Position numbers and translations under genes: made by a program. A stretch of 64,000 nt of DNA from Planctomycetota bacterium (GTDB taxonomy: Bacteria > Planctomycetota > PUPC01 > JACPCR01), in contig JACPCR010000091.1 in the NCBI GenBank assembly GCA_016179685.1, positions 1-64,000 on the forward strand. Direction: 5' to 3'. This document shows positions 1 through 64,000 of the stretch, piece by piece. Below the pieces are notes generated by a model that searched no databases, was not told where the DNA came from, and worked only from the letters and a program-made list of their open reading frames with translations. The stretch's first letter is position 1; each line of letters opens with the position of its first letter.

Positions 1-714
1 GGGATTCAGCGGTGGTCTTTTCAAGCACCGGCTAAAGCCGTCACTCCAACCCCTCCGCAGACGGCTCCGGCGCTTAACTGAACAGTATTGACCTCAACCA
101 CATCGCTTGCTCTATCGGATGAGAATTATTCAATCATCTGGACTCTGCCGCGTCAAGAAAAATTCGCGCGGTAGGTGTCACCTCCGGTGTGGCCGGCCCC
201 ACTGGCGGTGATAAACATAGCGCTCAGCCGCTCGCATCCGTACTCCGGATGCGCGTCTTTCAACGTCAGGATCGCCCTTCGCGTCACCTCGGGAACTCGG
301 CTACCCGGAAGTACACCTTAATCGATCCCGATAGCGATCCCGACCCCGACCTCGGAGTAATGAGATTCCATGACGGCAAAGCCCAAACCAGGACGCCGGA
401 AAGCGACCGGAGTGCCGTCCCATTCCTCGAGTCTCAACCCCTAACTACGCCACTCCGCTCCGCTGCGTGGCTTACTACGAGCAAGACCCCAATGCCACCC
501 CAACGTCCCAACGGGATCCCTCCGGGGGGGCAGGCCCGGCGGCGCTCGTAGTCAGGCACGCAGGACGCCGGAAAGCGGCCGGAGTGCCGTGGAGTCATTC
601 AATCTCCAGTCCCATGCCACTGGGAGAATCTACCAAACTCCAGGGAGGCGCTTCGCGCCTCTCAAAACGGTATCTAACTTGAAACTCCGTCAGAAAGCGG
701 ATAGAGGGAAGCGG
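1..714. other. Intergenic region with repeats, no convincing gene
   Basis: The short open frames here have no recognisable protein character. Positions 27-50 carry an interspersed repeat with core GGCTAAAGCCGTCACTCC, seen again at 25618-25639 and in variant form at 39859-39880. Positions 318-350 are a degenerate GATCCCGA-type repeat. A stretch at 362-388 (TGAGATTC.ATGACGGCAA) recurs at about 33953-33980. The stretch looks like accumulated interspersed repeats upstream of the ligase gene. Confidence 0.6.
390..590. repeat. Direct repeat pair (29 bp, about 172 bp apart)
   Basis: Positions 390-418 and 562-590 are near-identical 29-mers, starting AGGACGCCGGAAAGCG and ending CCGGAGTGCCGT, with one internal A/G difference. 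The interval contains no recognisable gene. It could be the trace of a small tandem duplication or of an inserted repeat unit. Confidence 0.75.
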
Positions 715-2364
715 ATGCGGCTAATCGATGAGCGATGGGGCGACTGGGACTCCATCCGCAACCATTTTGCCTGGCGGGTCCCCGAATCCTTCAACATCGC
801 CGGGGCGGTTTGCGACCGTCACGCCACCGACGCGGCCCGAATCGCTCTCTATTATGAAGACGAGCAGGGACAGCAGGCGCGCTACACTTTTCGTGACCTC
901 CAGCGCCAGGCAAACCAACTGGCCAACGCTTTAGCAGGCCTTGGAGTCGGCCGCGGAGACCGCGTCGGCCTGATCCTTCCTCAGCGCCCGGAAACGGCCA
1001 TTTCACACCTTGCCATCTACAAGCTGGCGGCGATTGCCATCCCGCTTGCCAACCTTTTCGGGCCCGAAGCACTTCGCTACCGGCTCTCCGATTCCGGCGC
1101 CCGGGTCGTCATCACCGACGGAGAGAACCTATCCAAAGTCCGTGAGGTCCGGGAGCAGCTTCCTGCGCTGGAACATATCCTGCTCGTCGGTGCCCCGCCG
1201 GATCGGGATGAAATCTCGTTCGCCCAAGCTGTGGAGCAAGCTTCTCCACACAGGACCACAGCCGACACACGTGCCGACGACCCCGCAGTCATCATCTATA
1301 CCTCCGGGACGACCGGCAATCCCAAGGGGGCGCTGCACGCTCATCGCTACCTCTTGGGGCATCTGCCGGGTTTTGAACTTTCCCATCATTTCTTCCCGCA
1401 GGAAGGCGACCTGGCCTGGACGCCGGCCGACTGGGCCTGGATTGGCGGGCTGATGGATATTCTGATGCCTGCCTGGTTTTACGGCTGCCCGGTCCTGGCA
1501 TACCGCGGCCGAAAGTTCGATCCGGAGAAGGCGCTCCACCTGATGGAAAAGTATCAGGTCAGGAACGTGTTCCTGCCCCCCACGGCCCTCAAAATGATTC
1601 GCGAGGTCAAAAACCTCAGCGGCCGATTCCGGGTAAATGTGCGCACCATCATGTCGGGCGGCGAGGCCCTAGGAGAAGAAACGCTGGCGTGGGCCAGGGA
1701 AACCTTCCGCGTCAGTATCAACGAGATTTACGGCCAGACCGAAGTGAACTACGTCATCGGGAATTGCGAGAAGGTCCTGCGCGTCAAGCCCGGTTCCATG
1801 GGCAAGCCCTACCCGGGTCATGAGGTGGCCGTCATCGATGACGACGGGAACGTCCTCCCGCCTGGAAAACTCGGGGAGATTGCCTTCCTGAGGGCGAACG
1901 ATCCGGTTTTCTTCAAGGCCTATTGGAACAATCCGGAGGCCACCAGCGAGAAATTCAAGGGGGACTGGGCCTGCAGCGGCGACCTGGGTGTTCAGGATGA
2001 AGAAGGCTATTTCTGGTTCAAAGGCCGGAAAGACGACGTGATCATCAGCGCCGGATACCGCATCGGCCCGACGGAGATCGAAGAGAGCCTGCTCAAGCAC
2101 CGGGCGGTCGCCCTGGCCGCCGTGGTGGCCAGTCCGGACCCCTTGCGCGGGAGTATCGTCAAGGCCTTTATCAAGCTGATGGAGGGTTTCACGCCTGGCC
2201 CGGACCTCGCCCGGGAAATCCAGACGTTCGTCAAGACAAGACTCGCCGCCCACGAATACCCCAGGGAAATCGAATTCGTGAAGGAGCTTCCCATGACGAC
2301 GACGGGAAAGATTCGAAGAAGGGACTTGCGCGACCGGGAAGAGGAACGGAAGAAGAACGGTTGA
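715..2364 (+). CDS. AMP-forming acyl-CoA synthetase (medium-chain/acetyl-CoA synthetase-like)
   Basis: A 549-residue ANL-superfamily ligase that activates a carboxylic acid with ATP to an acyl-adenylate and passes it to CoA; cytoplasmic. All core motifs are visible: phosphate loop YTSGTTGNPKGA (about 195-206), IYGQTE (338-343), SGDLG followed by FKGRKDDVIISAGYRIGP (421-452), and the C-terminal catalytic lysine in TTTGKIRRRDL (K532). The WTPADWAWIGG stretch is typical of medium-chain acyl-CoA/acetyl-CoA synthetase relatives, but the substrate cannot be read from sequence. The reading frame is open upstream to 589, but the ATG at 715 is preceded by a purine-rich AGAGGGAA ribosome site and starts where family similarity starts, so it is preferred. 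It converges with the amidohydrolase gene four bases downstream. Confidence 0.93.
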   Translation: MRLIDERWGDWDSIRNHFAWRVPESFNIAGAVCDRHATDAARIALYYEDEQGQQARYTFRDLQRQANQLANALAGLGVGRGDRVGLILPQRPETAISHLAIYKLAAIAIPLANLFGPEALRYRLSDSGARVVITDGENLSKVREVREQLPALEHILLVGAPPDRDEISFAQAVEQASPHRTTADTRADDPAVIIYTSGTTGNPKGALHAHRYLLGHLPGFELSHHFFPQEGDLAWTPADWAWIGGLMDILMPAWFYGCPVLAYRGRKFDPEKALHLMEKYQVRNVFLPPTALKMIREVKNLSGRFRVNVRTIMSGGEALGEETLAWARETFRVSINEIYGQTEVNYVIGNCEKVLRVKPGSMGKPYPGHEVAVIDDDGNVLPPGKLGEIAFLRANDPVFFKAYWNNPEATSEKFKGDWACSGDLGVQDEEGYFWFKGRKDDVIISAGYRIGPTEIEESLLKHRAVALAAVVASPDPLRGSIVKAFIKLMEGFTPGPDLAREIQTFVKTRLAAHEYPREIEFVKELPMTTTGKIRRRDLRDREEERKKNG

Positions 2365-2368
2365 CGGC

Positions 2369-3259
2369 TCACAATCGGTAAATACGCATCGCCGTCTTGT
2401 CCAGAATCCACTCCTTGTCTTCCGGGGTAAAGAAGGGGATGAGGTCCTTCATGACCAGCAATTCCTGGAAATTGGCGTAGATCAGGCGCTGCGGACCGAA
2501 CCGGTCATACACCCGCCTCAAGTATGGCCACATATCCCGGTGGGGAAGGGTCTGCCGCGACGGATTGTGCAGCGTGGTGCGGATGTACACATTGGGTAGG
2601 CGGGCAAGGGAGAGCAGGGGGCCGAAGCCCTCGCCCTCGGGCGCCCGGATGTCAAACATGGCAAAGTGATCGATGACGACGTTCACTCCAGGGAAGCGCT
2701 CCGCCATGTCCGCTAGCTGGGATATCTGGCTGGGCGCCAGGAAGATGTTGAAGACGGCCCCCAGCTCCTCGGCTTTCTTCCAGAGCGGATAACAGACCGG
2801 ATCATTGAACCAGATCACGCCCTTGTCATAGATGGGACTTATCCTCATGCCCACGAGATGGTCTTCTCGAAAGGCGCGTTCGAGTCGGTCCGGATTGGCC
2901 GGGTCGCCGGGAGCGTACAAGCGATGGCCCACCAGCAGGCCGATTCCGGCGAACTTCCCGGGATAGGTCTTCACGCAGTGGCTGGTGTAGGCATTATTCC
3001 GGCCGTAATAGCAGACGTGGCTGATGACAACCTTGTCAATGCCGTAGGCCTCCATCTCCGATAACAGGTGTTCGGCGGAGTAATCACTTTTTGGAGGCCG
3101 GCCCGGGCAACTGGCCACCTCGTCCACGATGGGGAAGCGGGGATCATGAATGACCCACGCGTGCTCCGCAGCGTTGACAATGGGAAACCGCCCGGAAGCA
3201 CTTGACGGGGACACCGAGGTGGAGTCCGCAGTCGATCGCGAGGGACCTGATGAGGTCAT
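2369..3259 (-). CDS. Amidohydrolase-2-type TIM-barrel hydrolase with altered metal site
   Basis: A 296-residue protein of the Amidohydro_2 (PF04909) type: a TIM barrel of about 270 residues ending in the usual 'W-I-L-D-K-T-A-M-R-I-Y' tail. Family members hydrolyse or decarboxylate ring acids and lactones using a metal held by an N-terminal HxH and a late Asp. Here the N-terminal motif is only AEHAW (about 31-35) and the usual GSDxP position reads YANFQE, so the canonical Asp is missing; the VIDHF strand is kept. The first 25 residues are low-complexity Ser/Thr. It lies in a minus-strand pair with the HpcH/HpaI aldolase (93-bp gap), so the two may share a catabolic route. It may be catalytically divergent. 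The family is clear, the substrate unknown. Confidence 0.85.
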   Translation of the reverse strand: MTSSGPSRSTADSTSVSPSSASGRFPIVNAAEHAWVIHDPRFPIVDEVASCPGRPPKSDYSAEHLLSEMEAYGIDKVVISHVCYYGRNNAYTSHCVKTYPGKFAGIGLLVGHRLYAPGDPANPDRLERAFREDHLVGMRISPIYDKGVIWFNDPVCYPLWKKAEELGAVFNIFLAPSQISQLADMAERFPGVNVVIDHFAMFDIRAPEGEGFGPLLSLARLPNVYIRTTLHNPSRQTLPHRDMWPYLRRVYDRFGPQRLIYANFQELLVMKDLIPFFTPEDKEWILDKTAMRIYRL

Positions 3260-3352
3260 AGCAGGATGCCTCTTGTAAGTTCAGAAGAAGCGTCTCATGT
3301 ACTGCCGAGAAACCGTGAGAGGATGGCGATGCCGAGGCAGCTCGGCGGGCCA

Positions 3353-4114
3353 TCACCTGTTCAGGCCAGCCTGCAAAGCGTGCCGGTACTCCGTCACGCG
3401 CTCCCGGAAGGCCAGGTAATCCGTGAGCTGAGGGATGAAGCGAAAGCCCTGCTGAGCGCGCCGAAGCGCTTCCTCGAGGCTGGCGGAGAGCAGGCCGACG
3501 GGCTTGCCGGCCTTATTGCCCGCCTCGAGCACCTTCATCACGGCGGCCTCGTGCACGGAACCCCTCTGCGGATAACATCCGAGGGAAATAGCGAGGTCCC
3601 CGGGACCGATGAAGCCCATATCCACACCCGGCACGCTCAGAATCTCTACCGCCCGTGACACGGCTTCGACCGTCTCGATCATCACCATGCACAAAATCTC
3701 GGAGTTCGCCGCGCCGTAGTAGTCCTCCCCGTAGTAAAAGAGTCTTGTGCCGCCGGCGGACCGGCTGCCCGCGGGCGGGTAGCGCATAGCTGAGACGGCT
3801 TGTTTCGCCTCCTCGACAGAATTCACCAGGGGCACCATGACGCCGAGGGCCCCGGCATCCAGAGCCCGCCCGATCAGGGCAGGATCATTCCGCGCCACGC
3901 GCACCAGCGGAACGGTCTCCGTCGGGCCGATCACCTGGAGCGCCGTCAGCAGGGTCTCCTCCGTCCAGTATCCGTGCTGAGCGTCCAGCAGGATGGAGTC
4001 GAAGGCGTTCCACCGCGCCGCCATCTCCGCCAGCAGGGGACTTCCCAGATTCATCCAGAAGCAGGTCACCACCTCTCCGCGCCGCAGCCGGCCTAGCGCC
4101 TGATTGGTTCTCAT
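3353..4114 (-). CDS. HpcH/HpaI-family class II aldolase
   Basis: A 253-residue (beta/alpha)8 aldolase of the HpcH/HpaI (4-hydroxy-2-oxo-acid aldolase) family, which cleaves 2-keto-4-hydroxy acids to pyruvate plus an aldehyde using a divalent metal. Visible features are LLDAQHG (catalytic His region, normally DxEH), RVARNDPALIGRALDAGA, VMVPLV, the metal ligand Glu in MVMIET, and GFIGPGDLAISLG supplying the metal-binding Asp. Two in-frame ATGs exist. The one at 4114 has GGAG nine bases upstream and is chosen; starting at 4129 adds five residues. It is co-oriented with the downstream amidohydrolase. Substrate unknown; sugar-acid breakdown is an inference from the neighbourhood. Confidence 0.9.
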   Translation of the reverse strand: MRTNQALGRLRRGEVVTCFWMNLGSPLLAEMAARWNAFDSILLDAQHGYWTEETLLTALQVIGPTETVPLVRVARNDPALIGRALDAGALGVMVPLVNSVEEAKQAVSAMRYPPAGSRSAGGTRLFYYGEDYYGAANSEILCMVMIETVEAVSRAVEILSVPGVDMGFIGPGDLAISLGCYPQRGSVHEAAVMKVLEAGNKAGKPVGLLSASLEEALRRAQQGFRFIPQLTDYLAFRERVTEYRHALQAGLNR

Positions 4115-4423
4115 GAGGTCATTCTCCATTCTTCGCAGTTGTCAAACCTGTCCCCAGGCGGCATACTGCCCATTGTGAGGGTATTCGTCCGCCTCGTCCT
4201 TGTCCGTTTCGTCGGAATGTTCACTCGCGTTTCGAGGACGAGCACGACGACACGGACGGCCAGTAGAAGAAAGAGACTCGTTGGTTTGAGGCGGCCGGGC
4301 AGAGGCTTCGCTGTTTGTCCGGTCCAGAAGTGGTCCTGCACTCTTGAACCGGGAAAACAGCAGGATAGCGTAACGCACAGGGGAACACAAAGTCCACACC
4401 CGTGTACGGCGAAAGGAGCGCGC
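4115..4423. other. Divergent intergenic region with GA-rich degenerate repeat
   Basis: This is the gap between the divergent aldolase and isomerase genes. Positions about 4186-4262 contain CGCGTTTCGAGGACGA-type sequence that resembles 33865-33895 and the linkers in the palindrome array near 20 kb, so it probably belongs to an interspersed repeat family. No promoter is convincing. The isomerase ribosome site AAAGGAG lies at 4412-4418. Confidence 0.5.
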
Positions 4424-5242
4424 ATGTTGACCTACCTGACCTCTTCCGTGCTTTACGGCGAGCAGACCTTCGACACGGCGTGTCGTGAAATCGCGTCCGC
4501 CGGCATCCGGCTGATCGATATCTGGGGACTGCCGGGCTGGTGCGACCATCTGAACCTGAAGAACCCGAAGGTCGACCTGGCTGCGGTCCAATCGACGCTG
4601 CGGAAGCACGGGCTCGACTGCCATGCCATCAGCGCCTATGGAAATCCCGTGGAGCTTGTGATGGAGAGGCTCGAGACGCTGAAGGCCCTGGGCGGATACG
4701 CTCTGGTTCGCGGCTCGGCGGGTCCCGACGTGTCCGTGAAGTCCTTCGCGGATTCCCTGTTGCCCCTGGTGAAGAGGGCCGAGGCCCTCGGCGTCACGCT
4801 GGCCATCGAGAATCACGGCCAGGCGGCCATCGACAGCATCGACTCGATGGTCGAGTTGTGCCGGCTGGTCCCCTCGCCGGGCCTCGGCATTGCCCTGGCG
4901 CCCATCCACCTCTATCGGCGGAACGAGCGGACCGAGGATGCGGTCCAGGCTCTCCGGGGCCGCATCGCCTTTTTCTACGCGTGGGACTGGGGACCGAGCG
5001 CGGACAAGAACTGGAAGGACCCGGCCGAGCAGTTCCCGGGCACCGGCAAGGTCGATCTCCGGACTGCCATTCGCGCCCTCAAGCAAGTGCAATACCCGAG
5101 GCCGCTGGGCATCTTCGCACACGGACCCGAGCACAGGCCGGTTGAATGGACGTCGCGTGCGCTGAAGCAGGCCATCGCGTATTGCCACCAACTCGATCGA
5201 GAGACGGAAGGAGAGGTGCGGGCATGCGGCTCGAAGAAATGA
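4424..5242 (+). CDS. Sugar phosphate isomerase/epimerase (xylose-isomerase-like TIM barrel)
   Basis: A 272-residue AP-endonuclease-2/xylose-isomerase-like TIM barrel. Supporting features: N-terminal SAGIRLIDIWG, GLDCHAISAYG, the conserved mid-strand LAIENHG (about 127-133, metal-ligand Glu in relatives), and the late FFYAWDWGP and RPLGIFAHGPEHR blocks. Family members isomerise or epimerise sugars and keto-sugars in the cytoplasm. The open frame extends upstream to 4139, but ATG 4424 has a strong AAAGGAG six bases upstream and begins the family similarity. The stop overlaps the next gene's start by 19 bases, implying translational coupling with the creatininase-like hydrolase. Confidence 0.87.
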   Translation: MLTYLTSSVLYGEQTFDTACREIASAGIRLIDIWGLPGWCDHLNLKNPKVDLAAVQSTLRKHGLDCHAISAYGNPVELVMERLETLKALGGYALVRGSAGPDVSVKSFADSLLPLVKRAEALGVTLAIENHGQAAIDSIDSMVELCRLVPSPGLGIALAPIHLYRRNERTEDAVQALRGRIAFFYAWDWGPSADKNWKDPAEQFPGTGKVDLRTAIRALKQVQYPRPLGIFAHGPEHRPVEWTSRALKQAIAYCHQLDRETEGEVRACGSKK

Positions 5243-6003
5243 GACCAGCCCAAATCCAGGATGCCGCTCACCGCGGCGTCCCCGTCCTGCTGCCCGTCGG
5301 CGTGCTCGAAAATCACGGCTGGCATCTTCCCTGTGGGGTCGACCTCCTCGTCTCCCGCGGCATCTGCTACAAAGTCGAGGAACGCATCGAGGTCGTCGTG
5401 GCCCCCCCGCTCTCTTACGGACCCGGAGTGGACCTCGTTGGCCGGCCGGAGATGGGTAGCCTCGAAGTCGGTTACCGAGAGTACCTGCCGCATGCCCAGG
5501 CGGTCCTGAGCGGCCTGGTCAAGATGGGTTTTCAGACGATCTTTGCGGTCTGCCATCATCAGGGCACGGATGGCCAGCAGGGACTCTCCATGAAACTGGC
5601 CGGAAGCCATCTCTGGGGCGAGTCGCCACGGGCCGTCCATCCCGTCTGGTGGGGCGAGCTGCCGCCGGACCGGCAGCCGAAGCCGCCCATCGTGCACGTC
5701 GTGGCCACGAGCTGCGGGCGGTTTCTGGACCGGAAATACCTCGGGGGCGACCATGCAGGCTTCTGGGAAACGAGCATGATCCTGGGCTTAAGGCCGGAAC
5801 TGGCTGACCTCCGGGAGCTGGACCGCGGGGAGCCGTGGTTTTCCCAGCGGAATCCGCATCCACGCACCTGCACCCAGGAGTTCGGCCGCGAGATGATCGA
5901 GGCCTGGGCGCAGGCACTGGCAGAAGAAATCCTGATTCGGACCGGCCGGAAGACTGCGGAGGAGATTCAGAAGGACCGGGAGGCCGCGGCGAGGGAGACA
6001 TAA
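5224..6003 (+). CDS. Creatininase-family amidohydrolase
   Basis: A 259-residue creatininase-superfamily protein. Members are cytoplasmic Zn/Mn enzymes opening cyclic or linear amides (creatinine, FAPy, mycofactocin precursors). The metal-binding block LPVGVLENHGWHLPCGVD (about 23-40) gives the expected E-x-H..H..D ligands. The second block is VCHHQGTDG, where most members have NGHGGN, and the third is GGDHAGFWETS, matching the usual D-HAG-x-ETS motif. So the metal site is kept and the glycine-rich loop is altered. ATG 5224 is chosen because AAGGAGAGG sits just upstream (5208-5216) and the motif spacing fits the family. It is coupled to the isomerase, with which it probably forms a two-gene unit. 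Confidence 0.88.
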   Translation: MRLEEMRPAQIQDAAHRGVPVLLPVGVLENHGWHLPCGVDLLVSRGICYKVEERIEVVVAPPLSYGPGVDLVGRPEMGSLEVGYREYLPHAQAVLSGLVKMGFQTIFAVCHHQGTDGQQGLSMKLAGSHLWGESPRAVHPVWWGELPPDRQPKPPIVHVVATSCGRFLDRKYLGGDHAGFWETSMILGLRPELADLRELDRGEPWFSQRNPHPRTCTQEFGREMIEAWAQALAEEILIRTGRKTAEEIQKDREAAARET

Positions 6004-6376
6004 GTTGTCAACGGCTGGCATCCTCGCCAATGGGGAAGGAGATTGGCGGCTGTTGGTTGTTGGTTGGTGGTTGGTGGAAGGCCGTCAGGGCCGACGACCG
6101 CGAAATAGTGCGGCCGCTGGCTGACCTGAGTGTATCTATTGAGCGGGTCGGCCGACGCGACCACGTAACCCATTTCCAGACAATAAATTGCGAAGTCTGC
6201 ACGGAGAATGGACAGTAGTGCAACTCGTGGGACCACCTGCGCAACACATTCTGAGGCAATGGGTTACGCCTCTTGGCTGCGGATGGCGCTAAACAAGTGC
6301 GCCTGAGTTTGTCGAAGGCTGACGGCCATCTCGCGCGGCGGGGGCACGCCGGTTGTGGCGCAGCGCGGCCGATGAG
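6004..6376. other. Convergent intergenic region, no gene
   Basis: This lies between the 3' ends of the creatininase-like gene and ftsY. A short GT-rich simple repeat of TTGG units lies at 6050-6078. No clear terminator hairpin with a U-run and no protein-like frame was found. Confidence 0.55.
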
Positions 6377-7291
6377 CTACTCCCCGAACATCCCCTCCAC
6401 GAAGGCGGCCGGATCGAACGCTTCGAGGTCCTCCATCTTCTCCCCGAGGCCGACGAACTTCACGGGAACCTGGAGCTGGTTGTAGATGGCAAAGACGATC
6501 CCGCCCTTCGCCGTCCCGTCCAGCTTGGCCATGACAACGCCCGTCAAGCCAATCATCTCCCTGAAGGTCTTGGCCTGGGTCAGGGCGTTCTGCCCCGTCG
6601 TCGCGTCCAGGACGAGCAGGGTCTCGTGCGGGGCGTCGGGGAGCTTCTTCTTCACCACTCGCACCACCTTGTCCAGCTCCCGCATGAGATGGTCCTTCGT
6701 GTGCAGGCGGCCCGCCGTGTCGATGATCAGAACGTCCGTCTTCCGGCTCAACGCGGCCTGAACCGCGTCGAAGGCCACCGAGGCGGGGTCAGCCCCCTGC
6801 TGATGATGCACCAGGTCGATCCCCAGCCGGTCCGCCCAAATCTGGAGCTGCTCCATGGCGGCCGCCCGAAAGGTATCGCAGGCCGCAAAGACGACCTTTT
6901 TCCCTTCATCCTGGAATCGTTTCCCCAGCTTCGCTATCGTCGTCGTCTTGCCCGAGCCGTTCACGCCCACCACCAGCAGCACCGTCGGCGGCGCGGCCGA
7001 CCAGCGCAGGCCGGAGTCCATGCCTTGCAGACCGACCTTCAATTCCTCCTTCAGACGGCCCAGGAGCTGGTCCGTGTCCTCCATCCTCTTCTCGCGGTGG
7101 GCCGCCTGAAGGCGCTCCATCACCCGCGCCACCTCCTCGCCGCCGACGTCGGCGGAATAAAGAATTTCTTCCAGCTCCTCCAGCACCTGCGGATCGATAG
7201 GACGCCGGAGACGAAACAGCGAGGCCAGGCCCGACCGAAGCCGTTCCCGCGTTTTCTTCAACCCCTCCTTGATGCGGTCGAAGAATTTCAT
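6377..7291 (-). CDS. ftsY: Signal recognition particle receptor FtsY
   Basis: A 304-residue SRP receptor GTPase. It docks the Ffh/4.5S RNA-ribosome complex at the membrane and delivers nascent membrane proteins to SecYEG. It has a short N domain (about 1-95), then the G domain: P-loop GVNGSGKTTT (109-118), DTFRAAA, DTAGR, and late AKLDGTAKGG and GLGEKMEDLEAFDP blocks that distinguish FtsY. The acidic A domain found in E. coli FtsY is essentially absent; the protein begins with a basic amphipathic helix (MKFFDRIKEGLKKTRERLRSG, about 1-21) that probably serves as the membrane-targeting sequence. Its start overlaps the nusB stop by four bases. Confidence 0.97.
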   Translation of the reverse strand: MKFFDRIKEGLKKTRERLRSGLASLFRLRRPIDPQVLEELEEILYSADVGGEEVARVMERLQAAHREKRMEDTDQLLGRLKEELKVGLQGMDSGLRWSAAPPTVLLVVGVNGSGKTTTIAKLGKRFQDEGKKVVFAACDTFRAAAMEQLQIWADRLGIDLVHHQQGADPASVAFDAVQAALSRKTDVLIIDTAGRLHTKDHLMRELDKVVRVVKKKLPDAPHETLLVLDATTGQNALTQAKTFREMIGLTGVVMAKLDGTAKGGIVFAIYNQLQVPVKFVGLGEKMEDLEAFDPAAFVEGMFGE

Positions 7292-7701
7292 GGGCTCTGG
7301 CTCTGCTCCCGGTGAATCCGGTCCAGGATTCCGTTCACGAAAGCGCCGGACCCCGCCGTGCTGAACCGCTTGGCCATTTCGACGGCCTCATTGATCGTCA
7401 CCTTCGGCGGAATATCCTCCACGTGCTTCAACTCGAACACCGCCAGACGCAAGATGTTGCGGTCCACCACTGCCATGCGGCGGAGGTCCCAGTTCTCGGC
7501 CACCGCCTGGATCGCCTGGTCGATCTCGTGTCGATGCGCCAGACATCCGTCCACCAGCTCCTGGGCGAAGCGCTGCACGCCGGGGTCATCCGAGTTCGTC
7601 TCGAGGAAGCTCCGGATTTCCTCTGGCGTGAGGTCCCGCCGCAGATCAGTCTGGTAGAGGACCTGGAGCGCGAGCTCCCTTGCTCGTGTTCGTTTTCTCA
7701 A
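7288..7701 (-). CDS. nusB: Transcription antitermination factor NusB
   Basis: A 137-residue all-helical NusB. With NusE (S10) it binds boxA RNA and supports processive transcription of rRNA operons. Characteristic parts are the N-terminal RARELALQVLYQTDL helix, the central NWDLRRMAVVDRNILRLAVFEL and the C-terminal KVTINEAVEMAKRFSTAGSGAFVNGILDRI block. The start codon is TTG with GGAAG seven bases upstream; no in-frame ATG fits the family's start. ribH-nusB adjacency is widespread; here ftsY follows with an ATGA overlap. Confidence 0.96.
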   Translation of the reverse strand: MRKRTRARELALQVLYQTDLRRDLTPEEIRSFLETNSDDPGVQRFAQELVDGCLAHRHEIDQAIQAVAENWDLRRMAVVDRNILRLAVFELKHVEDIPPKVTINEAVEMAKRFSTAGSGAFVNGILDRIHREQSQSP

Positions 7702-8050
7702 GGGCGTCTTCCTTTGCGGGGTAGAATCGAGGCCGAATCGGGATTTCGCCGTAGATCAGCGCGATGCCCCGCCATCCTGGATGTTACAACAAAGCTGTAT
7801 CTGAAGCCTTCATGAAATACTCACTTCATGGATTCGTGAGAGCGACAGATTCCGTCAGAGTCTTAGGATGTCACTTCTCCGCGCCACGCGCCGCGCCCAC
7901 TACGTGGTCACCCGGCGGGCACCCGGCAGAGAAGTTGAAAGGCGTCGCGCCGGACTTGTCCCAGTGGGAGGCGGGTCGGGTGTCAGTTGATTCTGAACCC
8001 TGAACCCTGACACCTTCTGCACCCTTGCTGGGTTGGGGGCTTCGCCCGCC
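7702..8050. other. Gap inside the ribH-nusB pair, no gene
   Basis: These 349 bases separate ribH from nusB, which are usually tightly packed. They contain a short inverted repeat GGTGTCAG/CTGACACC (7979-7986 and 8007-8014) around a TGAACCC tandem duplication, which could form a weak hairpin. No coding frame is convincing. The leader for nusB lies at its low-coordinate end. Confidence 0.5.
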
Positions 8051-8551
8051 TTACGGCGTACGAGCGGGGGCTCGGCCCTCCGCTGCCGGGAGCTGCGCCA
8101 GCAGGCTCGCCATTTCTATGGCCGCCAGGGCCGCCTCTGCGCCTCGGTTGCCCTGCCGCGCACCGGCACGGTCGATCGCCTGCTCCAGGTTGTCCGCCGT
8201 GATCACTCCGAAAATGGCTGGGATTCCCGTCGCCGCTGCCACCTGCGATATGCCGCGGGCGCACTCGCCAGCGACGTAATCAAAATGCGTCGTCTGGCCC
8301 CGGATCACCGCACCCAGACAGACCACCGCGGCGAATCGGCCGCTCTCCGCCATCCGTCGGGCCGCCAGCGGTATCTCGAAGGAGCCCGGCACCCACGCAA
8401 TCTCGATGTCGGACTCGGCAACCTCCTGACGGACCAGAGCGTCCGTCGCTCCCTCGAGCAGCCGATTCGTGATGAATTCATTGAAGCGGCTCACCACGAT
8501 GGCAAACTTCTTTCCCTTGCCGCTTCGCCCGCCCTCGTAAGTTCGTGACAT
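8051..8551 (-). CDS. ribH: 6,7-dimethyl-8-ribityllumazine synthase
   Basis: A 166-residue lumazine synthase, the penultimate enzyme of riboflavin synthesis: it condenses 5-amino-6-ribitylaminouracil with 3,4-dihydroxy-2-butanone 4-phosphate. The family signature is complete: [22 protein letters not shown] (substrate loop), [16 protein letters not shown] (catalytic His region) and [17 protein letters not shown]. Length matches icosahedral-type enzymes; the C-terminal tail is Ala/Pro-rich and about 15 residues longer than many. GGAGG lies nine bases before ATG, and a consensus TATAAT lies further upstream. No other rib gene is in the window. Confidence 0.97.
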
Positions 8552-8597
8552 CCCTCAATCCTCCGGGGAACTCCAGGCAATTCTCCACAACGCGGCT

Positions 8598-8603
8598 ATT
8601 ATA
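8598..8603 (-). promoter_or_regulatory. Candidate ribH promoter -10 box and adjoining palindrome
   Basis: On the minus strand the hexamer TATAAT lies about 46 bases before the ribH start. The -35 region is not a good match. Just upstream (8613-8627) is a perfect 15-bp palindrome, ATGATTC-A-GAATCAT, which also contains the start codon of the divergent gene. It is placed where a repressor could control both directions. The -10 box is seen directly; operator function is inference. Confidence 0.45.
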
Positions 8604-8612
8604 CTGCGTTTT

Positions 8613-9422
8613 ATGATTCAGAATCATTTCATCCGGACGCGGCATGGCCACATTGGCGCGATGCTCCTCCTCTGCTCCTGTTCCTGCGAGCGTCTCGCGC
8701 CGGCAGAAACGGGTCCGGTTGATGATGGCGTCCATGGGGCCGCCGGCGGCTTTTCCCATCTCGCCCAGGCCGAGCCTGCGGATACCCCCGTCAGGAGGAA
8801 TCCGGGCTCGGTCAGGATGGTGCAGGTCATCCTCGAAAGGGTGGAGGTGGACAGCCTGGACCGCGAGGCCTTCGAAATAGCCCTTCGATACCGCGATCGC
8901 CGAGTGGCGGTCTCCGCCGGCGCCCTGGGCGGCCGTAACGGCCTCATCCTTCTCGCCGTCAATTCTAACCTTGCCGCCGCCCTCGGGGCAGAAAAGTTCC
9001 ATCAAAAGAGCCGGCAAGTCTCCCAGCAATTCCTCATGGTCTCCGAAGGCGGCCGCGCCAGCTTCGATATCGTCCAGGTCGGAAAGGTCGCCTGGTCGGT
9101 CCGATTTCCGGTCTTCAACGGCGATCTCACCGTTACGACCATCGAGGAAAGGATTACTGGCACGGGCCTGGCCGTCAAGGTTCACGGGGCCTCCGAGGAT
9201 TTTGTGGACCTGGAGCTATTCCCTTATCTTCGCAAGGCCGGAAAGGGAGGCCTCCTCGAAATCTCCGAGCTTCGCACCCGCGTCTCGGTGATACCTGGCC
9301 AGTCGTACCTGCTCATGTCCCAGCGTGATAACAACTCCTCCGCCGCTTCCGCACTGTTCTCATGCCAGAAAGAGGGCCAGGTCAGGGAGATTTTCCAGAC
9401 GCTCACCGTCCAACTTCCCTAA
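8613..9422 (+). CDS. Secretin-like exported protein (putative lipoprotein)
   Basis: A 269-residue protein, cautiously assigned as secretin-related. The N-terminus is a weak export signal; an internal Met at 8661 starts MLLLCSCSC, a cysteine-rich, lipobox-like end. The body has a repeat-like strand pattern with SQQFLMVSEGGRASFDIVQ, GTGLAVKVH and TRVSVIPGQSYLLMSQ, which resembles secretin core strands (x-P-x-L-x-x-x-G-x-x-A-S-F-x-V-G and the late V-x-x-G-Q-S motif), but it lacks the length of a full outer-membrane secretin. The opposite-strand frame at 8478-9185 is treated as a shadow. Transcribed divergently from ribH across a 61-bp gap. Family assignment is tentative; that it is a gene is fairly sure. 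Confidence 0.6.
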   Translation: MIQNHFIRTRHGHIGAMLLLCSCSCERLAPAETGPVDDGVHGAAGGFSHLAQAEPADTPVRRNPGSVRMVQVILERVEVDSLDREAFEIALRYRDRRVAVSAGALGGRNGLILLAVNSNLAAALGAEKFHQKSRQVSQQFLMVSEGGRASFDIVQVGKVAWSVRFPVFNGDLTVTTIEERITGTGLAVKVHGASEDFVDLELFPYLRKAGKGGLLEISELRTRVSVIPGQSYLLMSQRDNNSSAASALFSCQKEGQVREIFQTLTVQLP

Positions 9423-9505
9423 TGAAACCCCCTGCGCCCTTCGGCCTCGCGGATTTCGCAGCCAGGGTTGGCTTCGGCTTCCCCGGGCCCAACCCTGGCG
9501 GAAAA
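9423..9505. repeat. Composite hairpin repeat, copy 1
   Basis: This copy joins two modules: a GAAA..CCTGCGCCC..GGATTTC hairpin (9424-9457) and a hairpin with arms CCAGGGTTGG (9462-9471) and CCAACCCTGG (9489-9498). The same modules recur at 25829-25914 and 39518-39604 in the opposite order; the first module alone recurs at 12891-12926 and, as a variant, 55181-55221. It starts directly after the TAA stop of the secretin-like gene. Confidence 0.75.
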
Positions 9506-9609
9506 CGGACGCCTTTAAAATACTTGTATGTTTGTCTATAAATGAATTACAGACAAAACCTTCGTCCCCCGGGCTGACCTTTGCCCCCAGTTAGCACCCT
9601 GGGTTTAAC

Positions 9610-9842
9610 AGCCGGGCTTTAGCCGCCTCCCCGTTTGCCACGACCTTCAGGTGGTGGATGGAGGGCAAGAGGCCGACGGAGCCGACCTGAGTTGGGCTTC
9701 TCGAGCAGGATGCATCCATCCCTCCGAAGCAGGGCCTGAAGGCATGCACGAGAAGCCGGCTAGACCGGGCTGAATCTGCTCTCTTGTCCCTTCCCGGCCA
9801 GTTAGAGCTGGTGGCAAACGGGCAGCCGGCTGAAGCCCGGCT
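9610..9842. mobile_element. MITE-like element with 32-bp terminal inverted repeats
   Basis: Positions 9610-9641 and 9811-9842 are 32-bp inverted repeats (AGCCGGGCTT.AGCCG at one end and its complement at the other) with about four mismatches. They enclose 169 bp without a coding frame but with nested inverted repeats: GGCTTCTCG near 9695 against CGAGAAGCC near 9750. No transposase is inside and no clear target duplication is visible. Most likely it is a non-autonomous element or large structured repeat. A further hairpin, GCCGGG..CCCGGC, lies at about 9956-9980 before polA. Confidence 0.55.
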
Positions 9843-10019
9843 AAGAAGAAAGCAAACCCACGGTATTACGTGTGCCCAAGTGACAGCTCTGGGAGATGGC
9901 CGGGGTGAGGGGAAAGCTGCGACGAATTTGTACCCATGTGTTACGAAGAACAAGGGCCGGGATGAGTCCCTTAGCCCGGCACCCATCGTCAGGTTCCCGA
10001 CCACCTCCAGGCCACCCTC

Positions 10020-12893
10020 ATGCCCACAGACCATGAATCCGATTCCGGGAGTCAGCGCCTGTTCCTCCTTGACGGGATGGCGCTGCTCTACCGGGCCCAC
10101 TTCGCCCTGATCCGTGCTCCGCGTTTCACCTCGAAGGGCGTCAACACCTCGGCGCTCTTCGGTTTCACTCAGAGCCTGCTCCAGATTCTCGAGCAGGAAA
10201 GACCCTCGCACGTCGCCGTGGCCTCCGACACCGCGGAGCCGACCTCGAGGCACCTGGCATTCCCGGAATACAAGGCGCAACGGCAGGAAATGCCCGAGGA
10301 CCTCGCCCTCGCCATCCCCCAGGTGCGCCGCCTGCTCGATGCCCTCCGAGTCCCGCTGATTACGTGCCCAGGCTACGAAGCGGACGACATCATCGGCACG
10401 CTGGCCCGGAGGGCCGGCCAGCAGGGCTTTCGCGTCTACATGGTCACTCCCGACAAGGATTTCGCCCAGCTCGTCTCCGACCGCGTCTTTCACTACAAGC
10501 CGGGCCGGGGAAACGATCCGCCCGAGATTCTCGGGTACTCCGAGGTGCTCGAGCAGTGGGGCGTGAAGTCCACCGAGCAGGTGATCGACATCCTGGGCCT
10601 CTGGGGCGACGCGAGCGACAACATCCCGGGGATACCCGGCGTCGGCGAGAAGACGGCCCAGAAGCTCATCGCTCAGTACGGCAGCCTCGAGAACCTGCTC
10701 GCGCACGCCGCCGACCTCAAGGGAAAGCTCCGCCAGAACGTGGAAACCCACGCCCATCAGGCGCGGCTTTCTCGGAAGCTTGCCACGATCCTCTGCGACG
10801 CGCCCGTGCCCGTCGGACTCGACGACCTCCAGCGCCGCCCGCCCGACGAGGAGCAGCTCAGGCCGCTATTCCGGGAGTTCGAGTTCCTTTCGCTCGGGAA
10901 ACGCCTGTTCGGCGATTCCTTCTCCGCGCCGCCCGGCCTGTTCCAGTCCCCTCCCGCAGGCGTGGAGTCCGCACACGGCGGCACGGCGCCCGACGCCGAA
11001 GCGAGTACGGAGGTTGAAGCCCCATCCGGTGAGGAAGCCGCGCCGGACGTGCCTCCGGCCGCCCCGCAAGCGGGCCTGAAAACCATCTCGGACGTCCCCC
11101 ATGACTACCGCGTGGCGGATACGCCAGACGCCCGCGCCCAGATGCTCAGCCTCCTCGAGCGACAGCCTTCGTTCTGCCTCGATCTCGAGACCACCGGCCT
11201 CGATACGAAGAACGCGTCGCTTGTCGGACTCGCCGTCTCCTTCGAGGCCCACACGGGCTGGTATCTGCCCTTTCCGGCGGACCGCCGGGCTGCCCTCACG
11301 ATGCTCGAAGAGTTCCGGCCGCTCCTCGAAGACCCCGCGAAGGAAAAGATCGGACACAACCTCAAGTACGATCTCAGCGTCCTCCGGTGGCACGGCATCC
11401 GGGTCCAGGGGAAGCTTTTCGACACGATGATCGCCCACTGCCTCGTCGCCCCGGAGATGCGGCACGGCATGGATTACCTGTCCCAGGTGTATCTGGGCTA
11501 CAGCCCCATCCCTATCAGCGCTCTCATCGGAAGCCGGGCGGAAGAGCAGCGCAACATGAGCGACGTCCCCGTCGAGAAGGTGGCCGAGTATTCTGCCGAG
11601 GACGCCGACGTTACCTGGCAGCTCCGCCCGGTCATGGAAAACCTGCTTCGGGAGAAGAACGCGGAGCGCGTCTACCACGAGGTCGAAGCGCCGCTCATCC
11701 CGGTGCTCGTGGAGATGGAGCACGAGGGCATCGCCATTGACGCCGAGGCGCTCCAGGAATACTCGCAGCAGCTTTCCGCTGAGATCGAGGAATTTGAGAG
11801 GAGAATCCACCGCAGCGCAGGCACGACCTTCAACATCAGCTCCCCGAAGCAGCTCGGCGAGGTTCTCTTCGATGTTCTCAAGCTGGACCCTCGGGCGAAG
11901 AAGACGCGTACGGGCCAATACGCCACCGACGAGCATGTGCTCGCGCGCCTGGCCTCTCGACACGAGATCGTCCGCCTCGTCCTCGATTACCGGGAGTGCC
12001 GCAAGCTGAAGTCCACGTATGTCGATACGCTCCCTCAGGCCATTTTTCCACCCACCGGCCGTGTTCATACCACCTACAACCAGGCCGTTGTGGTCACGGG
12101 CCGCATGCAATCTCAGAATCCCAACCTCCAGAACGTGCCCGTGCGCGGCGAGCGCGGGCGGGAGGTCCGCAAGGCCTTCGTTCCCCGCAGCGGCGACTAC
12201 GCCCTCCTCTCCGCCGATTACTCGCAGATCGAGCTGCGGATCATCGCGGAGTTGAGCCAGGACCAGGGCCTCCTCGATGCCTTCTCCCGGGGCCAGGACA
12301 TTCACGGGGCCACCGCCGCCCGCGTCTACGGCGTTCCCCTCGATCAGGTCACGGCCGAAATGCGGCGCAAGGCCAAGATGGTCAATTTCGGCATCATTTA
12401 CGGCATCTCCGCCTTCGGGCTCTCCCAGCGTCTGGGCATCTCGCGCACGGAGGCGGGCGACATCATCGACCAGTACTTCGTCCAGTACCCCGGCGTGCAA
12501 AGTCACATCGCGCGGACGATCGACTCGGCACGGCGGACCGGCTACGTGCAGACGCTGACGGGCCGGAGGCGGTATCTGCGCGACATCCAGTCCGCCAACG
12601 CCTCGATCCGCGGTGCGGCCGAACGCAACGCCATCAATTCGCCCATCCAGGGCACCGCAGCCGATATGATCAAGATCGCCATGGCCCGCATCCACCGGCA
12701 TCTCATGGAGGAAGGTTTCCGGTCGCGCATGCTCCTGCAAGTGCACGACGAGCTGGTCTTCGATCTCTACCGGCCAGAGAAGGAAGCGCTGCTGCCCATG
12801 GTGGAGCGCGAAATGAAGTCCGCGCTCCCCATGCGGGTGCCCATCGCCGTCGAAATGGGAATCGGCAAGAACTGGCTCGATGCTCACGAATGA
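10020..12893 (+). CDS. polA: DNA polymerase I
   Basis: A 957-residue three-domain Pol I for Okazaki-fragment processing and repair. Residues about 12-300 form the 5' nuclease (FLLDGMALLYRAHFA, YEADDIIGTLA, TPDKDFAQLV, GDASDNIPGIPGVGEKTA). After a Pro/Ala-rich linker (about 300-360), the 3'-5' exonuclease keeps all its acidic residues: LDLETTGL (near 388), IGHNLKYDL and YSAEDADVTW. The polymerase domain has motif A DYSQIELR (D about 733), motif B RRKAKMVNFGIIYG (about 782-795) and motif C LQVHDE (about 906-911). Proofreading should therefore be active. The ribosome site is weak. The TGA stop is also the first base triplet of a hairpin repeat. Confidence 0.98.
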   Translation: MPTDHESDSGSQRLFLLDGMALLYRAHFALIRAPRFTSKGVNTSALFGFTQSLLQILEQERPSHVAVASDTAEPTSRHLAFPEYKAQRQEMPEDLALAIPQVRRLLDALRVPLITCPGYEADDIIGTLARRAGQQGFRVYMVTPDKDFAQLVSDRVFHYKPGRGNDPPEILGYSEVLEQWGVKSTEQVIDILGLWGDASDNIPGIPGVGEKTAQKLIAQYGSLENLLAHAADLKGKLRQNVETHAHQARLSRKLATILCDAPVPVGLDDLQRRPPDEEQLRPLFREFEFLSLGKRLFGDSFSAPPGLFQSPPAGVESAHGGTAPDAEASTEVEAPSGEEAAPDVPPAAPQAGLKTISDVPHDYRVADTPDARAQMLSLLERQPSFCLDLETTGLDTKNASLVGLAVSFEAHTGWYLPFPADRRAALTMLEEFRPLLEDPAKEKIGHNLKYDLSVLRWHGIRVQGKLFDTMIAHCLVAPEMRHGMDYLSQVYLGYSPIPISALIGSRAEEQRNMSDVPVEKVAEYSAEDADVTWQLRPVMENLLREKNAERVYHEVEAPLIPVLVEMEHEGIAIDAEALQEYSQQLSAEIEEFERRIHRSAGTTFNISSPKQLGEVLFDVLKLDPRAKKTRTGQYATDEHVLARLASRHEIVRLVLDYRECRKLKSTYVDTLPQAIFPPTGRVHTTYNQAVVVTGRMQSQNPNLQNVPVRGERGREVRKAFVPRSGDYALLSADYSQIELRIIAELSQDQGLLDAFSRGQDIHGATAARVYGVPLDQVTAEMRRKAKMVNFGIIYGISAFGLSQRLGISRTEAGDIIDQYFVQYPGVQSHIARTIDSARRTGYVQTLTGRRRYLRDIQSANASIRGAAERNAINSPIQGTAADMIKIAMARIHRHLMEEGFRSRMLLQVHDELVFDLYRPEKEALLPMVEREMKSALPMRVPIAVEMGIGKNWLDAHE

Positions 12894-12926
12894 AATCCGC
12901 TGCGCCCTCCGGGCTCGTGGATTTCA
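12891..12926. repeat. GAAATCCGC hairpin repeat starting at the polA stop codon
   Basis: A 36-bp hairpin with arms TGAAATCC (12891-12898) and GGATTTCA (12919-12926) and a CGC-rich loop. Its first three bases are the polA stop codon. It belongs to the same family as the modules at 9424, 25878, 39570 and 55181. A degenerate second copy, with CTGCGCCCTCCGGGCT, follows at about 12947. Confidence 0.75.
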
Positions 12927-12980
12927 AAGGGCGACGCCATTTCGCGCTGCGCCCTCCGGGCTGCGCCGAAGCACTCACGC

Positions 12981-13092
12981 GCTTCGCCATGCACCGTGCG
13001 CTTCGCTTAGGTGCATGGCGAAGCCCCCGCGAATTCAGAGGTTTCAGGTGAGTATCCCTGTCCAGAAGCGCTTCTGGGCAGGGATGCTACTC
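12981..13092. terminator. Two strong hairpins between convergent polA and the HEAT-repeat gene
   Basis: The first hairpin has perfect 14-bp arms (GCTTCGCCATGCAC at 12981-12994, complement at 13011-13024). The second, 13050-13092, has near-perfect arms of about 20 bp meeting at AGAAGC|GCTTCT. It overlaps the last codons of the minus-strand gene. Neither is followed by a T-run, so they may act as bidirectional terminators or mRNA 3'-end stabilisers, or simply be repeat elements. Confidence 0.55.
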
Positions 13093-16000
13093 GCGATCGG
13101 CTTTCCCAAGCCAGACGGGGCCTTTGCAGCGGACGAAGGCGGTTTCCTGGCCGGTATTTCCAACCGAAAGGACGGCCACCCCTTCGGTTTCACCAAAAGG
13201 TATCCAATCGGAAGGGTTGTCGACCTCGGGCAACGGGACTCCATCGGCCCGGCGCACCTGGACTTTTCCGGTTTCCGAGGCGACGCGCAGGAGACCGTCG
13301 CAGGAGAGGGAGATTCCGCCGTCCGTGGTTTCCACATGCTCCAGAGGGGACTCGCCGACGGCGAGGAGTCCGGAGCGGGATACCAGGTATGTTCCGGTGA
13401 AATTTTTCGCGACGAGGGCGCCGGACCTTCCATTGCCCACCGCGGGGTTGATCTCCCCGGTCAGGGCGTCCAGGCCGGGATAGGCTGATTTCTCCGTGAC
13501 CTGCGCGTAGTAGTTCGTGGTCGCCGCTGCCGTCAGGGTTTCGGTCTCGAGTTTCACGTGGAGGAGTGGCCCTTCGATCGGCATTCCGACGCCCCGGTCA
13601 CGGTGAAGGTCGTTGAGGGTTTTTCTCAGGAAGAACAAGTATTCGCCGGACGCGCTCTCAAGGCCGTCGAAGAGAACGGCGGCCCGGAATCGAGGGTCTC
13701 TCCACAGGACGAGGCAGGGCCGGCCCGCCGACTCGAGGAGGACTTGGGCGGACGCATTCTGGACCGCAAAGGTGCTCGTCAGGATGGCTTGCTTCACCGT
13801 CCACTTGCCATCGGGTCCCTGGAGATGGTGCGCCTGGAGCTTGCCCGATCCCTTTTCGGGCTGGACCGAGACGGCGTCCGCCCATGGCCAGCGGTTTCGC
13901 AGCACGCCATCGTGGTCCCTCGGCGTGCTGGCCTCGTTCCGGGAATCGGCGGAAAGATTTCGGTGGACGTAAAGAAGACCCGGCTGCTTCTCGAGCCAGG
14001 CGCCGAGGGCGGCAAGAGTCTCGTCCCGGAGCGGGCCGGGGTCATGCAGCAGGATGAGGCGGTAGCGTTCGATGGGCAGGCTCGGGACCTGATTCACGTC
14101 GGCCACGAAGTCGAAGGTGTGGGGAAGCGCCATGCCAGGCACGAGCGGATACGGCGTGGGAGGGCGGGTCCAGACGGAGACGCCGGGTCGGACGGCAAGG
14201 GCCTGCGGCCGAGGGTCCTGGCGAGGCAGGCTTTTCAGGATGCGGGCGCAGTCATAGACGTAATTCCGATAGTAGTGGAAGCCCCGGTGAAATTTTTTCT
14301 TTTCCTCTTCCACCTTTTGAGCAATTTTTTCTTTTTCGCTCGGCTCGCCGGTGAGGGCCTGCTCTACGCCATCCTCTTCCTCTTCGACGATTTCCGGCGG
14401 CTTCAAGTCTTGGTCCCCCAGCGACTTTTCGAGCGAGGGCTTATGCAGCTCGAGGCGGCTCTCCTCTTCCGCACCTCCAAAAGCGTAACTGATGGCCCGG
14501 GTCAGGTCCGGGCTCTGCGGCTGGATATCCTCGAGCAGAATCTGCACGCCGCGGAGGTCCGCCATGCCGCCCGAGAAATTCTTGTCCACGAAAATCCACG
14601 TGCTGAACCAGCCCGTGTCCGCGCCCGCCATGTAGGCGCACAAGGCATCGGCCCATGCCCGGTCCGAACGGGTGAAGAGCGGCCCCGCGGGCAGCCTCTG
14701 GGTCCTCTTCACCGGATTCATCTCGTAGCCGCCGATCCCGAGGCTCAACCAGAGGACGGGACGGTCGGGCCAGAGGGTCTTGTACCTTCGGACCAGGGTA
14801 TAGGCCGCCATTCGGTTGCAGCCCTTGTAGTCGTAGAGGCCGCCGACGTCGAACTTCCATGAGAGGTCGGCGGGGTTGGGGCCGCCCTGCTCGGGGAGGA
14901 AGGTGCAGACCTGGATGCCGGGCCGGAGCTTGCCGTATCGTAGCTTGACGTAATCGTAGAGGGTGTTGAAGCCCTCGACAGTGCGTTCTCCAGCCCAGTG
15001 TATCCATGCCCGCCTCTCGTATTCATTGAGATTCTTCTGGTCCCCTTGAACCTTTTGGGGGTCCAGGCCCGCCTCGAGGCAGAAGAGCCGCCAGCCTTGG
15101 GGCCACAGGGACGACGGGTCCGTGCTCATGCTTTCTTCGCCGAAAACGAGGCCGTCAAGCCACGGGAGGTTGTTCGAGGAGACCTCGCCCTGCAGGAGAA
15201 GCCAGAATCGGTCCTGCCATTCTGGATCGACGGCGATGAGCCCGGGCTGTCCGACGTTGTTGTTGATGCGCCCAAAAAGAATCTTGCCTGCTCGGTGAGC
15301 CTCTTTCCAGAGAGAGGAGACCGCGACGGTAAGGCTGTAATAGGCGTCGAAGGGGGAGGAAGGGGCGTCGAGGCCCGGTCCGACGAGCCACGCGAGATTG
15401 CGTTTTCCCTGGACGGTGTGGGCCGCGGGGGCGGGCGCAGGTGGGGGCCGGCCTTCGGAGACCGCGAGGGCATCCTCGAGGTACATCCGTATGGCGGGGT
15501 CATTCTCTTTCTTCAGGGCTTCCCCGATGGCTTCCGAGTCCTCCGGACGCGCTGCCGCTGGCAGAAGGGCGGCGGCATGCAGGCGCACCCAGTGGTAAGG
15601 GTCCCGAACGGCTTCGAGCAGGTGCGGGTGCACCCGCGCGGGCGAGCGGTCGGCCAGGCGCCCGAGGGCGTGAGCCCGAGTGTGCGGATCCGGGTTGCGA
15701 CAGGCCTGTTCGAGGAGAGGCACAGCCTTTTCTTCCGTCTGCGAATGGATGGCGTCCACGATTCTTTTTCGAACATAGGGATGCTCCACCGCCAGGTCGA
15801 ACAGCCATCGGGCCTCCAATCCCCCGGGCCGATGGAACGCCAAGGCCAGCCGAGCCTGTTCCGCAATGGGAAGGAAGGGGTCGTTGGCCAGCGACCGGGC
15901 CTGGGAGAGCAGGCCTTCGTCCGGCCGATCACCCAGAGCCGCAAGGGCGGAGATCACGACCTGCTCATCGGCATCCTGAAGCCATTGAGGCAGGGCATCC

Positions 16001-17406
16001 GATTGCCCGAGGCGGAGAAGGGCGCGGACGGCCTGCCGCCGCGGTTCGGCATCCGTTTCCTCGCTCAGCGCCCGGAGCACGGGAAGGTCTTCCGGCGCGG
16101 CCAGCGCGGCCAGCACTCCAGCGGTGCGGACTCTTAGGACCGGGTTGGCCATGGATTGCCTGGCCATTGTCAGAAGATTTGCTGGCGACTGGCCCCTCTG
16201 GAACAGGCTCAGAGCGGCCAGGAAGGCCGTTTCAGGGTCCGCGTCGCCGGCAAGGCGCTGCAGGGCTTCCGTCCCTTCTTTGTCGCAGAAGTGCAAGGCC
16301 GTGGCGGCCGCCCGACGCAGGTCCGGTAACGGGGCTTGAGCCGCTTGGAGGAGCAAATCCAGGCCTTTGGAGGAACGCATGACTCCAAGGAAACGCAAGG
16401 CCGTCAACTGCTTCGCCCGGGTGACCTCTTTCCTTGCCGCTGGGTTTCCGGCCACGGGTGCCTCCGAGGTGAGGCCCAGCCCCTCCTCGGACTCGGCGGC
16501 ATCCTCCTCGTCCGCTTCAGTCGGCTTGTCGGCATCTTCGAGTCCTTCTCGCAACAGGGGCCGGGCAAGAGCCAGAAGCTCATTCTCGAAATAGGCCGGT
16601 CGGGACCGCAAGACCGTATGAGCGGAGGATTCGATCGGAGTCCCCAGGAGGGTTTCTAGCGCGCCCTGGCAGGTCTCGAGCGCCTTCTTGGCAAAATCCT
16701 GCTGGCGGTTTGCGCTGGTGATCAGCATGGCCGTGTGCTCGAAGATTTTTGAGGCCAGCAAGGGGTCCTGCGGGCTCTCATTGAACGACGGCCGCAGGAG
16801 CATGAGTCTGGCTTCCCCGGAGTTCATGGGCCAGGCCGCCGTCACCATTTGGGAGACGTAGTAAGGTTGGAACGCCGACGCGGCCTTCAACCGGTTCTCC
16901 AGCAGGGACCGGGCTTCCGTCTCGGTCAGTCCGAGACCTTCTGCCAGGAACCGTCCGGCCTCCTGGATTCTTGGCCAGGCCGCTGTCGGCGCGGGAACGG
17001 GAATAGCGACTTCCTTCCTGCCGGACTGCAGGTGCAGACGGACCCGGAGGTCCTTTTCCTGGACGAAGATTTCGATCAAGGCATCGGCGGGCACGAATCG
17101 GGCGAATTCCTCAAGCCTCTTTTCGGGGGATGAACGCCGCTTACCGCTCTGTATTTCGTTCAGAATCGCCTGGGCGCGACCTTCCGAGATAAGGCGGATG
17201 GACGGACATTCGCCCAGCCGTTCGTGGAGGTAAAGGACGAGACAGCCATGGAAGGACTGATCGGGCGTGGGATTGCGGAGGGACGGAGTCGGCGGTAGGA
17301 CCACTCTCAGCGGTTCGGCCTCGAGGGCGAACCCAGGAAACGCGAGGGCCATGGCGAGGTACAGCCGGACCTTCAGCATGGGGAGTGGATGGAACATGGG
17401 TCGCAA
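13087..17406 (-). CDS. Giant exported HEAT-repeat protein with sugar-enzyme-like region
   Basis: A 1439-residue exported protein of unknown function. A signal peptide starts at the second candidate Met (MLKVRLYLAMALAFPGFALEA; start 17379 possible). Residues about 40-150 resemble a CsgG/FlgO-like domain (IRLISEGRAQAILNEIQ, ADALIEIFVQ). Residues about 325-680 are HEAT/PBS-lyase-type helical repeats (TALRFLGVM, LRRAAATALHF, EPRRQAVRALLRLG, TRAHALGRLAD). Residues about 700-1000 look like a TIM-barrel sugar enzyme region (LAWLVGPG, GKILFGRINNN, LPWLDGLVFGEESM, VLWLSLGIGGYEMNP). An acidic/lysine-rich coiled linker follows (about 1010-1085), then a beta-rich C-terminal region. No catalytic residues can be assigned. 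It follows the other large exported gene by nine bases and is probably co-transcribed with it. Confidence 0.85.
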   Translation of the reverse strand: MRPMFHPLPMLKVRLYLAMALAFPGFALEAEPLRVVLPPTPSLRNPTPDQSFHGCLVLYLHERLGECPSIRLISEGRAQAILNEIQSGKRRSSPEKRLEEFARFVPADALIEIFVQEKDLRVRLHLQSGRKEVAIPVPAPTAAWPRIQEAGRFLAEGLGLTETEARSLLENRLKAASAFQPYYVSQMVTAAWPMNSGEARLMLLRPSFNESPQDPLLASKIFEHTAMLITSANRQQDFAKKALETCQGALETLLGTPIESSAHTVLRSRPAYFENELLALARPLLREGLEDADKPTEADEEDAAESEEGLGLTSEAPVAGNPAARKEVTRAKQLTALRFLGVMRSSKGLDLLLQAAQAPLPDLRRAAATALHFCDKEGTEALQRLAGDADPETAFLAALSLFQRGQSPANLLTMARQSMANPVLRVRTAGVLAALAAPEDLPVLRALSEETDAEPRRQAVRALLRLGQSDALPQWLQDADEQVVISALAALGDRPDEGLLSQARSLANDPFLPIAEQARLALAFHRPGGLEARWLFDLAVEHPYVRKRIVDAIHSQTEEKAVPLLEQACRNPDPHTRAHALGRLADRSPARVHPHLLEAVRDPYHWVRLHAAALLPAAARPEDSEAIGEALKKENDPAIRMYLEDALAVSEGRPPPAPAPAAHTVQGKRNLAWLVGPGLDAPSSPFDAYYSLTVAVSSLWKEAHRAGKILFGRINNNVGQPGLIAVDPEWQDRFWLLLQGEVSSNNLPWLDGLVFGEESMSTDPSSLWPQGWRLFCLEAGLDPQKVQGDQKNLNEYERRAWIHWAGERTVEGFNTLYDYVKLRYGKLRPGIQVCTFLPEQGGPNPADLSWKFDVGGLYDYKGCNRMAAYTLVRRYKTLWPDRPVLWLSLGIGGYEMNPVKRTQRLPAGPLFTRSDRAWADALCAYMAGADTGWFSTWIFVDKNFSGGMADLRGVQILLEDIQPQSPDLTRAISYAFGGAEEESRLELHKPSLEKSLGDQDLKPPEIVEEEEDGVEQALTGEPSEKEKIAQKVEEEKKKFHRGFHYYRNYVYDCARILKSLPRQDPRPQALAVRPGVSVWTRPPTPYPLVPGMALPHTFDFVADVNQVPSLPIERYRLILLHDPGPLRDETLAALGAWLEKQPGLLYVHRNLSADSRNEASTPRDHDGVLRNRWPWADAVSVQPEKGSGKLQAHHLQGPDGKWTVKQAILTSTFAVQNASAQVLLESAGRPCLVLWRDPRFRAAVLFDGLESASGEYLFFLRKTLNDLHRDRGVGMPIEGPLLHVKLETETLTAAATTNYYAQVTEKSAYPGLDALTGEINPAVGNGRSGALVAKNFTGTYLVSRSGLLAVGESPLEHVETTDGGISLSCDGLLRVASETGKVQVRRADGVPLPEVDNPSDWIPFGETEGVAVLSVGNTGQETAFVRCKGPVWLGKADRE

Positions 17407-17415
17407 AAGTATAGA

Positions 17416-19269
17416 TTAACGGTAGTTGACCACCACGCTGGGATCGCAGGCATGCTTGCCCGTGAGATCGCCGTACAGGTTCAGTCCGCCGCGGTAGCGG
17501 GCATCAGGCTCCACCGAGAATCTCGCCCCGTCCAGCTTCTCGGTGATCGTCCCTGCCGCCACAAACCTGGAAAAGGGTTCTTTATCTCGAAGCACGCCCC
17601 AGCAGTACCAGTAGCGCTGGTGGTAGGGCCGTTCCCAGGAATCCGAGAGTCCTACCTGCGCGCCCGCTGAGGCCAGAATCAGGATCGCACGTGCTCCGTA
17701 GCTTCCTTCGAGCTTCTGGGGTATGCCCTGGTCCGACCATACGATACCGAGTCCCGGCTCGTGCGTCTCCGGGCAGCCCTGGATATTCCAGTGGGCGTCG
17801 ATGATCTTGGGACCTATGGTTTCAAACAGGTCGAGGAAATGATGAATCCCCCAGCAGTTCCAGTATCCATAGGGATATTCCGGGGCGATGGGCAAGGTGG
17901 ATGGCTCGAACCACACGCCGTCATAGTAATCCGACAGACCGTTCTCGTGGAAGCGAAGCAACCAATCCACATCCGCTCCGCCGGGCCCACCAAGCCCCGT
18001 GGGCAGTTCCCTGGGGTTTTCCTCCACCAACCTCGTGAAGTGGCGCTTTCCCTCCACCGCGTGGGTGGCCGGGGCATGATTCCAGAGATTGCCTTCGGAA
18101 ACGTCCCAGAGCCCACGCCACGCGCCTCGTTCGACGACGTTGGCAGAGGAGGCGCGCATGTCCCACTTCTTGACCGCCCCTGAGGCCAGGCGATAGGCCT
18201 CGCCCGGGTCGCGGCCCGCAGCAACCAACCCCTCTATCACTTTCTTTCGACTCTCCGGGGGGACGGCGAACGTTCCGTAGCCGCGGCTCAACATGTCCCC
18301 CTGGAAATCGAAAACTTCCAAGGTCTGGTAGAAAATACCCCGACCCTTGTAAGAAGCGTCGAGAACGATTTCGCGCTCCTCTCCCAAAGGGACTCGTGTC
18401 GCGACTTCCTTCACCTCGCGCCGCCCAGCGTAATCCTCTAGCGTCACCCGCACATTCAGGTTGTCCTGCTTCACGCGCCGGTTCGTGACCTTCACGCGAT
18501 AGCGCGCCCTCTCGGGCTCAAAAATTATCGGAGGGTCGGGCCGCTCCACTTCCAACACGACGGGCGATTTCTCTAAAGTGATCGCAAAGGTGTGGACTCC
18601 GCTCAAAAGGGGAAACTCCGGATAGCGCACGAAGGCTACGGAGTCTTGCGCCGTAGGATAATGCAGCCAATGCTCCCCCATGGGAATTCTTCTCATCAAC
18701 AGAGCCACGGGCGCGTCCGCGAGCGCTCCATCCACATAGGACTTTTTCGTTCGGAATGCTAGCTTCTCGCCGGAGTAGTTCGTGCCATCTCGGTCAAACG
18801 GTGAGATGACCACCCGGAAGATTTCGCCGAACGGCCAGAACTGGAGCGTGAGGCTGTTGTCGTGAGAGATGTCCTCGAAGCCTGCTGCGAGAAGGTAGGC
18901 GTATCGGTACTGGTTCTCGGGAAACCTGACCCAGGTGTAAGCGAGATGGGAGGTGCCCGCCATCAGGTTGCGTACTGAGGTTTCACCGAAAATGTTATTC
19001 ATGAGGCCGTTCCCCTTCGGAGGAAGAAGAAAGGGGACACCCTCCACCAGGAGCTTTTCGTCGGGAAGCTCTTCAGCAGGGATGAGATGCCCCGCAATAC
19101 CATCACCGTCCTTGGGGCTGTCATTGCTGGCTATGGCATCGTGATTGAAAAAGGGGGAGAGGTCCACCGTGACATATCGGTCGTGTCCGGTTGGCGTCTC
19201 GGCCGTTATCCCACGCCATGACCCAAGAATGCCCAGGAGCGTTCCTATCCAAACAAGAGTCGTCCGCAT
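17416..19269 (-). CDS. Large exported protein of unknown function
   Basis: A 617-residue protein with a clear signal peptide (MRTTLVWIGTLLGILGSWRGITA). The start at 19269 is set by AAGGAGGG seven bases upstream; the longer frame to 19494 has no signal and no ribosome site. The N-terminal half is beta-rich with PFFNHDAIAS, FLLPPKGNGLMNN and an Ig-like middle (about 245-330: ITLEKSPVVLEVERPDPPI). The C-terminal half contains NGLSDYYDGVWFEPSTLP, IIDAHWNIQGC and GIVWSDQG, with spacing suggestive of a glycosidase-like barrel, though no family is recognised. It is upstream of, and in the same direction as, the HEAT-repeat giant protein. Confidence 0.85.
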   Translation of the reverse strand: MRTTLVWIGTLLGILGSWRGITAETPTGHDRYVTVDLSPFFNHDAIASNDSPKDGDGIAGHLIPAEELPDEKLLVEGVPFLLPPKGNGLMNNIFGETSVRNLMAGTSHLAYTWVRFPENQYRYAYLLAAGFEDISHDNSLTLQFWPFGEIFRVVISPFDRDGTNYSGEKLAFRTKKSYVDGALADAPVALLMRRIPMGEHWLHYPTAQDSVAFVRYPEFPLLSGVHTFAITLEKSPVVLEVERPDPPIIFEPERARYRVKVTNRRVKQDNLNVRVTLEDYAGRREVKEVATRVPLGEEREIVLDASYKGRGIFYQTLEVFDFQGDMLSRGYGTFAVPPESRKKVIEGLVAAGRDPGEAYRLASGAVKKWDMRASSANVVERGAWRGLWDVSEGNLWNHAPATHAVEGKRHFTRLVEENPRELPTGLGGPGGADVDWLLRFHENGLSDYYDGVWFEPSTLPIAPEYPYGYWNCWGIHHFLDLFETIGPKIIDAHWNIQGCPETHEPGLGIVWSDQGIPQKLEGSYGARAILILASAGAQVGLSDSWERPYHQRYWYCWGVLRDKEPFSRFVAAGTITEKLDGARFSVEPDARYRGGLNLYGDLTGKHACDPSVVVNYR

Positions 19270-19327
19270 AGATGCCCTCCTTTTTCTCGTGGATTCTGCG
19301 CTGCATCGCCACCGAAGGTTCCGTTGA

Positions 19328-19714
19328 GTGAGGATGAAGAAACAGGAACACCAAGCAGAATGGAATAAGGTCGAGCACCGATTATTCTTGTTCATCGCCC
19401 AGAACGGACGCGGTAAGCCATTGTATAGCCTGGCCACCATTATCAAGCTGATTGCGAAGACGACGATGCGCCCCGGGCTCGAGATTCGATGCATGCTGGA
19501 TCATCGGGTTTACCTCAAAGCCATCAAGATCGCGGACGAACAGATGGCGGAGGTGAATCTTGCTCCGCATTCGTATCATGGAGATTGGAACTACACCATT
19601 GATCCGGCTGATGGAATACCCCATATTATTTATAGCAGCCGCAGAAACCTCGCTGGGACCGCCAGTGCCTTTCTGGCATTATCGCGTAAATCACTCGAGG
19701 GGAACGAGATATAG
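19328..19714 (+). pseudogene. ISAzo13-family transposase C-terminal remnant
   Basis: The frame encodes WNKVEHRLFLFIAQNGRGKPL, then TIIKLIAKTTMRPGLEIRC and IADEQMAEVNLAPHSYHGDWNYTI. This matches the C-terminal part of ISAzo13 ('Rhodopirellula transposase') DDE transposases, normally ...WNKIEHRLFSF...TGL.V...FHGEWNYTI. The N-terminal three quarters, with the catalytic DDE residues, are missing. After WNYTI (about 19606) the frame runs on into unrelated sequence. A decayed insertion-sequence end at the edge of the repeat island. Confidence 0.75.
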
Positions 19715-19764
19715 CAACGGCGTGGAAGCACCAGCAGACGCAAGGGGAGGTTTCTGCGGCTGCT
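19634..19764. mobile_element. Small inverted-repeat element with perfect 18-bp ends
   Basis: AGCAGCCGCAGAAACCTC at 19634-19651 is repeated exactly as its complement at 19747-19764, enclosing 95 bp of non-coding sequence. AT-rich stretches (TTATTTAT and TCTTATTA) flank both ends. It lies inside the run-on of the transposase remnant, consistent with a MITE or an internally deleted insertion element. Confidence 0.6.
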
Positions 19765-19933
19765 CTTATTACCCCCCATATGGTGAGCCAGGAGTGCCGG
19801 AAGCAGGCTCGGAGGACTGGCCAGGCGAGGAGGGAGGGACCCGTTGTTTGCAGCAGGCTGTGAAGTAAGAACTCGGCCGGGCCGAGTCCGCTGCGGTATG
19901 GCCCGACGCCAAATCCCCGCCGTCGACATCCCA

Positions 19934-20228
19934 GTCAGACCTGTGCAGGTGTGACCGAGGGGGCGAGGACGAAGCGGGTCACACCTGTGCACGTGTGACC
20001 GGGGGCCAAGCTCCACTGCGCGTGTGACCGAGGGGGACGAGGACGAGGCGGGTGGCCCCTATGCACGTGTGGCCTGAGGGCGAACTCCGCCTGACGCCCC
20101 CTCGGTCACACCTGTGCAGGTGTGACCGAGGGGGCGAGGACGAGGCGGGTCACACCGGTACACGTGTAACCTCGGTTCAAGCTTCGCCCGACGACGACGA
20201 CCCTGATCACACTTGTGAAAGTGTGGCC
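19934..20228. repeat. Palindrome array, left cluster (about seven copies)
   Basis: Seven copies of a 24-bp imperfect palindrome with arms GGTCACAC and GTGTGACC around an 8-bp core containing GTGCAC. They start at 19934, 19977, about 20005 (right half only), 20051, 20104, 20148 and 20205. Spacing is 43-57 bp for most neighbours. Linkers are also repeated: a GAGGGGGCGAGGACGAGGCG type, and a GGTTCAAGCTTCGCCCG type that recurs in the right cluster. The copies towards the regulator gene (20148 and 20205) are the most diverged. No coding function. Confidence 0.9.
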
Positions 20229-20481
20229 GAGGTGAGTGAATGGCTGCCCCTCTCCTTATACGAATGTGCAGAATGAAAATCGGCAGGGGGTAATCCTCGT
20301 GGCAGAAGAACTGTTCCACGGAAACGGCGCGGAGTGAAGCGGGTGGGCCCGCTTCCTGTAGGTCTCCGCAAGTGGACGCCTGCACTTGAGCCGCAAGAGA
20401 TCAACCTCGAAGAGCGACTGGATACTGACGAGAGTCTTCGATCCCTGCCGAGATGGAATGTCTGGAAAATTCGGGTTCACA

Positions 20482-21060
20482 CTAGCTGGGGGACACAATA
20501 GCCAAGGCCAGCAGGTTTCTGGCCAGTGGATCCTCAGGTCTGACACTGTGGTAGGTTTTGCCGCGGACTATGACGAATTTCCGGCGAACGAGTTTCATGA
20601 GGTGACGTCGAAGAGCCCTTTGAGGCACTCGAGTCCGGACATGCAGCTGTTGCAAGGTCATCGGCCTCTCACGCAGGGCGGTCAGAATCTTCTGGCGGCG
20701 AGGATGAGTAAAGGCGGTCAGCAGCCGGAAAATGTTACCCGTACAGTCCCTCTTGCAACTCAGTGCGCGCTGCAAGCTCACCAGGAGAGGTCGTGCGGCG
20801 GGAATGGTTCTATCCGCGGCCAGCCGATAACGAACGAATCGTCCCGTGGGACGTGCCTTGAGAATGCCCCGGGCGTTCATGGCACGCAGGTATCGGCTGG
20901 CCAAATCCGCTCGAATTTTCATAGCGCTGGCAACTTCCGATACGGCCCTTTCACGTTGGCCCATGAGGTGTTTCAGGATTTTTAGACGCGTGTGATTCGC
21001 CAGGACCCGGCAGGTTCTCCAAAAGGTTGGCTGTGGTTGGAAACGTAAAAGTGACTTCAT
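20482..21060 (-). CDS. Tandem winged-helix (ArsR-like) transcriptional regulator
   Basis: A 192-residue basic protein with two winged-helix domains in tandem. Domain one (about 10-85) reads FWRTCRVLANHTRLKILKHL...AVSEVASAMKIRADLASRYLRAMNARGILKARPTGRFVRYRL, the ArsR pattern. Domain two (about 110-180) reads IFRLLTAFTHPRRQKILTAL...MTLQQLHVRTRVPQRALRRHLMKLVRRKFV. Cys residues exist (FWRTCRV and CKRDC), but a metal site cannot be claimed. ATG 21060 is preferred over an in-frame GTG at 21069; no strong ribosome site. It sits exactly between the two palindrome clusters, so autoregulation through them is a testable inference. Confidence 0.82.
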   Translation of the reverse strand: MKSLLRFQPQPTFWRTCRVLANHTRLKILKHLMGQRERAVSEVASAMKIRADLASRYLRAMNARGILKARPTGRFVRYRLAADRTIPAARPLLVSLQRALSCKRDCTGNIFRLLTAFTHPRRQKILTALRERPMTLQQLHVRTRVPQRALRRHLMKLVRRKFVIVRGKTYHSVRPEDPLARNLLALAIVSPS

Positions 21061-21168
21061 AGATGTCACTGTACAGATTTTTCACCTCGTTCTCCAGCCT
21101 CGGGTGGGTATGAGCGTCCGGAAATTCAGGACCGCCTCGGGTCCCGGCAGGCTGCATGTTTGTGCCAT

Positions 21169-21732
21169 GGTCACGCCTGTGCAAGTGGCCCAGTCGTCGT
21201 TCGATCCGTGCCTCGGTCACACCGGTGCACGTGTGACCGGGGGCCAAGTGTTGTTCTGTCTGTGCCATGGTCACACCTGTGCACGTGCGACCGATGGGGC
21301 GAGAACGAGGAGTAGTCACAATGGTGCACGTGTGACCGAGGGCCAAGCTCCACTGCGCGTGTGACCGAGGAGGCGGGTCACACCTGTGCACGTGTGACCT
21401 GGGTTCAAGCTTCGCCCGACGACGCCACAGGTCACACCTGTGCACGTGTGACCGAGGGCCAAGTGTTGTTCTGTCCGTGCCATGGTCACACCTGTGCACG
21501 TGCGACCGATGGGACGAGAACGAGGAGTGGTCACACCTGAGCAAATGCGACCGAGGGCCAAGCTCCACTGCACGTGTGACCTGGGTTCAAGCTCCACCCG
21601 ACGACGCCACGGGTCACACCGGTGCACGTGTGACCGATAGGACGAGAACGAGGAGGGGTCACACTGGTGCACGTGTGACCGAGGGCCAAGTGACGTCCGG
21701 TGCGTGCCCGAATCTCACCGGTGCAAATAACC
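21169..21732. repeat. Palindrome array, right cluster (about thirteen full and half copies)
   Basis: Full 24-bp copies begin at 21215, 21269, 21314, 21376, 21430, 21484, 21529, 21612 and 21657, plus a 22-bp copy at 21169; right half-copies lie at 21351 and 21566 and a remnant at 21713. The arms are GGTCACAC/GTGTGACC, the core mostly CTGTGCAC or CGGTGCAC. Copy-to-copy distances are mainly 45 or 54 bp. Three linker types are themselves conserved: about 30 bp with GGGCCAAGTGTTGTTCTGTC, 21 bp with GGACGAGAACGAGGAG, and 30 bp with GGTTCAAGCTTCGCCCG. The array therefore grew by duplication of multi-unit blocks. Confidence 0.92.
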
Positions 21733-21759
21733 TCTTGAATTTAGAGTTCAGTCAAACCA

Positions 21760-21782
21760 GAATCTGAGTCATATTCAGATTC
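21760..21782. promoter_or_regulatory. Inverted repeat upstream of the PhyH gene
   Basis: A perfect inverted repeat, GAATCTGA (21760-21767) and TCAGATTC (21775-21782), with a 7-base spacer. It lies about 105 bases before the dioxygenase start. It could be an operator or the end of the repeat island. No convincing -35/-10 pair was seen next to it. Confidence 0.35.
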
Positions 21783-21888
21783 ACGGAATGACGGCATCGA
21801 GATTGCCAGAATGGTAGCCCTCTCGCAGTTTCGTAATTGAGTGCCAGGTTTCAGCCAGGAGTGAAGGGCAACTGATCGGGGTATATCC

Positions 21889-22635
21889 ATGAGCTCAGGT
21901 GACATCGCGGCGCTGGTCCGCCGCTACGACGAGCAGGGATTTGTTCTTCTGGAATGCCTCCTCAGCGGCCGGCAGACGGAGGCTGTTCAGAAGGCGGTGG
22001 AGTGGGCCTTCAGCCAGCCGCACGAGCGTTTCCGGTGGATTCGGCAGCGGACCTACGAATGGTTCGACCGTCAGCCGATCTTCGTGGAGTTGATCGAGCA
22101 TCCGCAAGTTGCGGAATTTGCCAGGGATGTGCTCGGGCCGGAATTCCACTTGATTGCGGCGCAATGTTCGAGGAATACGCGGGGGGACCCCTATGCGCCC
22201 GGCGCCTTCAAGATTCATCAAGACGGCGTCTTCTTTCCGAGGCCGGAACGGCAGGAGGAGGGCGTACCCGACTATCGTTACGGTTTCTCTGCCATGTGGT
22301 ACGTGCAGGATACGCCGCTGGCGATGGGTCCCACGGAGTTGATCCCGGGATCGCACCGCGGCGGGCGAAAGTACGACGACGAAGAGGCGGGACCGCTGGT
22401 TTTGAGGCGGGAGATTCCGGCGGGCAGCCTCTTGATCTTCAATCATCGCACGTGGCATCGCGGGGCGAGAAATGAGACGGATACGCCGAGGGACCTGGTG
22501 ACCAATGCCTACGCTCGGCCGGAGGTGGGCAAGGTTCAGTTGATGAGCCCGAAACCGGGCGGGGGCGAAGCGTACGTGCCCTGCGAGGTTCTCCTACGGA
22601 CCGCCAGCCCACTGACCCGCCAGCTTCTTTCCTAG
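21889..22635 (+). CDS. Phytanoyl-CoA dioxygenase (PhyH) family protein
   Basis: A 248-residue Fe(II)/2-oxoglutarate dioxygenase of the PhyH family, hydroxylating a small substrate in the cytoplasm. The double-stranded beta-helix core shows H110-Q-D112 (KIHQDGVFF) as the first two iron ligands and H190 (RTWHRGARN) as the distal ligand. R192 or R194 lies where 2-oxoglutarate would be held. GPTELIPGSHRGG is also typical. Planctomycete-like genomes have many such paralogues of unknown substrate. No strong ribosome site. The gene to its right starts 39 bases after the stop in the same direction. Confidence 0.9.
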   Translation: MSSGDIAALVRRYDEQGFVLLECLLSGRQTEAVQKAVEWAFSQPHERFRWIRQRTYEWFDRQPIFVELIEHPQVAEFARDVLGPEFHLIAAQCSRNTRGDPYAPGAFKIHQDGVFFPRPERQEEGVPDYRYGFSAMWYVQDTPLAMGPTELIPGSHRGGRKYDDEEAGPLVLRREIPAGSLLIFNHRTWHRGARNETDTPRDLVTNAYARPEVGKVQLMSPKPGGGEAYVPCEVLLRTASPLTRQLLS

Positions 22636-22673
22636 AAGCGAATCCGCGAGCATTGCTCACCTGCTGTTCACTC

Positions 22674-24626
22674 ATGTACACCTCTTTGGCGGCTCTGACC
22701 CTGCTTCTGACTGCCCTCGTTGCCTCTGTCGGGGCCGAGGAGATTGGTCCGGCGGGTCCTCGTCTCGAATGGGGTCCCTCGGTGCGGGAACAGGTGGATG
22801 CGCTGGTCGAGAGAGTGAACCGAGGGGAGTCCCCAGGCGCATTGGCCCACGAAGCGGGGGCGCTGGGCATGGAGGCGGCGCTGGCGGCCGCGGAACATCT
22901 GGACCCGGCATGGCCCGCACGGTGCGAGGCGCTCTATGAGTTGATTGCCGTCGCGGGGCGATCACGGCGAATGCATCCGGAGCTGCTTCGGCTTTATGAT
23001 CCGGCGGCCTGGAGGACGTTCCACACGGAGGCGGGCCGGGCGGACCAGAAACAGCTTGGGGCGGGCCTGGCGTGGCCGGATTGGCCGAAGGCTCTGGCGG
23101 CCGCGGCGGTCCGGGCTGCCCCGGAGGCGGCGCTCGACTGGCTGCTCCGGCAGGCAGTGTCGGCGCACCCAGAATTTGCTCACCTGCGAGAGGTCTTGCG
23201 GGAATGGGGATGGTGGGTCCGCGTGGGGCACGAACGGCGGTACGCCGCGGCGTTGGACGAAGCGGCGTCTGCCCTGGCCGCCAGCGTGCCCGTGGTCAGA
23301 GATGCTCCCACGCGCGGGGCGCTATTGAAATTCATCGGGGATGTCCGGGCGTCCGGAGCACTTCCCTTCGTCCGCGGCAGTCTCCAGATCGAGTCGGCCG
23401 AGGTCCGAGGAGAGGCCTGTGCCGCGCTCGGCCGCCTGGCGGGCGGCGAAGCCCTCGAAACGCTACAAGCGGAGGCGAGGGAGGAGACCGATCCGGACGT
23501 GCTTGAAAAACTGGCTCTGGCGCTTCAAGGATGGCCCAGAAATGCGGCCGCCGGGGGTACCCTCCTCCATCTCTTCGACCGCGCGGGCGACGCACAGGTG
23601 CGCCGGGCGGTCCTCTATGCCGCAGCGGGCGCGTCCTGGCCCCAACGGGCGGATTTGATCCGACGCGCATTTGCCGCGCCCGATGAAGGCGTCCTCGGCG
23701 TGGCTCTCGAGGCCCTGGTGCGCCAGCCGGCCCCGGAGCTTTCCGAGTCCCTTTTGTCCTTGCCCGACGCGTACGAGGCCGCGCCACCCGGGCTCGTGGA
23801 TGCGCTGGGCGTTCTGGGCGATGCCCGAGCAATCCCTCATCTCCTCCGCTGGCTGGCCCGGGAACGGAACGCGGCCGTCCGCCTGAAGCTCGCCTTCGCT
23901 TTGGAAAGGATCGGCGGCCACGATGCCTGCCAGGCCATCGTAAGGCTTCTCGCTGCTGAAACCGATCCCCTGGCCGCAGAGCATCTGGCCGGCCTGGCCG
24001 GCCGCGCGGCCATGGTCGAGGCCATTCCCCATCTTATGGGCCTTGCGGAGGACGCCACGGCCCCTCTTGCGGTCCGGCTGCAAGCCATCGCGTCCTTCGG
24101 TCGATTCGACGACCCGCGGGTCCGTGAAGCCTTGGCCCGGCTGAGCCGGCAGCTTCATGGCCATGGCGACGACCGCGGCGCGCCGGGAGCGTCCTCGATG
24201 CCGGCTGAGGTGCGGGAGCGGATGCGGGTGTTTGTCGCCATGGCGCGGCTGAGGTTGGGTGAGCCGGGTGCGGAGGCGGAGGTGCAGCACCTCTTCGACA
24301 CGGGCACTCCAGGGGCGCATCTGGATGTGCTTCTGTTGCTCGAGGCCGCCCGGCGGGACCATCCGGTGATCCTGCAGGGTCTGGATTCGGTCGATTTCAT
24401 CGTGCTGCTGGCCGCGGTGCGTGCTGCAGGCGCCGCGGACCCTAAGAAATACGCGGGCAGGCTGCGGGCGATTCGAGAGAGTCCGTTCGTCGCTTCGATG
24501 CTCGCCTCGGGAATCGACTCCCTCAACCTGAGGGCCAGCCTCGACGAAGCCATCGGGGCCGTACCGGCCTCCGGTGGGACGCTTGAAGGGAAGAAGGCGG
24601 GAAAGGATGAAGCGCTTGGGAAATGA
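22674..24626 (+). CDS. Exported HEAT-repeat protein
   Basis: A 650-residue protein with a signal peptide (MYTSLAALTLLLTALVASVGA) followed by roughly a dozen HEAT/PBS-lyase helical hairpins from about residue 190 to 520. Repeating cores such as EVRGEACAALGRLAGGEALETL, PDVLEKLALALQ, AVRLKLAFALERIGGHDAC and AVRLQAIASFGRF are visible. The frame is open upstream to a TTG at 22653, but the ATG at 22674 starts the signal peptide. The protein is probably a periplasmic binding scaffold; no catalytic domain is seen. The end overlaps the EF-hand gene, suggesting joint translation. Confidence 0.85.
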   Translation: MYTSLAALTLLLTALVASVGAEEIGPAGPRLEWGPSVREQVDALVERVNRGESPGALAHEAGALGMEAALAAAEHLDPAWPARCEALYELIAVAGRSRRMHPELLRLYDPAAWRTFHTEAGRADQKQLGAGLAWPDWPKALAAAAVRAAPEAALDWLLRQAVSAHPEFAHLREVLREWGWWVRVGHERRYAAALDEAASALAASVPVVRDAPTRGALLKFIGDVRASGALPFVRGSLQIESAEVRGEACAALGRLAGGEALETLQAEAREETDPDVLEKLALALQGWPRNAAAGGTLLHLFDRAGDAQVRRAVLYAAAGASWPQRADLIRRAFAAPDEGVLGVALEALVRQPAPELSESLLSLPDAYEAAPPGLVDALGVLGDARAIPHLLRWLARERNAAVRLKLAFALERIGGHDACQAIVRLLAAETDPLAAEHLAGLAGRAAMVEAIPHLMGLAEDATAPLAVRLQAIASFGRFDDPRVREALARLSRQLHGHGDDRGAPGASSMPAEVRERMRVFVAMARLRLGEPGAEAEVQHLFDTGTPGAHLDVLLLLEAARRDHPVILQGLDSVDFIVLLAAVRAAGAADPKKYAGRLRAIRESPFVASMLASGIDSLNLRASLDEAIGAVPASGGTLEGKKAGKDEALGK

Positions 24627-25278
24627 GAAGAGAACAGGAAGAGAAGGTGCACGTGTGAGCAGGAGTCCCTGGTTGTGGGGGCATCCAGGGGTGTCGGCGA
24701 CTACGGATTCGGCCGCACTCTTGGCGTGCCTGCTGGGATTCATGCTGGCCTTCATCCGGATGGGTCGGGGACACGAGTCGCCCGTCGATCACGTGGGTCG
24801 CACGGTGCGGCTGTGGTACGAGGGGGGCAAGCTCCACCTGGCTTACCGCATCGAGGTCACGGAGCGCGCGGCCATGATGCAGCTTCACCGGATGGACCGG
24901 GACGGGGACGCCGTGATCGAGGAGGGCGAGCGGGCGGATTATTTTCGGGCGGTGGGTCAGGAGCTGGCCGAGCGGTTCGTACTGGAACTGGATGGTAAGC
25001 CGCTCGGAATTCGGCCAGCGGGGGAGGTGAAGCTCGATGCGGCCCTGGGGCAGACCTATATCTTCGAGGCGGACATGGACGACCTGGCCACAGGTCGGCA
25101 CGCAGGAGTCCTGACGGACGGTTTTTCCCGTTCGTATCCGGGGCCATACCGAGTCGAGTCGTCCGCCGGGCCGGGCGGGCGGGATGCGCGCCTGCAAATT
25201 ACCCAGGGGCCGGGCGTCATGGGCCTTCAGCGCCATCCGGGCGAGGTGCAACTGAGGTTCGAGCTGGTCGTGCCATGA
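24607..25278 (+). CDS. EF-hand-containing membrane/exported protein
   Basis: About 223 residues. After a basic N-terminus comes one hydrophobic segment (SAALLACLLGFMLAFIRMG), either an anchor or a signal. A canonical EF-hand loop follows, DRDGDAVIEEGE, with D-x-D-x-D and the terminal Glu intact, so calcium binding is likely. The rest is beta-rich, with LAYRIEV, FVLELDGKPL and VQLRFELVVP. Start choice is uncertain: ATG 24607 overlaps the HEAT gene by 20 bases; GTG 24655 lies within a half-copy of the palindrome repeat (24646-24660). Possible calcium-dependent partner of the co-transcribed HEAT protein (inference). Confidence 0.72.
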   Translation: MKRLGNEKRTGREGARVSRSPWLWGHPGVSATTDSAALLACLLGFMLAFIRMGRGHESPVDHVGRTVRLWYEGGKLHLAYRIEVTERAAMMQLHRMDRDGDAVIEEGERADYFRAVGQELAERFVLELDGKPLGIRPAGEVKLDAALGQTYIFEADMDDLATGRHAGVLTDGFSRSYPGPYRVESSAGPGGRDARLQITQGPGVMGLQRHPGEVQLRFELVVP

Positions 25279-25828
25279 GAACCTTAGGGAGCACCTCCTG
25301 TACTTGTTCTCCCGCAGGGAAACCGTTTCCGCCGAATCCCTTGGGGAGGGACGTTGGGACGATGGGAGGGACCCTCCCATGCTTGTCCTTCCCACAGGGA
25401 CAAGTGTGGGAGGGACAGGTGCGGAAGCATCCTGTTGGAAGCGGATTTTACGAAGCTCGCGGACTCGCTTCGTTGTGACAGGGAGAAACAAGGGTGTAGG
25501 TGGCCGAGGTGGAGATTTACTTGTGAAAGTTTGCGCGTCGCGCGGAGATGTTGGAGTCACGCCTGCCTGACGCGAGGCGGCGCAGGCATGCCTTATGGCG
25601 TGGCGCTGCTCGGACAACGGCTAAAGCCGTCACTCCAACTTGGGTTAAGGCCTTCTTCTTAAGTGGTTATATACAACCGTGTTATCCGTTTGTTTCTCAG
25701 GAGCTCAGGCCATTGAAATCTGGAAATCTGCCAATGTTGCAGGCCAGCGGGATGCTGGCGCTCCCAGGAGCAGCCCCTAAGTGCGAAGAGCCATGTTTTA
25801 TGTTTGAGTTGCACTTTAAAGGTTTCCG
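25279..25828. other. Repeat-rich intergenic region, no gene
   Basis: Several interspersed repeats are visible. GGGACGATGGGAGGGACCC-type sequence (25351-25420) resembles 39716-39835. CTCGCTTCGTTGTGACAG.GAGAAACA at 25464-25490 recurs at 30919-30945. GGCTAAAGCCGTCACTCC at 25618-25639 recurs at 27-50. A GCCAGCGGGATGCTGGC hairpin lies near 25745. No coding frame is convincing. Confidence 0.65.
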
Positions 25829-25914
25829 TTTTACCGCCAGGGTTGGTCCGGCCAAGCCGGACCAACCCTGGCGGTAAAATCCGCGAGTCCGAAGGGCGCA
25901 GCGGATTTCATTGA
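25829..25914. repeat. Composite hairpin repeat, copy with a perfect 24-bp stem
   Basis: A perfect 24-bp inverted repeat (25829-25852 and 25856-25879, starting TTTTACCGCCAGGG) with a 3-base loop is followed directly by the AATCCGCGAG...GCAGCGGATTTCA module (25878-25910). The module's tail supplies the TTGAAG of the next promoter. Same architecture as 39518-39604 and, in reverse order, 9423-9505. Confidence 0.85.
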
Positions 25915-25939
25915 AGTCCATCGGAACAACCTCTATACT
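25911..25939 (+). promoter_or_regulatory. Sigma-70-type promoter for the riboswitch-transporter unit
   Basis: TTGAAG (25911-25916) and TATACT (25934-25939) are separated by 17 bp, placing transcription start near 25946, just before the riboswitch P1 strand. The -35 hexamer lies in the tail of the composite repeat, so repeat insertion or divergence may have built this promoter. Confidence 0.7.
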
Positions 25940-25947
25940 CAAAATCA

Positions 25948-26073
25948 TAGAGCGCCAAGTCCTGTCCCGGACAGGAGCGGGGGAACCAAGTCCCAGGGGC
26001 GTATCGCCGCCAGGCGTAGGGCAACTTCTTCGGCCCGAGCCCGTCAGCTAACCTCGCAGGCGTCGAAGGAGAG
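25948..26073 (+). promoter_or_regulatory. c-di-AMP riboswitch (ydaO/yuaA class)
   Basis: The conserved blocks of the ydaO/yuaA aptamer occur in order: AGAGCGCC at the 5' side of P1, a short hairpin CCTGTCCCGGACAGG, CGGGGGAACCAAGTC, GGGGCGTATCGCC, GTAGGGCAACTTCTTCGGCCCGA split across a helix, then CGTCAGCTAACCTCGCAGGCGTCGAAGGAGA closing the aptamer (last block at about 26042-26072). It lies directly upstream of a KimA-type transporter, the commonest partner of this riboswitch. In characterised members, c-di-AMP binding switches expression off. Confidence 0.92.
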
Positions 26074-26130
26074 AACCTTCCGGAGTCGATCGGGGGCCAA
26101 CTCTCCGTTCAGAAACGATTCCGGAGGTTC
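26073..26130 (+). promoter_or_regulatory. Predicted expression platform sequestering the ribosome site
   Basis: GAACCTTCCGG at 26073-26083, right after the aptamer, can pair with CCGGAGGTTC at 26121-26130 with one bulge. The latter contains the GGAGG Shine-Dalgarno for the transporter ATG at 26134. This points to control of translation start rather than a terminator. The pairing is seen directly; how ligand binding shifts it is inference. Confidence 0.6.
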
Positions 26131-26133
26131 ACC

Positions 26134-28131
26134 ATGGGTGACGCGCCGGGCCACGATGGCGGCAGTCAAGCTTCTCCCCCCTTTCTCGAACGCTTCAAGC
26201 ATCTCCTGTTCGGCGCGCCGCGCGACCTGACCGACCGGCGTATTTTTCATCGCCTCTCCGTAGTGGCTTTCCTCGCCTGGGTGGGACTCGGGGCGGATGG
26301 TCTCTCCTCCTCGGCCTACGGCCCGGAAGAGGCTTTTCGCACGCTCGGCGCGCATACCTATCTCGCCGTCCCCATTGCGGTACTGATGATCACGACGGTG
26401 TTCATCATTTCCGCCTGTTACAGCAGGCTGATTGATCGTTTCCCGCACGGAGGTGGCGGCTACGTGGTTGCCACGGCTCTCCTCGGAGAGCGCGCTGGCG
26501 TCGTCTCAGGTTCCGCCTTGCTCGTCGATTACGTTCTGACTATTACCGTCTCCATCGCTGCGGCCGGCGACGCCATGTTCAGCTTCCTGCCGCTCGACTG
26601 GCACGAGCTGAAGCTCCCCGCTGAAATCGTCCTGATCCTGGGCCTGGTCACTATCAATATCCGCGGGGTCAAGGAATCCATCTTGATCCTGATGCCCGTA
26701 TTCATCCTCTTCCTTGCTACCCATGCGGTCCTTATCGGAGGCGGGATTCTGGCGCACGCGGACGCCCTGGGGGATGCAGCGAGAGAGGTCCATCAAGGCT
26801 TCCGCATGGGCCTGTCGTCCCTCGGCGTCGGCGGCATGCTTCTCCTGCTCGTGCATGCCTATTCGCTCGGCGGAGGTACCTATACCGGAATCGAGGCGGT
26901 CTCCAACGGCCTTCCCATCATGCGGCAGCCGCGGGTGCGCACGGCCAAGCGGACGATGGTCTATATGGCGACTTCGCTGGCCCTCACGGCCTCCGGCTTG
27001 ACGCTCTGCTACCTGCTGTGGAAGGTTTCGGTGACGCCAGGCAAGACGCTCAACGCTGTTCTGGCCGAGCAGGTGGCTTCGAGCTTGGCCCTGGGTGCCG
27101 GCTTCAAGATTCTGACGCTCCTCTCGGAGGGAATGTTGCTGGTGGTCGCGGCGCAGGCCGGGTTCATCGACGGACCCCGTGTCCTCGCTAACATGGCGAT
27201 CGACTCCTGGTTTCCCCGCCGGTTCGCAGCCTTGTCGGACAGACTGACGACCCGGAACGGCATCGTGCTGATGGGCGGGACGGCGCTGGCGGCCATTCTC
27301 TACACGAAGGGAGACGTGCGTCACATCGTCGTGATGTACAGCATCAACGTCTTTTTGACGTTCTCGCTGTCCATGCTCGGCATGGTCCACTCGCTCTGGC
27401 AGCAGCGCCGCCGGAAAGGATTCTCCTGGAGGAGGCCGTTCCTGCTCTTCGCCCTGGGCCTCATCTTCTGCGTCACGATCCTGGCGATCACCGTGGTTGC
27501 AAAGTTCGGCGAAGGAGGGTGGATCACTCTGGCCGCCACGGGCACGGTCGTGCTGTTCTGTTTCTGGGTCCGGCGTCACTATCAGATCGTGACGGCCAAG
27601 CTGGCCGCCCTTTATGCGAGTCTGGCGCAAATGCCAAGGATACCGGAAAAGGCGCTGGCTCCCCTGGACGCCTCGCAGCCGACGGCCGCCGTGCTCGTGG
27701 GGAGCTACAGCGGGCTCGGTATTCACACGACTCTGGCTGCGTTTCGGGCCTTTCCCGGGCAGTTCAAGAACGTAGTTTTTCTCTCCGCCGGGGTCATCGA
27801 TTCCGGAGCTTTCAAGGGAGAAGATTCGCTCGACCGCCTTCGGGAGCAGACCGCGGGTGATCTCCAAAAATACAAGGAACTGGTGGAGAGCCGGGGAGTG
27901 CCGGCAACGTATCGGATGGCGATCGGAACGGATGTCGTGTCGGAGCTGGAACAACTGTGCCTCGAAGCGGCGAAGGAATTTCCGCAGATCACCTTTGTTG
28001 CGGGTCAGCTCATTTTCCAGCGGGAGCGCTGGTATCAGGCCATCCTGCACAACGAGACGGCGTTCGCCCTTCAGAGGAGGCTGCAGGTGGCGGGCCACAC
28101 GATAGTCATTCTTCCCGCCCGTGTAGAGTGA
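26134..28131 (+). CDS. kimA: KimA-type APC-superfamily potassium transporter
   Basis: A 665-residue inner-membrane transporter of the APC superfamily (YdaO/KimA group), importing K+ with protons. The N-terminal signature LSVVAFLAWVGLGADGLSSSAYGPEEAF is diagnostic, followed by HGGGGYVVATALLG and YTGIEAVSNGLP. About 12 membrane helices (residues about 45-505) precede a cytosolic C-terminal domain (about 530-665) with a universal-stress-like fold (AAVLVGSYSGLGIHTTLAAF). It carries a c-di-AMP riboswitch in its leader, matching c-di-AMP repression of K+ uptake. GGAGG lies seven bases before ATG. No diadenylate cyclase is in this window. Confidence 0.9.
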   Translation: MGDAPGHDGGSQASPPFLERFKHLLFGAPRDLTDRRIFHRLSVVAFLAWVGLGADGLSSSAYGPEEAFRTLGAHTYLAVPIAVLMITTVFIISACYSRLIDRFPHGGGGYVVATALLGERAGVVSGSALLVDYVLTITVSIAAAGDAMFSFLPLDWHELKLPAEIVLILGLVTINIRGVKESILILMPVFILFLATHAVLIGGGILAHADALGDAAREVHQGFRMGLSSLGVGGMLLLLVHAYSLGGGTYTGIEAVSNGLPIMRQPRVRTAKRTMVYMATSLALTASGLTLCYLLWKVSVTPGKTLNAVLAEQVASSLALGAGFKILTLLSEGMLLVVAAQAGFIDGPRVLANMAIDSWFPRRFAALSDRLTTRNGIVLMGGTALAAILYTKGDVRHIVVMYSINVFLTFSLSMLGMVHSLWQQRRRKGFSWRRPFLLFALGLIFCVTILAITVVAKFGEGGWITLAATGTVVLFCFWVRRHYQIVTAKLAALYASLAQMPRIPEKALAPLDASQPTAAVLVGSYSGLGIHTTLAAFRAFPGQFKNVVFLSAGVIDSGAFKGEDSLDRLREQTAGDLQKYKELVESRGVPATYRMAIGTDVVSELEQLCLEAAKEFPQITFVAGQLIFQRERWYQAILHNETAFALQRRLQVAGHTIVILPARVE

Positions 28132-28182
28132 TCCCCAGTTTTCCGTGGTGGGACTCTGGCCTTCGAGGGGGTGATGGACATC

Positions 28183-28395
28183 TCAGACTTCTCGCGTGAC
28201 GGCGAGAAAGTCGGGTGCGCCGAGGGCCGTGGTGGCGGCCTCGGCCGTTCGCCGGGCGACTTCGGGGTAGTCCCGCGCTCTCCGACGCAATGACGCGAGG
28301 TCGTCTCCGGAGAAGATCAGGCCGGGCCGCGGACCCGACTCCGGCACTCCCTGGCTCAGGACAGGTAGAAGTTTGTCAAAGGTAGTGGCGGGCAT
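28183..28395 (-). pseudogene. N-terminal relic of a heparinase/alginate-lyase-like gene
   Basis: The 70-residue frame reads RPGLIFSGDDLASLRRRARDYPEVARRTAEAA, resembling the start of the helical toroid of heparinase II/III or alginate-lyase proteins (HPRLLFSAEDLPALRAR). Such proteins are 600 residues or more, so this is a truncated 5' fragment. Nothing downstream (lower coordinates, before the transporter end) continues it. The 28396-28597 stretch next to it holds no convincing gene. Confidence 0.45.
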
Positions 28396-28597
28396 GGTTC
28401 TTGTGATTCAGTTTCTGAGCCGATTCAGAACATTGCGGGTGATCGTTTGGATGAGATGGAAGACCTGCTCCCGGCGGCCCCCACCAAAGACGGTGAGTGA
28501 ACAGAGATCGGATCTGCTGGAGGCGAAAAGGCGGATCGTTGAGCTGGGCACAGCGCTGGGGGTGTTCAGTTAATCTTCGATGAAAGGCATACGCGGG

Positions 28598-29494
28598 TCA
28601 GCACATGGAGGACACGTGTTCCCTGCGGCCCTGGATGCCGAGGCGGAGGCGGTAGAACGAGCCTCCGATGCAAGGGACGTTGAAATCGTAGCCGGGCGGC
28701 GCCAGCTTGCTGGGCCAGGAATCGGCCGCCGTCGTGATGTAGAGGTCCGTCAAATCGGGACCCCCGAATGCAAGGCTGGAAACCTGCGTGACCGGCATGG
28801 GAATTCGGCGCTCCACGCGCCCCTCCGGGTCATAGCGGACGACCTGGCCTCCGTACCACTGCGCGCACCACACGAAGCCCTGAGCATCGATGGTCAATCC
28901 GTCGGGCAGCCCTTCGTCTCCCGGGACAGTGACAAAGACGCGTTTGTTCGAAAGCGAACCCGTTCGGCCGTCAGCGTCGTAGGCGAAGATTTTTCGCACT
29001 GCGGAATCGGCGTAGTAGAGCGTGCGGTCATCCGGGCTGAGGCCGAGCCCGTTGGAGAGCTGGATGCCGTCATCGACCACGCGTGCGTGTCCACGGGTAT
29101 TGAACAGGTAAAGCTTCCCACTTTTCTGCATGCCTTCGGGTCCCCAGTAGACCGTGCCGGCGTAGAGGCGGCCGTGGGGGCCGGCAAGGATGTCGTTGAA
29201 GAAGAAGGCCTCGCCCTCGTGCTTGGTGGCGAGGGTGCGGAAGTCGTCCTGGCAGCGCCACAGGTGGAGGCCGGTCGAACCAGCAAACACCAGGCTATTG
29301 TCCCGGTTCAGGGCGATGCCGGCGACCATGAGGCCGCGGTTGATCACGGACTTCTCGCCTCTTGCCGGATCGTACGCGTATACCACGGAGCTTTCGATAT
29401 CGGTCCAGACCATTCGCTGCCGGCGGAAGTCCCAGAGGGGCGCCTCGCCGCATCGGTTGCCGTCCTGCGCAATGGTTTCGAGGGAGTGGTTCAT
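28598..29494 (-). CDS. SMP-30/gluconolactonase-like lactonase
   Basis: A 298-residue six-bladed propeller lactonase (SMP-30/gluconolaconase/LRE-like), hydrolysing sugar lactones with a divalent metal. The metal ligands of the family are present: Glu in RCGEAPLWD, Asn in QLSNGLGLSPDD and Asp in GLPDGLTIDAQGFVWCAQW; FFNDILAGPHGRLY is a further hallmark. ATG 29494 is preferred because GGAGA lies nine bases upstream; the frame is open to 29518. Transcribed away from the two Gfo/Idh/MocA genes; probably part of the same sugar-acid catabolic neighbourhood. Confidence 0.9.
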   Translation of the reverse strand: MNHSLETIAQDGNRCGEAPLWDFRRQRMVWTDIESSVVYAYDPARGEKSVINRGLMVAGIALNRDNSLVFAGSTGLHLWRCQDDFRTLATKHEGEAFFFNDILAGPHGRLYAGTVYWGPEGMQKSGKLYLFNTRGHARVVDDGIQLSNGLGLSPDDRTLYYADSAVRKIFAYDADGRTGSLSNKRVFVTVPGDEGLPDGLTIDAQGFVWCAQWYGGQVVRYDPEGRVERRIPMPVTQVSSLAFGGPDLTDLYITTAADSWPSKLAPPGYDFNVPCIGGSFYRLRLGIQGRREHVSSMC

Positions 29495-29684
29495 GGCGGG
29501 TCTCCGTCTCGTTAGCACTTAGAGTCGCTGAAGATGCCTATTTGACTTTCCGGATTGAAGAATTTCAATAGTCGGCGTCGGTGAGGACCGGCTGAGGCCG
29601 GATTCCGTAGGACACACTCGTCAGGTGGGCGTTCGGGGGCGATGTCGATCTGTAGGATGCAGTTGAGCAAGAGAGGGAGATTCC

Positions 29685-30854
29685 ATGGGTATCAGCCTGG
29701 GCATCGTAGGGCTGGGCAGTTTCGGGACTCCGTTCGCTGAGCTTTTTAACGCGCACCCTCTGGTGGACCGGATCGCCCTCTGCGATCACAGTCCTGAGCG
29801 TGTGCGAAATCTGGCGGAGCGGCCGGCGTTTCAGAAGAAGTTCAAGTCGCGGGATGCCTACGACTCGCTGGAATCGATTTGCCGGTCTGACCTGGATGCT
29901 CTAGCGATCATCACTCAGCACTGGCTGCACGCGCCGCAAGCGTTGCAAGCGCTCGAGGCGGGCAAGCACGTCTATTCGGCCGTACCCGTAGTCACACTGC
30001 CGGATAGCCAGGAAATCCTGGACTGGTGCGATCGCCTGGTGAGGGGGGTGCGGCGCTCCGGTCTTCGATACATGTTGGGGGAGACGACGTTCTATCGCCC
30101 GGAGACGATGTTCTGCCGGCGGAAGGCGCTGGAGGGCGCGTTTGGGAATTTCGTGTATGCCGAGGGCGAATATTTCCACGACGTTGATCTTCCGGCATGC
30201 AATCTCCGGGACGTGATCCGCCACCGAATGGCGACCCGGGCTGGCGAGGAGTGGAAGGAGAAGGAGAAGCAATACCTGGCCCGCGGGATCAGGAGCGGTC
30301 CCATGCATTACCCGACGCATTCGACTGCGGGACCGATCAGCGTGATGAGGGCTCATGCGGTGAAGGTCTGCGCCTGGGGAACGCCCCCGCCGGCAGGTGA
30401 CGCCTTTTTCGAGAAAGATGCGTTCAGCAATGAGACGGCGCTGTTCTGGATGAGCAACGGTTCGACGATGCGCATCGCCGAGCACCGGCAGATCGGCCAC
30501 GTGGGCGAAGAGACTTTCCGCATATTCGGGACGCAGGCGACGTTCAAAGATTTCCACTGGGTGACCAAGACAGGCTCGACGGCCCTGGACCCGCCTGGCA
30601 TGAGAGATCCTCTTCCGGCGGAGGTGGAGGAGGCGTTTCGCCGCCGTGCAGGGGGGGAGGGAGTCTACGGCGGGCACGGCGGATCGCACGCCTATCTCGT
30701 GCACGAGTTTGTGGACGCGGTGGCCCGGGACCGGCATCCGGCGGTGAACGTCTGGGAGGCCGCGCGCTACATGGCCCCGGGGGCGATCGCACACCAGTCC
30801 GCTCTGCGGGAGGGGGAGGTGTTGGCCGTGCCCGACTGGGGCGACGCGCCTTAG
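29685..30854 (+). CDS. Gfo/Idh/MocA-family oxidoreductase lacking the EKP motif
   Basis: A 389-residue protein with an N-terminal Rossmann fold (GIVGLGSFGTPFAELF, about 5-20) and the Gfo/Idh/MocA C-terminal alpha/beta domain. Family members oxidise or epimerise sugars and cyclitols with NAD(P). The usual GKHVLCEKP catalytic-lysine motif reads AGKHVYSAVPVV, so the active-site lysine is replaced. YAEGEYFHDVD, GPMHYPTHS and VGEETFRIFGT are typical of the subgroup. A strong GAGAGGGAGA ribosome site precedes ATG. A second member with a different loss of the motif follows 331 bp downstream. Confidence 0.88.
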   Translation: MGISLGIVGLGSFGTPFAELFNAHPLVDRIALCDHSPERVRNLAERPAFQKKFKSRDAYDSLESICRSDLDALAIITQHWLHAPQALQALEAGKHVYSAVPVVTLPDSQEILDWCDRLVRGVRRSGLRYMLGETTFYRPETMFCRRKALEGAFGNFVYAEGEYFHDVDLPACNLRDVIRHRMATRAGEEWKEKEKQYLARGIRSGPMHYPTHSTAGPISVMRAHAVKVCAWGTPPPAGDAFFEKDAFSNETALFWMSNGSTMRIAEHRQIGHVGEETFRIFGTQATFKDFHWVTKTGSTALDPPGMRDPLPAEVEEAFRRRAGGEGVYGGHGGSHAYLVHEFVDAVARDRHPAVNVWEAARYMAPGAIAHQSALREGEVLAVPDWGDAP

Positions 30855-31185
30855 AATGTCCAGTCCAGGCCAGGTTTGCGCCTCTTAGAGTTGGGCGCGG
30901 GCGTACAAAGGTCGCGTGCTCGCTTCGTTGTGACAGAGAGAAACAGAATCGGCGTGAACCACGGAGAGCCCGGAGAAAACCAGTAAGGCATTCATCAGAA
31001 TCCCTGCGTGTTCTCCGTAGTTCACCTTGGGCATACGTCCTCGCTATGATGAAAGTCTCTGCGCCTAGCTGGCTAATGAATACTCTCCGTTTGGGGACAC
31101 CCCAAGCCGACAACCTCGGAGAATGGGAAAAACGCAAGCGATTGTGTTGGAGGGTTTTGTTTGGTTGTTTCTCAGGAAATTTCAC
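30855..31185. other. Intergenic region with an interspersed repeat
   Basis: CTCGCTTCGTTGTGACAGAGAGAAACA-type sequence (split here as CTCGCTTCGTTGTGACAG plus AGAGAAACA, 30919-30945) is a second copy of the repeat at 25464-25490. The rest holds no recognisable gene. The next gene's frame is open from 31123, but its likely start is 31186. Confidence 0.55.
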
Positions 31186-32463
31186 ATGATCAGAAGCAAG
31201 AACGCTGGGAAGCTGCTGCGGGTGGGCGTGGTGGGCGTGGGCCGGGGCCAGAGCTTCGCACGCGGCATGAACGAGAAGATCGGGATGAAGCTGGTCGCCC
31301 TGTGCGACACCTGGAAGGAACGGTTAAAGACCGTTGGCCGGCAATACCGGGTGGCCACCTATGCCTCCTACGAGAAGTTTCTTGAGCACGAAATGGATGC
31401 GGTCATCCTGGCCAACTACTTTCACCAGCACGCGCCCTTTGCCATTCAAGCGTTGCGAGCGGGTTGCCACGTGATGAGCGAGACCACGGCGGCCAAGACG
31501 ATGGCGGAGTGTGTGGCGCTTTGCCGGGAGGTGGAGAGGAGCGGCCGCATCTACATGTTCGCCGAAAATTATCCCTACATGTTGGCCGTCCAGGAAATGC
31601 GCCGGCTTTACCAAGCTGGCGAGATCGGCGCGGTGCGATACGCAGAAGGCGAGTACAACCACGCGGCAGACGAGGACTGGCGGCTCTCGATCTCCCCGGG
31701 CCTGCGGCACTGGCGGAACTGGCTGCCCCCGACGTATTATTGCTCCCACGCGCTCGCGCCGCTGATGTTCGTGACGGACACCCTGCCGGTCCGCGTCAAC
31801 GCCCTCTCCATCATCGAGGAGGCGGTCCAGTCGCCGCGGACCGTGAGGGTGGCGGACCCGGGCGCTCCGATTCTCGTGCGGATGGACAATGGGTCCGTCT
31901 TCCGCATCTGGGGCCTGATGCTCAGTTCGATCCACCGTGTGCGTTACGAGGTCCATGGAGAACGCGGCCTCCTGACTACGGGCGATCCTCTACCTTCGGG
32001 CATGCTCAGAATTTATCACGAAAACTGGCTGCGGAAGACGGGTGAAAAGCCCCATGAAACGCTCTATCGGCCCGATTGGCCGGATCACGGGAACCTGGCC
32101 AGCCAGGCGGGGCACGGGGGCGGAGACTTCTGGACCAGCTTCCACTTTGTCCGGGCGATCCGGGCCCGCAGGCAGCCTTACCTGGACTGCTACCGCGGGG
32201 TATCCATGTCGGCGGTGGGCATCCAGGGATGGCGCTCGTGCCTGGAGGAGGGCAAGCCTTACCCGATCCCGGACTTCCGGAACGAGTACGAACGCCGGGC
32301 CTTCGAGAACGACCATTGGTCGCCGTTCCCCGAAGATGCGGGGCCCGGCCAGCCGCCGCCGTCGATACTGGGTTACGTCTCACCCGACCGGAAAGCCCTG
32401 GAACGGGCCGGTCGGGTCTGGAAAGGCATGGGTTACAAGGGGAAGGATTTACCTCCAGTCTGA
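31186..32463 (+). CDS. Gfo/Idh/MocA-family oxidoreductase, second copy
   Basis: A 425-residue oxidoreductase-fold protein. The Rossmann motif is VGVVGVGRGQSFARGM (about 12-27). Where the EKP motif should be it reads AGCHVMSETTAAKTMAE, keeping the Glu but not the Lys-Pro. The C-terminal domain has RYAEGEYNHAADEDW, SPGLRHWRNWLPPTYYCSHALAP and GGGDFWTSFHFVRAI, the latter shared by planctomycete-type subfamilies. ATG 31186 has AGGAAA about nine bases upstream; an upstream ATG at 31123 would add 21 unlikely residues. Likely acts on a sugar or sugar acid together with neighbours. Confidence 0.87.
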   Translation: MIRSKNAGKLLRVGVVGVGRGQSFARGMNEKIGMKLVALCDTWKERLKTVGRQYRVATYASYEKFLEHEMDAVILANYFHQHAPFAIQALRAGCHVMSETTAAKTMAECVALCREVERSGRIYMFAENYPYMLAVQEMRRLYQAGEIGAVRYAEGEYNHAADEDWRLSISPGLRHWRNWLPPTYYCSHALAPLMFVTDTLPVRVNALSIIEEAVQSPRTVRVADPGAPILVRMDNGSVFRIWGLMLSSIHRVRYEVHGERGLLTTGDPLPSGMLRIYHENWLRKTGEKPHETLYRPDWPDHGNLASQAGHGGGDFWTSFHFVRAIRARRQPYLDCYRGVSMSAVGIQGWRSCLEEGKPYPIPDFRNEYERRAFENDHWSPFPEDAGPGQPPPSILGYVSPDRKALERAGRVWKGMGYKGKDLPPV

Positions 32464-32867
32464 CGCTTTGGGCCGACGAGTTGAATCCTCATCGGATGAG
32501 TCCGGCGGAAGGCGATGCATTCCTGGCGCGCTTGGCGGCCAACCGAGCCTGGGAAGCGGCGAGACCGCGCTTCCTGGCGACCTTCTGGCCGAGCCAGCAG
32601 GCGCATGATGCAAGGTCGTGGACAGGCGACCTGGACTTGCCCATACTGGTGTTCATCGGTCAGAATGGGCAAAGGTTGCCGGCCGATCTGGATGGATGGC
32701 GTCAGCATCTCGGCATGGAACGCGCGCGCCGTCTCGCCGTCGAGATGATTCCTCGGGTGGGCCACTGGATGATGCTGGACGATCCTGATCGGGTGGGGTC
32801 GGCCCTGCTGGCCTATCTAGACCAGATATGTCCCGGCGCGCCGCAGTCGGTATCCGGCCAGAGCTGA
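32464..32867 (+). pseudogene. C-terminal relic of an alpha/beta-hydrolase
   Basis: In a frame different from the upstream oxidoreductase the sequence encodes ELNPHRMSPAEGDAFLARL...DLDLPILVFIGQNGQRLP and then VEMIPRVGHWMMLDDPDRV. These are the acid-strand region and catalytic-His motif (GHW-x-x-x-D-x-P) of alpha/beta-hydrolases. The nucleophile elbow (GxSxG) and the N-terminal two thirds are absent. The first sensible ATG is 32497, but the product could not be a working hydrolase. The junction coincides with the oxidoreductase stop. Confidence 0.55.
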
Positions 32868-32925
32868 TTTCGAATGACCGGATGCACCACGAAGGCATCG
32901 AGACACTAAGGAAACGATACACCTC

Positions 32926-33654
32926 ATGAACCTGCGCATCGCTGCCTTGGCGCTGGCTACCGTGGACGGGATGGTCGAGGCGAACTACGAACGGGCTCGA
33001 AGGCTGGGCGAGATCAGCCTGGATTCGAAGCCGGACATCGTCTTGCTGCCTGAAGCCTTCGCTGCGGGATACTGCGGCATCGATCTCCGTCCCTTCGGTG
33101 AGCCGCTCGACGGGCCCCATCTCGAGTCCTTCAGGAAGCTGTCCGAGACGGGAGGATGCATGGTTGTGCTCGGCTACCTCGAGAGTGCCCCGCAGGGCAT
33201 CTATAACGCCGCGGTCGCCTTTGATCGCGGCCACGTCGCTGCCCGTCACTACAAGTCGTCCCTCTGGCCGGACGACCGCAGGCCCTACCGGGACGAACGC
33301 TCGCTGATGCTGGCGGGACCTGGAATGGAGGTTTTCGAAAGCCGGTTCGGCCGCTTCGCGCTCCTCATCTGCTACGAGAACACGCTGGCATCCAACTGGG
33401 ACGCGGTGTCGGGGCGGGCGGACTTCGTCCTCAGCCCCTACAACTGCGAGGGCGACCCTTCCCGTTATAACATCGAAAACGCCAAGCGGCTGAACTTGCC
33501 TTCCGCGTGGGCGACCCGCACCGGCACCGTCTATCAGGGCAAGCGCTACATGCCCAATCCGGGCACGGCGGGCCTGGTCGACCGTGCCGGCCACGTCATT
33601 GCCAAGTCGCAACCGGGGGTAGAGGAAATCATCGTGGGGGAACTCCCGGTCTAG
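32926..33654 (+). CDS. Nitrilase-superfamily carbon-nitrogen hydrolase
   Basis: A 242-residue cytoplasmic amidase-like enzyme. The Glu-Lys-Cys triad is present: E in LLPEAFAAGY (about 42-51), K in ARHYKSSLWPDDRRPYRDE, and Cys in FALLICYENTLAS. It is somewhat shorter than the typical 260-280 residues. Substrate unknown; amides or N-carbamoyl compounds are the family norm. The ribosome site AAGGAAA lies 12 bases upstream. The TAG stop is immediately followed by an 18-bp hairpin. Confidence 0.9.
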   Translation: MNLRIAALALATVDGMVEANYERARRLGEISLDSKPDIVLLPEAFAAGYCGIDLRPFGEPLDGPHLESFRKLSETGGCMVVLGYLESAPQGIYNAAVAFDRGHVAARHYKSSLWPDDRRPYRDERSLMLAGPGMEVFESRFGRFALLICYENTLASNWDAVSGRADFVLSPYNCEGDPSRYNIENAKRLNLPSAWATRTGTVYQGKRYMPNPGTAGLVDRAGHVIAKSQPGVEEIIVGELPV

Positions 33655-33655
33655 T

Positions 33656-33695
33656 AGACGCGTACGGAAGTGCGAATGCACTTCCGTACGCGTCT
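33656..33695 (+). terminator. Perfect 18-bp hairpin right after the nitrilase stop
   Basis: AGACGCGTACGGAAGTGC (33656-33673), loop GAAT, then the exact complement (33678-33695). It begins one base after the TAG stop. There is no T-run, so intrinsic termination is uncertain. A diverged relative lies at 57272-57315, in the same orientation relative to its upstream gene and also touching a TAG stop. Confidence 0.65.
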
Positions 33696-33740
33696 AACAG
33701 CGAAGCCACCGTATGGCGGCCTCAAACCGACGAGTATTTT

Positions 33741-33890
33741 ATCGTCCTGGTCGAGGTGCTCGTGCTCGAAACAAACGCCGTGATTCCCCAGACCGGTGAC
33801 GATGGCATACGGGGCGGCTTGGCCTTGTTTCGCGGTGACATCATGATCGTTGTCGAAACGCGGGCGCGTTCCGAGGACGACAAGGACGAT
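33741..33890. repeat. Imperfect inverted repeat, GA-rich family
   Basis: ATCGTCCTGGTCGAGG at 33741 and CGAGGACGACAAGGACGAT at 33872-33890 form the ends of an imperfect inverted repeat. The right end resembles 4227-4262. The whole 33655-34016 gap has no convincing gene; 33953-33980 repeats the sequence at 362-388. Confidence 0.5.
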
Positions 33891-34016
33891 CACACGCGGT
33901 AGCCCGAAACTTTTCTCGTTTGTCACGGTTTTCAACCTTGTAGACGCTTGGTTTGAGATTCGATGACGGCAATGCCCGAACATTGAAATTCCGAGACTGG
34001 TACCCAGGAAATCTCC

Positions 34017-34841
34017 ATGCGCATTGATGCCCATATCCACGTGTGGACGGACGGAAAACCTCCGTATCCTTACAACGATCAGAAGACGACGAGCCGCCCG
34101 AAGGGGCCTTTCTTCATCGAGGACTACGTCGCTTTCATGGACCGTCACCGGTTCGATCAGGCGGTGCTCATCCAGACCTTCTACCACGGATACGACAACA
34201 GCTACCTGTGTCATTGTCTGGACCGTTATCCCGGCCGTCTGAGGGGCGTGGCGCTGTTGGACCCTTTGAAATCGGACGCTCCGGACCAGCTCGAGCGGCT
34301 TCACCGCGAGCATGGAGTCCAGGGGATGCGGCTCTATCCCATCACGAGCCCGGAGGCGTCGTGGCTGTCCCGCGAGGACCAGTTCCCGCTCTGGCGCCGG
34401 GCCGAATCGCTGGGCGTCCCCTTCACTTGGTTTGGCCGCTGTCATCAGATACCGCACCTGGAGACCATGCTGCGGCGTTTCCCAGGGGTGCGGGTGATCG
34501 TGGATCACCTGGGCGAGCCGGATACGAGCGAAGGGGTGGACGGCAGCTTCAGGAATCTATTGAGGCTGGCCGCGTGTCCGAACGCGTTCGTGAAAGTAAC
34601 GAGGCTTCATGGTATCTCGGGCCAGCCCTGGCCATTCGAGAACGTGCATCCCTTCGTGCGCGCCGTATACGAGGCCTTTGGCAGACAGCGGCTCGTTGGC
34701 TGGTCAGGCCATCCCTTTAATCCGGAGGGCGACGAGATGCTGGGATTCCGGATGTTCGAGGAAATCTTTACCACTATGACGGACGAGGACCGCTCGTGGA
34801 TTTTCGGGAAGACGGCAGAGTCCATCTATGGCGGCTCGTGA
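34017..34841 (+). CDS. Amidohydrolase-2-type hydrolase with Asp-to-His change at the metal site
   Basis: A 274-residue TIM-barrel amidohydrolase (PF04909 type). The N-terminal DAHIHVW (4-10) gives the two metal His residues and VDHLGEPD (162-169) the later His. The position where relatives have GSDxP reads WSGHPF (229-234), so the catalytic/metal Asp is replaced by His. It resembles the 2369-3259 protein in length and layout, but that one lost different residues. Single gene after the nitrilase, same direction. Reaction unknown. Confidence 0.86.
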   Translation: MRIDAHIHVWTDGKPPYPYNDQKTTSRPKGPFFIEDYVAFMDRHRFDQAVLIQTFYHGYDNSYLCHCLDRYPGRLRGVALLDPLKSDAPDQLERLHREHGVQGMRLYPITSPEASWLSREDQFPLWRRAESLGVPFTWFGRCHQIPHLETMLRRFPGVRVIVDHLGEPDTSEGVDGSFRNLLRLAACPNAFVKVTRLHGISGQPWPFENVHPFVRAVYEAFGRQRLVGWSGHPFNPEGDEMLGFRMFEEIFTTMTDEDRSWIFGKTAESIYGGS

Positions 34842-34903
34842 GGGGAGACTGCGGGCGGATGGACCGGCACGGGTCGAAAGCTGATATGCCGCATCGCGCA
34901 GGA

Positions 34904-37528
34904 TTACTCCGTACCAGTAGCCTTCTCGCCATCCTCGGCTGGTTCGTGCAGCGATGGCTGGGGCGAGAGCATCCCGCACAGGGTGTGGTAGGGAAACTGA
35001 AGGTCGTGATTCAGCGATCGAGCCATGCCGAAAAGAGCCTCCCGGTGCTGGGGAAATCGAACACCGAGCGCAAGGAGGTAGATTCGTTTTCGGGAAGGAG
35101 TGATCATGAGCCCGAGCATGCTGCCGGGGTCCGGCGCGGAGTCCGCGCCCAGGAACGCGGAGGCCTTCCGATCTTCGTAATCGCCGTGGCCGAATCGATC
35201 GATGGCTCGCTCGAGGTTCTTCCGGGCGAGTTCCTGCTCACCGCGAATCTCGGCCAATGCATAGAGCAGAGCGCGCAGAGAAGCCTCTTCATCCTCCGGA
35301 TTTTCGTCCAATTGCCGAGAGGCCTCGTCGAGGTCTCCCCGCAGCACCAGGACCGAGAAGTCGGGCCGTTTCCCCTCGTCAGGCGCCCTGGCTTTTAGAT
35401 AATTTTCGAAGTCGCCTTCGTAATAGGACAATTGGGATTCTAGAAAAGCCTGGAGAGCATTGCCTTCGCTGCCCTGGCCTTGAAACCATTCCTCGCTGAA
35501 TCGGCGGATCGCAGCCTCGGCCGCGGGCCGATCGCCCTTAGCCACAAAGAGACGAACCCTTTCGAGAATCCATGCAAAATCAGCATACGCGCTCGACCGT
35601 TCCGACTCATTGATGGCCAAGAGGTCATCGTGGCGGCCAAGCCCCAGAAGAGCCTCTTTTTTCAACATGCGGAAATGATCCTTCTCGGGCTGCAGTCCGA
35701 TGGCTTTTTCGGAAAGAGCCAGAGCCTCTTCGAATTCCCCGATGTTCAGTGCCTGGAAAGCCAAGGCAGAGTAAGCGTAGGCGCAGGGGGGATTTGTCCC
35801 GATGGACCGTTCCAGAAGACGCCGGGACTCTTCCGGATCCCGGTGGACCCGGCCGAGAAGGTACAGCGCCTCGGTGCTCGGCCCGCCCTCCTCTTGCAGA
35901 TAGGGCGTATATTCCGCCGCTAGGTCGTGTTCCGGATGAAGGACATCCATCGTTGCCTGGTACTGACGATGCCATTCGAGTCGAAACGGCCTGGCCCGGA
36001 GGCCCGGCTCGAGAAACCGGATGAAATCTCCGGGCGGCATCATCTGGCTGAGGTAGGCGAGGCAGGCGTCGGACTCGGGCTGAAACTCGAGTTGGCGTCG
36101 CAAGTAGGCTATGGCGGCTTCGTTGCCGAGTGTCTGCTCGTTCTGAATGAATCTCGCACATTGAATGACATCCACTCTTTCCAGCAGGCCGACACGCGTC
36201 TTCTTGACCCTCGCATGGGAACTCGGCAGGGAAATGGTGGAAGGGAACGGCTCGAAGGCGTAGTCCGTGGCCGGCAGTTCGTAAAAGACTTGGCCCGTAT
36301 GAACTATGAATTCAGCGTCCGTGTCTGGACTGACCGCCTGCGGCGTGGCCGAATACAAGGTTCCCTCGCGGACCAGCACTGCCGTCTGGTCAGGATTGAT
36401 CACAACCACGTCTTTCTGGTGGAATGGCCGGCCCCAAACGGAGGAGCGGATCAACACTTTCTGAGACGGCACGTGCAAGTCCTTCCCGGCGACCTGGACA
36501 TCGAGAGTCCCTTCCTCGACCGTCACTTCCGCATGGCCTCTGCCGGGGACGGTCACCGGTTGACCATTGATCGTAACCGTATAGGGTTTTTCGAGGCCGT
36601 TGACCAGGTGAACCGTGCGATTCAGCCCAAGGTAATAAGAAATTCCGAGGTAGGCGGCGAGAATCAGTCCGGCGGCAAGGCACGCCCACCTCACAGCGGC
36701 CGGAATACGCTGGAAAAGACCCGGGCGGTCCAATCCCGCCGCTCCGAATGGACTCTCGGTTGATGACGCGGGTAGGCCGACCTTCTTCTGCGACTTCTTC
36801 CGAAGCTTTTGGAACTGCTTGTCGGAACCGATGGTCGGTGTCAAACGCTCGCATTCCGTGAGAAGCTCGAGCACCTCGCGGTGCATCTCCCTCTTTTGGT
36901 AAGCGGTCGCGAGGTAGACGACGAGCGGCACCTTGTCGGCGAGACCGCGGTCAAAGATGTGACGCAGGAACGGCCGCGCGTCTTCCGGCCGCTTCTGTTC
37001 GATGAGTAGGACAACCAGCGCCTCCCGAATCTCCTCGTCATCCGCTAAGGCAAGCGAAGCTCTGTAACAGCTTTCAGCTTCCTCAGGCATGGAAAAATAG
37101 GCGTAGCCGTGACCGGCCTGAGCAAGGGTTTTCGGACTTGCACGCTGCTGCTCCCGAATGTCGTCGGCAACCTTCCGAAACAGTTCCCGGTCCTGGTAGC
37201 CCATGAGGGTATGAAGCGCGCCAGAGGCCTTCTCGGGATCAGCCGGATTCTCCCCATAGGTCTGGACCGCGGCCTCGATGTCACGCTTCTTGATCTGATT
37301 CCACTCGTGGAGCTTGAGAACACGATGCTGGCGACAGGCCGCGCACTCGTCCAGCACGCGCTTCTTGCCCAGCGGAACGACGGGGATGAAGACGAAAACG
37401 AAAAAAAGCGTGGTGTCATAGGACTTCAGCTCGCCGCTCTGTCCGCAGGAGTTGCAGATGCCGTTCCGGACGAACGGATTCTTCCGTCCGTAATACCAGG
37501 TCCCTATTCCATTGACGACGTATGGCAT
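34904..37528 (-). CDS. Zinc-ribbon, TPR-containing membrane protein
   Basis: An 874-residue protein. The N-terminus MPYVVNGIGTWYYGRKN followed by CNSCG and CAAC is a zinc ribbon (two Cys pairs about 25 and 60 residues in). Helical TPR-like repeats cover about 95-250 (KTLAQAGHGYAYFSMPEEAESCYRASLAL region), one membrane helix lies at about 278-297 (WACLAAGLILAAYLGISYYL), then a beta-rich exoplasmic part and a second TPR block (about 560-830). This zinc-ribbon start is known from planctomycete-type proteins. The frame is open to 37579, but 37528 starts the conserved segment. Likely a membrane scaffold; no enzymatic motif seen. Confidence 0.85.
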   Translation of the reverse strand: MPYVVNGIGTWYYGRKNPFVRNGICNSCGQSGELKSYDTTLFFVFVFIPVVPLGKKRVLDECAACRQHRVLKLHEWNQIKKRDIEAAVQTYGENPADPEKASGALHTLMGYQDRELFRKVADDIREQQRASPKTLAQAGHGYAYFSMPEEAESCYRASLALADDEEIREALVVLLIEQKRPEDARPFLRHIFDRGLADKVPLVVYLATAYQKREMHREVLELLTECERLTPTIGSDKQFQKLRKKSQKKVGLPASSTESPFGAAGLDRPGLFQRIPAAVRWACLAAGLILAAYLGISYYLGLNRTVHLVNGLEKPYTVTINGQPVTVPGRGHAEVTVEEGTLDVQVAGKDLHVPSQKVLIRSSVWGRPFHQKDVVVINPDQTAVLVREGTLYSATPQAVSPDTDAEFIVHTGQVFYELPATDYAFEPFPSTISLPSSHARVKKTRVGLLERVDVIQCARFIQNEQTLGNEAAIAYLRRQLEFQPESDACLAYLSQMMPPGDFIRFLEPGLRARPFRLEWHRQYQATMDVLHPEHDLAAEYTPYLQEEGGPSTEALYLLGRVHRDPEESRRLLERSIGTNPPCAYAYSALAFQALNIGEFEEALALSEKAIGLQPEKDHFRMLKKEALLGLGRHDDLLAINESERSSAYADFAWILERVRLFVAKGDRPAAEAAIRRFSEEWFQGQGSEGNALQAFLESQLSYYEGDFENYLKARAPDEGKRPDFSVLVLRGDLDEASRQLDENPEDEEASLRALLYALAEIRGEQELARKNLERAIDRFGHGDYEDRKASAFLGADSAPDPGSMLGLMITPSRKRIYLLALGVRFPQHREALFGMARSLNHDLQFPYHTLCGMLSPQPSLHEPAEDGEKATGTE

Positions 37529-37691
37529 GGTCTTTATCTTATTTCGCGAGACAGGAAAATCCAGTCCGATGGAAGGCAAGACGAACTCGTACGTCGCACC
37601 GCAGATCCTGCACCATCTTTTTGCGCGGCGTACTCTACGTTGCGATTCTTGAAAATTCCGGGTTAGACTCGAAATTCAGAATCCCGGCTTT

Positions 37692-39371
37692 ATGGATGCG
37701 ATTTCTCTGGAGATCATGCGCAATGCCCTCTATAGCATTGCGGACGAGATGACAGTTGCGCTGGTGAAGACGGCGCACTCGACGAACATCAAGGACCGGC
37801 GGGACTGCTCGAGCGCCCTGCTGACGCCTCAGGGAGAGGTTGTAGCGCAGACTGAGCTGGGTACGCCGCTCCACATGGGGACGATGCCTGGGATCGTCCG
37901 CGTGGCTCTCGGGGCCTTTCCGCCAGAAACACTGGCCCCTGGCGATGTCATCATTACGAATCTTCCATATCCGATGGGGCCGGGCCACCTCCCGGACGTC
38001 ACGGCCGTGTCGCCCATCCATGCGGACGGCGAACTCGTCGCCGTGGCGGCCAGCACGGCCCACCACGTGGACGTCGGCGGATTCGCCCCGGGCAGCATGC
38101 CGTTCGGCGTCTCGGAGATTTATCAGGAGGGATTGCAGATTCCGCCGGTACGCATTCTGAAGGGCGGCAGGCTCGACGAGGACCTGGTGAAGCTCATCAC
38201 GCAGAACGTGCGCACCCAGGGGGAATTCATGGGCGACCTGATGGCGCAGGTGGCGGCGAACCACGTGGGGGGACGCCGGATGGGCGATCTGGTCCGGAAG
38301 CACGGTGTGGCGGGGATGCGTTCAGCGATGGCGGAGCTGCTCGACTATGCTGAGCGCAGCATGCGCGCGGGCATCCGCTCCCTGCCGAAAGGACGCTTCA
38401 CCTTCGAGGACTATTGCGAGGGAGACGGGCTGGTGGACCACCCCATCCGCGTTCGGGTATCGGTGGAGATTCGAGAGGAGGATGTGGAGGTGGACTTCGA
38501 AGGGACTTCACCGCAGACCCGAGGTCCGATGAACGCGGCAATCACGGCGGCGTACTCGTGCGTTTATTACGTCATGAAGGCGGTGATCGATCCGGACCTG
38601 CCGACCAGCTCGGGGGCCTACCGGCCGATTCGCGTACGGGCGCCCGAAGGGACAGTGGTGAATGCCAAGTTTCCGGCGGCTATATGCAATTCGAACATCC
38701 TGACGGACCAGCGAGTCGTGGATGCATTGCTTGGGGCTCTTTACCAGGCGATACCGGACCGCGTCTGCGCGGCCTGCTCGGGCGAGATGAACCTGGTGAA
38801 CCTGGGTGGGATCGACCCCCGGACGGGCCGTTACTTCAATTCCGTGGAGACGTATGCGGGGGGGCAAGGAGCGCGGCACGATCAGGACGGGATGGATGGG
38901 GTGCACACGCACCTGACCAACACGCGGAACGCCCCCGTGGAAGTGACCGAGGCGACGTATCCCATCCGAGTGGAAGGTTATGGGCTCGTGCCGGACTCAG
39001 AGGGTGCTGGCCGTTTCCGCGGCGGTTGTGGGATGTACCGGGAACTGACTCTCTTGTCGGACGAGACGCTGTTCAGCCTGAGCGCCGACCGGAGGGAGTT
39101 GCGGCCGTGGGGCCTTGCCGGCGGTCTGGAGGCGCGAGGCTCGGACTGTTGGGTCGAATCGGCCGGAGGCGAGCGGCGACAACTTCCATCGAAGATCACG
39201 ACGACCTTGCGGCGGGGCGAGACGGTGACGCTGGTGACGCCAGGCGGGGGAGGCTGGGGTGACCCAAAGGAGCGAGACCGGGAGGCGGTGCGGCAGGACG
39301 TGCGGGATGGGCTTGTTTCGCCGGAACGAGCGAAAGCGGTTTATGGCTTGGACCCTCGGATTCCAGTTTAG
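37692..39371 (+). CDS. Hydantoinase B/oxoprolinase family subunit (HyuB-like)
   Basis: A 559-residue protein covering the whole hydantoinase B (PF02538) family. It starts at the conserved MDAISLEIMRNALYSIADEM, has DRRDCSSALL, GDVIITNLPY, HHVDVGG, GEFMGDLMAQVAANHVG and the late GAGRFRGGCGMYREL and VTPGGGGWGDPKERD blocks. Family members form the ATP-dependent hydantoinase/oxoprolinase with an A subunit, usually encoded next to it. No A-subunit gene lies in this window, so it is an orphan B subunit here. No clear ribosome site precedes the ATG. Confidence 0.93.
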   Translation: MDAISLEIMRNALYSIADEMTVALVKTAHSTNIKDRRDCSSALLTPQGEVVAQTELGTPLHMGTMPGIVRVALGAFPPETLAPGDVIITNLPYPMGPGHLPDVTAVSPIHADGELVAVAASTAHHVDVGGFAPGSMPFGVSEIYQEGLQIPPVRILKGGRLDEDLVKLITQNVRTQGEFMGDLMAQVAANHVGGRRMGDLVRKHGVAGMRSAMAELLDYAERSMRAGIRSLPKGRFTFEDYCEGDGLVDHPIRVRVSVEIREEDVEVDFEGTSPQTRGPMNAAITAAYSCVYYVMKAVIDPDLPTSSGAYRPIRVRAPEGTVVNAKFPAAICNSNILTDQRVVDALLGALYQAIPDRVCAACSGEMNLVNLGGIDPRTGRYFNSVETYAGGQGARHDQDGMDGVHTHLTNTRNAPVEVTEATYPIRVEGYGLVPDSEGAGRFRGGCGMYRELTLLSDETLFSLSADRRELRPWGLAGGLEARGSDCWVESAGGERRQLPSKITTTLRRGETVTLVTPGGGGWGDPKERDREAVRQDVRDGLVSPERAKAVYGLDPRIPV

Positions 39372-39517
39372 GCGCTTGGCGCGCCAAACTTAAAAAAACG
39401 TTTTAAATTTGAGTTACGCTTTAATCGGACAAGAATTCTTTCGATCCCGATCCCGGCGGACGCTCAATTGAGATGTTCCGAGATGAACAAAGAATAGGAA
39501 ACTTGAGTCAGAGACTT

Positions 39518-39604
39518 CTGCAGAGCCACCAGGGTTGGGCCGGCGAAGCCGGGCCAGCCCTGGCTCTGCAGTCCGCGAGCCCGGAGGGCGCAGCGGATTT
39601 CATT
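39518..39604. repeat. Composite hairpin repeat, copy 3
   Basis: A hairpin (CTGCAGAGCCA at 39518 pairing with CTCTGCAG ending at 39570, core CCAGGGTTGG and CCAGCCCTGG) is followed by the GTCCGCGAGCCCGG...GCAGCGGATTTCATT module (39571-39604). Same order as copy 25829-25914. Confidence 0.8.
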
Positions 39605-39888
39605 AGTTTCTTGCGGAGACTTGATACCCGAGCCTCAGGATGGCCATTCGCGCTGGAGTTGCGCCTCCCGGACGTATCTTCCCGAACTTGTCCCCGGTGG
39701 AAGGGATTCCGCTGGGACGATGGGAGGAATTTTGTTTCCGCACTTATCCTTTCGAACCTGTTCTTATGAGAGGGCACCCTCCCAAAGGGATAAAGTTGGG
39801 ACTATAGGAGGGTCCCTCCCATCGGGTCAAATTCGGCCGGGATTGAGGCGTGGCACAAGCGCTAAAGCGTTCACTCCAACGACTTACG
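39605..39888. other. Intergenic repeat debris, no gene
   Basis: GGGACGATGGGAGG at 39715 and GGGAGGGTCCCTCCCA-like sequence near 39810-39835 are relatives of 25351-25420. GCGCTAAAGCGTTCACTCC at 39859-39880 is a variant of the GGCTAAAGCCGTCACTCC repeat at 27 and 25618. The glycosyltransferase ends just after it. Confidence 0.55.
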
Positions 39889-40635
39889 TCAAAATCCAAG
39901 GCTGTCGTGCTGGCCTCGGAGACCGCGGCGAAGGCGCACCAGCACCTGGAGGTGTCGAACGGCGTCCCGAAGAAAGCGGCCCGGGGGGTAGGGTCGAATA
40001 CGGCCTTCGAGGGTAGCGGGAATCTCGACGACGCGGACGCCTCGGGCGATGGCCTGTGCGAGGATTTCGACATGTATTTCCTTGCCCGTGGAGGTTAGAT
40101 CAAGCGCCTCAAGGACCTCGCGGCGGTAGGCCCGGACGATACAGGTCCACGTCCGGATTTTTGACCGGAAAGCGTGCCGGATGAAGAAATTGGACCATCG
40201 GCTCAGGAGGAGGCGGTGGAAAGGGACGCCGACGGCGCGGCCTCCGGGCATATGGACGGAGGCCAGGGCGATGCCGGCCCCAGGGTCGGCCTGCAAAGCC
40301 TCGTAAAGCGCCAGGACGATGCTTTCACGGTAGGAGAGGTCGAAATCGAGGGTGACGACGATGTTGCCCGTTGAGGCCTGGAAACCCTCCCGGAGCGCCT
40401 GGCCTCGACCAGCGTGGCGGGGATAGCCCACGAGCCGGAATCCAGGGTACTGCGCCATCAGCTCCAGGACCCGCGTCTCCGTGTGGTCCGTGCTGCCGTC
40501 ATTGACGAGAACGGCCTCCCAAGTCAGCTTGGATGCCCCCAGGGCGCCGACAAGCCTGGGAATGGTTTCGGAGGCCCGTCCCTCTTCGTTGAACACGGGA
40601 CAGATAACAGCGAGGTCTGGGGCAGGAGGCTTCAT
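39889..40635 (-). CDS. Family 2 glycosyltransferase
   Basis: A 248-residue GT2 enzyme of the dolichol-phosphate-mannose-synthase/undecaprenyl-type branch. It opens with LAVICPVFNEEG, has VNDGSTDHTE (nucleotide binding), GRGQALREGF, and VTLDFDLSY as the metal-binding DxD region. There is no membrane helix, so it is a soluble or peripheral cytoplasmic enzyme transferring a sugar from an NDP-sugar to a lipid or surface acceptor. It follows the GH-like gene by 15 bases in the same direction. Confidence 0.92.
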   Translation of the reverse strand: MKPPAPDLAVICPVFNEEGRASETIPRLVGALGASKLTWEAVLVNDGSTDHTETRVLELMAQYPGFRLVGYPRHAGRGQALREGFQASTGNIVVTLDFDLSYRESIVLALYEALQADPGAGIALASVHMPGGRAVGVPFHRLLLSRWSNFFIRHAFRSKIRTWTCIVRAYRREVLEALDLTSTGKEIHVEILAQAIARGVRVVEIPATLEGRIRPYPPGRFLRDAVRHLQVLVRLRRGLRGQHDSLGF

Positions 40636-40650
40636 CGGCGCTGGAAGGCT

Positions 40651-42300
40651 TCAGTCACCCGAACAGAACTGGAAGGCACACAGGCTCGCCTCGTGGAGGT
40701 GGAAGGCCAGGATGACAGGCTTGTTCCAGAGCCCTGAAAGGTCGCGCCGCTCCTTCCAGGCCAGCGTGTGCCAGATGCCGGTCCCATGTACGGGCTGGCA
40801 GTTCGCGGCGGCGAAGCCCTCATAGGGCTTGAACTGCGGGTCGAGGACTTCGACTTGGATGAAGCCGTAAGAGACGTCGGCGTTGATGCGGAGCGTATCG
40901 CCTTCGAAGACGAACTGCTTGGTCGTGGCGATGCCGTGCTCGTAAGAGGGTTTGAGCGAGGCGAAGCCGTCCTCACGAAGGATGAGGCCGCCGACCGCGC
41001 GGCGCAGGGTGCTCGTGCCGGGCCACCCGGGGTCCACTCCGTTGGCCTTGGCCATGCCCATTTCGTGCTCGCCACGCTGCCGGGCCGATTCGGGCACCAG
41101 CGTCGGGTGATCGCTGCGGCCGACGACCCACTGTTTGTGGGGGATGGCGCTGTAGGGGATGATCAGCCTGCCGTCATGGACCAGGCCGCCGGCGACCGAG
41201 GAGCAGGCGTAGCCGTAGTCCTGGCTGCCGGGGGGGCCGTTGGCTACCCAGGGCTCCGGCCCGCCCGCGCGCTGGAAACGCCGGCCGTCTCGGCTCGTGT
41301 AGAGGGCAAGGGAGGCATGGAACTGGTCGCGCCAGACGCGGCCGCCGTGTCCAGTGCACCAGATGGACTCCGTGTGGGCCTCGCCGACGATGGCGATATA
41401 GAGCCCGCCGATCTTGCGGATCGATGCCTCGTGGAACTCGCGGTCAGGCCCCAGATTCGGCTCCCAGTCCACAGAAAGCACGACCTCCTTGGGCGACCAG
41501 TGGATGAAGTCCGGGCTGGTCTGACGTCCGATCTGCCGGGTGCGGGGCCCATGATGCCAATGATGAGAATACTGGCTGTAGCCGATCCATTGCTGGATGG
41601 CCTCGTCCCAGATGACTCGGGTTTCGTGCTGGTGGCGCTGGGGGACGTCGTCGCTGATCACGGTCCAATGGACGCCATCGGGCGACGCGGCGACGCGGGA
41701 GAGGATGGGCTGGCGGCGCCGGCGAGCGTCGCCGTATGGGCAGTAGACCATGAGATACTTGCGGGCCGGATCGCTCCGGTCGTGATTCAGGACCAAGCCC
41801 GAGGCCGCCACGTCGCGGTGCACGATGTTGGTGGCTTTGTGGCCGTCAAAGGGAACGCAGTCCTCCCGGAGCGGCTTGTGCCAGAGGATCGCGTCATCCG
41901 ACTCCGCCATGCAGAGGACCTGGTCCCGGTTGAACGGGTCGCCCTGCAGCGTCTGAAAGTACCACATCCTGAATTTACCGCTGTCAGGGTCACGGATTGC
42001 TGAAGAGACGCCGGGACTGAATCCGGCCTGTTCCCAGGGGAGATTGGACCATTCGAGGAGGGGTTTTTCGGCCTTCTCGGGCCTAAGGATGACACGCTCG
42101 ACGCCGTCGAGATGGTCCAGGATGAAGTTGTCCAGGAAGAGTTGCTTCTCGCTTCCAATGTGGGTGAACGGGACATCGTAGTCCGGCGAGAAATAAGGGT
42201 AAGTCGAGGAGTCGATGGGACGCCTGCCGGAGACGGTGTCCTCAATTTTTCGCTGGAGGTCAAGCGGCTCGGTCGGACTTTTCTTCTCCGGTTGGGTCAT
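40651..42300 (-). CDS. GH32/43-like propeller protein
   Basis: About 549 residues, resembling five-bladed-propeller glycoside hydrolases of the GH32/GH43 type. Blade-like repeats are visible: FSPGVSSAIRDPDSGKFRMWY, SRVAASPDGVHW, TRVIWDEAIQQWIGYSQY, ASIRKIGGLYIAIVG and SLALYTSRDGRRFQRAG. A beta-sandwich-like C-terminus (about 430-549) follows. There is no signal peptide, so it is probably cytoplasmic. The catalytic acids cannot be assigned safely. ATG 42300 has GGAG ten bases upstream; ATG 42315 adds five residues. Likely co-transcribed with the glycosyltransferase. Confidence 0.82.
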   Translation of the reverse strand: MTQPEKKSPTEPLDLQRKIEDTVSGRRPIDSSTYPYFSPDYDVPFTHIGSEKQLFLDNFILDHLDGVERVILRPEKAEKPLLEWSNLPWEQAGFSPGVSSAIRDPDSGKFRMWYFQTLQGDPFNRDQVLCMAESDDAILWHKPLREDCVPFDGHKATNIVHRDVAASGLVLNHDRSDPARKYLMVYCPYGDARRRRQPILSRVAASPDGVHWTVISDDVPQRHQHETRVIWDEAIQQWIGYSQYSHHWHHGPRTRQIGRQTSPDFIHWSPKEVVLSVDWEPNLGPDREFHEASIRKIGGLYIAIVGEAHTESIWCTGHGGRVWRDQFHASLALYTSRDGRRFQRAGGPEPWVANGPPGSQDYGYACSSVAGGLVHDGRLIIPYSAIPHKQWVVGRSDHPTLVPESARQRGEHEMGMAKANGVDPGWPGTSTLRRAVGGLILREDGFASLKPSYEHGIATTKQFVFEGDTLRINADVSYGFIQVEVLDPQFKPYEGFAAANCQPVHGTGIWHTLAWKERRDLSGLWNKPVILAFHLHEASLCAFQFCSGD

Positions 42301-42315
42301 GAGATGGGTCTCCAT

Positions 42316-42786
42316 AGCGAAAACTTCTGTCGTCCCTACGGGACTCTTGTGGTTGATGCGCTTTCCCTTCCCAGGGCTGCGTTCGCCTTCGCGGGCTTCG
42401 GCGAACTTGTGCCCTGGGCTGCTATGTAGGGTGGCAATGCCCTGGACGTTGCCACCTTACATAACCCGTTGTATGTAAATGGTCTACGTTTAGCATACGT
42501 AACCATTTTCGGACGTCCCTACGGGACTCACAGAAACAGGCCTCCGGTGACGATCACTAAGCAGTTACTCCTCCAGGCTTTCAAGAAGAATCTGGACCTG
42601 GACGGGCCCCACGGGCATGCGCTACCGTCCGTCGGCCGTCAACCGTCCTCTCCGGAGTTGTGCAACTTGCTGAGAGAGTGTATGAAGAGCTGGCCTCGTT
42701 GATGGTAGCGCCGGATTTCCCAAGTTTGTTCTGTATTTGCTTCTGCCACACATTGCACTCGTCTTGCAGCCCTCGGCTCTTTCAAG
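42316..42786. other. Intergenic region with several hairpins, no gene
   Basis: A direct repeat CGTCCCTACGGGACTC occurs near 42331-42347 and 42514-42530 and is itself a GTCCC/GGGAC palindrome. Hairpins include TGTAGGGTGGCAA / TTGCCACCTTACA (about 42424-42463) and AAATGGT..ACGT / ACGT.ACCATTT (42477-42508). A GGCGAA-type imperfect hairpin lies near 42375. Nothing codes convincingly. Confidence 0.6.
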
Positions 42787-42832
42787 AGTCAATCGGCGGG
42801 AAATGGTGCGGCATGATTCCCGCCGATTGACT
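42787..42832 (-). terminator. 16-bp hairpin overlapping the stop of the giant membrane protein
   Basis: AGTCAATCGGCGGGAA (42787-42802) pairs exactly with 42817-42832. Read on the minus strand, the hairpin's first two bases are the last two of the TAG stop at 42831-42833. No T-run follows. A probable 3'-end structure of the MoxR-cluster transcript. Confidence 0.65.
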
Positions 42833-45800
42833 AGAAGGCGTCCTCCGAGAGCCCGCGGAGGTAGCGGAGGCCGAGTTCGCGGAAATGTTCGGGATAATTC
42901 TTTTTCATGGCCCGCTTCAGTTCCTGGTAGAGGTATTCCGGCATCTTGGGCTGCCGCGTGCCCTCGCTTTCGAGTGTCCACGTGAGGCCCTGGGACTGCT
43001 GGGACTGGGCGGTCTGGCTCTTGTGGCGAGAGGCGAGGAGGTGGGCCGTCTGCCAGGCAAGCTGCTGGCGGTGCAGCCGGTCGCCCTCCGCGTCTCCGCG
43101 GAGTCGTGCTAAAACGGTCTCGATGCGCTCGCTGATGACCCGGTGTTCCTCATCCGCCAAGCGCTCGGTCCATCGGGCTTCGAGCCGAAGGATGCGGTTC
43201 AGAATCCAGTCGAGGTCGAACCGCGGGTTCGTTCCGTAACGACGCCGGTTGCGGTATCGGACGGCCGGGCGGAGGGTGCGGCTTTCGATACTTTCCCGGA
43301 GGGCGAGGACGCGACCGCGCCAGTCCTCGAGGTCATCGATGAGCGACGCCTGTTGCTCCTGGGAGGGCATCGCGGCCTGGGTGGCCTGAAGCCGTGGTTT
43401 CAGGCGGTGGAAATCTTCGAGGGCCTGAGGAAGCGGCTTCAGTTCGTCGGGGGTCGGGTCGAGGCCGCGGGTGAGGACGTCGATGCGCTCCAGGGCTTGC
43501 TCGATCCGGCGGAGCGCCTGGCCGCGTGCTTCGGCAGGCTGGCCGAGGGACCAGGGGGTCTGGTTCGCCTCCTGGAGGGCGTGGTCGAGTTGTTGCCAGT
43601 AGGGCGTGCTAAAGGCGTGGTGATGGGCGATCTCCCCCAACAGGGCGCGGAGCGGATCGGCCCCGGCGGCCTCATCCATCCGGCCAACGAGATCGGCATG
43701 GGACTCGACCCAGAACAAGGTCTCGCGGTAGCTCTGCTGCTTCTGGATTCGGGAAAGGCGTTTGGTGAACTCCTCGGAGGCGAGCAGGGATTCCCCTTTC
43801 CCTTGGGCCAGGAGGGCAATTTCGTTGCTGGCCTGTTCGATGGCCGGGATGGTTTCCTCATAATAACGGACGATCTCCTTGAGGTAGCCCGGGTAGACCA
43901 TGCTGGTGTATTGGGCTCGGAGGTGGGGGGCGACGGCTCGATCGTAGGTTTGCTCGTGGAGATATCGGAGGAACTCGGAGAGATTTTCAGCGGCCTTGAC
44001 CTCGCCCGTGGCCGGTCCGGAGGGATTCCAGGCCCATGACCGCTCCTGGAAATCGATGGCGAGGCCCACCGCAGCGGAGTAGCCGGTCAACCGCTGGACG
44101 AGGCTGATGGCGTTGCCGATCCGGTCCGGGTGCGCTCGGCCTCGGTCCTCCTTGAGCCGGGCCTTGCGTTCGGTGTCGGAGAGAGCGGCGAGGTGGGACA
44201 CGGATTCGATACTTTGGCGGACTTCCGCCTCGAACTGCTGGTTTTCTAGGCGGAGGAAAGGGACCTCGGCACGGAGGTTGGCGGCGACGTCCAGGAGGAG
44301 CGATTGAACGGCGGGCCTGAGCGACTCGAGGCCCTTTTCGTAGCCGGGTCGGAGGCGATCGGCGAGGGCCTGGAGTCGTTCGGCGGCCTTGTGGGTGCCG
44401 TCGTCGTAGGCCTTGGGATCGACCAGGACCCAGGACCAGCGGCGGAAAAGGGGAGCGAGTGGCTGGAGCGCTTCGATGGCGCTGAGCGTCTCGTGGTCCA
44501 GGGCATCAAACGCCCCGGCGCGGGCGTCACCCAGGAAGGCGAGAAAGTTCTCTCGAAGCTCGAGCCATCTCTGGGTCGTGGCGGCGCTTTCGACCTGAAG
44601 ACGACCCGCGGTGCGATCGGCCGACCAGTCCGAGATGTCCCTGCGGAGAAGGAGGACGCGCTGGAGGACGTCGGATTGCTGTGACCAGGCCAGGGACTGA
44701 TCGAGGATGGGGAGCGCGGCATCGAGTTGGGCAGGGTCGTTCCTCTGGATGGCCTGCAGGGCCACGCATTCCAGGAAAAGCGCGTCGTCATCGGAAAAGG
44801 GGTTATCGGACCGGAGGATGATCTTGAGGAGGAGGGCGTGAGCGAGGGAATGGAGGGTATGGTCTTGGCGGGCCGTGCGGATGCGTTCAGGCAGGGGATG
44901 CGCCTTCAGGTAGTCGTGGAGGGCCTTTCGGTGGTGTCCATCGAGTTCCGGGGACTCATCGAGCCGGGCTTGTAGGTCCTGGACGAGGCGGAGGGTGTTT
45001 TCGGGGGCAGGCTTGGGGTCCTGAGCGGCCTGGTCGAGCCTGCGGGCTGCGGCCTGGGCCGGCTCGTCCTCGAGCGCACCGATCTCGTGAGTGGTCCTGG
45101 CGATGGCTGCGAGTCGTTCCGCCTGTTTCTCCTGGTAGAGGGCGTCGTTTTCTCGGTCGCTGGCGGGCCGGGCGGAGAGGGCCGCTGCGGCCAGAAGATA
45201 CTGATCCAGGGTGAAACTGAGTATCTGGACCCGGTTTTCCCGCAGGCTTTCGGTGAGGGCATCCTTCCAGGGCTCGATCAGCGCCTGCTGAGACAGGGCG
45301 AGCGCCTGAAGCGCGGCCAGCGCCGGTCGCCGGCGGCTCTGCCCGTCCGACTCGGCAAGACGCCGGAGGTAAGTCCCGCCTTGCCAGAAACTGAAGGGCA
45401 GGGTGATGATTTCCTCGGCCGCATGGCCTGCCGCGAGCGGGTACTGACCATAGCGGAAGACCTTCCAGTTGCGGTCGTAGTGCGACACCGGGTCCGGAAA
45501 ACCGATGCGGCCGAGCTGGGCACGGATACCCCGGAGCATCTCGTCATGCTTGGGAGTGAACTCGGTGTCGTCATTCATGGCCTCGACGAGAATCTTGATC
45601 TGGCCGGCCTGGCCCTGAAGCGTGCCGGCCGCGTCCTGGAGCGAGCCATAGAACCCGCCGAGGAATTGATTCAGCTCGGCGAGCTGGCGGTCAGGTGTGT
45701 CGGAGATGATCTGGATGGAGAGCTTCTGGGTGCTGCCCTCCTGGTCCTTCGAGTCGAGCATGACGACGGAGATTTCGAGCCCCTGAGCTTCCTCAGAATA

Positions 45801-47315
45801 GGGCCCGCGGTCAATGAGCTCGCGTATTTCGAGAACGGCTTCGCCGGAGAATTCCTTGGCCCCGGCCCGGGTGAAATCGAGGGAAAGCGTGAAGTTTTCC
45901 CGGCTCTCCGGGTGCTTGAACCGCACGAAGACCTCGGCGATGCCGAAGTCATCCGTGCCCTTGTAGCTGAATCGGATCAGGTCGTCCCGAAAAAACGTCA
46001 GGTGGTCGGGAATCTGCACGAAGGAGACGACCGGGGGGCTGTCGGGTATGACCTTGAGGATATAAGGGGAGTCGAACTTATTCGTGCGGCCGTCGCGGGT
46101 GGCGAGGTGAATCTTGAGAGAACCGCTTCGATCGAGCGTGAAGGAGATGGTGCCCTGGCGTCCGGAGCGGTCCCAGCGGATTTTCTGCCTCTTGCCCGCG
46201 ATGTCGGCCCACGAGTCTTGGATTTCCTGGTCCGTGTCCAAAAGAATCTGGACACGGGTGCCCTCGACGGCCTTGATCTCACGGAATTTGACGGGTTCTT
46301 CCGACGCGGCCATGCCCGTGTAGCCGGGGAATTTGTACCGGGCGATCATTCGAGTGATCCGGGGCCTGGGGGCGACCTCGATCCGGAAGCGCTGGGTGCG
46401 GCCATCTCCGGCGGTGACGAAGAATTCGAGGGAGCGGCTCAGGTTCTTGAGGGATGAGACGAAGTGATGGCTGGGCCTGGGAGACATGGGGAGGACGTTT
46501 TCCGCGTCTCCCCGGTCGCGGAGGTGGAGGAAGCTGCCCATGCCCTCCTCGACGTGGCCGGAGAGCTGGACGCGCACGTCGAAGTCGTCGCCTTGGGTGA
46601 GGGTCTGCGCCGGAGGCGCCTCGACGCGGATGCGGGTACGCGAGGGGCGCGGATAGTTGCCGAGCGGGTTGAAGAATCGGCGGGTGAGGAGGTCCATCTG
46701 CATCTCGGGATCGAACGTTAGGCCAAGGGTGACAACCGCCAGCAGACCGAGAAGCACGAGCCAGTGCGGCGTCCTGCCGGCACGAACGAAACGACCGGTA
46801 GAGGCGCCGGAGAAGGCGGTCTCGGCGTCTTGGACGGTCTGGTCAAGCATGAAGCGATTGAAGCAGTCGGGCTCGCGCTCGGCCTGGCCCAAGAGGTTCA
46901 TGGAGCTGCGGAGCGCGTCCCGCGACTGGCCTTGTGCCGCGTCCACCTCGCCGGCAAGGATTTCGAGATTACCGCGCCAGAGGGGCGCGGCCAGCAGCCA
47001 GACGGTGGCCAAGAGGATGAGGAGGACCGCGGTGGCGGGCGGGATGAGGCGAACGGCGACGGGGAGGTCGAAGTAGCGGTCCAGGAAGATTCCGGCGAGG
47101 AAGGGGACGAGAAAGGTGACGCCGCATCGTGCCATCCAGCCGAGGGTCAGCCAGCGTACCTGGGCGGCCTGGTAGCGCCGGACCGCCTCCTGGAGAGGGG
47201 CAGGGAAGGAGGGTGGGAAGGAACGAGATGAAGAGAGATGTTTCCAGTCCAAGGGGTGTTTCTCAACATGAGAGATGCTGCTATGAACTGACCATCGGCT
47301 TGGGATTATAATCAC
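42831..47315 (-). CDS. Giant DUF4175-like membrane protein of the MoxR cluster
   Basis: A 1494-residue protein. Three membrane helices near the N-terminus (about 58-78, 90-112, 184-201) are followed by a beta-rich periplasmic part (about 215-560, with YKFPGYTGMAASEEPV and GTRVQILLDTD) and a very long helical, partly coiled-coil C-terminus (about 570-1450). The same order is known for DUF4175-type proteins found with MoxR/DUF58/VWA genes; this is longer than most. The start is a GTG at 47315 without a clear ribosome site; mobile-element debris lies just upstream, so the original start or leader may have been lost. Probably a periplasm-facing scaffold worked on by the MoxR chaperone system. Confidence 0.8.
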   Translation of the reverse strand: MIIIPSRWSVHSSISHVEKHPLDWKHLSSSRSFPPSFPAPLQEAVRRYQAAQVRWLTLGWMARCGVTFLVPFLAGIFLDRYFDLPVAVRLIPPATAVLLILLATVWLLAAPLWRGNLEILAGEVDAAQGQSRDALRSSMNLLGQAEREPDCFNRFMLDQTVQDAETAFSGASTGRFVRAGRTPHWLVLLGLLAVVTLGLTFDPEMQMDLLTRRFFNPLGNYPRPSRTRIRVEAPPAQTLTQGDDFDVRVQLSGHVEEGMGSFLHLRDRGDAENVLPMSPRPSHHFVSSLKNLSRSLEFFVTAGDGRTQRFRIEVAPRPRITRMIARYKFPGYTGMAASEEPVKFREIKAVEGTRVQILLDTDQEIQDSWADIAGKRQKIRWDRSGRQGTISFTLDRSGSLKIHLATRDGRTNKFDSPYILKVIPDSPPVVSFVQIPDHLTFFRDDLIRFSYKGTDDFGIAEVFVRFKHPESRENFTLSLDFTRAGAKEFSGEAVLEIRELIDRGPYSEEAQGLEISVVMLDSKDQEGSTQKLSIQIISDTPDRQLAELNQFLGGFYGSLQDAAGTLQGQAGQIKILVEAMNDDTEFTPKHDEMLRGIRAQLGRIGFPDPVSHYDRNWKVFRYGQYPLAAGHAAEEIITLPFSFWQGGTYLRRLAESDGQSRRRPALAALQALALSQQALIEPWKDALTESLRENRVQILSFTLDQYLLAAAALSARPASDRENDALYQEKQAERLAAIARTTHEIGALEDEPAQAAARRLDQAAQDPKPAPENTLRLVQDLQARLDESPELDGHHRKALHDYLKAHPLPERIRTARQDHTLHSLAHALLLKIILRSDNPFSDDDALFLECVALQAIQRNDPAQLDAALPILDQSLAWSQQSDVLQRVLLLRRDISDWSADRTAGRLQVESAATTQRWLELRENFLAFLGDARAGAFDALDHETLSAIEALQPLAPLFRRWSWVLVDPKAYDDGTHKAAERLQALADRLRPGYEKGLESLRPAVQSLLLDVAANLRAEVPFLRLENQQFEAEVRQSIESVSHLAALSDTERKARLKEDRGRAHPDRIGNAISLVQRLTGYSAAVGLAIDFQERSWAWNPSGPATGEVKAAENLSEFLRYLHEQTYDRAVAPHLRAQYTSMVYPGYLKEIVRYYEETIPAIEQASNEIALLAQGKGESLLASEEFTKRLSRIQKQQSYRETLFWVESHADLVGRMDEAAGADPLRALLGEIAHHHAFSTPYWQQLDHALQEANQTPWSLGQPAEARGQALRRIEQALERIDVLTRGLDPTPDELKPLPQALEDFHRLKPRLQATQAAMPSQEQQASLIDDLEDWRGRVLALRESIESRTLRPAVRYRNRRRYGTNPRFDLDWILNRILRLEARWTERLADEEHRVISERIETVLARLRGDAEGDRLHRQQLAWQTAHLLASRHKSQTAQSQQSQGLTWTLESEGTRQPKMPEYLYQELKRAMKKNYPEHFRELGLRYLRGLSEDAF

Positions 47316-47368
47316 CGCTTAGTATTTCTCGAAGTTCCATCTCGATCGGATTGGGGCCACCCCTGCTC

Positions 47369-47700
47369 TTACACGGCGTCGGTTTCGCATCCCGGCTCGC
47401 CGGGGCCTGGACCCCGCCACGTCCCTGAGCGACGGGGAGTAGCGAAGCGCTTGTGCGTTTCGACCGCGTTTCGCTGCCCGCGCGAAATCGACATAGGTAT
47501 GCCCTCTCGGGCTTTCCTTGTCACACCACCGTAGGTACGGGCCTCGTATACGGCGGTTCGATCGAGGTTACGCTCGCGTCGGAACGTAGAGGGGTGGGAG
47601 TCCGAGTCTTCAGTCCGTTCCAGACCGGTTACGAAATCGCGCGGGCCCGTCTTCCCGAACTTTTTGAGAAGTTCCACAAACCAGACTTAAGGGCTTGAAC
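47369..47700 (-). other. Possible group II intron remnant
   Basis: On the minus strand, CGAACCGCCGTATACGAG followed by CCCGTACCTACGGTGGTGTGA (about 47519-47568) resembles the conserved stem (AACCGCCGTATACG...CGTACGTACGGTGGTGTG) near the 3' domains of bacterial group II introns. No reverse transcriptase is present and no domain V could be drawn with confidence. It lies in the 574-bp gap that interrupts the MoxR cluster. Confidence 0.35.
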
Positions 47701-47765
47701 AACAGTGGGTTAAGCACTAAAATCGGGCTTAAAACGATGGGAGGTCAGGTCTAAAGGGCCCCAAC

Positions 47766-47900
47766 ATGAGCATGCAGATCGCCTACCAGATCCTCCGAGC
47801 GGAAGGATATCCCGGCGGGAGGAGCATCATCGGCGAGTTCGTCCGCAAAACCCGCGGCCTCACCAAGCCTCCGAAAGCGTACCTCCGGGTTAAAGGATGA
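47766..47900 (+). pseudogene. IS21-type transposase (IstA) fragment
   Basis: A 44-residue frame, MSMQIAYQILRAEGYPGG..., then GEFVRKTRGLTKPPKAYLRVKG, matches the region of IS21-family IstA where relatives have ...L..EGY.GGY..V..YVRK.R....AYLRLE. It is cut off on both sides and oriented against the surrounding genes. Its end overlaps the stop of the VWA gene by eleven bases. Confidence 0.55.
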
Positions 47901-50673
47901 TCCCCGCCTTGCGCCGGATGACCCAATCGAGCGTCAGGAGTGCGGCGATGGCGAACAGCAGGGCCTTGGCGTTCCAGAGATTGACTTCACGGACGTTGAC
48001 GAGAGGCCGACTGCGTTCGGGGATGGCCTCGAGTCCCTCACGGAGGCGAGCGAGGGGGAGATACCGGCCGCCGGCCTCTCGGGCCATCTGGGACAGGCCC
48101 GGCTCGTCGAGGTCGAAATCAATATTTTCTCGGGATAGGGGAAGGACGGTCCGGGTCTTGACTTCGATGCGGCCGGAGGGAGTCTCGGCGGAGACGGAGA
48201 GCGTGCCGGGCTGTTCCGGCGTCCAGTCCGCCACGTAGAGGCCCGACTCCTCGGGCGGGCCTGGTCGGGCTTCGAGGTCCCGGCGCTCCCCGTTTTCGAG
48301 TTCGAGGGTGAGGTGCTGAGAGGCGGGCTGCGGCTGGGAAAGGTGAAGGAGCATCCAGGTTTTCTGCCCGACGGACGCCGGGGCTGGATAAAGGGCGACT
48401 CCGTCGCGGCCGCCAGCCGCATCAGGGAACAGAGGAGTGACCGCGTCCTCGAGCATCCCGGTCAGGAAGCGGCTTTGGGCCTCGGCCCCGTGCCATTCCC
48501 GGATGCGGAAGAGGTCGCCGATGCCGATCTGGTAGATTCGGCCGCGGCCGTAGAAGCCCAGGCTGAAGACGGGGAAACTCCCGCCGGGGCTCTCGAGAAG
48601 CGTGAAAGTCTGCCTGGGGACCGGAAAGAGGATGTGGGGCTCGGAAATCTGGCCCCAATGGTCCCGTCCTTTTTCACATTGTGCGGAGAGGAGAACCAGA
48701 TGAAGGGAGCGCGAGCACTCCGCGATCTGAAGGCCGGGGAGGACGGTTTCAGAAGCTGCCTCGCGTGGGGCCGGAAGCTGGTCGAGGGGGCCGATCCTTC
48801 GGCTCAGAAGGGAGCGATAGGATGATTTCTGCCGTTCCTCGAAGTTCTGGAGGAGGACGAGACTGCCTCCCGCCCGGACGACATAGTCGGCAAAGATGTC
48901 CACGTCCTGGTCCCTGAAGCCCCGGAAGGGCTCGTCATCCAGAATGACCAAGTCGTAGGCCTTGAGGTCGGCGAGGTCGGCGGGGATTTCCTCATCACCC
49001 TTGCCGCGGCCGGGTTCCTTATCGCGCTCGTTGGTGAGGTGAAGGCTGGTGCGGAAGGGACCCTTTTCGAGAATCCGAAGAAGGTAGACGAGGTCCCAGC
49101 GTGCCGACTGGCCGATGACCAGGACCTTCGGCCGGCGCTCCAGAGCGGCGACCGTCAAGAAGAGGCGATTGTTGCCGGGGTTGGCGTCGGGCCCGGCCCC
49201 TTCGACGGCGAGCTCGAGGATGCTAGGGCCGGGGCGGCCGATTTCCCAGGAGATGCGGTGGCGTGCGGCGGGAGTCCCGTCGGCCTGGCCTGCGCTTCGA
49301 CCGATCTCCTGGTCCCCGGCGCGGAGCGTAACGGCATAGGGTGTGCCTGCGGGCATTGCCGTTTTCACGGTCACGTCGGCCGCGGCCTTCTGGCCGGAAA
49401 GGACGAGGGAAGGGAGGCGGTAATCGACCAGGGCCAGGTCAGGAGCTGGCAGGGGCGATCCGACGCCGACGGCCAGGAAGGGGACGTGAATCTTTTGGAT
49501 GCGTTGGAGCACTTCGGGTCTTGGCCGGGCATTCTGCTGGCCATCGGTGAGGAGCACGATGCCGGAGAGCAGTTCAAGGGAGTATTTCTCGATCAGGCGC
49601 TCGATCGGCGTGAAGAGGTCCGTGTGGCGCGCGGCTTGATCGGGACGGAGGTCCGCGGCGGACGCGCCGGGCTCGGAAAGAGGCGCGGTCTGGAGCAGGC
49701 GGACCTCGGCCCGGTGCTTTCGCGAGAGCGCTTCAAGGAGTCCGGAGCGTTCCAGGGCCTGAGTGGCGAGGGCGAGGCGCGGGGACTCTTCGACGCGGGC
49801 GAGGCTGGCGGGGAGCCCGGCCTCCGACTGGCCGAGGAACTTTTCGTCGTTGCCGGCCTGAAGGCTTTGGAGGGCGGGGAGAGCGGCCGCGAGAAGGGTT
49901 GCGAGCCGTTCGTATGCGGCCTGAATCTCGACGAGGGCCTGGGGCGTCTTGTCCGGGTTCTGCCGCCAGCGGCGGAGGATGTCTCGAAGCCGGAGGCAGG
50001 AAGCGGCGTGTTCACGGACCGCGGCGAAGCGAGCCGAAATCTCCGGGTCCGTGGCCGCGAGATTCTCGGCCGGCTGGGACGAGAGTGAGGACTCGAGTTG
50101 AGCCAGGCTGGCGGCGTGGTCTTCGGTGAAGCGCGCCCAGGGCCCGGCCTTGACGCCGGCGTCTTCCAGGGTTGCGGTGAAGGAGTCGCCCCAGGGCATG
50201 CCCTGCTCCAGCTCGTCGAGATGCCGGCGCAACCGATCGACCAGGGGGCCGATCTCCTCCTGCTGTTCCCTGAGCCGGGCGGCATAACGCTGGCAGAGAT
50301 CTGGCCGATCCTCCGTGCCGGGGAGGCGCAGGAGCTGAGCGAGGTCGAGCCGGGCGCTCCGATCGGGGTATCGATCGCGCAGGAACATGCTGGCGGAATC
50401 GTCGAGGAGGAGAAGAAGCCGGCCGCGTTCGGGGGTTTCTGAGCGGATGTAGAGGACGGGCTGGAGGAGCAGCCAGGTGAACGAGAGGATGATGAGGGGG
50501 CGAGTGAGGTAGAGCCACCGGGGCCCGCGCCGTCGTCTGAGGCGTCGGAGCTCGGCGCGAAGGATGAGGAGGCAGGCGGCCAGTATGGCGGTCCCGATCA
50601 GGGTGCCTGCCCAAAAGGGGAGGCGGCCCGTCGTGGCCAACTTGTAAGTGACCTGGCCAAGAAGAAGGGTCAT
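47890..50673 (-). CDS. Large membrane VWA-like protein of the MoxR cluster
   Basis: A 927-residue membrane protein. Two N-terminal helices (about 20-39 and 55-72) and one C-terminal helix (about 905-920) flank a periplasmic or cytoplasmic bulk. A von Willebrand A-like domain starts at LLLLLDDSASM (MIDAS D-x-S-x-S at 91-95); a long helical insertion (about 105-310) splits it before SGIVLLTDGQQN. A glutamine-amidotransferase-like fold follows (about 505-680: RPKVLVIGQSARWDLVYLLRIL, YDLVILDDEPF, YVVRAGGSLVLLQNF). The start overlaps the stop of the BatA-like gene by an ATGA, so translation is coupled. Confidence 0.85.
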   Translation of the reverse strand: MTLLLGQVTYKLATTGRLPFWAGTLIGTAILAACLLILRAELRRLRRRRGPRWLYLTRPLIILSFTWLLLQPVLYIRSETPERGRLLLLLDDSASMFLRDRYPDRSARLDLAQLLRLPGTEDRPDLCQRYAARLREQQEEIGPLVDRLRRHLDELEQGMPWGDSFTATLEDAGVKAGPWARFTEDHAASLAQLESSLSSQPAENLAATDPEISARFAAVREHAASCLRLRDILRRWRQNPDKTPQALVEIQAAYERLATLLAAALPALQSLQAGNDEKFLGQSEAGLPASLARVEESPRLALATQALERSGLLEALSRKHRAEVRLLQTAPLSEPGASAADLRPDQAARHTDLFTPIERLIEKYSLELLSGIVLLTDGQQNARPRPEVLQRIQKIHVPFLAVGVGSPLPAPDLALVDYRLPSLVLSGQKAAADVTVKTAMPAGTPYAVTLRAGDQEIGRSAGQADGTPAARHRISWEIGRPGPSILELAVEGAGPDANPGNNRLFLTVAALERRPKVLVIGQSARWDLVYLLRILEKGPFRTSLHLTNERDKEPGRGKGDEEIPADLADLKAYDLVILDDEPFRGFRDQDVDIFADYVVRAGGSLVLLQNFEERQKSSYRSLLSRRIGPLDQLPAPREAASETVLPGLQIAECSRSLHLVLLSAQCEKGRDHWGQISEPHILFPVPRQTFTLLESPGGSFPVFSLGFYGRGRIYQIGIGDLFRIREWHGAEAQSRFLTGMLEDAVTPLFPDAAGGRDGVALYPAPASVGQKTWMLLHLSQPQPASQHLTLELENGERRDLEARPGPPEESGLYVADWTPEQPGTLSVSAETPSGRIEVKTRTVLPLSRENIDFDLDEPGLSQMAREAGGRYLPLARLREGLEAIPERSRPLVNVREVNLWNAKALLFAIAALLTLDWVIRRKAGIIL

Positions 50674-51176
50674 GAGAACCAGGCCTTCACGAGGCTCGCG
50701 TCGAGCAGGAACAGGAGGAGCACGGCGAGAAGCATCCAGGTCGTGATTTCGTCGCCCTCGCCGCGGTGCCAGAGGGATCGTTTGAGGCCTTCGGCAGAGG
50801 TCGGAAGGCCGGCCGCGGCAGGGTCCTCGGGCAGCCGAAGGCGCAGCCGGGCGATGAGGTCTTTTTCCAGGGAGGCGCTGATGGGGCGGATGTCCGATTC
50901 GCGGTCCGGCTGGGTGACGAAGAAGAGGGCGAGGGTCTGTCCGCCGTCGCGCTGCAGCTCGTAGGCGCCCGGCACGCGGGTGTTCTCGAAGCGGACGAAC
51001 TCGCGGTTTCCTTGGGGGATACGGGGGCAGGAGACCAGGCGGAAATCAGGGGTCGAGAGATAAAGATCGCCTTCGATTTCGGTCACCTCGTGGATGAGGG
51101 GCTCGCCGGCGACGAGGTTTCTTGAGAGAGGCCGGAACGAAATGGCGTAGTTCAAGAGGCGGACGAGCAGGGGCAC
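50670..51176 (-). CDS. C-terminal half of the frameshifted BatA-like protein
   Basis: The frame begins PLLVRLLNYAISFRPLSRNLVAGEPL and ends with a membrane helix (TTWMLLAVLLLFLLDASLVKAWF). Read upstream past the nominal start, the same frame continues into HRAGKGIALLWTSTLGGSWHSLVVHQAYVPLL, the standard continuation of BatA-like proteins, back to about 51281. So this is not a separate gene but the 3' part of the 51152-52882 gene after a one-base deletion. It overlaps the next gene by four bases. Confidence 0.75.
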   Translation of the reverse strand: MPLLVRLLNYAISFRPLSRNLVAGEPLIHEVTEIEGDLYLSTPDFRLVSCPRIPQGNREFVRFENTRVPGAYELQRDGGQTLALFFVTQPDRESDIRPISASLEKDLIARLRLRLPEDPAAAGLPTSAEGLKRSLWHRGEGDEITTWMLLAVLLLFLLDASLVKAWFS

Positions 51177-52882
51177 GTAGGCCTGGTGGACGACGAGGGA
51201 GTGCCACGAACCGCCGAGAGTGGAGGTCCAGAGAAGGGCGATGCCCTTCCCTGCACGGTGCTGGACGAGCAGGGGGTCCCGTTGACGGGCCGCTCGAACT
51301 CCTTGAGAAGCGGAAGGGTGAGGTCCGTCGGCTGGATATTGAGGAAGCGCTCATAATTGGGTTTCTCGAAGGGGTCGCGGAATGGGCGGTCCAGGGCGTA
51401 AGGAAGGATATCGTGAAAGGTCTCGTTGAAGGCCTCGGCTTCAACACGAGGTCCGAGGCCAGCGAGCAGGCTGCCGCCGCGGCGCAGGAAGCTGACCAGG
51501 CTTCGGCGGATCGGCTCGCCCAGGCGGTCGATCTCGCTGAACAGGAGCAGGTCTTGTCGCTCCAGCTCGGTCGAGGTGACCTGACTCCGGGGCAGGGATG
51601 ACCACGATACGGTATAGCCGATCTGGTAGGCCAGGTCGGATTCCGATCGCGAGGCCGGACCCGTCGACAAACCGTGCTGCCGCCGTATCCAGAGCGTCCC
51701 TTCGTCAAACTGCTGTTCCTTGAGGGGCCCCTCCTTGATGACCCTTTCCGGGAGGCGGAGGGCCCGTTCAAGGAACTCGGTATCCGCTTCGAACGGATTC
51801 TCGGGTGCAGGTTCGTCCCGGCGGACGACGAGAACGCGGAGACGGTCCCGGACGTCCACGGAGCGTTCGAGGTGGTTATCCGGAGCGTAGGCGTCCTCGC
51901 CGAGCCTGGCCTCGATCCGGTGTGCGCTCCCCTCAGGGACGAAGGGAAACTCGAAGGTCTTGCGCTGGTTGGGGGAGAGGGCGCAAGGCATCTCCATGAA
52001 GGGTTTGCCATCGACGAGGAGCGACAGAAACCCCTCGGTGCTGGGCATTTCACTGTAGTTCATGACGGTGAGATGGAGGTGCGTCGGCTGGCCCCTGAGG
52101 AGGAGATCGGTGCCGAACGTGAGGGACTCGAGGGCGAGATTGCGGGCGCTGGCCTTGCCGAGGAAAAGGGCGGCGAACTGAACCTTCAGGCTGTTCAAGG
52201 CCTCGCCAAGAGGAGGGTAGCCTGCGAGCGACGGGAAGTCCTTGCGCGTCAGATCGGACAAGAGAATGAGCTGGCGGTTCGTGCTGGATAGGCCTGAGAA
52301 CAGTTCCTTGGCCTTGCGGAGACCCGCTTCGAGTTCGGCGCTGGCGGGTACGAGACCGAGGCCGGACTGGCATTCCTGCACTTTGCGCTCAGGAATGGGG
52401 CAGGAATATTCTCGGACCGGGAGGTCTGTGTCGTCCGGTTTTTCGGGGCAGAGGAGGACGAGGTGGAAAGTGTCGCCTGCCAGGGTGGACAGCATGAGGT
52501 CTCGCAGGACGGCGCGGGCCGCGTCGGCTCGGGTGACGGACTCGTGGAGCGCCGTCATGCTTTGGCTGTTGTCGAAAAGAACGATACGGTGGAGGGTGCC
52601 GGGACCATGGGGATAGGCCTGCGGGCCCGCACCACGCTCGTCGCGCCGGAGGAAGGGTCGGGCGAAACCGAGGACGAGCAGGGCGAGGAAGAGCGTGCGC
52701 AAGGCGAGGATGGCCATTTGCTTCCAGAAGTTCTGCCGGCTCTTTGACTGGAGGGTGAGCTTCAGAACGTAGGTCGCGCCCCAGTCCACGTCGTTCCGCC
52801 GGCGCCGGAACAGGAGGTAGAGGATGCCCGGGATGGAGGCCAGGGCGAGGGAAGGAAGGAAAGAGGGTAGAAGGTAAGACAC
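51152..52882 (-). CDS. BatA-like aerotolerance/VWA membrane protein, N-terminal part (frameshifted)
   Basis: The N-terminal domain has two membrane helices (about 5-24 and 57-74: LRTLFLALLVLGFARPFL) typical of the BatA N-terminal domain (PF07584). A von Willebrand A-like domain follows, with MIDAS VLFDNSQSM (D104, S106, S108). A beta-rich region and a glutamine-amidotransferase-like domain come next. After ...EFERPVNG (about 51281) the frame turns into nonsense (TPCSSSTVQGRASP), while the proper continuation lies in the other frame. A single base is missing near a GGGACCCCC run. The restored protein would be about 737 residues. The start is GTG. Confidence 0.83.
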   Translation of the reverse strand: MSYLLPSFLPSLALASIPGILYLLFRRRRNDVDWGATYVLKLTLQSKSRQNFWKQMAILALRTLFLALLVLGFARPFLRRDERGAGPQAYPHGPGTLHRIVLFDNSQSMTALHESVTRADAARAVLRDLMLSTLAGDTFHLVLLCPEKPDDTDLPVREYSCPIPERKVQECQSGLGLVPASAELEAGLRKAKELFSGLSSTNRQLILLSDLTRKDFPSLAGYPPLGEALNSLKVQFAALFLGKASARNLALESLTFGTDLLLRGQPTHLHLTVMNYSEMPSTEGFLSLLVDGKPFMEMPCALSPNQRKTFEFPFVPEGSAHRIEARLGEDAYAPDNHLERSVDVRDRLRVLVVRRDEPAPENPFEADTEFLERALRLPERVIKEGPLKEQQFDEGTLWIRRQHGLSTGPASRSESDLAYQIGYTVSWSSLPRSQVTSTELERQDLLLFSEIDRLGEPIRRSLVSFLRRGGSLLAGLGPRVEAEAFNETFHDILPYALDRPFRDPFEKPNYERFLNIQPTDLTLPLLKEFERPVNGTPCSSSTVQGRASPFSGPPLSAVRGTPSSSTRPTCPCSSAS

Positions 52883-53053
52883 GAGCGGAAGAAGGAAAAT
52901 AGAAGACAGAAGCCGGAGGAGAGAAATTGAAGATAGAGGATGGACGGCGAAAAGCAGAAGAAGTCGGAACGGCGAGCAGGATGAATGATTTCAAACGGCC
53001 CGGACATTTCATTTTCGGGTTCAGAAGTGCGAGAGAACCTCTGAACCGGAAAA

Positions 53054-53959
53054 TTAAAGCATCATGGACATCCGCCGTTGCAGATATTCGCCCAGAACGC
53101 GGTCGAACGGGTCCGAGACGGGCAGCAGGACGTGGTCCACTCCGTGCTGGAGGCATCCGACCTTCATGGCCTGCTGGTGGAGAAGGAACTGGCGGCGGTA
53201 CTCGTCGCGGATGAGGAGCGGATCGACGCCGATGACCTGGCTGTTCTCGAGGTCGCGGAATCGAGTGAAATCGATGTAATCGAGTTCCTTCTCCGCCTCG
53301 TCATAAACCTGGAAAGCGAGGACATCGTGGCCTCGCATGCGGAAACGGCCGAGGCTGCGGGCGATCTCCTCGGGCCTGTCCATGAAATCGGAGAAGACGG
53401 CGATCAGCCCGCGGCGGCTGATGCGGGCTTCCACGGTTGCCAGACATTCACGAAACACGGTCTCACCAGCGGGCTGTACGGTGACCAGGCGCTCGAAGAC
53501 ACGGCTGAGGTGTCGCTTGCTCGATGCGGGGCGGAGATGCTCCACCACGTTGTTGTTGAAGAGAAAGAGGCCGAAGTCGTCTTTTTGCACGTGCATCAGA
53601 TAGGCCAGCAGGCCGGTACAGCGCACGGCGAACTCATGCTTGTTCAACCCCTCGCCGGCGAACGCCATCGAGGCGGAGATGTCCAGGATCAGGTTCACCG
53701 GCGCATTCGTCTGCTCCTCGAATTCCCGGATGAACAGGCGGTCCGTCTTACCGAAGACGCGCCAGTCGAGGAACTTGAGGTTGTCGCCGTAGCTGTAGGG
53801 ACGGTGCTGCAGGAAGTCCGTGCTGAAGCCCTTGAAGGGGGAACGATTCTCGCCGGTGAGCGTGCCCTCGACTCGCCGGCGCGAGAAGAGCTCCAGGCGT
53901 TTGATTCGTTCGACCACGTCGCCTGTCAGAAGGGAAGCCACCGGATTGCCGTCAGTCAT
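53054..53959 (-). CDS. DUF58-family protein (MoxR partner)
   Basis: A 301-residue protein of the DUF58 family, regularly encoded next to MoxR ATPases. The signature RPYSYGDNLKFLDWRVFGKTDRLFIREFEE (split across about 53-82) and a VWA-like fold with an intact MIDAS LILDISASMAF (D93, S95, S97) are clear. There is no membrane helix; probably cytoplasmic or peripheral. It follows moxR by about 175 bp and precedes the BatA-like gene by about 170 bp. Confidence 0.93.
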   Translation of the reverse strand: MTDGNPVASLLTGDVVERIKRLELFSRRRVEGTLTGENRSPFKGFSTDFLQHRPYSYGDNLKFLDWRVFGKTDRLFIREFEEQTNAPVNLILDISASMAFAGEGLNKHEFAVRCTGLLAYLMHVQKDDFGLFLFNNNVVEHLRPASSKRHLSRVFERLVTVQPAGETVFRECLATVEARISRRGLIAVFSDFMDRPEEIARSLGRFRMRGHDVLAFQVYDEAEKELDYIDFTRFRDLENSQVIGVDPLLIRDEYRRQFLLHQQAMKVGCLQHGVDHVLLPVSDPFDRVLGEYLQRRMSMML

Positions 53960-54133
53960 AAGCGCCTATGGTCACCTGGGCTTTTCGCGGCGTCCTCATC
54001 CCCGGCCAGAATCGGATTCTTTCGAGAGAAACATGCCCCCGGCGCTCGACGAGCTCGCCGAGCGTCTCAATCACTGGTGCAGTCACGGCGGATCGGCTCA
54101 TGGGCTAATCCGGAAATCCTTTCGTCGAGCATG

Positions 54134-55165
54134 TCACCGCGGCCGAGATTTTACGTGTTCGAGGAGCTGGCGGATGATCTCGCCGGAATCGACGCCTTCG
54201 GCCTCCGCGGCGAAGTTGACAATGAGACGATGGCGGAGGACGGGGTAAGCGACGGCATCGACGTCCTCGACGGAGGCATGGGTATGGCCCTGGAGGAGGG
54301 CGCGGCCCTTGGCCCCCAATATAAGATACTGCGCTGCCCGCGGCCCCGCACCCCATTGGAGATACCGGCGGACAAACTCGGGAATCGCGGAGTCGCCCTC
54401 CTGGCCCCGGTCCGTGCGGCTCGCGCGAACCAGGTCGACCGCATATCGCGTCACGTGCTCCGCGATCAGCACCTCCCGGACGAGATGCTGCACCTGCAAG
54501 ATGTCGTCCCCGCTCATCTGGGGCTCGAGGGAGACCGCGCGGCGCGATGTGGTTCTGTTCATGACCTCGACTTCCTCGTCCACTTCGGGATAGCGGACGT
54601 GGAGGAAGAACATGAAACGATCCTGCTGCGCCTCGGGGAGAGGATATGTTCCCTCCTGCTCAATTGGATTCTGCGTGGCCAAGACGAAAAAAGGCTCCTT
54701 GAGGGGATAGGTGCTGCGTCCGACGGTGACGCGGTGCTCCTGCATCGCTTCGAGCAGCGCCGCCTGGGTCTTCGGCGGCGTCCGGTTGATCTCGTCGGCG
54801 AGGACCATGTTGGCGAAAAGGGGTCCCTGCAGAAAAACAAAACGGCGCGTCCCGTCCGCCTGCTCCTCCAGAATGTCGCTCCCCGTGATGTCGCTCGGCA
54901 TCAAGTCCGGTGTGAACTGGATACGCTTGAACGAGAGATGGAGGACCCGCGCCAGCGTGCTGACGAGCAGCGTCTTGGCAAGGCCCGGAACGCCCATCAT
55001 CAGCCCGTGTCCGCCGGCCAGGATGCACAACAGCACTTGCTCCACGATGTCCGTCTGGCCGACGATGACCTTTCCCACCTCCCGGCGCACCGCCGCGATC
55101 CTGCCGGTCAGCGCTTCAAATTGTTCCCGGTTCACCTGGCCCGGGGCCTCGGTCGCCTGGTTCAT
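54134..55165 (-). CDS. MoxR-family AAA+ ATPase
   Basis: A 343-residue AAA+ chaperone-like ATPase of the MoxR family (APE2220-like layout with DUF58/VWA partners). Walker A GVPGLAKT (58-65), Walker B VLADEINR (121-128), ATQNPIEQEGTYPLPEAQQDRFM (sensor region) and the AAA lid domain are all present. Such proteins act with VWA and membrane partners in envelope-related maturation. Start 55165 has AAGGAG seven bases upstream; the frame is open to 55198, inside the upstream hairpin. First gene of the minus-strand cluster. Confidence 0.95.
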   Translation of the reverse strand: MNQATEAPGQVNREQFEALTGRIAAVRREVGKVIVGQTDIVEQVLLCILAGGHGLMMGVPGLAKTLLVSTLARVLHLSFKRIQFTPDLMPSDITGSDILEEQADGTRRFVFLQGPLFANMVLADEINRTPPKTQAALLEAMQEHRVTVGRSTYPLKEPFFVLATQNPIEQEGTYPLPEAQQDRFMFFLHVRYPEVDEEVEVMNRTTSRRAVSLEPQMSGDDILQVQHLVREVLIAEHVTRYAVDLVRASRTDRGQEGDSAIPEFVRRYLQWGAGPRAAQYLILGAKGRALLQGHTHASVEDVDAVAYPVLRHRLIVNFAAEAEGVDSGEIIRQLLEHVKSRPR

Positions 55166-55180
55166 CCCTTTCTCCTTAAT

Positions 55181-55221
55181 GAAATCCTGCGGGCACAAGA
55201 GCCTCGTGCCCGCAGGATTTC
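55181..55221 (-). terminator. 16-bp hairpin between the exported protein and moxR
   Basis: GAAATCCTGCGGGCAC (55181-55196), 9-base loop, exact complement (55206-55221). Read on the minus strand, the first bases overlap the TGA stop (55220-55222) of the upstream gene; the other arm ends 16 bases before the moxR start. Variant of the GAAATCCGC repeat family. A TTAATG-type AT stretch follows, so termination is possible. Confidence 0.6.
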
Positions 55222-57196
55222 AGAGGGCGTGGCCAGCGTAACGAACAATGTTGGCCACCAGTTTCTGCCACTCGCTCCAGTCCCAGTACGGGGTCTTGCC
55301 GGGATTGTCCGCAGGGTCCCCGAAGGGAGCGCAGAGCACCGCCATCGTTCGCTGCTCCCCCTGGGACCGCTCGATGATAAAAGGCTTGTCCCCGACCTTC
55401 ATCAGCACCTGCGCCGGGATGCCCGGCTTGAGGTCCAAATCGTGATAATAGAAGGCGTAAGGCAGATTGGAAAGATCAACATCCCGGTAAATGGGGTGAT
55501 CCGCCGCGGGACTGTTGAGCTGGAGCGTGCCGCGGCGGATGCTCATGGACCTGGGTTGCACCGGGACAACATCATCGAACTCGTGCCTCGGGTCGCTCCA
55601 CTCCGTCGAGAAGGCCGAATCGCCTCCCGTGAGAACGAGTCCGCCGCCTCGCTTGAGGTAATTGGCCACAATGGATGAACCGACGCGTCGCGGGATGGTC
55701 GTGTCGCAGTTTGCGAAGAGCAGCACCCGGTAGTTGAACAGACGTTCGTAGTCATAAGGGAAATCGGTGATCCCGTTGGTGTTGACGATGAAACCGGGTG
55801 TGTAGCCGATATCGTCGCCAGCAAAGCGTGCCCCTTCGATGCCCCGTATCGCTTCCCTCAGTTTCAGATGCGAGCTGTGATTGCCCAGCAACGCAAAGAC
55901 GTTGAACTCCCTTCGGTTGACCTGCGCATTCTCCTTCGGAATCGGAATGAAGGGATTCTGCCGGGGCCGGTCGAGCCGCACCACCGGGTGTACCAGGTCC
56001 TGCCGGATATTGTCGCCGAACTTGTACTCGCCGACATGGAAGTATTGAAACTCCCTTTCAACCAGCCGGCCGTCCGGCAGTTCCACGTAAGCCTTCATCG
56101 AGAAAAGAAGGGGGTCGGCCGGCGGGTCCGGCATCGAGGCGATGGCTTCGGCCGGCTCGATGCCGAGGTTCTGCACCGTGACCGGGTCCAATTTGCGCTG
56201 CTCCGTCTTCTCCGTCAGGTGATTGAACTCGGCGCTTGTATTGAAGGTGATTTTGTTGACCTTCTCATAGGACGCCGTGACGAGGTACTGGAGGTCCAGG
56301 CTGCCCTTGGTCCGCTTGGGCCGCACCTCGATGATGAACCAAGGGTCCGCGTAGTCCACCTTGGAAAGCCCGATCACGGGCAGGATATAGATGCGGCTCT
56401 TCCATGGCCTGTCCTTGAGGATCAGAACGTTGTCGTAGACCCACTCCTCGGTGGTCGTGCCGCAGTTGTACATGAAGTTGAGGTAATCGTAGTCCATCAA
56501 GTAGACGATGCCCTCTTTCCGGTCCTTCGAGATTTTCGCGCTCCAGCCCTTGTTGTAGTCATAGATGTAGTTTTCCTCCCCCTTGCTGCGCACGCCTCTG
56601 GCCGACGGCCGATGCACCTGGTCGCCCAGGTCCGGCTCGATGAGGCAGGAGTTGTGACTCCACATCATGGGCATCTTGGCGCAGTCGCCTTCATCTCGAA
56701 GCTCCAGGTCGAAAAGGAAGTAGGGCGCCCCCGCTCGAAGCGTCACCTTGCGGACCAGTCGAATGTCCGTGAGAAGACGCGAATAGATGCCCGAGTCCTC
56801 GGCCTGGATGAATCCCTTGGACTTCGTATGGAAGACCACGGACACCTCTTCAGGCCCCTCGTTCACAATTTCGTAATCGTAGTATTTCCTGCGAAACTCG
56901 GAGTAGCGCCAATCCTGCTCCCAGAAGTTATCCTGGAGTAAACCTCCCCCTCCCATGATGAACTTGGGGTTGATCTCGTCGAGGATGTCGTTGCCCGACG
57001 GACGGAAGACGAACCGCATGACCATGGACTGGTAATCCGCCGATAGGTACATGCTGATCCACTCGGAATCGAGCAGGATCATCGGGTCGCCGTCCTGGTC
57101 CTCGATCTGCTCGATCCGCGCCCCTTCGCGGGACTGGGCCTGAAGGGGCAGGAAGCAGAGTTGGCTAAGAAAAGCGAAGGCTGCGAAGGACTTCAT
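55220..57196 (-). CDS. Exported protein with glutamine-amidotransferase-like domain
   Basis: A 658-residue secreted protein with a signal peptide (MKSFAAFAFLSQLCFLPLQA). The first two thirds (about 25-400) are beta-rich with several Trp/Tyr-rich strands, such as DNFWEQDWRYSEF, NYIYDYNKGWSAKI and YLMDYDYLNFMYNCG. Residues about 425-655 resemble the GATase1-like/DUF4159-type domain (FNVFALLGNHSSHLKLREAI, YRVLLFANCDTTIPRRVG, YLKRGGGLVLTGGDSAF). The family of the N-terminal part is not recognised; glycan-related work is a guess. It ends in a hairpin at its stop; co-oriented with the moxR cluster. Confidence 0.83.
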   Translation of the reverse strand: MKSFAAFAFLSQLCFLPLQAQSREGARIEQIEDQDGDPMILLDSEWISMYLSADYQSMVMRFVFRPSGNDILDEINPKFIMGGGGLLQDNFWEQDWRYSEFRRKYYDYEIVNEGPEEVSVVFHTKSKGFIQAEDSGIYSRLLTDIRLVRKVTLRAGAPYFLFDLELRDEGDCAKMPMMWSHNSCLIEPDLGDQVHRPSARGVRSKGEENYIYDYNKGWSAKISKDRKEGIVYLMDYDYLNFMYNCGTTTEEWVYDNVLILKDRPWKSRIYILPVIGLSKVDYADPWFIIEVRPKRTKGSLDLQYLVTASYEKVNKITFNTSAEFNHLTEKTEQRKLDPVTVQNLGIEPAEAIASMPDPPADPLLFSMKAYVELPDGRLVEREFQYFHVGEYKFGDNIRQDLVHPVVRLDRPRQNPFIPIPKENAQVNRREFNVFALLGNHSSHLKLREAIRGIEGARFAGDDIGYTPGFIVNTNGITDFPYDYERLFNYRVLLFANCDTTIPRRVGSSIVANYLKRGGGLVLTGGDSAFSTEWSDPRHEFDDVVPVQPRSMSIRRGTLQLNSPAADHPIYRDVDLSNLPYAFYYHDLDLKPGIPAQVLMKVGDKPFIIERSQGEQRTMAVLCAPFGDPADNPGKTPYWDWSEWQKLVANIVRYAGHAL

Positions 57197-57271
57197 GGAA
57201 TCGGTCCGGGCGTAGAAAAGTGTGGGAGTGTCGGGGTGTGGGAGTAACTACGGATGCCTCATGAGGGACGA

Positions 57272-57315
57272 GTAGACGAGCTCGCAAGTGCATCTGCACT
57301 TCCTTACACGTGTAC
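57272..57315 (-). repeat. Diverged hairpin of the AAGTGC/GCACTT family at a stop codon
   Basis: GTAGACG..AAGTGC (57272-57291), loop ATCT, GCACTT..GTAC (57296-57315). The arms match in about 14 of 20 positions. Read with the upstream gene it starts in the TAG stop (57315-57317). Related to the perfect hairpin at 33656-33695 by sequence and by position relative to the stop. Confidence 0.55.
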
Positions 57316-59954
57316 TAACGGCCGAACTCGACGACGATGACGCGATACAGGATGAGCGACGGCATCTGGAATTTAACTGTGCCGGCCTCGATCTGCGCCT
57401 CGAGTCGGACCGCGCCGGTCCGCGGCTCGGCCGTGAGCATCCAGACCTCGGCACGGGAGAATCCTTCAGGAAGCCGGACCTCGATGGGAAAAGGCTGCCG
57501 GATCGGCTCGGGCAGCTCGCTCGAGCGGTCGCCTTTGAAGAACCGTTCGATGGTCGGTGGGTTGACCAACGGGATCACGTAGCGGCGGCGTCCGTCCGCG
57601 AGGTCGCGCCAGACGGCCGTCTCATCGAACCACAACTCGGAAGGGCTATCGACGCGGATGCGGCCCGCGACGTCCTTGAGCCACAGGAGCTGGTTGTCCC
57701 AGAGGAATTCGGAGAAGCGGGTGAGGAAATGTGCGGTGCCAGAGTCGGAGCCTGGGGTCGGGGAGTACATGCCCGGGTATTGAGCGCCGGCCAAAGCGGT
57801 CAGCAGGTTATAGTAAATCACGCTGCTCTGGAAATGGGGTGAGCCGTCGCGCTGCGGCGAGAACGTGTGGAAAAATCCTCCGGCACGCCGGCAATAATCG
57901 CATTCCTGCCGGCAGGCCCAGAAGTAATCCTTGATGATGTTGCGAGGGTCCAAGAACAGATAGGCGCTCATCCACCCCTCGTCCATCAGGCTGCCGCCCT
58001 GTTCCGGACCGCCCTCGAACATGGCAATGAACGCCGGATCGCTCTCCAGCGGGGGCGGCGTCAAATTGCGCGAGTAGAGCTGATTGCAAAAGCCGTAAAG
58101 GTCGCCGTTGCTCCCCCACGTGAAGTTGGGATTCTCAGCCCGAAGAATTCCTCTCAGTTTGCGCAGCAACTCGGCCGACTTCTTCTTCCGGTCCACCGGG
58201 TCCGACGGGCCCGTCGCTTCACCCAGCGCATTGCTGCTCGCCAGAGCGAGCGGAAGGCCATCCCCTCGAAAGCCGTCATAAGACCCCGATCCGATCAGCT
58301 TCGGAAGGTCTTCATTCAGCCGCTTGAGGAGGTCTTCATAGTTGAAATTCAAAGGAGTTTCGATATGAAACAGGCCATCCTTGGGAGTGCCGGGTATCGG
58401 CTGGCCTTTTCGCCAGGCGTCAATGGCCGCTTGCTCCGCCCCCACCCACTGATCCTGCGCCTGGTCGGTCCAGGAGATTCGGCCCTGATACCACTCGGGA
58501 TGCTTCAAGTAATTCAGCTCGGCCCGATGACTATCCGCCAGAGGAGACAGGTACATGAACGTCGCAATGCCCAGGTAATGATTCATCTCCGTATTCGCTT
58601 TCAGCCAGCCAAATCGACTCATCGAATGCCCCATTCCTGAGATATAAGGCGGGTCCGGATCCTCCAGGAACGGCTGCACGGAGTCCGCTGGCGACATTCC
58701 AAAATACTCCCGGTAGTTCAGATAGGAGATCGAGGCGTGGTAGGGCTGGCCGTGGCCACTCGGCCCCCCGAAGTTCATCACCGCCCAGGGGTTCGGATGG
58801 ATCGAGAAAACTTCGTCCGCCTCGGTGATCGTTTTGCCGTCCTTCGAAAAGCTCGCGATCACGCGGTAGCCCCACATCGGCTGCGTCTTGGGAACGCCCC
58901 AATCGAATCGAACCAAGCGATAGTGGCCGCTCTCGAGGACGACGGTCTGGCTGGCCAAAGGCTCGACCGAATTCAGGCCGCGCTCGAGTCTCAGGCTCAG
59001 GTCGCCGGCCTGCGGCTTGCCCGTGCGGTTGTGCAGCCAAACGGTGAATCGCTGGCTTTCCCCGGGCCGCAGCCAGACCTTTTGGGGCTTGACCTGCCGG
59101 ACCGCGATGCCATCGGGCTCGTCCAGCTTCTCCACCTTGACCCAGTCCACGGTGACCCACTGGATGCTGTTCGAGATGCCGTCGAAGCCAAACTGACTGA
59201 AACCCTTCGGGCTGGTCTTTCCGAAGCCGAGGCCGACGGCGAGGCCAGACCCCGCCACCCAATCGGTTCGTTCCTTGTCGTCCTTCCAACCGTAGTGACG
59301 CCAGACGTTCTTGTTCAATTCCTTGTTGTACTGGGGAAACTCGTTCGGGTCCCGCTCATCCCATTCCTTCAAAAGCCTGACGTAATCTCGCAGTCCTTTC
59401 TCCGCGTTCGGATCGCCGCGGCCGTTATAGGACTCCGGCGTCTGGGGTCGGCCGGTAACCGTATCCGGCTCGATGATTTCCTCAAGGCACGAAAACTCCT
59501 GATAGGTGTCCTCGGCATCAAACTCGTAGCCGCGGATGGCGCGCTTGCCGAAAAGGATTGGCGTGCCGATGCAGTTCAGCATGCCCGTCAGCTTGAGGCG
59601 GACGGACACGCGGTAGACGCCCGCGGGCGCGACCGCTCGACTCAGCGCCGGGGTCTGAAGGATGCCGATGTCCTGGGTGCGGATGAGGCGCTTATCGACG
59701 CGGACCTGGAGAGCCTTGCCGGACTCGGTATCCCCATCCTCCACCACCTGGAAGAGTTTGCGTTCCTCCTTGGACTTCTCGACGGCCAGGACGCCCTTGG
59801 GCATGACCAGTTCATGGGCGACGTATTTCCAAGTCGTGGGCGGGTCTTCCGCCCTAGCGGTTGCCAGGCCGAGGACGACCGCGAGGATCGCCGCCCGGAC
59901 GATCAAGGTTCTGCGATGGTGTGAAGTCCGAACCAGAAACATGACCCGTATCAT
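57315..59954 (-). CDS. Large exported glycosidase-like protein
   Basis: An 879-residue protein with a signal peptide after a basic start (HHRRTLIVRAAILAVVLGLATARA). The N-terminal region (about 35-270) is beta-sandwich-like; an Ig-like segment lies at about 275-375. Residues about 380-760 look like a TIM barrel: NEDLPKLIGSGSYDGFRGDGLP has the spacing of a catalytic Asp strand in GH66-like dextranases, and FTWGSNGDLYGFCNQLY follows. The C-terminal beta-domain carries YVIPLVNPPTIERFF. GH66 relationship is suggested but not proven; a substrate cannot be named. Met5 (59942) is an alternative start. Confidence 0.8.
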   Translation of the reverse strand: MIRVMFLVRTSHHRRTLIVRAAILAVVLGLATARAEDPPTTWKYVAHELVMPKGVLAVEKSKEERKLFQVVEDGDTESGKALQVRVDKRLIRTQDIGILQTPALSRAVAPAGVYRVSVRLKLTGMLNCIGTPILFGKRAIRGYEFDAEDTYQEFSCLEEIIEPDTVTGRPQTPESYNGRGDPNAEKGLRDYVRLLKEWDERDPNEFPQYNKELNKNVWRHYGWKDDKERTDWVAGSGLAVGLGFGKTSPKGFSQFGFDGISNSIQWVTVDWVKVEKLDEPDGIAVRQVKPQKVWLRPGESQRFTVWLHNRTGKPQAGDLSLRLERGLNSVEPLASQTVVLESGHYRLVRFDWGVPKTQPMWGYRVIASFSKDGKTITEADEVFSIHPNPWAVMNFGGPSGHGQPYHASISYLNYREYFGMSPADSVQPFLEDPDPPYISGMGHSMSRFGWLKANTEMNHYLGIATFMYLSPLADSHRAELNYLKHPEWYQGRISWTDQAQDQWVGAEQAAIDAWRKGQPIPGTPKDGLFHIETPLNFNYEDLLKRLNEDLPKLIGSGSYDGFRGDGLPLALASSNALGEATGPSDPVDRKKKSAELLRKLRGILRAENPNFTWGSNGDLYGFCNQLYSRNLTPPPLESDPAFIAMFEGGPEQGGSLMDEGWMSAYLFLDPRNIIKDYFWACRQECDYCRRAGGFFHTFSPQRDGSPHFQSSVIYYNLLTALAGAQYPGMYSPTPGSDSGTAHFLTRFSEFLWDNQLLWLKDVAGRIRVDSPSELWFDETAVWRDLADGRRRYVIPLVNPPTIERFFKGDRSSELPEPIRQPFPIEVRLPEGFSRAEVWMLTAEPRTGAVRLEAQIEAGTVKFQMPSLILYRVIVVEFGR

Positions 59955-60463
59955 AGGCGGAGTCCCGGCCCCTTTTCAAGCGTACGTCGCGGAGGGAAGG
60001 CAGGCGCTGAGACGCCGGGCCTGTCGGCGGTCCGGCGGCCGCGCTACCCGCGCCCGCGGTCGGCCTGCCGCCGTGCAGGCATGCGCACAGTTGAATCAGT
60101 GGATGCCGCGGCCCTGAGCGGTAGCCGGGTAGGCCCCGGGCCGAGCCGCAGGTAAGACCGGCCGCCCGGCGGCCGTAGAGCCTCGGATGTGCAGGCATCT
60201 TGGCAGCAGATATGGGCGGGTGCGCCCCTTGGAGCGCCATCCTGGCGGCGGACATGCGGGGCTGCGGCCCTGGGAGCGCCACGCCATCCTGGCGGCATCT
60301 TCGCGCGACCGACGCAGCGCCAACTGCCGAGCGATACCAGCAAGGTGCCTGTCTGCCGAAGCGGCCTGTCTGCGCCTGCCTATGCCGAGCACGGCAACAG
60401 GTGCAAGGACGCACAGGCAGGCGCAGACAGGCTGGCGCTCCGAGGGGTCCGTGTTCTTTCGTG
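59955..60463. repeat. GC-rich intergenic repeats with an 18-bp hairpin
   Basis: GCCTGTCTGCGCCTGCCT (60364-60381) pairs exactly with 60415-60432 around a 33-base loop. Upstream, two related blocks (GGAGCGCCATCCTGGCGGCGG near 60234 and GGGAGCGCCACGCCATCCTGGCGG near 60270) form short tandem-like repeats with CATCCTGGCGG cores. Very GC-rich; no coding frame with protein character. Confidence 0.6.
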
Positions 60464-61990
60464 TCAGTCCGCGGGGCAGAAGCTCAGGTCGTCAAACCAG
60501 GCCATTCCGCGGCCTTCGGCCACGAGGAAGATGGACACGAAAGGCGCTTCGTCACCGCGGGCGACATAGGATGCCTCCACGGGCGTCCAATCGGAATCGG
60601 GCCCAATCTTGACCGTCGGGTGCGATTCGATGGACTTCCAACTGTTGAACAGCACCTCATTGGCCTCGACCCAGGCCCGCACGTCGCCCCGCGTGCGAAT
60701 GTGGGCACGCAGCAGGTAACTCCGGCCCGCCTCGGTATGGAAGGTCGGCCCGGAACCGGGGCAGAAGCGTTTCTCACCCCCATCGGCGGTCACCCGGATT
60801 GACCGCCGGCCCCGGTGTCCGATCTCCGGGTCGTAATACAGGTCGGCATCCGGATGCGAGGAGGCGGTCCAGATTTGCCCGAAGAACGGTCGGTCCCAGG
60901 GCACCGGCACGCTGAAATCGCCGCTCACGCCCGGGAGTATCCCGGGCAATTCGGCGCGGGTGAGATCGGACCCGATCGGTCCCCGCGACGGGGCATACTG
61001 GTACTTCCAGGCCAGCATGGGGCCGAATTCCAGTTCCTTGGCCTCACGGGAGATGGCCTCAGCAAGCGGCTGTGGAATGGAGAACAATCGGAAACGGACG
61101 CGGAGGTGAAACCAGCCGTCGTGACAGTGCCGCCCGTCTGGCGTCAGAATCATCAGATGCTCGTCCATCAGATTGTCGCAAGTGGCGCCACCCGCGGGCG
61201 GATCGGATTCGAGAATCTCGATCACCGGGTTCATGTCCGGTTCGACGCCCCAGCCCATGAATCCGCCTTCGAGGATGCGGCGTCGGCCCGAGATGTCCTG
61301 GGCGCCGACGGAGTTGAACCAGAGAGGATTCTTCCCCATGAAACGCACCACCCCGTCAGCGTCCAGCCAGAGGAGCTTCTGGAGCTTTGCCCGGCCTGGC
61401 CGGGTATCGCCGATGCCCGCCGGCAGGAGATTGCAGAATTCCTGGGGACAAAGGACTCTGCGGGCCTTGAGAACAGCCTCCATGTCCATCACGTAGGTGC
61501 CCCATGCCGGATCGAAAATGAGGCGGCCCAGGTGCGTCCCGTGCGAACCATCTACCCATTCTTCACGCAGCTCGACTGTCGCTCCGGAAGCATCGGTGGA
61601 CCAGGTCATCTCGGCGCGCGTGCGCGCGGCGGGCCAGGCCCTGAGACGCCAGGGCAGGATCACCCGGAGGCCCTGGTAGGTGCAGATGTGGTAATACCGC
61701 GGGATCACGGGTTCGACCGGAGGGGTAGAGGGATCGCCCGGCATGAGTTCGAAGTTGAACTCCTTGGCATCGAGCAGACCCACGGGGCGGCGGCCGTCGA
61801 ATAGCCAGGTGAAGCGGTCGGTGGCCTTCTCCACGCGCCATCGGGGTTGATGGAGGGATTGCTGGCGCTGTCGAAGCCACGCACCTCGGCGTCTCTCGAG
61901 ATAGGTCTGGGGCCGTTCCGGAGCAGGATGGGCGGCAGCGGCCTCATCGACGGCCGCCGTGCTACGGGAAGATACTTGACGTGCTGACAT
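60464..61990 (-). CDS. Unknown protein with C-terminal carbohydrate-binding-like domain
   Basis: A 508-residue protein without a signal peptide. The N-terminal 40 residues are Ala/Arg-rich; the body (about 40-360) is beta-rich with RYYHICTYQGLRVILPWRLRAW and GVEPDMNPVIEILESDPP, not recognised. The last 140 residues (SDPEIGHRGRRSIRV, SYLLRAHIRTRGDVRAWV, VSIFLVAEGRGMAWFDDLSF) have the strand pattern of CBM4/9-type carbohydrate-binding domains. Start 61990 has AAGGAG seven bases upstream; Met at 62008 is an alternative. Directly downstream of the sialidase-like gene; likely one unit. Confidence 0.75.
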   Translation of the reverse strand: MSARQVSSRSTAAVDEAAAAHPAPERPQTYLERRRGAWLRQRQQSLHQPRWRVEKATDRFTWLFDGRRPVGLLDAKEFNFELMPGDPSTPPVEPVIPRYYHICTYQGLRVILPWRLRAWPAARTRAEMTWSTDASGATVELREEWVDGSHGTHLGRLIFDPAWGTYVMDMEAVLKARRVLCPQEFCNLLPAGIGDTRPGRAKLQKLLWLDADGVVRFMGKNPLWFNSVGAQDISGRRRILEGGFMGWGVEPDMNPVIEILESDPPAGGATCDNLMDEHLMILTPDGRHCHDGWFHLRVRFRLFSIPQPLAEAISREAKELEFGPMLAWKYQYAPSRGPIGSDLTRAELPGILPGVSGDFSVPVPWDRPFFGQIWTASSHPDADLYYDPEIGHRGRRSIRVTADGGEKRFCPGSGPTFHTEAGRSYLLRAHIRTRGDVRAWVEANEVLFNSWKSIESHPTVKIGPDSDWTPVEASYVARGDEAPFVSIFLVAEGRGMAWFDDLSFCPAD

Positions 61991-62044
61991 GTTGTCTCCT
62001 TCTTCCATGGGTCATGGGAACAGTTGACTCGCATCCGGCATCGG

Positions 62045-63676
62045 TCACTCACTTGGGCTTCCTGGCGTCAGGCCGCCGGAACATACGCGGATGAACTGGG
62101 CACGCATGTGGGATTCAAAGGAGTCCCAATAAACGTAAAGGACAAGGTCTGGCTCGACCTCGATCATGCTGCCCATGACCCAGATTGCGGAATCGATGAG
62201 GGTTCCCTGATCCCAGGTTCTTCCCTCATCCCAACTGCCGTGAAGGGTGCATCCCGGCAGGCGATGAGCGACGAGCAGGACTCCGGATGACGTTCGAAGC
62301 ATGTTGGGGGTAGCGTAGCCGGGGAAGGGGCCGCGCAGGGCTGGTGTCCAGGTCGCACCGCCGTCGGCGGACCAGGTTTCCCACATCCAAGGGGAATAGA
62401 TTGGGCGAACGAGCACGAGGATGCGTCCATCGCCAGTCTGAGCGGCGCAGACCTCGGTCATGTCCAGATTGCCGCCGGCCGGTTTCCCCTGGGTATCCCT
62501 GCTGCCGTCCAGGGGGCCCCAATCCGACCAGGTTTTCCCGTTGTCAAGGGAACGCGCCGCGAAGGCCTGGCAGTGTCGGGCGCCCCATCTGAAAATAGAG
62601 GCATCCGGCAGGGACGAATCGTGGCCGCCGTAGGCGAACAGCAGGAGGGAGCCGTCCGACAGATTCAAGAAAGCCTGCGGCCAGCAATACAATTGCGGGA
62701 TGCCCTTCGGTGCCGGCGGCAACGGTACGGATTGGGGACGCTGCCACCGGCGTCCATCGTCCTCGGACTCCGCTATGTTGAGGCTGTTGCCTTTCAACTC
62801 GATGACTCGCGTCCTGCCGTCGGGAAATCGGTGAAGGCCGCCCCAGCCCTCCCAATCCCCTGTCTTGGCGTGTGCGACGGGTTCCGGGTTCGACCAGGTC
62901 CGGCCGTTGTCCCCGGACCGGGCCAGGAGCGACGTGAGGGTTCCTCGATAGGGTCTCTCCTGGACGGCGTAATTCAAGAGAAGCTGCCCGTCGGGCATCC
63001 GGACCAACTGTCCCGGCTGCTGCCACTGTCCGTACTCGGTGTCGGGGCAGGGATGAAACCAGTTCCTTGGAGGGTGTGGCTGGTCGTTCCAGGGGATAGA
63101 AGGGTCCTCTGTCCCTTCGATCCGCATCTCGCGAATCTCCGCCTGGTTGAAGAGATAAACGCCCACCCGTCCCGGGCCCAGGAACGAGTCGTCCGACGCT
63201 TCGAAGACGCCGTGGTCGCCAATCCGGACGCTAAGTTTCTGCCCTGTGAGGTGGACGTCCGCGTCCAGCCAGGGCTCGTTCGTGCTCGGGACCCGTCGCA
63301 CGAGATCGAGCTTCACGATGCGCAGGTAACCGCGGTGGTCCATACGGGACAACGCAGCCCAGAAGTGCTGAGCGCGGCTGGCCTGCCCGCAGTTTGGGAA
63401 ATGCACAAGATAGAAATGGCTTGGGTCCGTGGCCCGCAGAATAAGGCCTGCGTCCGAATGGGGAGTCAGCCGGAACTGGAACCGGGCCTGGACATTGGCG
63501 TAAGCTTTCGGGCGCCAGAAGGCATAGTGATGCCCCTGAATGGCGGGTCCGTGCTGGCGCAGAATCTCCTTGGGGACGACCAGCGAGTCTTCCGGGCCAT
63601 CCCTCCAGGCGCCATTGATAAAAGCCCACAGGCTTCCGTCGCCAATGCCCAAGAGTTGATTCTCTCCGGTCATCAC
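62045..63676 (-). CDS. Sialidase-like (Asp-box) propeller protein
   Basis: A 543-residue protein. N-terminal about 190 residues form a concanavalin-like (LamG/DUF1080) domain (YANVQARFQFRLTPHSDAGLILRA, KLSVRIGDHGVFEASDD). A six-bladed sialidase/BNR propeller follows with Asp boxes SGDNGRTW, SEDDGRRW, SLDNGKTW, SADGGATW and SWDEGRTW. No signal peptide, so probably cytoplasmic. The catalytic Arg triad and Tyr of true sialidases cannot be assigned with certainty; other retaining or non-hydrolytic functions are possible. AGGA lies about eight bases before the tandem ATGs. Confidence 0.86.
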   Translation of the reverse strand: MMTGENQLLGIGDGSLWAFINGAWRDGPEDSLVVPKEILRQHGPAIQGHHYAFWRPKAYANVQARFQFRLTPHSDAGLILRATDPSHFYLVHFPNCGQASRAQHFWAALSRMDHRGYLRIVKLDLVRRVPSTNEPWLDADVHLTGQKLSVRIGDHGVFEASDDSFLGPGRVGVYLFNQAEIREMRIEGTEDPSIPWNDQPHPPRNWFHPCPDTEYGQWQQPGQLVRMPDGQLLLNYAVQERPYRGTLTSLLARSGDNGRTWSNPEPVAHAKTGDWEGWGGLHRFPDGRTRVIELKGNSLNIAESEDDGRRWQRPQSVPLPPAPKGIPQLYCWPQAFLNLSDGSLLLFAYGGHDSSLPDASIFRWGARHCQAFAARSLDNGKTWSDWGPLDGSRDTQGKPAGGNLDMTEVCAAQTGDGRILVLVRPIYSPWMWETWSADGGATWTPALRGPFPGYATPNMLRTSSGVLLVAHRLPGCTLHGSWDEGRTWDQGTLIDSAIWVMGSMIEVEPDLVLYVYWDSFESHMRAQFIRVCSGGLTPGSPSE

Positions 63677-63771
63677 TTTTCCTGCCTCGCACGAAAAATG
63701 AAGTGATCAATAAATGAGGAACAAGGAGAAACGATCGTGCCATTCCTCAAACCCGGCCTGTGGGCGTGGAA

Positions 63772-64000
63772 TCAAATCTCCGCAGGATTTTCCCACTCGC
63801 CGCTGAAACCCGTGACCCCTTTGACACACACTTCGTTGCTTTCCAGGTTAAATTCCGCTGCCACACCGTTGGCGAACTCGATACGCTGATGTCTGTGCGC
63901 CGGGGAAAGAAATTGGTGCGAGACCATTTCGGACATGGCGACAGCACGGTAGTAAGCGCTCCAGCGTTTGAGCCAGGTCCAACGCTGCTTCGCCCCGGGG
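63772..64000 (-). CDS. Partial CDS at the window edge (C-terminus of a larger protein)
   Basis: On the minus strand an open frame enters from the right edge and ends at TGA 63772-63774. It encodes about 75 residues: RWTWLKRWSAYYRAVAMSEM, then VSHQFLSPAHRHQRIEFANGV and EFNLESNEVCVKGVTGFSGEWENPAEI. The strand pattern (RHQRIEFANGVAAEFNL) is that of a C-terminal beta-domain in large glycosidase-like proteins of this gene neighbourhood. The rest is outside the window. A competing short frame at 63747-63947 is judged a shadow. Confidence 0.65.
   Translation of the reverse strand, partial: PGAKQRWTWLKRWSAYYRAVAMSEMVSHQFLSPAHRHQRIEFANGVAAEFNLESNEVCVKGVTGFSGEWENPAEI

Follow-up and report, generated by a model that had tools for sequence, protein, structure and literature searches.

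REP elements are known in association with transposases, and iteron or centromere arrays adjoin winged-helix replication or partition proteins (Rep_3, TubR). MatP, SlmA and Noc, whose folds differ from that of the family described here, are encoded by core genes and have one specificity. In the REP/RAYT systems (RAYT, REP-associated tyrosine transposases), the gene is flanked by palindromes, and there are dispersed copies, clusters and co-evolution of gene and palindrome (PMC2817692). In the 64,000-nt stretch of DNA analyzed here (the window, to whose positions the coordinates below refer), we found that GGTCACACCTGTGCACGTGTGACC occurs about 20 times, degenerate and half copies included, in two clusters around a gene for a 192-aa protein with two winged helices. 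As a whole, the locus is best explained, with a probability of roughly 0.7, as a member of a horizontally spread family of autorepressing tandem winged-helix proteins with cognate dispersed palindromes. No description of such a family was found in the open-access literature, and the family with its protein-specific palindromes is apparently undescribed so far.

Palindrome array and its gene in the window

Fourteen 24-bp palindromes fit the motif. Five of them form the left cluster (19932-20229, not assigned to a strand; full copies centred at 19944, 19988, 20115, 20159 and 20216) and nine the right cluster (21171-21736, likewise without strand; centres at 21226, 21280, 21325, 21387, 21441, 21495, 21540, 21623 and 21668). 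Three degenerate copies (near 20062 on the left and near 21183 and 21720 on the right) and three half copies (near 20025 on the left and near 21362 and 21577 on the right) bring the array to the approximately 20 imperfect palindromes given in the original prediction. Under a strict motif test applied to the whole window, 12 palindromes passed and all 12 lie inside the array, while 30 shuffles of the window yielded 0.1 on average and one at most. Most copies are spaced by 44-45 or 54-57 bp, in agreement with the predicted 43-57 bp, and the three repeated linker types were recovered as well: one of about 20 bp (GA[GT]GGGGCGAGGACGA), one of 30 bp (GGGCCAAGTGTTGTTCTGTCTGTGCCAT) and one of 30-33 bp (GGGTTCAAGCTTCGCCCGACGACG). 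The GTGCAC core, on the other hand, was misplaced; the palindrome is real, however its dyad centre is CTGT|GCAC, and GTGCAC is therefore off-centre.

A higher-order unit of 152 bp, composed of palindromes and linkers (21215-21366, forward strand), is repeated at 21430-21581 (91% identity) and 21558-21709 (69%). Together with the three repeated linker types, this unit points to growth of the array via tandem duplication, as expected for the recombinogenic repeat that had been suggested on the grounds that linkers are duplicated together with palindromes. The exact window class GGTCACAC...GTGTGACC occurs only at this locus within the window's own genome (G000). The array had no match in Rfam and was missed by Tandem Repeats Finder, probably owing to its variable unit lengths; the latter program reported a 42-bp tandem repeat in two copies at 60196-60281. 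Beside the left cluster, and outside the array, lies a relic insertion, the truncated C-terminus of an ISAzo13-family transposase (PF07592, 19328-19714) with a 25-bp inverted repeat (19627-19651 and 19747-19771). Elsewhere in the window, a c-di-AMP riboswitch (RF00379, 99 bits) at 25943-26078 is directly followed by an open reading frame (26134-28131) that, judging by its sequence, probably encodes a potassium or amino-acid transporter.

The regulator gene occupies positions 20485-21060 on the reverse strand, with the ATG at 21060 as the best protein start. As predicted, it lies between the two clusters; it is not flush with them, being separated by about 265 bp on the left, where the stretch between the left cluster and the 3' end of the gene (20230-20484) is repeat-free, and by 120-166 bp on the right. 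The identity proposed for its product, a tandem winged-helix protein of ArsR-like type, is borne out by both profiles and structure prediction. Profiles from Pfam and NCBIfam match two stretches of the single chain as ArsR-type winged helices (NF033788, 74.8 bits against a cut-off of 55; PF01022, 44.8 bits against a cut-off of 22), and the AlphaFold2 model has a pLDDT of 96 and a pTM of 0.88. In this model, the predicted recognition helices comprise residues 51-63 and 147-159, and the predicted first wing residues 67-80. Solved PDB structures, e.g. AntR, SmtB, HlyU and NolR, match one half each time, and the two-winged-helix architecture is kept across 32 aligned members, which have no CxC motif and share a near-invariant Cys in WRTCR. 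Neither the profiles nor the model contain a further domain, and an HUH/Y1 tyrosine nuclease or other catalytic domain is absent from the palindrome-bracketed protein by the same two lines of evidence. Nor was a transposase with terminal inverted repeats, the mark of an insertion sequence or MITE, found in the unit. Searches of defence and phage libraries gave generic winged-helix matches only.

Relatives, cognate palindromes and residue-base co-variation

The window's genome encodes five full-length members of the family on five contigs, the other four being 42-63% identical to the window protein, and each has its own palindrome nearby (GGTCACACCTGTGCACGTGTGACC on C57, CCTCACACCTGTTCAGGTGTGAGG on C10, GATCACACGTCGCGAGGTGTGGCG on C84, GGCCACACCTCTTGAAGTGTGCCC on C137 and CCGCACAGTTTATAACGTGTGCGG on C51). 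A further 80 relatives were collected, mostly from metagenome-assembled genomes of Verrucomicrobiota, Kiritimatiellota and Lentisphaerota. Nearly all of the four paralogues and 80 relatives are flanked by a palindrome of their own, and where genes were counted, there are 1-7 paralogues per genome with different sites. The core CACACTTNNNNAAGTGTG was detected in two of 294 genomes from the window's phylum, G000 and G148, which belong to the same class; both carry the gene family. The gene passes a strict threshold in one of the 294 genomes; a looser search, which covered G148 and at most a minority of the others and so could miss divergent members elsewhere, showed that G148 has tandem winged-helix genes. 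Two of these genes adjoin palindromes, and one such pair matches the dispersed sites of that genome. Thus, the regulator and the palindromes go together at the genome level. The patchy distribution suggests that the family spreads horizontally. No conserved partner or neighbor gene was found among the regulator loci, which hardly share neighbors apart from orthologous sites, and at two loci (L042 and L069) the upstream homology ends at the promoter.

In five genomes (loci L080, L085, L090, L091 and L092), the regulator occupies an orthologous position next to a stretch of about 3 kb with 80-88% DNA identity, and the palindromes there differ. The conserved upstream 3 kb was considered as a 23S rRNA gene and rejected, since it has no Rfam match. 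Unusually fast evolution of the gene was likewise unsupported, as the five regulators are 54-70% identical, much like their downstream neighbor.

Palindromes are concentrated around the regulator genes. At 85 loci, and with a symmetry of at least 9/11, their density is 7.7 per kb within 100 bp 5' of the gene, 3.4 per kb within 100 bp 3' of it and about 0.4 per kb elsewhere, which corresponds to approximately 19-fold and 8-fold enrichment, respectively. A proximal upstream palindrome is present at 78 loci, in 37 of which its centre lies about 11-15 bp before the start codon. At 34 of the 78 loci a matching downstream copy brackets the gene, as in REP/RAYT systems, and many of the others have extra upstream copies or arrays. 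A TTGAC motif starts 22-23 bp before the palindrome centre at 16 of the 78 upstream sites and at none of the downstream sites. It is spaced by 17 bp from a -10-like hexamer within the right half of the palindrome, and with this spacing transcription would start near the ATG. On this basis, the start-codon palindrome of the compact units is a putative operator that would cover the spacer and the -10 element of the gene's own, apparently leaderless, promoter, and we propose that the protein likely represses itself. Four of the five copies in the window's genome, including that of the window, have no palindrome directly at the start codon, and autorepression of the window gene is therefore inferred from its relatives.

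The link between palindrome and regulator that had been predicted is supported by co-variation of residues and bases. Over 80 loci, protein distance correlates with palindrome distance (Mantel r of 0.34, reached by none of 2000 permutations). A first co-variation statistic (Z score) was heavy-tailed and did not exceed the permutation maximum; it was replaced by excess mutual information, with the maximum of 500 permutations as the strict bar. Only three pairs rise above this bar, namely R74 with half-site position 6 and both L53 and Y57 with position 12. The best residue for bases 1-3 is R148 or R151, and the best residues for bases 9, 11 and 12 are A51, D52 and L53. Both base 4 and residue 152 vary too little for this test; however, base 4 differs in approximately 0 of 526 pairs that share residue 152 and in 53% of those that do not. 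All co-varying residues fall within the recognition helices or the wing of the AlphaFold2 model. Because related loci inflate measures of this kind and permutation leaves phylogeny in place, the location of the peaks within contact helices weighs more than the p-values. The outer bases are accordingly linked to the C-terminal recognition helix, the central ones to the N-terminal helix and base 6 to the first wing; this arrangement is consistent with a dimer of tandem winged helices. Since residues of one wing and of the two recognition helices vary together with particular bases, the protein very probably recognizes the palindrome, as judged from sequence comparison. A lock-and-key coupling is also seen among the dispersed sites of one genome (G002), where TTCT|AGAA sites have outer GCTC, as in one regulator's own palindrome, and TTTG|CAAA sites mostly have outer TTCC or GGCC, as in the palindromes of two other regulators.

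We propose that the product of the window gene is a dimeric, sequence-specific palindrome-binding protein, each chain of which would place two winged helices on one 12-bp half-site. The N-terminal winged helix would read the centre (approximately half-site positions 6-12) and the C-terminal one the outer bases (approximately 1-4). Protein and palindrome would co-diversify, thus allowing several paralogues with different palindromes to coexist in one genome.

Dispersed sites and their possible roles

A survey of 19 genomes (18 with relatives and that of the window), allowing at most two mismatches to CACACTTTGCAAAGTGTG, detected from 2 to 64 sites per genome, while the reversed control pattern had none. 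In the genome G017, a single gene is accompanied by 63 sites that match its own 24-bp palindrome with at most three mismatches, grouped in small arrays. In the window's genome there are 58 matches to the core CACACNTNNNNANGTGTG and none to the control; they fall largely into classes matched to a regulator, the C10 class recurring on C53 and C118 and the C84 class on C9 and C59. The class GCGCACAC..GTGTGCGC has no regulator in the assembly, nor does the dispersed class GCGCACACCTGTGCAGGTGTGCGC with its variants (L219, L221, L222, L225, L227 and L229). Approximately 15-20 other places in this genome carry similar arrays without an adjoining regulator. Arrays are also seen at several contig ends (C9, C10, C17, C36, C78, C108, C110 and C133), where they probably break the assembly, so that their true number would exceed the count. 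Extended variable stems of the terminator-like hairpin kind were clear in G003 only, where they reflect site classes, and not in G017 or G000.

These data bear on the proposal that the array is simply the operator set of its neighboring regulator. The many other array loci rule out a strictly local operator array, as do the 63 dispersed sites for one gene in G017. The original prediction had named arrays at many loci without the regulator as the finding that would speak against it; such arrays were found, and they dispose of the purely local array, yet the pairing of gene and palindromes at the genome level holds. Accordingly worded, the favored explanation of an autorepressing family with cognate dispersed palindromes holds that further copies, whether around the gene or scattered between genes, may act as binding sites in trans that titrate the protein, and that palindromes may multiply by local tandem duplication plus a separate dispersal route. 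As the protein is without a nuclease domain, it would not move palindromes as a RAYT would.

The dispersed sites may represent a selfish repeat, the sites of a nucleoid organizer or a regulon. The first of these, in which a selfish REP-like palindrome replicates and is moved in trans by some nuclease or transposase while the winged-helix protein controls or protects it, is compatible with the binding and autorepression proposed above and adds a selfish role; we consider it a possible reading, with the odds somewhat against it. It draws on the REP/RAYT anatomy of flanked gene, dispersed copies, clusters and co-evolution (PMC2817692), on the tandem growth of the arrays, on dispersed sites that have little in common beyond the palindrome, and on the patchy distribution suggestive of horizontal spread. 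However, the protein has no catalytic domain, and palindromes were found near none of 27 Y1-transposase loci in six genomes, so that the Y1 transposase was rejected as the mover; no two close genomes with clear-cut empty sites turned up.

Of the 151 sites in three genomes, all but two (149) are intergenic, in DNA that is 71-74% coding according to the same home-made gene caller. They lie between convergent, tandem and divergent genes alike, with no promoter bias, and most are thus not promoter operators. Such placement, together with the 63 sites for one gene in G017 and the possible bridging of sites by a dimer with two winged helices in each chain, would suit an organizer like MatP, SlmA or Noc, in which the palindromes fold or mark the chromosome and are kept by selection instead of selfish spread. 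This is unlikely given the patchiness of the family (one strict match in 294 genomes of the phylum), the 1-7 paralogues with different sites per genome and the wide range of site numbers.

Somewhat less likely again is an ordinary global regulon, with the dispersed palindromes as operators of neighboring genes. The upstream copy at the regulator gene does resemble an operator, and a perfect lone 24-bp palindrome, GTGCACACTTTGCAAAGTGTGCAC, stands between divergent genes in the window's genome (L220; C22:66852, also listed as C22:66844); the same sequence is the putative operator of a regulator from another genome (L063). Against this, 13 of about 60 site clusters lie between convergent genes, sites also occur just 3' of stop codons and in arrays of up to 14, and the regulator loci have no conserved neighbor gene. 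Finally, verrucomicrobial contaminant contigs in the assembly are very improbable. The gene is rare in the phylum and the assembly is a draft of 137 contigs with 2.85% contamination, yet the five paralogues are spread over five contigs and the 58 core sites over many others, and the independent same-class genome G148 has divergent members with matching palindromes.

Comparison with described systems

A REP-like anatomy in which the only protein is a DNA-binding one raises the question by what means short palindromes are dispersed and for what reason cells retain them. About 80 natural protein-palindrome pairs, several of them apparently orthogonal within one genome, also offer material for a winged-helix recognition code (R74 with base 6, L53 and Y57 with base 12, R148 with bases 1-3, and R152 with base 4).

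Among described systems, the ArsR/SmtB autorepressors (NF033788, PF01022) share the fold of each half and, in the compact units, a palindromic putative operator at the gene's own promoter. They differ in having a single-domain chain of about 100 aa, whereas here a 192-aa chain has two domains for a 24-bp site, dozens of sites occur genome-wide, the metal-site CxC motif is missing, and no adjoining transport or resistance gene was noted. The Rep_3 and TubR arrays are similar in that a winged-helix gene lies beside an array of its sites, which are putative here; however, neither a partner for replication or partition nor a plasmid context was seen at this locus, and the sites are dispersed over the genome. 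MatP/matS, SlmA/SBS and Noc/NBS likewise pair a single DNA-binding protein with numerous scattered specific sites (PMC3116907, PMC4726725), whereas the family described here is patchy, multi-copy and diverse in specificity.

The closest likeness is to REP/RAYT, in which a copy of a short palindrome stands on either side of the gene, further cognate copies lie between genes throughout the genome, singly or in clusters, gene and palindrome co-vary, and several families exist per genome (PMC2817692). In contrast, the protein here consists of two ArsR-type winged helices with no HUH/Y1 nuclease, its palindromes are without the GT(A/G)G head, and the palindrome 5' of the gene coincides with its promoter. 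The window system thus resembles REP/RAYT and is not filed with it, because the nuclease is absent and the Y1 genes of the genomes examined have no palindromes nearby. Tentatively, and with chances slightly below even, these features may define a dispersed repeat system of a new class. A tandem winged-helix protein without catalytic function that represses its own gene would co-evolve with its palindrome as lock and key; such a pair would enter genomes by horizontal spread and populate intergenic regions with matching arrays, several orthogonal pairs sharing a genome, and the role of the RAYT would be taken by a DNA-binding protein that does not cut.
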